Source of the DNA: a virus
DNA: 22,390 nt
Strand: one strand, 5' to 3'
Virus record (IMG/VR): IMGVR_UViG_3300017779_000178
Coordinates: 1 to 22,390 of that record
Part shown: positions 1 through 22,390 of the stretch, one piece after another
How the letters are laid out: every line of letters begins with the position of its first letter
How positions within the stretch are numbered: the stretch's first letter is position 1
Translations under genes and position numbers: made by a program
The notes under the pieces: model-generated
Databases searched by the model: none
What the model was told of the DNA's origin: nothing
The model's input: the letters and a program-made list of their open reading frames with translations, nothing else

Positions 1-230
1 TTATGGCGAGCGTAATAGGACTTCTTTCGAGCCTTGTCCTTGGCGGACGTGGGGTTTTTACCCGCACCACGTACGCCTTGCTGCCCAAACCGGATCAATT
101 TCATCTCGTGCCCCACCGCAGCCAGCACCATGTGCGACTTCGTCGGGTGGTTGGGGGTGCGTTTCGGTTGATTCACACCCTTTAGCCCGTGTTTTTTCAG
201 CAGCGCAGCTCTTCTACTCTCGTGTGCCAT
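1..230 (-). CDS. Conserved phage protein of unknown function, 3' end outside the window
   Basis: An ATG at 230-228 opens a frame that runs 76 codons without a stop to the window edge, so the gene is incomplete. It starts 7 bases after the stop of the scaffold gene and is the next gene of the head operon. The visible part is small and very basic. It contains a KRTPNHPTKSH stretch, then KLIRFGQQG and a Lys/Arg-rich SAKDKARKKSYYARH end. I recall this pattern from short conserved proteins beside portal and scaffold genes in marine phages, but no function is known to me. The basic character would suit nucleic-acid contact, which is inference. The reading frame itself is secure; the family recall is from memory only. 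Confidence 0.75.
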   Translation of the reverse strand, partial: MAHESRRAALLKKHGLKGVNQPKRTPNHPTKSHMVLAAVGHEMKLIRFGQQGVRGAGKNPTSAKDKARKKSYYARH

Positions 231-237
231 ATCAAAC

Positions 238-1272
238 CTACAAAATATCGCCGCGAAGCCGCTTCAATGTGGCATCAGGTAGCGAATTGAACTCATCTTC
301 AGTCATTGAAGAGATGTCTAGGGGCTTTTCACCACGGTTAGCGGAACTTTCTCCAGGCAATTCTGGCGGTTGGGCCTCGGCTGCCTTCAGTTTGCTGGCT
401 ACTTGGCGACGTTTCTTCGTAACTTCGTCTACATTCTTAGCTGCAGGTGCAGTATCTGCGCCCAAAGTGGACGTAGTGGCCGCCGGTTCGACAAGATCGT
501 AGCTCTTGACCACAAAATTAGCCGCTTTACCCAGCGCTTCTACCGCCCCAAAGCCCTGAGTGATGAACGCATCACGCAGATCTATGACTTCTTGCGTGTA
601 TTCCGCGTTGTAAGCCTCAGAATTCTGGTCAAAGACGGGGAAATTAGCCTCCAACTCGTTCGCAGCGCTCTGCAAAGCAGTCGCTTGCTGGTTCTGGGCT
701 ACCGTCTGCGACATTTCTTGGCGCATTTCGTACGCGATCTGCTCTTTTTCGGCCTTGCGCATAGCATTTCGAAGCGCTGCAGCCTTATCAGCCTCGCCAT
801 CGAGCACCAATTGCTGATATTCCAGCTCTTTAGCGTCGAAGTCGTACTCTTCGGGGGCATTTTCGGCCACTTCTTGGGCCGCTTTCATGTCATCCAGCTG
901 TTTCTGCAGCGCTTTTTGCTTCGCTAACACTTCATCTAAGCGAGATTTAGGCACCATTGGCTTTTTACGCGTCGATTCGGGCTCAACTTCAGGCTCTTCG
1001 TCGACAATCTCAGTGTCATCGTCAAGATCTTCGTCTTCGGCCTCGGCAACCTGCTCTAATTCCGGCTCCTCGACCTCTTCATCTGCAACTTCAGCTTCCT
1101 CCGCAACCGCTTCTGTCTCTTCGACAGCGTCTTCCACCACTTCTTCAGCGGATTCTGCCTCATTTCCTTCTTCTCCCAAGCCGAAATTAAGGTCTAGGGC
1201 CTCTTGAACGGGCTCTGGAGCATCAGCCCCAGGCAAAGTGGTCGCTACCGCAGTATCTTCTTGATCAGACAT
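238..1272 (-). CDS. Phage head scaffolding (capsid assembly) protein
   Basis: A 344-aa protein with an extremely acidic N-terminal half (long Glu/Asp/Ala runs to about residue 100), then a Lys-rich helical segment with coiled-coil character (about residues 105-215, SRLDEVLAKQKALQKQ onward). The C-terminus is TEDEFNSLPDATLKRLRGD. Acidic N-terminus, coiled coil and a short helical C-terminal tail are typical of phage scaffolding proteins, which assemble inside the procapsid and leave before or during DNA packaging. Position directly downstream of the portal gene (9-bp gap) fits. The start has an AGGAA site about 7 bases upstream. The major capsid gene is not visible and probably lies just beyond the left edge. 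No protease motif is seen, so a protease-scaffold fusion is unlikely. Confidence 0.85.
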   Translation of the reverse strand: MSDQEDTAVATTLPGADAPEPVQEALDLNFGLGEEGNEAESAEEVVEDAVEETEAVAEEAEVADEEVEEPELEQVAEAEDEDLDDDTEIVDEEPEVEPESTRKKPMVPKSRLDEVLAKQKALQKQLDDMKAAQEVAENAPEEYDFDAKELEYQQLVLDGEADKAAALRNAMRKAEKEQIAYEMRQEMSQTVAQNQQATALQSAANELEANFPVFDQNSEAYNAEYTQEVIDLRDAFITQGFGAVEALGKAANFVVKSYDLVEPAATTSTLGADTAPAAKNVDEVTKKRRQVASKLKAAEAQPPELPGESSANRGEKPLDISSMTEDEFNSLPDATLKRLRGDIL

Positions 1273-1281
1273 GTCAAATTC

Positions 1282-3399
1282 CTATTGATTTGGGGTGTTT
1301 TTCGCGCCGGTTTGCATGGCCGTGGCGGCAATACGAGCGGCGGCTTGGGTTTGTTGCTGATTTGTCCTGACTTGGTTAGTCAGATCAGCCAACTCTCGAC
1401 GAAGCTGCAGTTCTTGCATCTTCATTTCGATCTTTCCTTGCAGTTCAGCTACCTGAATATCCGGTGCAGCCTGCGTGGTCTGGGCTTTAGCGATATTTAC
1501 AGCGGCCTCGGAGCCAAGTTTCTGCACTTCGGCCTCCAATTTCGCCAGTTCTAGCTGGGCTTCCTGCATTTGCATCTGTTGAACCATCATCGCGGCTTCC
1601 ATTTGCTCTGGTGTCTTCTCAATTCCGGTCAACATACGGATCCGCTTCGCAAGCTCGCCCTTCTTGGCCAGATGTGAGTACTCAATGATCGCGTCGTCTG
1701 GGATAGCCACGCCGACTTGACGCAGATTTAGCGCTTCTGCGAACTGCACCTCGTCAAACGAGTCACGAGCCGGTGCCGTAGACACCACAACGTCGTATTC
1801 ACCAAGCGTCAGGTCGTCAATCACCTGCCCTTCTGGTGTTACCTCGTTAATTACCATCGCTTCACGCGGCTTCATCGGATCGGCGTCGTTTGTCACCTGA
1901 ATAACTCGCGTCTCGGTATAGAAGGTTTGCACCAACTCCAAGACCTTTTCCGCCAAGTAGTGGCGGGTCTTTCGCAAGTTATCTAGCGGTACCTGAATCA
2001 TGATCGCGCCACGATTCTGCTTGGCTCGGATGGCGATACCCGAAACCTCGGCACTGTCTGTACCTAACATTGACTCGTTAATGCCACTGATCGCTTGGAT
2101 ATTTGCCGCAGCTTTCTGCCCGATACGGTCTAAACCAGTTGGAATTGAGTTCGCTTGGATCTTCGCTGGCGGATTTGTGCCACGAGCGTACTCAATAACC
2201 AGACCCGTCTCGGCACCATGCTCTTCCAAGTCGTCTGGCGTCATACCAACAAGCGATCCGCTCTCTACCATCCAGCCACTGTTGGCGGTGGTGTTAACAA
2301 TGTGCAGCTCTTGCGAACTGATCTTGTTGAGCTGCTCCTGTGGTGACAGCAGATTACGCACCATGCCAAACGGACGGCCACGGCGGAAATACGCAAAGTA
2401 CGGAACAATCGTGAAACCGGTGTAAGGTGACCAGTCATCGTGCAATACGACCTTGTCACAGGTAACTGTCCAGCGAACCTTCTTCTGGATCTTGCTGATG
2501 ATCTCTAGGCCGTACTTCTTACCGAACGCTTTGATCTTTCGGTCGTTCCAAGCCTCTGGTACCGGTCGCTGGTCACCCGTTTCTGGGTCGACATAGCACT
2601 GAACACGGGTAACGCGTTTGTGCTGACGCTCGATGACGCGCAGTGCTTTCACATTGCGGTACTCATCCTCGTCATATCCAGCCGCGCCTAAGTAATCGTC
2701 AGTCGACTCGGTGTCACCATAGCGGGTCTCTTCGTACTCGACCGAGTCACGGCCAAATGTATTGCCGTTCTCAGCAATAAACTGCAGCTCTTCCGCCTTC
2801 TTAGACCCATACATCTCCTCGATCTCGTCCAAGGTCATCCACTTGGTCTCAAAGATCTCGTTCCATGTCTTGGGGTCATACTCCTTGGCGTCTGGATCAA
2901 TCAGAATGTCCAAAGGATCCTTCGCAGTGATGCGGATCTCACCCTCAACGTGATCGCTAAAGTCCATGCGAACGTCAAAGTATCCGCGACCGTCCATGAT
3001 CAGACCGTCACTAAACACCTGCTGCTCTACCCAATCGAGCTTGTTGTTGTCAGCAATCTGCATGTACAACTTATTCAGCACCTGAGCGACGTCCTCGCTA
3101 CCCGCACGGCGCGGCTTGAACTGAATATCAGCGCGACGGGTGGACTGCTCGCCCAACACGGTGTTGATCGTCGGCAGAATCGTATTAATAGTCAGAGCAG
3201 GTCGGCCTTCGGCATCGAGCATGGATACATCGTCCATATCCCACTGCTCACCCTGATAGAACGCATCACACTTCTTAGCCATGTGAATGTATTCAAGATG
3301 TCCGTTGTCCCGAGCACGCACATAGCGGTCGTATTGTGTGCTCGCTATTTCCATCTCCTCTGCGGGAGACAGTGATTTCATTTTCTTGTGGTGCGCCAT
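1282..3399 (-). CDS. Portal protein, P22-like
   Basis: A 705-aa protein; the dodecameric portal forms the DNA entry and exit channel at one capsid vertex and docks the terminase. Recognition rests on the overall sequence: an N-terminal segment with YRRA-like YDRYVRARDN and FYQGEQWD, then RPALTINTILPTINTVLGEQ, a D-x-DAKEYDP block, GFTIVPYFAY and QEQLNKISSQ, all characteristic of the P22-type portal family. Length matches that family (about 700 aa). The last 130 residues are Gln/Met/Ala-rich and helical, as expected for a portal barrel or C-terminal helix. It lies downstream of the terminase genes and upstream of scaffold. There is no good SD; the 28-bp region upstream is a near copy of the one ahead of the 188-aa gene, so initiation is probably by translational coupling. 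Confidence 0.93.
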   Translation of the reverse strand: MAHHKKMKSLSPAEEMEIASTQYDRYVRARDNGHLEYIHMAKKCDAFYQGEQWDMDDVSMLDAEGRPALTINTILPTINTVLGEQSTRRADIQFKPRRAGSEDVAQVLNKLYMQIADNNKLDWVEQQVFSDGLIMDGRGYFDVRMDFSDHVEGEIRITAKDPLDILIDPDAKEYDPKTWNEIFETKWMTLDEIEEMYGSKKAEELQFIAENGNTFGRDSVEYEETRYGDTESTDDYLGAAGYDEDEYRNVKALRVIERQHKRVTRVQCYVDPETGDQRPVPEAWNDRKIKAFGKKYGLEIISKIQKKVRWTVTCDKVVLHDDWSPYTGFTIVPYFAYFRRGRPFGMVRNLLSPQEQLNKISSQELHIVNTTANSGWMVESGSLVGMTPDDLEEHGAETGLVIEYARGTNPPAKIQANSIPTGLDRIGQKAAANIQAISGINESMLGTDSAEVSGIAIRAKQNRGAIMIQVPLDNLRKTRHYLAEKVLELVQTFYTETRVIQVTNDADPMKPREAMVINEVTPEGQVIDDLTLGEYDVVVSTAPARDSFDEVQFAEALNLRQVGVAIPDDAIIEYSHLAKKGELAKRIRMLTGIEKTPEQMEAAMMVQQMQMQEAQLELAKLEAEVQKLGSEAAVNIAKAQTTQAAPDIQVAELQGKIEMKMQELQLRRELADLTNQVRTNQQQTQAAARIAATAMQTGAKNTPNQ

Positions 3400-3424
3400 C
3401 GTTAGGAACTCATCGCTGATTTAG
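3397..3424 (-). repeat. 28-bp junction repeat, copy A (188-aa gene / portal)
   Basis: On the minus strand this copy carries the last codons and TGA stop of the 188-aa gene, a short gap and the portal ATG. It matches positions 3974-4001 at 27 of 28 bases; the single difference is at 3417. The two copies are read in different frames by the genes that end in them. Confidence 0.9.
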
Positions 3425-3976
3425 TTTCTGTTTGGGTGTTTCACCTAAACGTGGGGGTTGGTAGTTGAACTCTTTCCGTAGTACTTCGAACTTGCGCCGA
3501 AGACCTGGCCCCATGCGGGTCAGAACACCCGACTCTCGGTTCCAGTTCTTCATCGTGGGTATATCTTTGTCTCCCGCTAAGATGTACCCACCTATCACTT
3601 GGTCAAAGCGAGATATGTTATGCCAGTCATCAAACGACCTCTTCTCTCTGCGCCCTTCCGGCACATAGTCCCCGTTTTCATCCGGCTTTTTGCCCGTAAC
3701 AACGTCATAGGAATGGCGAGCGCTTGCCATGTACTTTGGGTCGTTCATCGCCGTATCCATAAGATCTTTATGTAGCTCCGGCTCTTTTAACTTCAGCAAA
3801 TGTAGCGCTTCGGCCTTGATCATTTTCTGCTTGGCTTGGCCTTGATAAAAATCGTCGTTCACAAAGATTACGGGCTTACCCGTAGGGGAATCGTCCCCCC
3901 ACTTAGTCTCAGAATTACCCTCGGTATACGGGCGTATCTCTACATCTTTGAGCAACCGGTCGAATAAATTAGACAT
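3410..3976 (-). CDS. Unrecognised phage protein between terminase and portal
   Basis: A 188-aa hydrophilic protein with no signal peptide or membrane segment. Visible features are an early KPVIFVNDDFYQGQAKQK segment, then KAEALHLLKLKEPELHKDL with AEALH, an NDPKYMASA block, and a C-terminal DDWHNISRFDQVIGGYI block followed by a basic tail. Repeated patterns of this kind (AExLHxL, DxWHRxSRxDQVIGGY) occur in virion-associated or polyvalent phage proteins as I remember them, but I cannot name a function. The AEALH with later His/Asp residues could hint at a metallo-site, which is speculation. It starts 2 bases after the terL stop inside a 28-bp sequence duplicated at its own end, suggesting it was inserted between terL and portal. 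Confidence 0.85.
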   Translation of the reverse strand: MSNLFDRLLKDVEIRPYTEGNSETKWGDDSPTGKPVIFVNDDFYQGQAKQKMIKAEALHLLKLKEPELHKDLMDTAMNDPKYMASARHSYDVVTGKKPDENGDYVPEGRREKRSFDDWHNISRFDQVIGGYILAGDKDIPTMKNWNRESGVLTRMGPGLRRKFEVLRKEFNYQPPRLGETPKQKLNQR

Positions 3977-4001
3977 CGTTAGGAACTCATCGCCGATTTA
4001 G
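3974..4001 (-). repeat. 28-bp junction repeat, copy B (terL / 188-aa gene)
   Basis: On the minus strand this copy contains the terL C-terminal codons (SKSAMSS then TAA) and the ATG of the 188-aa gene. It is the partner of 3397-3424. Together the copies bracket the 188-aa gene as a direct repeat. Confidence 0.9.
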
Positions 4002-5625
4002 ATCTAGGGGTAGCTGTTAAGTAATCGAGCCGGTCTCGCCAAGAAGGAGCCTTGTAAATGGGGGTCTGATAGCTGGCGAACTCGGTCATCATCAAACCAA
4101 GCCATGCCAACGCATCAACTTGGTCGTCGTGGACACCGTTGGGGAAACGCAACATCTCAGCCACTAACGGGCCGGTGAACACTTCGTCCTTGGGAAACCA
4201 CACCATGCCCTGCTGCATCCGGCCTTGAATGGCGCGGGCTCGGGCTTCTTTATCGCGACGTCCTGTCTTCAGGTCTTTGATAAATGCTTCATACAGACCG
4301 CGCTCTCGGATCCGTTTCTCTAGGAACGGGCCCAACGCCATCTCGATATGACCTTTCTCAATGCCGATCATCGAGGGCTTCCACTCTTCGTAAAGATCTA
4401 GGATCCGCTCGACAATCTCAAAGCCGTCAAAGCGTCCGCGTACAACGTCCACAATGAACAACTCGTCAAATTCGTTTACGCCAATAACCATGCCGACCGA
4501 ATAGTCGTTACGGTCGTTTTTACCAATGGCTAAGTCCCACGCGCAGTAGTACCGCATGGCGTCAAAGTCGACGTCATCGGCTTCGTAGTACTGGATCATG
4601 TCGCGGGTAAAGTAGTCACCGTCATCTGCGACGGGATTCTGCTGATACAAAGCTGACCAATCTCTAGGGCCTACGGCCTTTCGTATACGGTCTAGTGATA
4701 CAACGTCGTAACGCTCTGGGTGCAGGGCATCACCAGAGTCGCGGAACTCTTCGTCTTCTTCAGCAATCGCGGGGTAACGGACAACCTCCCAGTCGTCTCC
4801 ACCCTCGGTGGTGGCTTTTAGTAGACGGCCCGCGAGGTCATCGTCATGCCACCGAGTAAGAATGACCAGTACACCACCGCCAGGAGCAAGCCTTGTATAC
4901 GCCGTCGACGTATACCAGTCCCAGTTAGCATCACGATTATTTTGGCTCTCAGCATCTTCTCTGTTCTTTACCGGATCATCAATTACTAGGATGTGTGCGC
5001 CCTTACCAGTGATACCACCACCCACACCAGCAGCGACAAAGCCACCGCCGCTAGTAGTGAGCCAAGCCTCGGCTGACTGAGATTCTGGATCAAGGCGCGT
5101 ATCGAAGGCCGTTTTGTAACTAGGCTCTCTAAGTAGTCCACGAACTTTTCGACTGAATCCCATAGCAAGCGAACCCGAGTACGAACATGAAATAAACTCG
5201 TGTTGAGGGTTCCTGCCAAGGTGCCAAGCCGGAAACGCAATCGACGCCAAAGTTGATTTGCCGTGTCGCGGAGGTAAGAAAAGCATAAGTCTAGGCGACT
5301 CTTTCGCCACAACCTTCCTACTAAATTCTTCAAGTCTTCTACAAACATCTTTATGCACCCATCCTGCTTGGTAATCGGGGCTGAACCGCTCAACGAACGG
5401 TAACAACCGCTTTCGAGTCAGGAACCGTAGTGCTAGCTCGGCTCTTGCTTTGTCTTCAACCGATTGCGCCTCTGTTACTTCTTCTTCTACAGGCGCAGTG
5501 GCAGCCGGTATCGACTCCACCTCGTCGGCCTTGCAGTAAACACAAAATCCATCTCGCCCTGAGTACAGGGTCTCGGGGTGCAGGTTCTTGCACCGTTTAC
5601 ATTCCTGCATTGGAATGTCAGTCAT
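3979..5625 (-). CDS. terL: Terminase large subunit (packaging ATPase-nuclease)
   Basis: A 548-aa packaging motor that hydrolyses ATP to pump DNA through the portal and cuts concatemers. The ATPase domain has a Walker A motif PPRHGKST (Lys about 123) and Walker B HILVIDDP (Asp 216-217), with LTRWHDDDLAGRL as coupling motif. The C-terminal RNase H-like nuclease shows CAWDLAIGKNDRNDYS with a metal-binding Asp, a GIEKGH block and the terminal VHDDQVDALAW motif. The chosen ATG at 5625 overlaps the small terminase stop by 8 bases (ATGACTGA); an upstream in-frame start at 5664 would overlap further and is less likely. Unusual: the N-terminus carries two CxxC knuckles (Cys 9/12 and 28/31), a probable zinc ribbon not needed for the core motor, followed by a Glu-rich linker. 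Confidence 0.96.
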   Translation of the reverse strand: MTDIPMQECKRCKNLHPETLYSGRDGFCVYCKADEVESIPAATAPVEEEVTEAQSVEDKARAELALRFLTRKRLLPFVERFSPDYQAGWVHKDVCRRLEEFSRKVVAKESPRLMLFLPPRHGKSTLASIAFPAWHLGRNPQHEFISCSYSGSLAMGFSRKVRGLLREPSYKTAFDTRLDPESQSAEAWLTTSGGGFVAAGVGGGITGKGAHILVIDDPVKNREDAESQNNRDANWDWYTSTAYTRLAPGGGVLVILTRWHDDDLAGRLLKATTEGGDDWEVVRYPAIAEEDEEFRDSGDALHPERYDVVSLDRIRKAVGPRDWSALYQQNPVADDGDYFTRDMIQYYEADDVDFDAMRYYCAWDLAIGKNDRNDYSVGMVIGVNEFDELFIVDVVRGRFDGFEIVERILDLYEEWKPSMIGIEKGHIEMALGPFLEKRIRERGLYEAFIKDLKTGRRDKEARARAIQGRMQQGMVWFPKDEVFTGPLVAEMLRFPNGVHDDQVDALAWLGLMMTEFASYQTPIYKAPSWRDRLDYLTATPRSKSAMSS

Positions 5626-6133
5626 CGGCTTGTGGCTCCAGATACGACGTATCCTTGCCCGCAATCTTCAACAGATCTTCGTCCGACATACGCTCCAACT
5701 GCTTGGGCGTAGCGTCTATGTTGATATTTACCTGCGTCGCGTTGTCTGGGGTACTTAGCCCATGCAACTTGACCAGACTGTCCACGGTATTCTTCATCTC
5801 AGTCGCAGTAGCCGACGCCTGATACGCGTCCATGTACATCACGTGGGCGTTTGCGGCGGTGAACTTCACTTCTTCACGCATCTGCTCGCGGAAATACGCC
5901 AACGCCTTGGCAACATTGGGCCGTTTGACCGTGTCATACACAGCATTGGCGCTGGTATACCCCGCACCACGGCCTGCCGCAGCAAGCGTCATCCCACTAA
6001 GAACAAGCATGACTAACTTCTCTTGCTGAACAGTAAGCTCTCCCATCTCCAAACCCATGTAGGGCATATGAGATTCGAACTCAGCTACATCAGTGATAGG
6101 TTCTTGCGGCTGTTTGCTCAGCGATTTCTCCAC
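5618..6133 (-). CDS. terS: Terminase small subunit
   Basis: A 171-aa protein expected to bind the packaging site and recruit TerL. After an N-terminal tail, LTVQQEKLVMLVLSGMTLAAAGRGAGY forms (in two halves) a helix-turn-helix-like segment at about residues 33-60, followed by PNVAKALAYFREQM, the pattern of TerS families with DNA-binding N-domains. A helical central region would drive oligomerisation and an acidic tail contacts TerL. The start is a GTG with GAGGA 7 bases upstream; this makes it overlap the previous gene by 44 bases. An internal ATG (6067) is the alternative without overlap. It directly precedes terL with an 8-bp overlap, implying coupled translation. Confidence 0.88.
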   Translation of the reverse strand: MEKSLSKQPQEPITDVAEFESHMPYMGLEMGELTVQQEKLVMLVLSGMTLAAAGRGAGYTSANAVYDTVKRPNVAKALAYFREQMREEVKFTAANAHVMYMDAYQASATATEMKNTVDSLVKLHGLSTPDNATQVNINIDATPKQLERMSDEDLLKIAGKDTSYLEPQADD

Positions 6134-6338
6134 TAAGATCCTCGTCTAAAAATACGAATAGCGGGGCATAGTCTGCGAACCCCTCTTCGGTAAGATTTTC
6201 CAGTACGTCATCGACCGAAAACTGTGTTTCGACCAAACGTGCGTCATAGACCAGCACCTCTTCCCCCGTAGGGCCGATACCAGTGCCAAGAAGCGCGTGT
6301 TCCATACCTTCAATGGATATCATTTTGACCTTGGACAT
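6090..6338 (-). CDS. Small conserved phage protein of unknown function
   Basis: An acidic 82-aa protein. The segment ISIEGMEHALLGTG followed by a VYDARLVE strand and a helical SVDDVLENLTEEGFADY block resembles a small hypothetical family I recall from many phages (IEGxDEALLG ... VYDxxK), function unknown. The first ATG (6338) has no SD and sits 7 bases from a dyad operator; the second, at 6323 (MISIEG), has AAGG 5 bases upstream and may be the true start, giving 77 aa. The gene overlaps terS and belongs to the packaging operon. It follows the HNH gene, with the palindrome lying between them. Confidence 0.75.
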   Translation of the reverse strand: MSKVKMISIEGMEHALLGTGIGPTGEEVLVYDARLVETQFSVDDVLENLTEEGFADYAPLFVFLDEDLSGEIAEQTAARTYH

Positions 6339-6345
6339 TGGCGAA

Positions 6346-6362
6346 TAGTACTAGTTGTACTA
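6346..6362. promoter_or_regulatory. Dyad site 1: TAGTAC-TAGTT-GTACTA (perfect)
   Basis: Perfect inverted repeat; the arms extend to 8 bp (AATAGTAC/GTACTATT, 6344-6364). It lies between the HNH gene, whose TAA stop it touches, and the first gene of the terminase set (ATG at 6338). It is one of ten sites with the same 6-5-6 geometry; see findings. Confidence 0.75.
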
Positions 6363-6363
6363 T

Positions 6364-6858
6364 TTAGTCACAAGACTTTTCATAGACGCTCTTGATCCAG
6401 AAATAAAACTCTCCCTCGTCCATTTTGTGCTTCATTATATTCACCGCATAACAGACCAAACGGATGTTATCGATGGTGTAGCCGATACGGGGGTTTATAC
6501 GGTCGATACTGGCGTTGAAGTCTTTGTGGCCCGAACCGTCACGGTGGTGTGTCATCACTAATCCAGTTGCTACGCACCTACCATTCTGGGCTTCCCACAG
6601 GTCTACAAGATCATCAACAGTAATTTCCCATGTGAAGCCCGCTTTAACGCGGACATGCTTGGAACTGGAGTGCAGTTTAGTCAGAAATGCGCGGTAGTTA
6701 GAGCTGCCGTGCTCACGAGCATGGATCTGGGTACAGGTTTTACACTTTGTTCGTGGTTTGGTACCGGAGACAAGCCTGTCGGTATAAAACCGGTCGAGGG
6801 TCAGCTGCTGTTTGCACACTCTGCAGTAATAAAGATTCTCATCGTTGTCGGCGGTCAT
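6364..6858 (-). CDS. HNH endonuclease
   Basis: A 164-aa protein with an N-terminal zinc ribbon (Cys 12, 15, 39, 42: YCRVC ... KCKTC) and a C-terminal HNH fold. The HNH part shows GRCVATG, then NASIDRINPRIGY, TIDNIRLVCYAVN and the final MK, matching the phage HNH signature (SIDRID-x-GYT-x-NIQLVC-x-N-x-MK). The metal site is predicted from Asp 119, Asn 131 and Asn 140. It nicks or cuts DNA. It is the first gene of the leftward packaging operon, where HNH proteins are known to assist terminase at cos sites in some phages; a free-standing homing nuclease is the alternative. The start has AAGG 5 bases upstream. A degenerate dyad (6888-6904) lies 30 bases upstream. Confidence 0.88.
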   Translation of the reverse strand: MTADNDENLYYCRVCKQQLTLDRFYTDRLVSGTKPRTKCKTCTQIHAREHGSSNYRAFLTKLHSSSKHVRVKAGFTWEITVDDLVDLWEAQNGRCVATGLVMTHHRDGSGHKDFNASIDRINPRIGYTIDNIRLVCYAVNIMKHKMDEGEFYFWIKSVYEKSCD

Positions 6859-6887
6859 ACGTGCCTTGGTCAGTGGCCGGTTGCATA

Positions 6888-6904
6888 TAGTACATAAACT
6901 ACTG
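6888..6904. promoter_or_regulatory. Dyad site 2: TAGTAC-ATAAA-CTACTG (degenerate)
   Basis: One perfect half-site and a second half matching GTACTA at 4 of 6, with the usual 5-bp spacer. It lies upstream of the first gene of the leftward packaging operon, so it could control that operon. Weak on its own. Confidence 0.4.
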
Positions 6905-7119
6905 TTTTTTCTGCTGAAAAATTTTTTTGAAAATTTATTTCAGAATCGCTCACACACTATCTCCCCCTCGCGCATACAGACCCACCCTTCCCCCGATTTC
7001 CATATTGGAACCTTGTTTGCGTTTGGCCTACCGGAACCTTGTCGTGGTACCCCCCTTTACACCTGCCACTAGCGTGTCAGCTGGTCAGTGTCACTTGTGA
7101 ATCAATCAAGGAGACGAAG
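6905..7119. promoter_or_regulatory. Divergent control region between packaging and early clusters
   Basis: No gene is seen between the HNH gene (leftward) and the first rightward gene, so promoters for both directions probably lie here. The left part (6905-6943) is a run of A and T bounded by CTGAAA (6914-6919) and TTTCAG (6938-6943). The right part is C-rich, then has a 13-bp perfect palindrome TTCCA-TAT-TGGAA (6998-7010) and a direct repeat GGAACCTTGT at 7007-7016 and 7033-7042. I cannot identify a convincing -35/-10 pair, so exact promoter positions are not called. Confidence 0.45.
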
Positions 7120-7371
7120 ATGAAACTCAAAGACGCTATGGCAAACCTCAAGAGCCTAACTGACCACGAGCTGCTGGCCCTAAGAAAGCAGACCCATGCA
7201 ATGTCATGGAGCCTGAAGAAAGCCGGTGCCCTCACCCTGATCCAAGCCGAGATCGAACGCCGAGTCGCCACCCGTGACCCCAAGAGATACGCAGAAGCGT
7301 GGGTTGCAGGCCTAGCTATTGGCTGCGTCCTCGGCCTCGGTGTCGAAGCTGCAATCGAAGAAATCATCTAA
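7120..7371 (+). CDS. Small unknown early protein with hydrophobic C-terminus
   Basis: First rightward gene, 83 aa, with a strong AAGGAG 6 bases before the ATG. The N-terminal two thirds are helical and basic (MKLKDAMANLKSLTDHELL, then a QAEIERRVATRDPKR block). The C-terminus, AEAWVAGLAIGCVLGLGVEA, is a Gly-rich hydrophobic helix long enough to sit in or on the membrane. No family is recognised. The position at the head of the early cluster is typical of host-takeover genes, which is inference only. Confidence 0.8.
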   Translation: MKLKDAMANLKSLTDHELLALRKQTHAMSWSLKKAGALTLIQAEIERRVATRDPKRYAEAWVAGLAIGCVLGLGVEAAIEEII

Positions 7372-7381
7372 GGAGAGACTA

Positions 7382-7687
7382 ATGCTTACTAAACAGTACT
7401 TACGCTTAATCACCATCGTTATTGGAGAGTGGTTTCTAGTCCTGAGCACCATCATCGCAGAGGTAGCCCTAGTTGCACTGGGTTACTACCTCGTTATCAA
7501 CGAACAACTGGCCTTTGGCCTAATGTTTATGCTCTCAAGTCTAATTTTCCCGCTCGCGCTGATACAAACAGTGCCCTTCACCCTCGAAAAGAACCATATC
7601 AAACGCGACATCTCACGGATCAAGCGCCGCCGCGCTCGCAAGTGTGTGCCATGTGTGCCACGTGCGTGCCACTTGCGTGCCAGCTAG
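7382..7687 (+). CDS. Small membrane protein, two hydrophobic helices
   Basis: A 101-aa protein starting 10 bases after the previous stop, with AAGGAGA ahead of the ATG. Two transmembrane segments are evident at about residues 9-37 and 43-68, followed by a strongly basic cytoplasmic-type tail (KNHIKRDISRIKRRRARK). The last 15 codons run into the iteron array, so the tail is partly encoded by the repeats (CVPCVPRACH). Function unknown. The stop at 7685-7687 lies inside the repeat region, so the true C-terminus may reflect repeat expansion. Confidence 0.78.
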   Translation: MLTKQYLRLITIVIGEWFLVLSTIIAEVALVALGYYLVINEQLAFGLMFMLSSLIFPLALIQTVPFTLEKNHIKRDISRIKRRRARKCVPCVPRACHLRAS

Positions 7688-7957
7688 ATTTCGCCAAGTG
7701 GCACACACTTAAGCCCTTGTTATTACACGGGTTTTCCTTCGAAAAGCACATTTGTGTGCCATGTGTGCCACCTAAAACACACCTTGTTTTTTTTTATTTC
7801 TTCTTTTCACGTTTTTCTTTTTTTTTCTACTAACCCAATTTTAAGTGGCACACATGGCACACATTTGGTTTTTGTATATACATCAATCACTTACGCCATT
7901 TTCAAGTGGCACACAATCTGGCACACAGCTGGCACACATTGCTCCAGCTGGCACACA
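7640..7957. repeat. Iteron array (TGTGTGCCA, 13 copies, both orientations), candidate replication origin
   Basis: Exact TGTGTGCCA begins at 7643, 7652, 7753 and 7762, with variants TGCGTGCCA at 7663 and 7674. The reverse complement TGGCACACA begins at 7699, 7846, 7855, 7907, 7919, 7930 and 7949. Two tandem doublets (7753-7770 and 7846-7863) form a perfect 18-bp inverted repeat that flanks a T-rich, pyrimidine-only-like tract (7784-7827). A 12-bp inverted pair (7640-7651 and 7699-7710) and a TGTATATACA palindrome (7873-7882) are also present. This holds the longest gene-free stretch of the window (7688-8020). Dense iterons plus an easily melted tract is the design of iteron-type origins; a large regulatory array is the alternative. 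Confidence 0.8.
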
Positions 7958-8020
7958 TTTGGCCTTTACAGTCCAAATGGTCATAAGCATCTGTGCCTCT
8001 TATAACTTTAAGGAATGACA

Positions 8021-8326
8021 ATGACTCAACGAATACATATCGACTCTGTCCGACCCAACCGGCTCCAAGACTCAGGACTGGGATACGACCCGCTCCCATA
8101 TCGCACTGTTTACGCCAGTCAAGAGTGCGCAGCATATGGAACCGCTGTCTGGCGTTTCAACAAGCGCGTGCCCAGCAACCGCCTGTGTAAGTTCATAGCC
8201 GCTGTTCAATGCCAAGGCACGATAGACCCTAGACTCTGGACACTAGTTAGGGACTTTAAAGACCCCTTCGTATGGACTCAGATCGATATGTGCTTTGACT
8301 ATCCCAACCAAAAGGAAGCCGCGTAA
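8021..8326 (+). CDS. Small unknown protein downstream of the iteron array
   Basis: A 101-aa soluble protein. Two ATGs are close (8015, 8021); AAGGA ends at 8014, so 8021, with 6-base spacing, is preferred. The sequence contains TVYASQECAAYGTAVWRFNKR and a later SNRLCKFIAAVQCQG, without a family I recognise. It is the first gene after the candidate origin and is followed by a TAATG overlap, so it heads a tightly coupled string of very small genes. Its position makes an origin-binding role conceivable, but nothing in the sequence shows it. Confidence 0.72.
   Translation: MTQRIHIDSVRPNRLQDSGLGYDPLPYRTVYASQECAAYGTAVWRFNKRVPSNRLCKFIAAVQCQGTIDPRLWTLVRDFKDPFVWTQIDMCFDYPNQKEAA
8223..8234. repeat. 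12-bp repeat TAGACCCTAGAC, copy 1
   Basis: Exact 12-mer also present at 9179-9190 and 11773-11784, each time in coding sequence in a frame giving Asp-Pro-Arg. Three exact copies in 22 kb are unlikely by chance. CTAG is often scarce in proteobacterial DNA, which makes it more notable. Confidence 0.6.
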
Positions 8327-8499
8327 TGACCAACCTTCTGAAAGAAATATCCAACGATCTACGCGAAGCGCGTAGTGACTTACTCGAAGCCAACTCTGCT
8401 GACGACTATGACTACGCTATGCAAGCTCTGCATGACATCCGTCTCGCTCAGTACCGAATGGCTAACTTGGACAAACTATACAAAAGGATAGAACTATGA
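8326..8499 (+). CDS. Small unknown helical protein (57 aa)
   Basis: The ATG overlaps the previous stop (TAATG), with AAGGA 9 bases upstream; the stop overlaps the next ATG (ATGA). The 57-aa product, beginning MTNLLKEISNDLREARSDLL, is charged and predicted to be almost wholly helical (a short coiled coil). No family is recognised. The double overlap with both neighbours is the main evidence that it is real, since it is short. Confidence 0.7.
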   Translation: MTNLLKEISNDLREARSDLLEANSADDYDYAMQALHDIRLAQYRMANLDKLYKRIEL

Positions 8500-8726
8500 A
8501 CTTCGACCAAATCAAATCCAGCCCTGCCGCCCAAGAAGCCAAGTCCTATGGCAAACGCTTCATTGACTATGTCAAACACAACCCTCGTGACGCTGCCTTC
8601 GACGTTGCAGCCATTGTCCTGACCTTCATGGTTATGGACATCGAGGATGCACTCGACTCCATCGACGACAGCTCAGCATTGTCTGCTGCTGTTGACCTTG
8701 AAAACTTCTGGGGAGCTTCTTCATGA
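8496..8726 (+). CDS. Small unknown protein with one hydrophobic helix
   Basis: A 76-aa protein. AAGGA lies about 7 bases upstream of the ATG. After a polar N-terminus (KRFIDYVKHNPRDAAFD) there is one hydrophobic segment, VAAIVLTFMVM, then an acidic C-terminus. It could be a peripheral or single-pass membrane protein. It overlaps both neighbours by 4 bases. Function unknown. Confidence 0.75.
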   Translation: MNFDQIKSSPAAQEAKSYGKRFIDYVKHNPRDAAFDVAAIVLTFMVMDIEDALDSIDDSSALSAAVDLENFWGASS

Positions 8727-8878
8727 CCTTCTACCGGTTTCTAACCGTATTTCTTGCGATCTGCCTACTGATCGCCCTGTTCCCACTCTTCATCGCTGCT
8801 CAGACAGTGATGTTTTACCTGTTTCTCTGCGCAGTCATCGTTGGCTGCGTTTACTTAGCCCTTAGACCAAGGAGATAG
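8723..8878 (+). CDS. Very small membrane protein (51 aa, two helices)
   Basis: The ATG overlaps the previous TGA; GGGGAG lies about 9 bases upstream. The 51-aa product is almost entirely hydrophobic: two predicted membrane helices (about residues 5-25 and 29-46) and a basic LRPRR end. It ends 4 bases before the next ATG, and its final codons encode the next gene's AAGGAG ribosome site. Resemblance to small phage membrane effectors or holin-like proteins is only by size and hydrophobicity; there is no lysis context here. Confidence 0.68.
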   Translation: MTFYRFLTVFLAICLLIALFPLFIAAQTVMFYLFLCAVIVGCVYLALRPRR

Positions 8879-8882
8879 ACCA

Positions 8883-9101
8883 ATGATTAGTACGCCCGTT
8901 GTCTTGCACCACCAGCGCATTCATCACGGAGCCGAGATCAGCCTGATCAAAGCCGAGAACGAGGCCTTGCTAAACCGACTGTTCACCCTTGTGGCCCTAG
9001 CGCAAGCCAGTCTGGACAAAAAGAAACTACACGTTACCGAGTACCAGTTAAACGTTATGCGTGAGTTACTTGAAGCTGAAGCATCCAAGTACGAGGTATA
9101 A
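8883..9101 (+). CDS. Small unknown helical protein
   Basis: A 72-aa protein with AAGGAG about 8 bases before the ATG. After a His-rich start (LHHQRIHHGAE), the rest is a charged helix with heptad-like Leu spacing (KAENEALLNRLFTLVALAQ, then YQLNVMRELLEAEASK). Probable coiled-coil oligomer; no family is recognised. It closes the string of small genes and is followed by a strong hairpin (9108-9139). Confidence 0.75.
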   Translation: MISTPVVLHHQRIHHGAEISLIKAENEALLNRLFTLVALAQASLDKKKLHVTEYQLNVMRELLEAEASKYEV

Positions 9102-9107
9102 CCCAAC

Positions 9108-9139
9108 ACCCAACACTGAGCAGACACTTAGTGTTGGGT
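9108..9139 (+). other. Intergenic RNA hairpin without U-run
   Basis: Arms ACCCAACACTGAG and CTTAGTGTTGGGT pair over 13 bp (one G-U) around a 6-nt loop (9121-9126). No T-run follows (ATCGAAAAG), so it is not a standard terminator. It may mark an mRNA processing or stability point between two small genes. Confidence 0.65.
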
Positions 9140-9165
9140 ATCGAAAAGCTAATAGGAGCTTGACA

Positions 9166-9342
9166 ATGACCGTAGACCTAGACCCTAGACCTTTGAACCT
9201 AAACCATGAGCATTGGGAAGACGTAGTAGAAGACAACTACTACGAGCCCGAGCTTCCAAATCTTTCCGCTTTAATGCAAAGTAGTACTGTTTGTACTATC
9301 TTGGAAGCTGACGACCTGTTCCGAGACAGCATACCTTGCTGA
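9166..9342 (+). CDS. Small acidic unknown protein (58 aa)
   Basis: A 58-aa acidic protein with TAGGAG about 9 bases ahead of the ATG. It begins MTVDLDPRPLNLNHEHWEDV and carries many Asp/Glu/Tyr. Small acidic phage proteins often inhibit host proteins by DNA mimicry, but nothing specific is visible. A perfect dyad site (9282-9298) lies inside the frame. The 75 bases after it, up to the next ATG, hold a second dyad. Confidence 0.68.
   Translation: MTVDLDPRPLNLNHEHWEDVVEDNYYEPELPNLSALMQSSTVCTILEADDLFRDSIPC
9179..9190. repeat. 12-bp repeat TAGACCCTAGAC, copy 2
   Basis: Second exact copy of the 12-mer at 8223-8234; it lies in the first codons of the 58-aa gene (DLDPRP). Confidence 0.6.
9282..9298. 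promoter_or_regulatory. Dyad site 3: TAGTAC-TGTTT-GTACTA (perfect)
   Basis: Perfect 6-5-6 inverted repeat inside the 3' half of the 58-aa gene, about 120 bases before the 277-aa gene. Its distance from a second site (9395-9411) is 113 bp centre to centre, so paired binding is possible. Confidence 0.7.
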
Positions 9343-9394
9343 CGCAAGGCATGGTCAAAGACACTTTTGAGCATGACGCTCATTTACAAACTAA

Positions 9395-9411
9395 TAGTAT
9401 AGGAAGTACTA
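9395..9411 (+). promoter_or_regulatory. Dyad site 4: TAGTAT-AGGAA-GTACTA, SD-like AGGA in the loop
   Basis: Near-perfect dyad (one arm mismatch) whose 5-nt spacer is AGGAA, the only SD-like sequence ahead of the ATG at 9418. In RNA it would be a hairpin presenting GGA in its loop, as CsrA-type sites do. As DNA it matches the other dyads. Confidence 0.7.
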
Positions 9412-9417
9412 AATCTT

Positions 9418-10251
9418 ATGAAAACTAAGAAAGCATATCGACCAACCGCCAATCAAAACCACAGCATGTCGGAGCACTTCGACCCAGCCGAGCAAGAATC
9501 GACTGAGCAGTGGGGCGCACCCTCCGTCAGTATCAACGAAGAAGTAATACCTGACATCCAAGCAGACCCCGAGTCCGCTGAACGTTTGGCTCCAACCACA
9601 GCAATCACCAAGTACCCTGACTACTTGCTCTCTAAGTTCCACGTCGATGAGAACGGCGATCTAGCGCCCAATGCGTCGTATGTGCAGCAGGCGCTCAAGC
9701 AGTTCAGTGATCGCGGCACTTCGGCCCTGACTCACGGCCCCGAGGGCCAGCAGCTTACTGACGAGGCGCTTGCCGAGTACAAGACCAGCGTCGCTGAGAT
9801 GGCCAAACACCTACTGCAGTTTGACGAGTCTGCGTACACCAGCGTCAACGACAAGGCCATTCGCCCTTCAGCATCCTTGATCTTCTCGTTCGCTGGTTCA
9901 GCCAACCGCTTGTGGGCTGACTGGTGCCTCGACATGGAGTCCTTCATGGATATCGCTGGCAAAAGCGAGCTGGACATGTCCGAGAAGCAGCTTAGCTACA
10001 AGCACAACTTGGCTATGAGCTTGCAGCTTCAAGGCTACAACGCTCGCTTCGCCCGCGACGTATTGCTTGAGATGGCACCGCACGTGTCCAACGAGTACAA
10101 GGTCTCGCAGGGCAAAGTCAAAGACGCTATCGCATACAAGCTGCGCAGCGACGCCGAGTGGCAGACCAAGCAGCACAAGCGTGTCGACATCAGCGCTGAC
10201 GCCCGCCGTGCAGCGCCCGAGTTCGACGAAAAACTAACTGCATCGTTCTAA
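9418..10251 (+). CDS. Unrecognised 277-aa phage protein, own transcription unit
   Basis: A soluble 277-aa protein. The first 65 residues are polar and probably disordered. The middle is helical (PDYLLSKFHVDENGDLAPN, then alternating helices with LLQFDESAYTSV and ANRLWADWCLDMESFMDI), and the C-terminus is charged (KDAIAYKLRSDAEWQTKQHK). No catalytic motif or known family is visible. Two dyad sites and an SD-bearing hairpin precede it, and a strong terminator follows 7 bases after its stop, so it appears to be separately and perhaps abundantly expressed. An abundant DNA-binding or replication accessory protein is possible, without direct evidence. Confidence 0.85.
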   Translation: MKTKKAYRPTANQNHSMSEHFDPAEQESTEQWGAPSVSINEEVIPDIQADPESAERLAPTTAITKYPDYLLSKFHVDENGDLAPNASYVQQALKQFSDRGTSALTHGPEGQQLTDEALAEYKTSVAEMAKHLLQFDESAYTSVNDKAIRPSASLIFSFAGSANRLWADWCLDMESFMDIAGKSELDMSEKQLSYKHNLAMSLQLQGYNARFARDVLLEMAPHVSNEYKVSQGKVKDAIAYKLRSDAEWQTKQHKRVDISADARRAAPEFDEKLTASF

Positions 10252-10257
10252 CCAACC

Positions 10258-10289
10258 AAGGGGAATGGCTTCGGCTGTTCCCCTTTTTT
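10258..10289 (+). terminator. Intrinsic terminator with TTCG tetraloop
   Basis: AAGGGGAA (10258-10265) pairs with TTCCCCTT (10278-10285). The stem extends inward through TGGC/GCTG to a closed C-TTCG-G tetraloop (10270-10273), followed by six T (10284-10289). Strong rho-independent terminator ending the 277-aa gene. Confidence 0.93.
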
Positions 10290-10339
10290 GTGTTGCTGGC
10301 GCTCGGCTATCACGGTGTGCCTGCAACAAGGAGAAAACT

Positions 10340-10750
10340 ATGACCGTTGAAAGAATCATTCCACCTGTCAGCAAGAAGCTGACCAAGACCATGATCGAGA
10401 AGGGATGCCCTGATTGCTTCAAAGAACTTGCTGCGCTTGCCCGACTGCTTGGCGTCAACTTCGACGAGATGCAGCGCGGCGACAAGCACGAACTACCACT
10501 GATGTTCCTTGACGGCACCCGCACCACCATTCGTTTCAACGTGGTAGCTGGTCGTGGTGGCCGCAAAGACAAGCGGTACAACATTCCTGCACCCGTGTTG
10601 AAAGAGCAGGCGCAGGAAGGCGACACCATCGCATTCACCATCGACTGGGACAGCAACGGCGACTGCATCTTATGCGTCAACGTGACCCGTCAACCGGAAA
10701 TGCAGCACCTTACTACTGACCCGATCCTTGTCAGGTTTGCAGATGAGTGA
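10340..10750 (+). CDS. Unknown small protein with beta-rich core
   Basis: A 136-aa protein with AAGGAG about 7 bases before the ATG. The N-terminus is helical with a CPDC motif (residues 23-26). The C-terminal half alternates strands: LMFLDGTRTTIRFNVV, then GRKDKRYNIPA, a QEGDTIAFTIDW turn and DCILCVNV. The order 'DG ... R ... Gly-rich loop ... EGD' resembles small pseudo-barrel nucleic-acid-binding folds (EcoRII-N/B3 or AbrB type), a weak structural guess. It is the first gene after the terminator and leads the block that reaches the ubiquitin-like cassette. Confidence 0.75.
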   Translation: MTVERIIPPVSKKLTKTMIEKGCPDCFKELAALARLLGVNFDEMQRGDKHELPLMFLDGTRTTIRFNVVAGRGGRKDKRYNIPAPVLKEQAQEGDTIAFTIDWDSNGDCILCVNVTRQPEMQHLTTDPILVRFADE

Positions 10751-10994
10751 TCAAGAACGACAACGCGTCTGTGTAGTCAGCGCCATCTTAATGAACCCGA
10801 CCATATCGAGCTGGGCTCGGAAGTACTGGACAAAAGTATTATCCCAGTTACTTCTCAACAGCGACGATTTACGGGGTGAGCTAGTCACTCACTCCGCAGG
10901 TCTGCCCCACCTGTGGTCAAAAACGGGGCATCAACTCAAAAGCAAACTGTCTGGAGGACAGACCTATGACCGTGACCAAACTCAAAACCACTGA
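10743..10994 (+). CDS. Small unknown protein (83 aa)
   Basis: The ATG at 10743 overlaps the previous stop by 8 bases, indicating coupling; an upstream ATG at 10728 is possible but would overlap further. The product has a helical N-terminal half (VCVVSAILMNP, ARKYWTKVLSQLLL) and a polar, low-complexity end. The last 29 bases overlap the next gene, so the C-terminal residues are probably constrained by that frame. No family is recognised. Confidence 0.6.
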   Translation: MSDQERQRVCVVSAILMNPTISSWARKYWTKVLSQLLLNSDDLRGELVTHSAGLPHLWSKTGHQLKSKLSGGQTYDRDQTQNH

Positions 10995-11598
10995 GCGCTT
11001 AGCGCCCACGCCACAACCAGGTTCGTATGTCCATGCGATATACACCACTGTCGAAGCACTGGGTGGCAGAGCGACGTGCCGTGAGATCCGTGAGCTGTTA
11101 CCTGCGGCGAACGGGCCTAGCTTCACCGACAATCGCTCGTGCCACGAGCATGTCAAATCGATTGCCGTGAACCTTGGTTATCTAGGCTGCGACGCGGCCT
11201 TAGTTAGAGGTGGCAATACTCCGCACACCGATGAGTCATTCGGTAAGATCGGGTACTTCATCAACACGTTTGAAGTCTACGATTCAAAACGTATTGAGCG
11301 CCTCGCTCGTGCTGAAAAGAAACGCAAGAAACGCGTAGCTAAACAACAGCGGCAACGGGCAGCGGCTGAAAAGCAAGCTGAGCAAACGGCTATGCAAGAG
11401 GCTGAAGATCGCATAGCGACCGCACGTCAAAAGCTAACTCCGGTTAGTACAACAACTACTACTATACCGGCAACAGTAGACCCTACACCCAAGACCATTT
11501 ACGAGGATCACAACACCCGCATGGAGTACGCAATCGTTGCTGCTACTGCATCCGTCATATCGGTTGGTGTGTATGTCCTGCTTGGGCAGGTGCTGTGA
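10966..11598 (+). CDS. Unknown protein: N-terminal winged-helix-like domain, coiled coil, C-terminal membrane anchor
   Basis: A 210-aa protein with GGAGG about 7 bases ahead of the ATG. Residues 20-105 look like a small helical DNA-binding-type domain (VHAIYTTVEALGGRATCREI, ELLPAANG, HEHVKSIAVNLGYLG). Residues 108-150 are a Lys/Arg/Gln/Ala-rich coiled coil. A Thr-rich linker (STTTTTIPATVDPTP) follows, then one C-terminal transmembrane helix (YAIVAATASVISVGVYVLLG). This makes it a probable tail-anchored membrane protein with a soluble N-domain, a rare layout for a phage early gene. A dyad-like site (11445-11461) lies in the Thr-rich codons. Function unknown. Confidence 0.8.
   Translation: MTVTKLKTTERLAPTPQPGSYVHAIYTTVEALGGRATCREIRELLPAANGPSFTDNRSCHEHVKSIAVNLGYLGCDAALVRGGNTPHTDESFGKIGYFINTFEVYDSKRIERLARAEKKRKKRVAKQQRQRAAAEKQAEQTAMQEAEDRIATARQKLTPVSTTTTTIPATVDPTPKTIYEDHNTRMEYAIVAATASVISVGVYVLLGQVL
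11445..11461. promoter_or_regulatory. Dyad site 5: TAGTAC-AACAA-CTACTA (one mismatch)
   Basis: Inverted repeat with 5-bp spacer and one arm mismatch, inside the 210-aa gene and about 390 bases upstream of the modifier gene. The Thr-rich codons could produce such a match by chance, so support is moderate. Confidence 0.4.
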
Positions 11599-11795
11599 GC
11601 GACACACGAGCAGATCAGATCGTCCAGCAATTACAAATGATTGCTGCACACGCCGAGAACGCTCCTGACATCAGCCCCAACGGCAAGAACCACAGATACA
11701 TATCAGCTGTGGGGCTTGCTGACCTGTTGTTGGAAGCAGCAGACCTGATCGATGAGCAGATCACAAAAACACTAGACCCTAGACCGTGGCACTAG
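11595..11795 (+). CDS. Small unknown protein upstream of the modifier gene
   Basis: A 66-aa protein from a GTG that overlaps the previous TGA (GTGA). An AGG lies a few bases upstream; no strong SD. It is helical and acidic (DQIVQQLQMIAAHAENAP, then GLADLLLEAADLIDEQITK). A later ATG at 11637 is an alternative start. It resembles small host-or-phage proteins of DUF type but no family is recalled. It ends 38 bases before the ubiquitin-like cassette, so it may be co-transcribed with it. Confidence 0.62.
   Translation: MSDTRADQIVQQLQMIAAHAENAPDISPNGKNHRYISAVGLADLLLEAADLIDEQITKTLDPRPWH
11773..11784. repeat. 12-bp repeat TAGACCCTAGAC, copy 3
   Basis: Third exact copy of the 12-mer, at the end of the 66-aa gene (LDPRPW). 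A related CTAGGGCCTAGACC follows 10 bases later (11792 onward), just before the modifier gene. Confidence 0.6.
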
Positions 11796-11833
11796 GGCCT
11801 AGACCTTTCCCCTGCCACATTACTGGAGAAGAC

Positions 11834-12052
11834 ATGATGTCTGACATTTTCGTAAAAGTAGTACGCGTCCCTGGCGCTGTAACCGAAGTCGCCTTATCTG
11901 CAGGCGCAACCGTAGCTGACGCTCTGTCTGCTGCTGGTATCTCTTCCACTGGCTCTGAGTCCATACGTGTTGGCGCTGCTGACGCAACCGTGGACACCTC
12001 TGTCGGTGACGGAGACCGCGTTGTGATCGCGCAAGGTGCCAAAGGCAACTAA
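11834..12052 (+). CDS. Ubiquitin-like modifier (MoaD/ThiS-type beta-grasp)
   Basis: A 72-aa protein with the beta-grasp pattern: strand VKVVRVPG, strand EVALSAGATVADALSAAGI (the classic TVxDAL helix start), strand IRVGAADATVDT, then GDGDRVVIAQGAKGN. The DGDxV turn before the last strand is the ThiS/MoaD and ubiquitin-like hallmark. It ends Lys-Gly-Asn, not Gly-Gly; Asn would have to be removed to expose Gly for adenylation, if it follows the usual route. GGAG lies 5 bases before the first ATG; a second ATG follows at 11837. It leads the E1-JAMM-E2 set, so it is read as a protein modifier; a sulfur carrier (with no E2) is the alternative. Confidence 0.8.
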   Translation: MMSDIFVKVVRVPGAVTEVALSAGATVADALSAAGISSTGSESIRVGAADATVDTSVGDGDRVVIAQGAKGN

Positions 12053-12076
12053 ACGACCACACCACTTTCGGGGTAT

Positions 12077-12098
12077 GGCCCATCAGTAATGGTGGGCC
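12077..12098 (+). other. GNRA-capped RNA hairpin between modifier and E1 genes
   Basis: GGCCCATCA pairs with TGGTGGGCC (one G-U) around a GTAA loop, a GNRA tetraloop as RNA. No T-run follows. It may set relative expression of the highly needed modifier and the E1 enzyme by processing or attenuation; inference. Confidence 0.65.
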
Positions 12099-12167
12099 TC
12101 CATCGGACGCTCGGAGTATGCCAACCCTACTGCCCTGCCCCACCCACTTACCGGCTAAGGAGATCCA

Positions 12168-12857
12168 ATGATGCTCTCAACAATACGCCACGACGCAGTG
12201 TTCCGTGCATACGACTACAAGGATTATCCAATCCACATTGTCGGTGCCGGTGCCACTGGCTCCCGCGTGTTCATGTCACTACTGGAGCTTGGTCTGACCA
12301 ATCTGCATGTGTATGACTTCGACATCGTAGAGCCGCACAACCTCGCCAACCAAGCGTTCCTGTTCGAGCACGTCGGCTTGCCCAAAGTCAAAGCGTTGCA
12401 GAACCTAGCATCGCTCAAGCTCGGCGTGCCTGAAGACAAGCTACCAATGCAGTTCATCAACGAACGCATCGACCAACGACAGTTCGACGGCTTTCTATTC
12501 TTGCTGACCGATACGATGGCATCGCGTCGCAAGATCATCGGCAACCAATCGACTGGCCCTGACAGTATGTTGCTCCATGTCTTCGAGACCCGCATGGCCT
12601 CGTCTCATGGCAACGTGTACCACTTCTCGCCAGCCAACCCACACCAACGTCAAGCGTGGTTCGACTCGCTCATCAGCGACGACGAAGGCGAAGTGTCGCC
12701 CTGCGGTACCAGCATATCCGTAGGCGCTACTGCTTCGCTCATTGCCAACCTAGCCGTGTGGGAGTTCATGAACTTCCTACTCGATGACGGTTGTGCAACA
12801 GCACAGCTCGACGTGTTCTTCAAACCCATGCTACTCACGACCAGAGAACAAATATGA
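12168..12857 (+). CDS. E1-like activating enzyme (ThiF/MoeB/UBA superfamily)
   Basis: A 229-aa protein. The Rossmann ATP site is GAGATGS (Gly 26, 28, 31), followed by the E1 signature YDFDIVEPHNLANQ (Asp 50, Asp 52, Glu 55, Asn 58) and VGLPKVKAL (Lys 73). The usual NLxRQ Arg is replaced (NLANQ). A later FLLTDTMASRR provides the second Asp region. SPCGTS places a candidate catalytic Cys at 179, followed by the dimer helix GATASLIANLAVWEFM. The family adenylates a modifier C-terminus and forms a thioester. No Cys-x2-Cys zinc site is seen. It overlaps the JAMM gene by 4 bases (ATGA). AAGGAG lies 5 bases before the ATG. Confidence 0.92.
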   Translation: MMLSTIRHDAVFRAYDYKDYPIHIVGAGATGSRVFMSLLELGLTNLHVYDFDIVEPHNLANQAFLFEHVGLPKVKALQNLASLKLGVPEDKLPMQFINERIDQRQFDGFLFLLTDTMASRRKIIGNQSTGPDSMLLHVFETRMASSHGNVYHFSPANPHQRQAWFDSLISDDEGEVSPCGTSISVGATASLIANLAVWEFMNFLLDDGCATAQLDVFFKPMLLTTREQI

Positions 12858-13657
12858 ATTTCTATACCCAACCAAGCGGTGCAGACATCGATAGCTCATC
12901 GATGGAGCCCGCAATCACCCCGCTCTATGAAGAGCCACCCATGCCGGTTGTGTACTACACGGCTCAAGTTAAAGCCGTAATCAACCACCTTGTCGCAGTA
13001 AACACTGCCGAGGTTGGCTGGCTCGGCCTCGTCAAACAGGTTAACGACAACGACTACTTGGTCTACAAGTTGTACGTGCCCAAACAGACTGTCCACTCAG
13101 CCGAGACAGACATTGATTCGGACGCAATGGCTAACCTTGGTATCGAGATCACTGAGGCTGGCTTGCCTGCCGAGGATCTCTACTACTGGGGCCACAGCCA
13201 CGTAAGCATGCAGGTTTCACCCAGCGGCCAAGACGAAACACAAATCGAAGAGTTTCTAGAAGCTGGCTGCAAACACTTTATACGTGGCATTTACAACAAG
13301 CAGGGCCACAGCAAGGTGGATGTGTATGACGTGCCGCGCAATGTCATCTACCAGTGCGTTCGTGAAGACGTTGAGGTCAGCCTAACTGCCGAGGAAGCCG
13401 AGCACCTCGACGCGGTGATCAAAGCCAACGTTACTAAAGCACCAACACCGGTTTACAAAAAGACACAGTTCAAACGCAGCCCTGTCATCAGCAACCTGCC
13501 TGCAAACAACTACCACAGCCAGATGCAGCAGCCGTTCTATTACAGCAACACGTTTGACCACCTCGACGATGTCGCCATCGAAGACTACAGCGATGACTAC
13601 AACGACGGGGCTGACGATTTCTTAGACGGATACGACCCATCAAGGAGAATTCAATGA
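12854..13657 (+). CDS. JAMM/MPN+ metallopeptidase (deconjugase or modifier processor)
   Basis: A 267-aa protein. Its N-terminal 170 residues form a JAB1/MPN domain with a complete JAMM motif: Glu 53 (NTAEVGWLG), His 114 and His 116 (GHSHVSM), Ser 124 and Asp 127 (SPSGQD), in the exact H-x-H-x7-S-x2-D spacing. Zinc and the catalytic water are therefore expected, so isopeptidase or C-terminal processing is likely. The remaining 100 residues are polar with an acidic, Asp/Tyr-rich tail (DDYNDGADDFLDGYD) and no known fold. The start overlaps the E1 stop. Likely roles are trimming the modifier's terminal Asn and removing modifier from targets, by analogy with bacterial Bil and CBASS Cap3 peptidases. 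Confidence 0.93.
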   Translation: MNFYTQPSGADIDSSSMEPAITPLYEEPPMPVVYYTAQVKAVINHLVAVNTAEVGWLGLVKQVNDNDYLVYKLYVPKQTVHSAETDIDSDAMANLGIEITEAGLPAEDLYYWGHSHVSMQVSPSGQDETQIEEFLEAGCKHFIRGIYNKQGHSKVDVYDVPRNVIYQCVREDVEVSLTAEEAEHLDAVIKANVTKAPTPVYKKTQFKRSPVISNLPANNYHSQMQQPFYYSNTFDHLDDVAIEDYSDDYNDGADDFLDGYDPSRRIQ

Positions 13658-14562
13658 GCTGGGCACATCAACAAACACTCACACTCAATCCAGGCAAAGA
13701 GCTTCAAGCGGAGTTGGAACTTCAGCTTGAGCTTGCAAAGACAGAAGTAGAAATAAAACGCGACATTGTTCGTCAACATAAGCTCAGGTCGCAGCATTCA
13801 ACCAATCAATGGATTCGAATACGAGACGCTTACAACCAGCCCCACTCATGGCTGGTGTATCAGCTCACGGGTGGTCATACACACTTAAAAGAGCGGATAG
13901 AAGTGTTGATCAAGCACTATCACCAAACAGCGGACGAGCAGTGCCGTGACAACTATGAAGCTCTACAAAGAGCAGAAGCACGCTACGAAGCCGTCCAAGA
14001 GCGTGAGGCGCAAGCTAAAATGAGACTCAGCATGGTACGCGATCAAGCTGACATCGTTGCCAGCAGAGACATGCTCGACAGATCATTGCGCGACAATGCT
14101 TACTACGTACCTGACTCTTTGCAGTTGTCCTTCAACAACAACCCACATCAATACCGAGTCACCTTCAGCCTGCGTAACATCATCGCCATCAACCCTCGTG
14201 GTAACAATCCCATTGAGATTCCGCCTCTGCGTATCGACTTTTATATCAACCCAACCGGCAGTCACGATCTTGTAGTTCGTAACGACATCGGTCGCCCTTA
14301 CTGGACAGATCGGTACAAAGGCTACTCCGAGGTTCCGTTGTTGCACCCACACATGACCGGTGAAACGACGCTGTGCTTGGGCGACTTTGGTGAAGGTGTT
14401 ACCGAAGCAATCAGTGAAGGTGACTTCGTTACTGCTATCACAATACTCACCATGTTCTTTCAGCAATACGATCCTGATGATTCGGCTGGCCTGCATTTTA
14501 ATGCGTGGCCCGAAGCTACGTTTGATGAGGATCGGCATATCGCTGACTACGCAGACGCTTAG
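13654..14562 (+). CDS. E2-like (UBC-fold) conjugating enzyme with N-terminal coiled coil
   Basis: A 302-aa protein overlapping the JAMM stop by 4 bases. Residues about 13-150 are a long charged coiled coil (KELQAELELQLELAKTEVE onward). The C-terminal domain is E2-like: strands in PHQYRVTFSLRNII and IEIPPLRIDFYINP, then the E2 signature HPHMTGETTLCLGDFGEG with His 231/233 and the predicted catalytic Cys 241, and a final helix EGDFVTAITILTMFFQQY. HPH-x7-Cys-x-Gly is the prokaryotic E2/UBC pattern. Full-length E2s are about 150 aa, so the coiled coil is an added module, perhaps for dimerisation or target choice. Recognition rests on motif, predicted strands and neighbours. Confidence 0.85.
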   Translation: MSWAHQQTLTLNPGKELQAELELQLELAKTEVEIKRDIVRQHKLRSQHSTNQWIRIRDAYNQPHSWLVYQLTGGHTHLKERIEVLIKHYHQTADEQCRDNYEALQRAEARYEAVQEREAQAKMRLSMVRDQADIVASRDMLDRSLRDNAYYVPDSLQLSFNNNPHQYRVTFSLRNIIAINPRGNNPIEIPPLRIDFYINPTGSHDLVVRNDIGRPYWTDRYKGYSEVPLLHPHMTGETTLCLGDFGEGVTEAISEGDFVTAITILTMFFQQYDPDDSAGLHFNAWPEATFDEDRHIADYADA

Positions 14563-14569
14563 GAGCCCC

Positions 14570-14752
14570 ATGATCGACAAAGCAATTCAATTCGCCCTGA
14601 CCTTTCTGACCATCAAACAATTTTTGCGGGAACTAAACGATGAAACAACTGGAGCTGAAGCTGACTCTGGAGAACGAGGAGCTAGAACTGTTCACGGAGA
14701 TAGCGCTGCAGATACAGCAGCACCTGAAGACCCTAGCCAATCAACAACCTGA
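14570..14752 (+). CDS. Small unknown protein, overlaps the next frame
   Basis: A 60-aa frame with AGGAG 4 bases before its ATG, directly after the E2 gene. The first 24 residues (MIDKAIQFALTFLTIKQFLR) form a hydrophobic helix; the remainder looks like out-of-frame polar sequence and overlaps the 44-aa frame below. Either it is translated with a poorly constrained tail, or only its start is functional (translation handing over to 14640). No family recognised. Confidence 0.5.
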   Translation: MIDKAIQFALTFLTIKQFLRELNDETTGAEADSGERGARTVHGDSAADTAAPEDPSQSTT

Positions 14753-14774
14753 CGATGAGGAGGACAAAGACTAA
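14640..14774 (+). CDS. Nested small acidic helical protein (44 aa)
   Basis: A 44-aa frame, MKQLELKLTLENEELELFTE then IALQIQQHLKTLANQQ and an acidic end. It overlaps most of the 60-aa frame above in another register and joins the next gene by TAATG. It has only GGGA upstream as a weak SD; coupling to the 60-aa gene would help. The composition is more protein-like than the overlapped tail, so this is the better candidate for that stretch. Confidence 0.55.
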   Translation: MKQLELKLTLENEELELFTEIALQIQQHLKTLANQQPDDEEDKD

Positions 14775-15058
14775 TGTTCACAGCAGGACTAATCGCAGCA
14801 GCAGGCTTACTGTTTCTGCTATTCAAGTTCGGCATCCGCCGAGTCATTACCTATGACATCTTCTTTGATGTCGCTATCACTGCCATCTTGATGGTGTCAC
14901 TTGCTGGCACATTCAGCGGCATGATGGCTGCTCTCTTTGGCGGCCTGATAGTATCAATCGTACTATTCATCATGAAACGTACGATGCGCCACGAAAAATT
15001 ATCACTGGTTAAGACCAAATCATTTCCATATCGGAGGTTCGCATGGACGGAACAGTAA
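14774..15058 (+). CDS. Small membrane protein (three hydrophobic helices)
   Basis: A 94-aa protein with AGGAGG about 11 bases before the ATG and TAATG coupling to the previous frame. Helices lie at about residues 2-19, 30-50 and 51-70 (LIAAAGLLFLLF, VAITAILMVSLAG, ALFGGLIVSIVLFIM), followed by a basic tail. It overlaps the next gene by 16 bases. Function unknown; it recalls other short membrane proteins of this cluster. A dyad site (14949-14965) is embedded in its third helix codons. Confidence 0.75.
   Translation: MFTAGLIAAAGLLFLLFKFGIRRVITYDIFFDVAITAILMVSLAGTFSGMMAALFGGLIVSIVLFIMKRTMRHEKLSLVKTKSFPYRRFAWTEQ
14949..14965. promoter_or_regulatory. Dyad site 6: TAGTAT-CAATC-GTACTA
   Basis: One arm mismatch, 5-bp spacer, inside the membrane-protein gene and about 80 bases before the zinc-ribbon gene. 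It is in coding sequence, as sites 3 and 5 are. Confidence 0.55.
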
Positions 15059-15534
15059 GAGCACAGGAGTTCGAGACCACCCCCTATCACGCTGTGTGTT
15101 GTACACACTGCAACTATGACATGGGCTACGACCACAGAAACACGACGGGCATGCAGCAATCTGTCGACTATGTAACCTGCCCCGAATGCTTCACCAAGCA
15201 ATACAAGACCGCCGCTAATTACGCTCCCCCCAGTTGGTATGAGACCAATGCAGCCAGCTCCAACATGGCAGATAGAGCTGCCGACTCAGACACCGAGACC
15301 TACCAAATTTTAGAAAACGTTTCTGGTTATCGCGTTTATAACTTCGAGTTCCCCGAAGGCTTGAGCTGGGATGACGTCAGGCATCACGAGATTGATTGGT
15401 GTGGCCAACGAATAAGAATTACGTGGACTGACGGTACAGAGTCACGCCTCGACATAGGTTATGGCGAACTAGAGGATCTCGAAGATACCGGCGATATCCG
15501 AATCCAGAACTGGGATGGAGACGAAGTCTATTGA
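15043..15534 (+). CDS. Zinc-ribbon protein of unknown function
   Basis: A 163-aa protein; GGAGG lies 6 bases before the ATG. Residues 19-49 form one zinc ribbon: CCTHC (Cys 19/20, 23) and TCPEC (Cys 46, 49). The rest is an acidic, Trp/Asp-rich domain with repeated strands (WCGQRIRITWTDGTE, then RLDIGYGELED). Only four or five Cys are available, so it is not a RING finger (which needs eight ligands); an E3-type role is not supported. It may be a nucleic-acid or protein-contact module. It joins the next gene by TTGA overlap. Confidence 0.78.
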   Translation: MDGTVRAQEFETTPYHAVCCTHCNYDMGYDHRNTTGMQQSVDYVTCPECFTKQYKTAANYAPPSWYETNAASSNMADRAADSDTETYQILENVSGYRVYNFEFPEGLSWDDVRHHEIDWCGQRIRITWTDGTESRLDIGYGELEDLEDTGDIRIQNWDGDEVY

Positions 15535-15716
15535 ACACTATCGATGAACCTACCTGCTGCAAGTGCGGCAAGGAATGCACCCCAGTCATACTCGAATGGG
15601 ACGAGCCCGTCGAGTTCTGGGGTGGCATGAGCACTGAGCGCTTCTACACCGTCGACAGCGACTGCTGTAAAGACGAGGTAGAACTACCTACAAACTTTTC
15701 TATTCACGACTATTAG
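15531..15716 (+). CDS. Small Cys-rich protein, TTG start
   Basis: A 61-aa frame starting at TTG that overlaps the previous TGA, with GGAG about 12 bases upstream; the coupling makes the rare start plausible. The N-terminus carries CCKCGKEC (Cys 9, 10, 12, 16) and a later CC (DSDCCKDE) suggests one compact zinc site. No family is recognised. Its TAG stop is the first three bases of dyad site 7. Confidence 0.65.
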   Translation: MNTIDEPTCCKCGKECTPVILEWDEPVEFWGGMSTERFYTVDSDCCKDEVELPTNFSIHDY

Positions 15717-15730
15717 TACAGGAGGTACTA
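15714..15730 (+). promoter_or_regulatory. Dyad site 7: TAGTAC-AGGAG-GTACTA (perfect, SD in the loop)
   Basis: Perfect 6-5-6 dyad whose loop AGGAG is the ribosome site of the ATG at 15733; the spacing from AGGAG to the ATG is 8 bases. Upstream GUACAGGAGGU resembles the CsrA consensus (RUACARGGAUGU) and would present GGA in a 5-nt loop. It also overlaps the previous stop codon. Confidence 0.8.
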
Positions 15731-15732
15731 TT

Positions 15733-15942
15733 ATGGATCGCGACGAGTTTCTTAATCAAAGCGAGCAAGTCGAAGAGCGACTGTCACGCGACGCAAACTC
15801 TTACGACATGTTGGTCTACAACTTTGTGTGGCTCAAAAGCCGCAAGCCCGAACTACACGCAGAGCTGATGCGTAAGTTCCAATCGATTGAATCCAGTGTG
15901 TACGCACACAGACAAGAGCAGGACGCTAAGGATCTATTCTAA
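15733..15942 (+). CDS. Small unknown helical protein before the polymerase
   Basis: A 69-aa charged helical protein (MDRDEFLNQSEQVEERLSR, then FVWLKSRKPELHAELMRKFQS). Its ribosome site lies in the loop of dyad site 7, so its translation is probably the most directly controlled in the cluster. It ends 3 bases before the polymerase ATG. It is not recognised; small acidic/basic helical proteins beside phage polymerases can be accessory factors, which is inference. Confidence 0.75.
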   Translation: MDRDEFLNQSEQVEERLSRDANSYDMLVYNFVWLKSRKPELHAELMRKFQSIESSVYAHRQEQDAKDLF

Positions 15943-15945
15943 ATC

Positions 15946-17751
15946 ATGCTAGTAACCCTAGACTTTGAAACGTACTTTGATCCCAAGGTAAGCCTCACCA
16001 AGATGACGACGATGGAGTACGTCAAGCACCCCATGTTCAAAGTGTGGGGTGTTGGTATCAAAATAGATACCGGCCCAACCGAATGGTTCGGTGAAGACGA
16101 AGTGGAAGAAGCGCTTAATGATATCGAGTGGGACAAAGCCCACCTGCTCTGCCACAACACTCCATTCGACGGCTACATTCTTACTCAACTGTACGAGCTA
16201 GTACCCGCCTACTACTTAGACACGGCAGCTATGGCCCGTGGTAGATGGCCAGGGGAAACGTCTCGACTCAAGGATGTAGCCGTCCGATGCTTCCCAGACG
16301 ACCCAGACATGCGTAAAGGTGAAGAGCTAGTCACAGCGAAAGGTATCTATGACCTGCCACCAGACATAGAAGATTCGCTTGCTGGCTACTGTATACAAGA
16401 CGTCGATCTGACCTATGCGATTTACAACCAGCTACTGCCTGCTTACCCCCAGACCGAACTGGACATCATCGATCTCACATGCCGAATGTTTTGTGAGCCG
16501 AAGATGACGCTCAACCGATGCAAGCTCGAGTCGTTTGTCGAGTCTGAGCGTGCGCACTCGGAGCAAGCTATCGAGAAATCTGGTCTGGATCGTAAGGTCT
16601 TGGCCAGTAATCAGCAGTTTTCAGCATGGGCTGAAGAGCAAGGACTGACAGTACCAACAAAAACCAGTCCATCCACGGGCAACAAGATACCTGCCTTTGG
16701 TAAAAATGACGCTGCGTATAAGCAGTGGCAACAGCAGCACCCTGAATACAATCATGTATGGCAGGGCAGAGAAGCAGTAAAGAGCAGACTCAATGAAACA
16801 CGGGCACAACGTTTCATTGATTGTGCTAACGCAGGTAGTCGACTACCCGCACCCCTTCGCTACTACGCTGCTCATACCGGTAGGTTTGGAGGTACCGATA
16901 AGATCAACCTTCAGAACCTGCCTCGCAACAGCGAACTACGTAAAGCGATAGAAGCACCGTCCGGTGGCTTCCTCTACGTAGCGGATCTATCAAACATCGA
17001 GTCTCGTATGTTGGCATGGCTTGCCGAAGAAGATGAGCTACTGCAAATGTACCGAGACGGCACCGATGTTTACTGTGATTTTGCATCCAAGGTTTACGGA
17101 CGCACGATCACTAAAGACGATGCAATCGAACGCTTTGTAGGTAAGACGGCAATACTAGGTCTTGGCTACGGTATGGGCGCTCAGAAGTTCCAAGCCACAT
17201 TGAAGCAAGCCAACATAGAAATGGATTTCTTTGAGGCCAAAACTATCGTCGATGAATACCGAACGGCTTATCCACACATCCCCAACCTGTGGAATCGGCT
17301 CAACGCTTTACTTACTGAGTCTTCGAACATGGGCAGGGTGCAGGATGACGACGCTTTCGGTTACGCCTACAGGTGTATCCAAGCGGCACCCAATTCGATT
17401 CTCCTCCCGAATGGAATGTCGCTTCGATACCCTTTTTTAACCTGCACAAAAGCCGGTTTAACGTATCAATCTATGGGCAAACCCGTCTCTACCTATGGCG
17501 GGCGCATCACCGAGAACGTTGTACAAGCACTGGCTCGCATTGTCTTATGCGATCACATGCTGCAAATACAGCGCCGACCAGAATTTGAAGTTGTGCTGAC
17601 AGTACATGACGAAGTCATCGCCATAAGTCAGCAGGACAACCCAGAAGATAAATTGAACAGCATGATCGATATCATGCGCCAGCCCCCTAAGTGGGCACCT
17701 GACCTACCGCTCGATGCAGAAGGCGGCTGGGACGTTAGCTACAGCAAATGA
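15946..17751 (+). CDS. Family A DNA polymerase with 3'-5' exonuclease, no 5' nuclease
   Basis: A 601-aa replicative polymerase. The proofreading exonuclease has LDFET (Asp 6, Glu 8), HNTPFDGY (His 70, Asn 71, Asp 75) and YCIQDVDLT (Asp 152). The polymerase palm and fingers have motif A ADLSNIESRMLAW (Asp 347), motif B KTAILGLGYG (Lys 400, Tyr 408) and motif C VHDEV (His 554, Asp 555). Motif A is DLSNIESR where Pol I has DYSQIELR, a variant seen in phage enzymes. The 5'-3' exonuclease of Pol I is absent, as usual for phage. The SD is weak (AAGG about 14 bases upstream), so coupling from the preceding gene is likely. The stop overlaps the next ATG. Confidence 0.96.
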   Translation: MLVTLDFETYFDPKVSLTKMTTMEYVKHPMFKVWGVGIKIDTGPTEWFGEDEVEEALNDIEWDKAHLLCHNTPFDGYILTQLYELVPAYYLDTAAMARGRWPGETSRLKDVAVRCFPDDPDMRKGEELVTAKGIYDLPPDIEDSLAGYCIQDVDLTYAIYNQLLPAYPQTELDIIDLTCRMFCEPKMTLNRCKLESFVESERAHSEQAIEKSGLDRKVLASNQQFSAWAEEQGLTVPTKTSPSTGNKIPAFGKNDAAYKQWQQQHPEYNHVWQGREAVKSRLNETRAQRFIDCANAGSRLPAPLRYYAAHTGRFGGTDKINLQNLPRNSELRKAIEAPSGGFLYVADLSNIESRMLAWLAEEDELLQMYRDGTDVYCDFASKVYGRTITKDDAIERFVGKTAILGLGYGMGAQKFQATLKQANIEMDFFEAKTIVDEYRTAYPHIPNLWNRLNALLTESSNMGRVQDDDAFGYAYRCIQAAPNSILLPNGMSLRYPFLTCTKAGLTYQSMGKPVSTYGGRITENVVQALARIVLCDHMLQIQRRPEFEVVLTVHDEVIAISQQDNPEDKLNSMIDIMRQPPKWAPDLPLDAEGGWDVSYSK

Positions 17752-17927
17752 GTGGTCTTGTACTGTCAAGAAAGCTCACGGAGCAGGTACTTCTTGAAAT
17801 GCAAGATGGCTCCGAGGTGCTGATCACCGTCAGCCGGATAGATAAAAACCAAGTCCGCTTGCATTTCGAAGCACCAAAAGAGGTAAAAATTAACAGGATC
17901 AAAAGAAACGATATTGACCATAAATAG
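17748..17927 (+). CDS. csrA: CsrA/RsmA-like RNA-binding regulator
   Basis: A 59-aa frame overlapping the polymerase stop by 4 bases, too short for many gene finders. It matches CsrA along its length: MSGLVLSRKLTEQVLLE for bacterial MLILTRRVGETLMI, EVLITVSRIDKNQVRLHFEAP for the VTVLGVKGNQVRIGVNAP strands, and PKEVKINRIKRNDI for PKEVAVHREEIY. The conserved Leu4 and Arg positions and the APKEV turn are present; the RNA-contact Arg near the end is retained (INRIKR). CsrA homodimers bind GGA in hairpin loops, usually over ribosome sites. The family in a phage is known but uncommon. It sits between polymerase and primase, and its TAG stop begins dyad site 8. Confidence 0.88.
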   Translation: MSGLVLSRKLTEQVLLEMQDGSEVLITVSRIDKNQVRLHFEAPKEVKINRIKRNDIDHK

Positions 17928-17941
17928 TAGTAGTTATACTA
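17925..17941. promoter_or_regulatory. Dyad site 8: TAGTAG-TAGTT-ATACTA
   Basis: Inner arm bases differ (TAGTA...TACTA conserved), 5-bp spacer. It starts at the csrA stop codon and lies 28 bases before the primase-helicase ATG (17969). Confidence 0.55.
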
Positions 17942-17968
17942 TCGACAGCCGCGTTGGAGGAGAACAAT

Positions 17969-20458
17969 ATGCAGCTGAACTTCCTATCCGCCAGTAATGG
18001 CCTACCCCTTACCAAGACTTTCAGCGCTACCGGCTCTACTCCATACCCACTTGTCACTCACGTCGACAGCCATACGTTCACTGTTGATACGATCTCAGAC
18101 TTCCATGACACGCTGCGCCAGCAATCACAGCTAGGTCATTGCTTACTCAAAGGTGACCTCAAGCAGCCGCTCGTCAACGAGTCCCGCAAAGGCAAGTCAA
18201 ACCGCAATGCTTATACAGACTTGCTTGTGCTCGACATCGACGGCCTGCGCATACCCAATACAAAGTTCTCAACCGGCCCGCTCACCACGGTTCATATCGA
18301 GCACATTGCCAACATGATCGTATCCGCCCTGCCCGATGAGCTTAACGACGTTAGCTTTATCGCTCAGGCATCCAGTTCTTTTGGCATGAAGTCGGATCGA
18401 TTCTCGCTGCACCTATTCTTTATGCTCACTGTGCCGCTACCACCTAAGACGGTGAAGTTATGGCTACAGCACGTTAACCACGCAGATACCTTATTCGAAG
18501 AACAGATCGAGCTGTCCGTCAACGGACACTCTCTCAAGTACGTGGTGGACACCAGTGTTGCTGATAACAGCAAACTGATATTCATCGCACCACCAACGTT
18601 TGCTGATAAGACTCTTGACCCGTTTCAAGACTCTGATCAACGGATCGTATTGGTAAACAAAGGACAAGAGACCTTAGACCTTGCACCTTTGATGAGTGGC
18701 ATTAGCCGAGAAGCCATGTTCAGTGTCAGCAGAGCCAAGAAAGACGCGCTGCGTGACACGGCTGGCATGAACAGAAAGAAAGAAAAAATACAGATAGCAC
18801 AAGTTAATTATCGCAACGAAGAAATCCTAACCAACCCAGACAAAGTATCGATTACGGTATCGGACGACAGTAGCTCGCCATTCATCCGCTGTAATATCAA
18901 CGGTGGTGACAGCGGTGCGTACTACTTCAACCTCGATGCTCCGACCTACATGTACAACTTCAAAGACGAACCGATCTTTGAGATTGAGAAAGCCGATCCA
19001 GACTTCTATCTCAGCATCTTTGAGATGTTTGACGATCACATCAGCGAGTCCGGTAAGGCTTCCGTTCCTGTAGCAATCCGTGATTTTTACACAGACATCT
19101 ACTACTGCGGCCTGTTTGACCCAAACATTCAGCAGTTCAGTGACAACTACCCGCTAACTCCGCTAGCTAAAGGGTCTATCGACAGCTTCATGCTCAGTCA
19201 CGGACGCCCTGTACCTGACTTCATACCTGACGCCCGAGTCATCTTCGACCCAACGCAGAAGGAAGAAGCCATACAGCTGCAGAACACGCCGTACCACATC
19301 AATATGTATCGGCAGACCGACTACATGCTCAACGCAACTGAACCTGATAGGCCTTTGACCTTAGGCCAAGGGCCAAAGATCCAAGACAAGTGTCCTCTCA
19401 CCTATAAGCTGATACATCACATACTGGGCAATGGTGACGAGGAGCTTGAACGCTTCCTTAATTGGCTGGCTTACATATACCAAACACGACAGAAGGCTGG
19501 CACTGCTTGGGTGCTGACGGGTGTACCAGGCACCGGTAAGGGTCTGTTCTATAGCCGCATACTTCGACCGCTGTTTGGTGAAGCGCACGTACCAATGAAG
19601 GCGCTGCAGAACATCGAAGAGCAATTCAATTTGTACATGCGCACTGCCCTCTTCCTCATTGTCGATGAGTTCCACATGAGCAGTGCTAGCCAAGGCACTA
19701 TTAAGATTGCAGACAAACTCAAGAACCAGATTACTGAGAACACGACTACGATCCGCGCAATGCGTAGCAACCAGACTGAAGTAAAGAACTTTACGAACTT
19801 TATATTCCTGACCAACCGGCTCGATGCCGTGAAGATCGAAGACGGAGATCGCCGGTACAACATTGCACCTCGACAAGAAACCAAACTCGAAGTCGCTCAC
19901 CCTGAGGTCATTGAACGCATCGATGAGCTTCACAAAGAGTTACATGACTTCGCAGGCATCTTGAAAACATACGAAGTCAACACGCGTCTCGTCAGAACCT
20001 GCGTCAACAACGATGCGAAAACCGAGATGCGACACGTCAGCATGTCTGTGTTCGAAGACTTCTGTCGCGCCTTGAAAGAAGGCGAGCTTGAGTTCTTCAC
20101 CGACGTGTTACAGATAGAAACGACCAACGTCATGGGTAGCGGTGACGTACTACCCGCTCAACGTTTCGTTAAGAGTTGGTTAGCTAAGAGCAGCGAAGAC
20201 TACATGATGATCAAGGACGAACATCTACGCGTTGTCTTTCACGCTCTGACCGAACAAACGCCACGCATCAACGCAAAAGAATTTGGCAAACGCCTTGATC
20301 GCAACGGCCTAACTAAGACACGCAAGCGTCAGTCTGGTGCAGACCGCGACGCCAACCCAATACGCGGTATAGAAGTGAACTGGAAGATATCCGATGAAAG
20401 TCGTGACGAACTGATCGACACCTACTTCAACACCAAAGATAAACAATTAGTCGCTTAG
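17969..20458 (+). CDS. Primase-helicase (AEP-like primase fused to SF3-type helicase)
   Basis: An 829-aa protein. N-terminal archaeo-eukaryotic primase-like domain: LLVLDIDG (Asp 89/91), RFSLHLFF (His 148), and VVDTSVADNSKLIFIAPP (Asp 194), in the AEP motif order. The C-terminal helicase has Walker A GVPGTGKG (Lys 524), Walker B LFLIVDEFH (Asp 566, Glu 567), then FIFLTNR and the DGDRRYN arginine finger (superfamily III/D5 type). It would unwind DNA and prime both strands. The ATG at 17969 has GGAGG about 8 bases upstream; the upstream TTG (17954) lies ahead of that SD and is rejected. Primase plus helicase in one chain supplies the fork beside the polymerase; no separate loader is visible. 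Confidence 0.93.
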   Translation: MQLNFLSASNGLPLTKTFSATGSTPYPLVTHVDSHTFTVDTISDFHDTLRQQSQLGHCLLKGDLKQPLVNESRKGKSNRNAYTDLLVLDIDGLRIPNTKFSTGPLTTVHIEHIANMIVSALPDELNDVSFIAQASSSFGMKSDRFSLHLFFMLTVPLPPKTVKLWLQHVNHADTLFEEQIELSVNGHSLKYVVDTSVADNSKLIFIAPPTFADKTLDPFQDSDQRIVLVNKGQETLDLAPLMSGISREAMFSVSRAKKDALRDTAGMNRKKEKIQIAQVNYRNEEILTNPDKVSITVSDDSSSPFIRCNINGGDSGAYYFNLDAPTYMYNFKDEPIFEIEKADPDFYLSIFEMFDDHISESGKASVPVAIRDFYTDIYYCGLFDPNIQQFSDNYPLTPLAKGSIDSFMLSHGRPVPDFIPDARVIFDPTQKEEAIQLQNTPYHINMYRQTDYMLNATEPDRPLTLGQGPKIQDKCPLTYKLIHHILGNGDEELERFLNWLAYIYQTRQKAGTAWVLTGVPGTGKGLFYSRILRPLFGEAHVPMKALQNIEEQFNLYMRTALFLIVDEFHMSSASQGTIKIADKLKNQITENTTTIRAMRSNQTEVKNFTNFIFLTNRLDAVKIEDGDRRYNIAPRQETKLEVAHPEVIERIDELHKELHDFAGILKTYEVNTRLVRTCVNNDAKTEMRHVSMSVFEDFCRALKEGELEFFTDVLQIETTNVMGSGDVLPAQRFVKSWLAKSSEDYMMIKDEHLRVVFHALTEQTPRINAKEFGKRLDRNGLTKTRKRQSGADRDANPIRGIEVNWKISDESRDELIDTYFNTKDKQLVA

Positions 20459-20465
20459 ACTTTTA

Positions 20466-20482
20466 TAGTAGTATTACTACTA
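20466..20482. promoter_or_regulatory. Dyad site 9: TAGTAG-TATTA-CTACTA
   Basis: Perfect inverted repeat in itself (inner base changed symmetrically from C/G to G/C), 5-bp spacer, 22 bases before the ATG of the nuclease gene at 20505 and 7 bases after the primase stop. Confidence 0.6.
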
Positions 20483-20504
20483 ACTAACGACACATAAGAA
20501 CTAT

Positions 20505-21251
20505 ATGCAATTAACCCAAGACGAAAGACCAGACCTTGAGAGCTTAACCGCCAAGCCGGACAAGCTAGGCCTTACCCCTGCATGGTCTTACTCTGCGCTC
20601 AAAGTATTCGAAGAGTGTCCCTACCGCACCTACATCAGCCGCGTTAAGAAGGTACGAGAGCCATCAAGCCCCGCTGCAGACCGTGGCACAGCTATCCACC
20701 AAGAAGCTGAAGACTACGTCTGTGGCAAGTTAGGTGAGATGCCAGACTCGCTAAAGAAGTTCGAAGACGACTTCGAACAATTACGTGCGATGTACGCCGA
20801 TGCCAAAGTCGAACTAGAAGGTGAATGGGGCTTCGATCTTGACTGGCAACCTGTCGGTTGGATGGAACCTAAGACGTGGGCACGCATCAAGCTCGATGCT
20901 CTCGTCAATGAAGACGAGCAATCTTGCCGCGTCATCGACTACAAGACCGGCAAAAAATGGGGCAACGAGATAACGCACGGACAGCAGTGCTTGTTGTACG
21001 CCATCGGCACCTTCTTCCGTTACCCGCACATCGAGTTCGCACAAACCGAGCTGTGGTATCTCGACAAGGGCGAAAAAACAATCAAGCAGTTCACCCGTGC
21101 AGAAGCAATGGAGTTTGCTCCAGGTTTCTACAAACGCGCTGTCGCTATGACTACGTGTACAGACTATGAACCTAAGCCTAGTAAGAACAACTGCAAGTGG
21201 TGTTCATACAAAAAAGGTGAGCCACCTGAGTGTTACTGGGGAGTTAGCTAA
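20505..21251 (+). CDS. Cas4/AddB-like PD-(D/E)XK exonuclease
   Basis: A 248-aa nuclease of the RecB/Cas4 family. The start SYSALKVFEECPYR is the AddB/Cas4 entry motif, followed by GTAIHQEAED (His 65), KLDALV (Asp 131), VIDYKTG (Asp 145, Lys 147) and QCLLYA (Gln 161, Tyr 165). Cys 38 with Cys 230, 233 and 243 gives the one-plus-three Cys layout of an iron-sulphur cluster. It probably processes DNA ends for recombination or replication. CRISPR use is unlikely: no repeats or cas genes are present. The ATG has no strong SD; dyad site 9 is upstream. The gene is followed by a long inverted repeat. Confidence 0.92.
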   Translation: MQLTQDERPDLESLTAKPDKLGLTPAWSYSALKVFEECPYRTYISRVKKVREPSSPAADRGTAIHQEAEDYVCGKLGEMPDSLKKFEDDFEQLRAMYADAKVELEGEWGFDLDWQPVGWMEPKTWARIKLDALVNEDEQSCRVIDYKTGKKWGNEITHGQQCLLYAIGTFFRYPHIEFAQTELWYLDKGEKTIKQFTRAEAMEFAPGFYKRAVAMTTCTDYEPKPSKNNCKWCSYKKGEPPECYWGVS

Positions 21252-21258
21252 ACCGATC

Positions 21259-21327
21259 ATGCAGCCCTAGCCAGCACCTCTCTCCTCCGGTGTGTGGGCT
21301 TACCTCCCCCACCGGCTAGGGCTGCAT
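21259..21327 (+). other. Structured intergenic element: 14-bp perfect inverted repeat
   Basis: ATGCAGCCCTAGCC (21259-21272) and GGCTAGGGCTGCAT (21314-21327) are a perfect 14-bp inverted repeat enclosing 41 bases. The inner part can form a second hairpin (GGTG at 21289 region with CACC at 21310-21313) with pyrimidine-rich flank. There is no U-run, and the next gene's AAGGA follows directly, so it is not a simple terminator. It could be a small RNA, RNA-processing site or translation control element. Confidence 0.7.
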
Positions 21328-21341
21328 ACCAAGGAAACTCT

Positions 21342-21584
21342 ATGGAAATGTTTTATTGCGAAGGCAACGCAATCATCCAGTACTCGTTAAAGACTGATCC
21401 GCCAGAAGCACTGTATTGGTCAACGTACCGACTCAAGAAATCTCACATCGTTATCCACAACCGTATGAATCGATCTGAAAAAGCCGTTTGGCGTGAAAAA
21501 ATACTAAAGAGCATTACTTATGACGAAACAGTTCCTCGCAGCGATCCGAGCACAGGACACAGTTCAAAAGTTAAATTGGGTTAA
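21342..21584 (+). CDS. Small unknown protein
   Basis: An 80-aa protein with AAGGA about 7 bases before the ATG, directly after the structured element. The first 55 residues show alternating short strands (MFYCEGNAIIQYSL, ALYWSTYRLKKSHIVIH) and then a charged helix. The last 22 residues overlap the next gene's start and look poorly constrained. Function unknown. Confidence 0.6.
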   Translation: MEMFYCEGNAIIQYSLKTDPPEALYWSTYRLKKSHIVIHNRMNRSEKAVWREKILKSITYDETVPRSDPSTGHSSKVKLG

Positions 21585-21771
21585 ACGAGCTTCGTACTTC
21601 TGGGATACCGGTAAACCAAGAAGCCCGTCACTGACGCTTGAACAAAAGACCAAGATCTATGATCTACGGGATCAAGGCCTTGGTTATAGAGACATAGCCG
21701 CCAGACTCGGCCATTCGTACTACATGGTCTACAACACAATTTACCGGCGCAACCACGGCGAAAAACTGTGA
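21520..21771 (+). CDS. Small helix-turn-helix DNA-binding protein
   Basis: An 83-aa basic protein. Its C-terminal half, LTLEQKTKIYDLRDQGLGY then RDIAARLGHSYYMVYNTIYRR, is a homeodomain-like/Hin-type helix-turn-helix (second helix RDIAARLG, recognition helix from Ser to Tyr). The SD is weak (AAGAG upstream). It is the only clear small HTH protein in the window, so it is a candidate regulator, possibly of the dyad sites, though nothing here shows direct binding. The gene overlaps both neighbours, by 65 bases upstream and 4 downstream. Confidence 0.75.
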   Translation: MTKQFLAAIRAQDTVQKLNWVKRASYFWDTGKPRSPSLTLEQKTKIYDLRDQGLGYRDIAARLGHSYYMVYNTIYRRNHGEKL

Positions 21772-21989
21772 CCAAGTTCACAGACATCCACGCTGCGATT
21801 GAAGAAGCACATTTCATTCAACACCAGCTTAACGAAACCGCATTGATCACTATGGACAAACACAACAACTTGTTTGTCATCACGCGCAACCAATACGAAT
21901 CGAAAGAGCACAGCACCGACACTGTTCTTGAGATCTGCAAATCTGTAGGGGGTTGGAATGGGCAAGGCGAGTGTCAGCGTCAGGCCTAG
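21768..21989 (+). CDS. Small unknown protein, GTG start
   Basis: A 73-aa frame starting at GTG within the previous stop (GTGA), so translation is coupled. Helix DIHAAIEEAHFIQHQLNETA is followed by two strands (ALITMDKHNN, FVITRNQYE) and a short helix; it is soluble. No family is recognised. It ends 150 bases before the SNF2-like gene; that gap contains an imperfect hairpin and dyad site 10. Confidence 0.62.
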   Translation: MTKFTDIHAAIEEAHFIQHQLNETALITMDKHNNLFVITRNQYESKEHSTDTVLEICKSVGGWNGQGECQRQA

Positions 21990-22095
21990 TGGGTCGTGAT
22001 AAGCCCACCTCCTTTGTGAAACAGATGAGATGAAGTAGCCGCCCCATTATTCATAAGCTCAATCTCATCAACTGGCACAAACTTCTTGAATAAAT

Positions 22096-22112
22096 TAGTA
22101 CAACATGTACTA
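22096..22112. promoter_or_regulatory. Dyad site 10: TAGTAC-AACAT-GTACTA (perfect)
   Basis: Perfect 6-5-6 dyad 28 bases before the ATG (22140) of the SNF2-like helicase, in a 150-bp intergenic gap that otherwise shows only an 8-bp inverted pair (GATGAGAT at 22024-22031, ATCTCATC at 22072-22079). Confidence 0.75.
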
Positions 22113-22139
22113 TTTACAGCCAATTAAGAATCAATAAAT

Positions 22140-22390
22140 ATGAAACCATTCGAACATCAATTAACAACAACTGATTTCATCGTCGACAAAAAGCAGTGCC
22201 TAATAACCTCAGATCCAGGCACTGGTAAAACCCGCAGCGTCATCGACGCCTACGCCAAACTTCCGTTAGACAAAGGCAAGATGCTCGTCATCGCCCCGCT
22301 TTCAATACTGCAGGCGTCATGGGGTGACGACATTGACAAGTTCCAACCAGAAATTACGTACGAGATTGCGTACGCCAAGAACAGAGCCAA
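22140..22390 (+). CDS. SNF2-like DNA helicase, 3' end outside the window
   Basis: An ATG at 22140 opens 83 codons without a stop to the edge. The N-terminus MKPFEHQLTTTDFI is the Q-motif-like start of SNF2/SWI2 helicases, followed by Walker A SDPGTGKT (motif I) and LVIAPLSILQASW (motif Ia), typical of phage DEAD/SNF2 ATPases. It would be an ATP-driven DNA translocase. No SD is evident; an AT-rich leader and a perfect dyad precede it. Only the N-terminal third or less is visible. Confidence 0.9.
   Translation, partial: MKPFEHQLTTTDFIVDKKQCLITSDPGTGKTRSVIDAYAKLPLDKGKMLVIAPLSILQASWGDDIDKFQPEITYEIAYAKNRA

Follow-up and report, generated by a model that had tools for sequence, protein, structure and literature searches.

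A mirrored repeat array as the probable replication origin of an uncultured phage and its relatives

The window, that is, the whole stretch of DNA analysed here, is a complete IMG/VR virus fragment of 22,390 bp. In this fragment the large and small terminase subunits are encoded leftward, and a long early operon runs rightward with genes for a family A polymerase, a primase-helicase and a PD-(D/E)XK nuclease, as well as the first part of a helicase gene. An array of short repeats lies between the ORF at 7382-7687 and the ORF at 8021 (Table 1). The first four units of the array double as C-terminal codons of ORF 7382-7687, whose last residues are CVPCVPRACHLRAS, so that only from 7688 onward is the array strictly non-coding; this ORF has few counterparts, in 3 of the 28 array-bearing genomes described below. 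Elsewhere in the window, positions 11786-14562 hold a candidate phage-encoded ubiquitin-like operon, found in 8/28 relatives, with a small beta-grasp-like protein (weak Pfam matches only), a ThiF/E1-like protein (Pfam 2.6e-17), a JAB-like protein (PADLOC 1e-4) and, in E2 position, a 302-aa protein without a match.

Table 1. Positions of the array elements, the replication genes and the related sites in other genomes
Feature	Position	Strand	Remarks
Outer-left doublet, TGTGTGCCA x2, 9-bp period	7643-7660	+	overlaps 3' end of ORF 7382-7687
Two outer-left units TGCGTGCCA, one mismatch each	7663-7671, 7674-7682	+	
Outer-left unit, reversed	7699-7707	-	a reversed unit there recurs in most relatives
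IHF-like box TAAGCCCTTGTTA, left of pair	7710-7722	-	one mismatch to WATCAANNNNTTR
Inner-left doublet, TGTGTGCCA x2	7753-7770	+	mirror arm
Candidate DNA-unwinding element	7771-7845	.	75 bp, 75% AT, T-rich on + strand
Inner-right doublet, TGTGTGCCA x2	7846-7863	-	exact mirror of 7753-7770
IHF-like box CATCAATCACTTA, right of pair	7881-7893	+	one mismatch; 171 bp from left box
Four outer-right units	7907-7915, 7919-7927, 7930-7938, 7949-7957	-	
Family A DNA polymerase, likely replicase from this putative origin	15946-17751	+	Pfam DNA_pol_A, E 5e-28; 27/28 relatives
Primase-helicase, proposed initiator	17966-20458	+	AEP-type motifs, SF3/DUF5906 helicase, predicted C-terminal winged helix
Perfect DnaA boxes in relatives	L105:4363, L106:4290, L108:4197, L109:4192		loci oriented to window
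677-bp gap region of KPP25 with GTYACGA array	L071:1426-2141 (= KPP25 26199-26914)		

We counted 13 TGTGTGCCA-type units in 7643-7957, in agreement with the original prediction of thirteen units in both orientations; precisely, 11 are exact and two (TGCGTGCCA) have one mismatch, six units being on the plus and seven on the minus strand. No exact TGTGTGCCA copy is present in the rest of the 22.4-kb window. From left to right, the array consists of a plus doublet, two single plus units, one minus unit, a 45-bp gap with an IHF-like box, a second plus doublet and the AT-rich centre, followed by a minus doublet, a 43-bp gap with the other IHF-like box and four minus units. The prediction had also described an 18-bp doublet, TGTGTGCCATGTGTGCCA, with an exact mirror copy; these two copies are as described, whereas a third, at the left edge of the array, had been missed. 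The T-rich tract reported between the mirrored doublets is likewise present (~7783-7828), inside the gap that separates them, and only 0.14% of all 60-bp stretches in the window have a lower stability than this central tract. The commonest 9-mer per 320 bp reaches 11 copies in the array, compared with 2-4 copies in 100 dinucleotide-model shuffles. The array shows two features of an iteron-type origin, namely short repeats clustered at one genome site and an adjacent AT-rich element of low stability.

A search with the primase-helicase yielded 67 related viral loci, and an alignment-based scan yielded many more; the interval from terminase to primase was fetched for the relatives spanning it. 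Where the contig of a relative covers the site, an array was almost always found at the equivalent place, and 28 relatives with both array and primase-helicase were examined; related genomes were counted separately, so that 28/28 does not correspond to 28 independent events. The unit word varies by lineage, the words observed being TGTGTGCCA, TGTGTGTCA, GGTGTGACA, CTGTGACA, TGTGTGACG, TGTGTGCAG, TGTGTACCA, TGTGCACC, TGTGTACAC, TGTGTTCCA, TTGTGCCAC and TGTGTAGCA. The arrays are largely homogeneous, with 253 copies of the word of their own lineage in 9.5 kb of arrays against 12 in the 397 kb around them, and in the near-complete relatives G003, G029, G034 and G040 the units are nearly absent elsewhere. 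In one relative (G057, L195:1683-1985) the units on the left side of the AT-rich centre are CTGTGTCAG and those on the right side are of TGTGTGCAG type; this hybrid array arose either by recombination at the centre or through chimeric assembly of the contig. In another (G029), the contig ends (L095:1-198 and L096:4284-4481) overlap over 197-198 bp that differ only in one T run, which makes a circular 55.2-kb map probable.

What is kept between lineages is the geometry: convergent 9-bp doublets, an unstable centre of 73-89 bp, outer units and, often, paired IHF-like boxes. In most of the 22 arrays compared the centre is 73-77 bp long, and in the rest it is 80-89 bp, some being about one helical turn longer, while its sequence varies between lineages. 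In 19/22 arrays the centre has the lowest stability of all 60-bp stretches or falls within the lowest 0.32%, and the exceptions fall at 1.4-2.9%. Mirrored 9-bp doublets, as detected by an exact 6-mer test that misses imperfect doublets (for example in G040, KPP25, L191, L192 and L195), are present at the site in most genomes scanned, against an average of at most 0.05 sites in shuffles. Among more distant genomes, the metagenome-assembled L197 (primase-helicase 48% identical) has GGTTCCA doublets in the same arrangement as judged by eye, and no such array was detected by the tests used in phiA008 (30% identical) or in L198 and L199 (46% identical). L197, L198 and L199 (46-48% identity) are binned with marine MAGs (Neomarinimicrobiota, Planctomycetaceae, Rhodospirillaceae); they are probably binned phage contigs, which makes these bacteria putative hosts at most. 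Repeat clusters were also noted at 19.4 kb in G072 and within ORF036 of KPP25; being located elsewhere, they were not considered further. A nucleotide search of cultured phages gave no match.

Over all arrays we found 48 matches to the IHF consensus with at most one mismatch, where 11.7 were expected. The IHF-like boxes occupy conserved positions, and in 12 arrays two of them converge at a distance of 159-174 bp; since each box of the window has one mismatch, binding by IHF is treated here as putative. For DnaA boxes, the arrays together gave 10 against 19 expected, and none with up to one mismatch was found in the array of the window, which lacks the boxes of a DnaA-dependent origin; this class was discarded. 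A perfect DnaA box, TTATCCACA, occurs just to the right of the array in only four TGTGTGCAG-type relatives. Proposed as a check on the prediction, GC skew proved uninformative, as it falls monotonically through a near-complete relative, and no turn at the array was seen in G029, G034 or G040. AT skew does turn near the array, but it follows gene direction and was, for this reason, rejected as an independent origin marker.

We then considered which protein could read the units. Finding no obvious known initiator, the original prediction had suggested a novel one, noting the unrecognised neighbours at 7382 and 8021 and naming the genes at 8021, 10340, 10966 and 21520 as candidate binders. All of these were found in only 3-5 of the 28 relatives, so that a novel initiator is not needed; a primase-helicase of the origin-binding kind lies 10 kb downstream of the array, in the same operon, and is present in 28/28. 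It is the only window protein found in all 28, followed by the polymerase (27), g14774 (27), g17748 (26) and the terminase small subunit (25), several other absences being due to contigs that end before the gene. The relatives were found through the primase-helicase, which in part accounts for its own 28/28; what carries information is the absence of the candidate binders. The small helix-turn-helix protein at 21520-21771 (HTH_38, E 1.5e-6) was rejected as a general binder of the array because it was found in only 3/28 relatives.

The primase-helicase has the invariant AEP-type motifs LVLDIDG and SLH, an SF3/DUF5906 helicase domain at residues ~480-640 (DUF5906 in 52/52 members), an SF3/D5-type domain as in initiators of the P4-alpha and SaPI-Rep type, and a C-terminus (~728-804) with predicted winged-helix topology. 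Its best structural match is NrS-1 (6k9c, E 9e-24), followed by D5/E5 and SaPI5-type primase-helicases. For the C-terminal domain alone, NrS-1 was again the best among many winged-helix proteins, with a weak match (Z 4.4); with the same domain, a PDB sequence search gave no meaningful match and Foldseek gave none at E 0.001.

Distances between unit words correlate most with the winged-helix wing of the primase-helicase (residues 776-800) on two backgrounds (r 0.53 and 0.60); on a third, the wing reached r 0.51 and a terminase segment r 0.55. The recognition helix of the primase-helicase showed no co-variation with the unit word in this test. Since the permutations ignore relatedness, their p-values are too small and the binder is not claimed as proven by co-variation; the top window, moreover, depends on the background, and a terminase segment scores equally high. 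We consider the co-variation as no more than suggestive of the primase-helicase as binder, and as not specific to it. Different-word sister pairs tend to diverge more in the winged helix, although some same-word pairs drop too. Two observations, both chosen post hoc, agree with such a binder: in one pair with different words (L051/L026), identity is 0.92 over residues 1-480 and 0.71 over helix plus wing, and the three GAC-type lineages have V or I at residue 774, although L051 has V there too.

On these sequence comparisons, the repeats are very probably the site at which this phage starts copying its DNA. Comparison lends good support to the predicted combination of iterons with an unwinding element, since the relatives have an array at the same place, with the same geometry and an unstable centre. 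The primase-helicase is the likely reader of the unit word and probably the enzyme that opens the origin, and we consider the complete reading, in which 7643-7957 is a replication origin opened by this protein on the mirrored units, to be likely. On the model of P4 alpha, SaPI Rep and Cch2, the primase-helicase would use its predicted C-terminal winged helix to bind the 9-bp units, the convergent inner doublets would seat two oppositely facing helicase rings flanking the AT-rich tract, and the tract would melt between them. The centre of 73-77 bp in most relatives suggests a constrained spacing. The outer units, drawn near by DNA bending at the IHF-like boxes, may add protomers or regulate assembly; the helicases would then move outward, the primase part would prime and the phage family A polymerase would extend.

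A reading close to this one keeps the origin and assigns the units to another phage or host protein that loads the primase-helicase, as lambda O loads DnaB. The wide conservation of the small proteins g17748 and g14774 and the DnaA boxes adjoining the array in the four TGTGTGCAG-type relatives would fit it; on the other hand, g14774 reads as a membrane protein, g17748 has 59 aa, the array of the window is without a DnaA-box match and the primase-helicase has a predicted DNA-binding domain of its own, so we hold a separate binder to be unlikely. The repeats could also mark a packaging initiation (pac) site, bound by the terminase small subunit with IHF bending the DNA, as in the pac of P1, where short elements flank the cut together with an IHF site. 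In the window phage the core is in fact flanked by IHF-like boxes, the small-subunit gene, conserved as given above, is ~1.5 kb from the array, terminase segments co-vary to some extent with the unit word, and the G029 contig with near-exactly overlapping ends terminates inside the array. A centre that is large, AT-rich and unstable and hardly varies in length is, however, to be expected of an origin and not of a cut site; besides, the array lies outside the terminase genes, ~5 kb from terL in KPP25, and the contigs of G003, G034 and G040 cross it without any end overlap. Taken together, the contig ends were uninformative as to where packaging starts; we judge a packaging site to be quite unlikely.

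As the array stands within the start of the rightward early operon and units in both orientations are common in operators, we also considered an operator or enhancer for a phage transcription regulator of that operon. Sigma-70 promoter-like sites, however, number zero inside the array and one near it against 1.6 expected, the units are almost missing from the rest of the near-complete relatives, and the candidate regulators of the window are not conserved with the array. A regulatory role would also leave the mirror symmetry around a low-stability tract unexplained, and we regard it as very improbable.

Under the preferred reading, a replication origin opened by the primase-helicase, a probable origin and initiator can be assigned to an uncultured phage family and to the Pseudomonas KPP25 group. 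The arrangement would offer a clean model for a helicase-primase melting DNA between two mirrored sites, and, with about a dozen words set in one scaffold, co-evolution of origin and initiator becomes open to direct test. We also propose, tentatively, that the origin word and the DNA-binding domain of the helicase-primase may change in step from one sister lineage to another under a constant geometry, so that the family would hold a natural series of origins orthogonal to one another; if true, related phages could replicate side by side in a single cell, none titrating the initiator of another.

Several known systems were compared with this arrangement. The most distant array-bearing relative is Pseudomonas phage KPP25 (Kochitakasuvirus), whose primase-helicase is 30.7% identical and which carries an array of its own at 26387-26825, where convergent doublets flank an AT-rich tract; it differs in the unit GTYACGA, in its 677-bp gap and in additional units of mixed orientation. 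No published description of this array or origin was found in the literature searched. NrS-1 is the closest structural relative of the helicase and of the C-terminal part, but its genome has only two copies of an 8-nt recognition sequence and no repeat array (PMC7102993), in contrast to the array of the window phage. SaPI Rep and SCCmec Cch2 are, similarly, helicases or helicase-primases that recognise origin repeats, SaPI5 structures being among the fold matches; they bind these repeats by a C-terminal domain, and SaPI Rep apparently acts as two hexamers (PMC7581432). Their origins, however, lie directly downstream of the helicase gene, whereas the array of the window is 10 kb upstream of it, and the Cch2 repeat, AAGTG, is unlike the units of the window.

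The closest known arrangement is that of phage P4, with the repeats of ori and crr and the alpha helicase-primase that binds them. In the annotated P4 record the type 1 repeats, mostly TGTTCACC, are at 4314+, 4323+, 4366-, 4384- and 4398+ in crr and at 9310-, 9320-, 9331-, 9353+, 9396- and 9406- in ori, with stretches of 69-83% AT between them. The likeness consists of 8-bp TGTTCACC repeats in both orientations, with neighbours 9-11 bp apart and beside AT-rich DNA, and of a multidomain protein combining a primase and an SF3 helicase with origin recognition; a reference cited in PMC9611036 gives alpha as a primase-helicase with origin recognition. The P4 repeat TGTTCACC differs by a single base from TGTGCACC, the unit word of relative L104. 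At the sequence level there is only a marginal similarity to alpha (hhalign over 82 helicase columns, E 0.019 with a probability of 2.4%), and the P4 repeats are distributed over two sites ~5 kb apart, whereas those of the window phage are all at one mirrored locus. The design of the putative origin is thus of a known kind, and what makes it a variant is that all units lie at a single mirrored locus, around a centre of near-fixed length and with IHF-like boxes in pairs, while the words turn over between lineages.

Follow-up and report, generated by a model that had tools for sequence, protein, structure and literature searches.

A phage-encoded four-gene cassette resembling a ubiquitin-like tagging system

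We examined a 22,390-nucleotide stretch of viral DNA (IMG/VR record IMGVR_UViG_3300017779_000178, positions 1 to 22,390), hereafter the window. At 11834-14562 the window carries four genes in one direction (+): a beta-grasp modifier (11834-12052; ATGATG start, 71 or 72 aa), a minimal E1 (12168-12857; 229 aa), a JAMM peptidase (12854-13657; 267 aa) and an E2-like protein (13654-14562). E1/JAMM and JAMM/E2 overlap by ATGA, whereas the modifier is separated from E1 by 115 bp, so that three genes overlap and the fourth does not, as in the original prediction. The intergenic stretch (12055-12167, +) contains a GGCCCATCA/TGGTGGGCC hairpin, and hairpins of unrelated sequence follow the modifier stop in most relatives, but this evidence is weak, as the whole stretch does not fold better than shuffles (z 0.78). 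A promoter/terminator scan gave nothing above chance. Further along the same strand lie genes for a family A DNA polymerase (15946-17751), a primase/SF3-type helicase (DUF5906; 17969-20458) and a PD-(D/E)XK exonuclease (20505-21251).

To assess each assignment independently, we combined family scans, profile searches, structure prediction and residue conservation. The AlphaFold model of the modifier (pLDDT 87.8) found C. subterraneum ubiquitin, SAMP1, MoaD and SUMO as its best PDB folds, and its profile matched SAMP2 at 4.5e-6. The protein ends in GAKG-N, with a predicted mature end at Gly70 (numbering from the second Met), and K69-G70 is invariant in 12 homologues. The E1 scored above the Pfam ThiF gathering cut-off (2.6e-17; 63 versus 28.1 bits), and its profile matched UBA5 as best PDB hit at 8e-17. 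It carries GAGATG, YDFD and SPCGTS motifs, with a predicted thioester Cys179, but no separate Cys domain, rhodanese or UFD. Residues G26, G28, D50, D52, N58, Q62, K73, D115, R120 and C179 are invariant in 17 diverse E1s, including a PRTRC ThiF. The JAMM protein carries Glu53, H114-S-H116, S124 and D127, and its HSH...S-G-x-D is invariant or nearly so in 17 JAMMs. Its profile matched RPN11 at 6e-7 and the C. subterraneum Rpn11 homologue, and the PADLOC JAB model matched at 1e-4.

The E2 assignment proved more demanding. Single-protein scans of Pfam, PHROGs and NCBIfam gave nothing useful, and a first window-clade profile hit nothing relevant in PDB, with only weak hhalign support (P 0.011). After adding 18 diverse phages, a 24-phage profile matched ubiquitin-conjugating enzymes in PDB (best E 1.7e-4), with HPH-x7-C in register with HPN-x7-C. 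Consistent with this, hhalign gave 93% probability against E2s, with 0 of 200 shuffled controls reaching the score. The motif HPH231-233-x7-Cys241-x-G is invariant in 14 homologues, and H, P, H, C and G stay invariant in 24. The homology appears only with a broad profile, at modest significance. In the AlphaFold model, the UBC-like domain (14050-14562, +) has a predicted order of helix, four main strands, active-site segment and helices that fits a UBC domain, although Foldseek of the whole model against PDB and BFVD found no UBC match because a long N-terminal hairpin dominates. An extra E2 HMM match at 5564-6355 of sequence L127 has no HPH-C motif.

We next asked how widely the cassette is distributed. 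It is present in all 15 close IMG/VR relatives and all 10 testable helicase relatives (>=71% identity), and in none of 24 testable sister-clade contigs. A JAMM-only query found 32 more diverse phage loci, with E1 in 30 (the other two are truncated), E2 in 25, modifier in 23 and all four in 15, in three gene orders. Sequence L016 likewise has all four genes in another order. Among the 23 modifiers, 21 end in K-G-[G/A] and the other two in [Q/E]-G-G, with tails from none to about 20 residues. Tandem copies are joined at KGG in locus L137 and at KGN in L016. These tails and fusions suggest that the JAMM probably matures the tag, although the KG-Asn end of the window modifier is unusual. Xanthomonas phage PhiXhv-15 encodes a modifier ending exactly in GG, and no JAMM was detected in its genome. 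Related cassettes occur in cultured Xanthomonas, Erwinia and Flavobacterium phages, and neighboring genes serve replication or DNA metabolism in the window clade and several other phages. E2 searches in isolate phages found nothing, and a pattern-based E1 search of genome contigs, which finds close relatives only, found no relative.

To ask whether the cassette is maintained by selection, we compared substitution patterns across the operon. Purifying selection on modifier, E1 and JAMM is strong (dN/dS 0.05-0.22), so these are real genes and not chance ORFs. The N-terminal arm of the E2 (13654-14049, +; residues 1-132), a predicted long helical hairpin with helices at 13-61 and 76-129, instead evolves near-neutrally or faster while the catalytic parts are conserved, with a nonsynonymous excess over the rest of the operon (Fisher p 2e-4 and 7e-7). 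This pattern suggests a role in target choice, although only two strain pairs were compared and the variation could reflect relaxed constraint or recombination rather than target-driven selection.

The original prediction, that a full modifier/E1/JAMM/E2 set sits inside a phage replication cluster, is supported. It named several possible roles without choosing among them. We favor a self-contained ubiquitin-like conjugation pathway, probably expressed with the replication genes, by which the phage may tag proteins during infection. In the absence of biochemical evidence, we place the probability of this reading at about 0.72. In the scheme we infer, the JAMM trims the tail (here one Asn) after the Lys-Gly end of the modifier. 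The minimal E1, probably a homodimer like MoeB/UBA5, would then adenylate the freed Gly and take it as a thioester on Cys179, before the modifier passes to Cys241 of the E2. The E2 would place it on a lysine of a target bound by the variable helical arm, without a separate E3, and the JAMM could take it off again. No E3 or target is identified, but the target is most likely a host protein (a defense or takeover target), because the arm evolves fast while the machinery is conserved; a phage replication or virion protein is the main alternative.

We considered three other explanations. The first, which we regard as unlikely, is that the cassette interferes with host ubiquitin-like defense, for example with the JAMM stripping host conjugates and the modifier, E1 and E2 acting as decoys or competitors. 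Such host systems exist (Bil, PMC12135933; CBASS conjugation, PMC10097602), the JAMM is intact, and PADLOC E1-E2 and JAB models match weakly. However, an antagonist would need only the JAMM, whereas catalytic residues of E1, JAMM and E2 are conserved, the genes are under purifying selection, and the modifier and E2 are not recognized as Bil or Cap2 proteins. Slightly less probable is an inter-phage weapon carried for superinfection exclusion, spoiling competing phages as Bil does for the host. The enzyme complement is the same as Bil, and a fast-evolving arm would fit a moving phage target, but the cassette lies beside polymerase and helicase genes rather than in a recognizable lysogeny region, is present in every testable member of its clade, and no integrase was noticed in the available part of the genome, where not every ORF was scanned. 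Least likely is a sulfur-carrier system of the ThiS/MoaD/CysO type with JAMM releasing the carrier: the E1 is ThiF-like and the modifier is SAMP2/MoaD-like, but a conserved E2 with invariant HPH-x7-Cys accompanies them and no rhodanese or sulfurtransferase was found among the neighbors scanned.

A broader reading remains tentative: that a large family of bacteriophages encodes complete ubiquitin-like conjugation pathways, with E2s carrying an HPx-x7-C active site like eukaryotic E2s and fused to rapidly changing target-recognition arms or zinc-finger tails, used to tag and reprogram host proteins during genome replication. These would form an offensive phage counterpart to bacterial ubiquitin-like immunity and a reservoir of primitive E2/E3 architectures. 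Full ubiquitin-like cassettes are known as bacterial defense operons and in plasmid PRTRC loci, and no report of a phage-encoded full cassette was found in the open-access library searched, which omits most subscription journals and all preprints. A phage-owned version reverses the usual direction of attack and offers many divergent natural systems in which to ask how E1-E2-JAMM relays choose targets without an E3.

Finally, we compared the cassette with known systems one by one. Like Bil (BilABCD), it has modifier, E2, JAMM and E1 as four separate genes, but its modifier has one beta-grasp domain rather than two, its E1 is a single adenylation domain without inactive half or Cys domain, and its E2 lacks the C-E-H-H motif of BilB (features from PMC11354881). 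E1, E2 and JAMM chemistry is shared with CBASS Cap2/Cap3, 6A-MBL and Bub, and the E1 adenylation domain matches Cap2 and the 458 aa BubCD chain (at 184-293). It does not fit CBASS, defined by an E2-E1 fusion next to a CD-NTase: E1 and E2 are separate genes, and no CD-NTase was noticed among the window ORFs, not all of which were scanned. It has its own small modifier, and no metallo-beta-lactamase was noticed among the ORFs scanned. The modifier and JAMM recall the archaeal SAMP2/JAMM1 and C. subterraneum ubiquitin systems, as the nearest modifier by profile is SAMP2 from the JAMM1 complex and the JAMM is Rpn11-like, but the cassette is phage-borne and its E2 belongs to a separate family known here only from phages. 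Lambda TAPI/TAPK also pairs a phage-encoded beta-grasp protein with a JAB (PMC1779556), without E1 or E2 and in tail assembly rather than a replication cluster. PRTRC, which we infer to be operon type 6d (PMC1779556), is likewise a mobile-element set of beta-grasp protein, E2, JAB and ThiF. On Azospira plasmid pAZI09, its modifier ends in GTKG (compare GAKG-N) and it lies beside a replication gene (dnaN). However, the window E1 falls far below the PRTRC_ThiF (TIGR03736) cut-off (27.1 versus 144.75 bits), gene order differs, and the window E2 has no match to Prok-E2_D, the PRTRC_B family, which Azospira PRTRC_B matches at 1.7e-46, and has His upstream rather than downstream of Cys. A ParB neighbor elsewhere hints at common ancestry with PRTRC.

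The 22,390-base window is an entire IMG/VR virus record. Four same-strand ORFs encode, in order, the modifier (11834-12052), E1 (12168-12857), JAMM (12854-13657) and E2 (13654-14562). E1-JAMM and JAMM-E2 overlap by ATGA, whereas the modifier lies 115 bp upstream. A hairpin follows the modifier stop codon (12079-12100 and equivalent positions) in most relatives with unrelated sequences, perhaps raising modifier output over the enzymes, although in the window it was not significant against shuffles. In relatives L003, L004, L007 and L012, a conserved 53-56 aa ORF (NPKLFVLG...EKLNDxG...FQIRVEY) sits between modifier and E1, and is absent from the window's 115-bp gap. Genes from about 0.2 to 6.9 kb are on the minus strand and include terminase and portal. 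Downstream of the cassette are a family A DNA polymerase, a DUF5906/SF3-type primase-helicase, a PD-(D/E)XK exonuclease and the start of a helicase. The nearest isolate phages by helicase are Pseudomonas phages KPP25/phiR18 and Aeromonas phage phiA008, the last also nearest by terminase. No relative of the window E1 was found in them, and two JAMM searches found none in phiA008 or KPP25.

To establish what each gene is, we combined family scans, homologue profiles and predicted structures. The E1 matches Pfam ThiF at 2.6e-17. A 17-member profile finds UBA5 as its best PDB hit (8e-17), along with MoeB, ThiF, Cap2 and BubCD, and Cys179 and the adenylation residues are invariant. The JAMM has no significant Pfam hit alone, but 8 of 17 homologues match Prok-JAB, the profile finds RPN11 at 6e-7, and HSH and D127 are invariant. 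The AlphaFold model of the modifier has a mean pLDDT of 87.8, and its best folds are C. subterraneum ubiquitin, SAMP1, MoaD and SUMO, with Foldseek probability 1.00 and query TM-scores of about 0.65-0.79, though E-values are only about 3e-3 at best. The modifier profile finds SAMP2 at 4.5e-6. Extra small proteins resembling the modifier lie upstream of it in some relatives (L012:3286-3770, L014:3990-4205 and L006:4228-4617; for example MKAFITRIPHGYTEIEF...DGDR in L012).

The E2 gave no single-sequence match. The AlphaFold model built from 14 sequences (mean pLDDT 84.7) shows a long helical hairpin (13-129), then a helix, four main strands, the HPH...C segment and two to three helices. The original prediction had made the E2 essential to its reading of the cassette. 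A profile of the window clade matched no E2 in PDB, and UQ_con is the Pfam family that most members of the broader 24-phage set match, though weakly (4 of 24, best 0.007). We therefore accept UBC homology, while noting that an unobstructed structural match is still missing.

To examine how widely the cassette is distributed, we first searched by E1. This found 15 close relatives with all four genes in the window's order, plus the more distant loci L016 and L017, where the order is modifier-E2-JAMM-E1. Searching by helicase gave 67 loci. By our count, all 10 with at least 71% helicase identity and enough upstream DNA carry the whole cassette, while none of 24 sister-clade loci (52-58% identity, at least 7 kb upstream) do. 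Near where the window's clade has the cassette, the sister clade instead carries a three-gene module comprising a MoxR-type AAA ATPase, an unknown middle protein and a DUF2201 metallopeptidase/VWA protein (L065:4700-7521, L091:4291-7106 and about 30 other sister-clade loci), between a small membrane-protein gene (homologue of window 14774-15058) and the polymerase. The two modules were never seen together. Since this is one clade against its sister, it is one evolutionary difference, not repeated evidence.

A JAMM-only query (from L017) found 32 loci on contigs up to 182 kb. E1 was found in 30 (two are truncated), E2 in 25, modifier in 23 and all four in 15, in the orders modifier-E2-JAMM-E1, modifier-E2-E1-JAMM and E1-modifier-E2-JAMM. 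Repeated co-occurrence in shuffled orders is strong evidence for one pathway. More distant E1 relatives lie in Xanthomonas phages PhiXhv-12/15/16, Erwinia phage Ep032, Flavobacterium phages (FpV4 and others), crAss-like phage cr106_1 and Dulem virus 41. The PhiXhv-15 E2 aligns to the window-clade profile at 1.8e-4, whereas for FpV4, cr106_1 and Dulem 41 the E2 assignment rests only on position and an HxH...C motif and is tentative.

Comparison of modifier C-termini pointed to a possible maturation step. Window-clade modifiers end GAKGN (GAKGNG in relatives L005/L006), and the 23 others end in KG[G/A] or [QE]GG with tails of 0 to about 20 residues. Two loci, L137 (2257-2670) and L016 (1743-2519), have tandem modifier genes whose units are joined at KGG or KGN, resembling polyubiquitin precursors. 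The PRTRC_C modifier ends GTKG. The simplest reading is JAMM cleavage after the conserved Gly. Consistent with this, PhiXhv-15, whose modifier ends in bare GG, has no JAMM detectable by two searches, though an empty search is weak evidence and locus L136 also has a bare end and keeps a JAMM.

We then compared selection across the four genes. dN/dS is 0.13-0.22 for the modifier, 0.05-0.11 for E1 and 0.07-0.20 for JAMM, but 0.25-0.69 for E2 where it could be estimated. Within E2 the catalytic half is constrained, whereas the hairpin shows 10.5 nonsynonymous to 0.5 synonymous changes (window vs L001) and 64 to 18 (L003 vs L004). Fisher tests against the rest of the operon give p 1.9e-4 and 7e-7, with the caveat that counts are rounded and changes are not independent events. 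Recombination and relaxed constraint are possible. With an adaptable arm on a conserved enzyme, target choice by the arm is the natural hypothesis. At the other end of the protein, the E2s of L016 (2688-4019) and locus L018 (3316-5994) have cysteine-rich, zinc-finger-like C-terminal tails, which might act as built-in E3-like parts, although only a weak Pfam double zinc ribbon hit was obtained for L016.

Taken as a whole, the cassette appears to work like a ubiquitin-like conjugation pathway, but by the features tested it is not a member of Bil, CBASS or PRTRC. PRTRC is nearest in setting and modifier ending. Among the papers searched, the known phage case is the TAPI/TAPK pair without E1 or E2 (PMC1779556), and we found no report of a phage-encoded full cassette in a literature search that excluded preprints and most subscription journals, such that novelty is provisional.

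Finally, we inspected the genome setting of the cassettes. Among the selected neighbours scanned, some of which had no match, cassettes lie beside polymerase/helicase (window clade), D5-type primase-helicases (loci L124 and L128), ParB (L138), thymidylate synthase (L143), a beta-glucosyltransferase relative (L141), UDG and primase or toprim genes (cr106_1, Dulem 41, FpV4), topoisomerase and ligase (PhiXhv-15) and dnaN (PRTRC plasmid). Phage early genes cluster anyway, so this supports timing more than mechanism. In L138, the ParB-like protein (5570-6442) comes directly after the E1, recalling the ParB/ThiF link of PRTRC plasmids.
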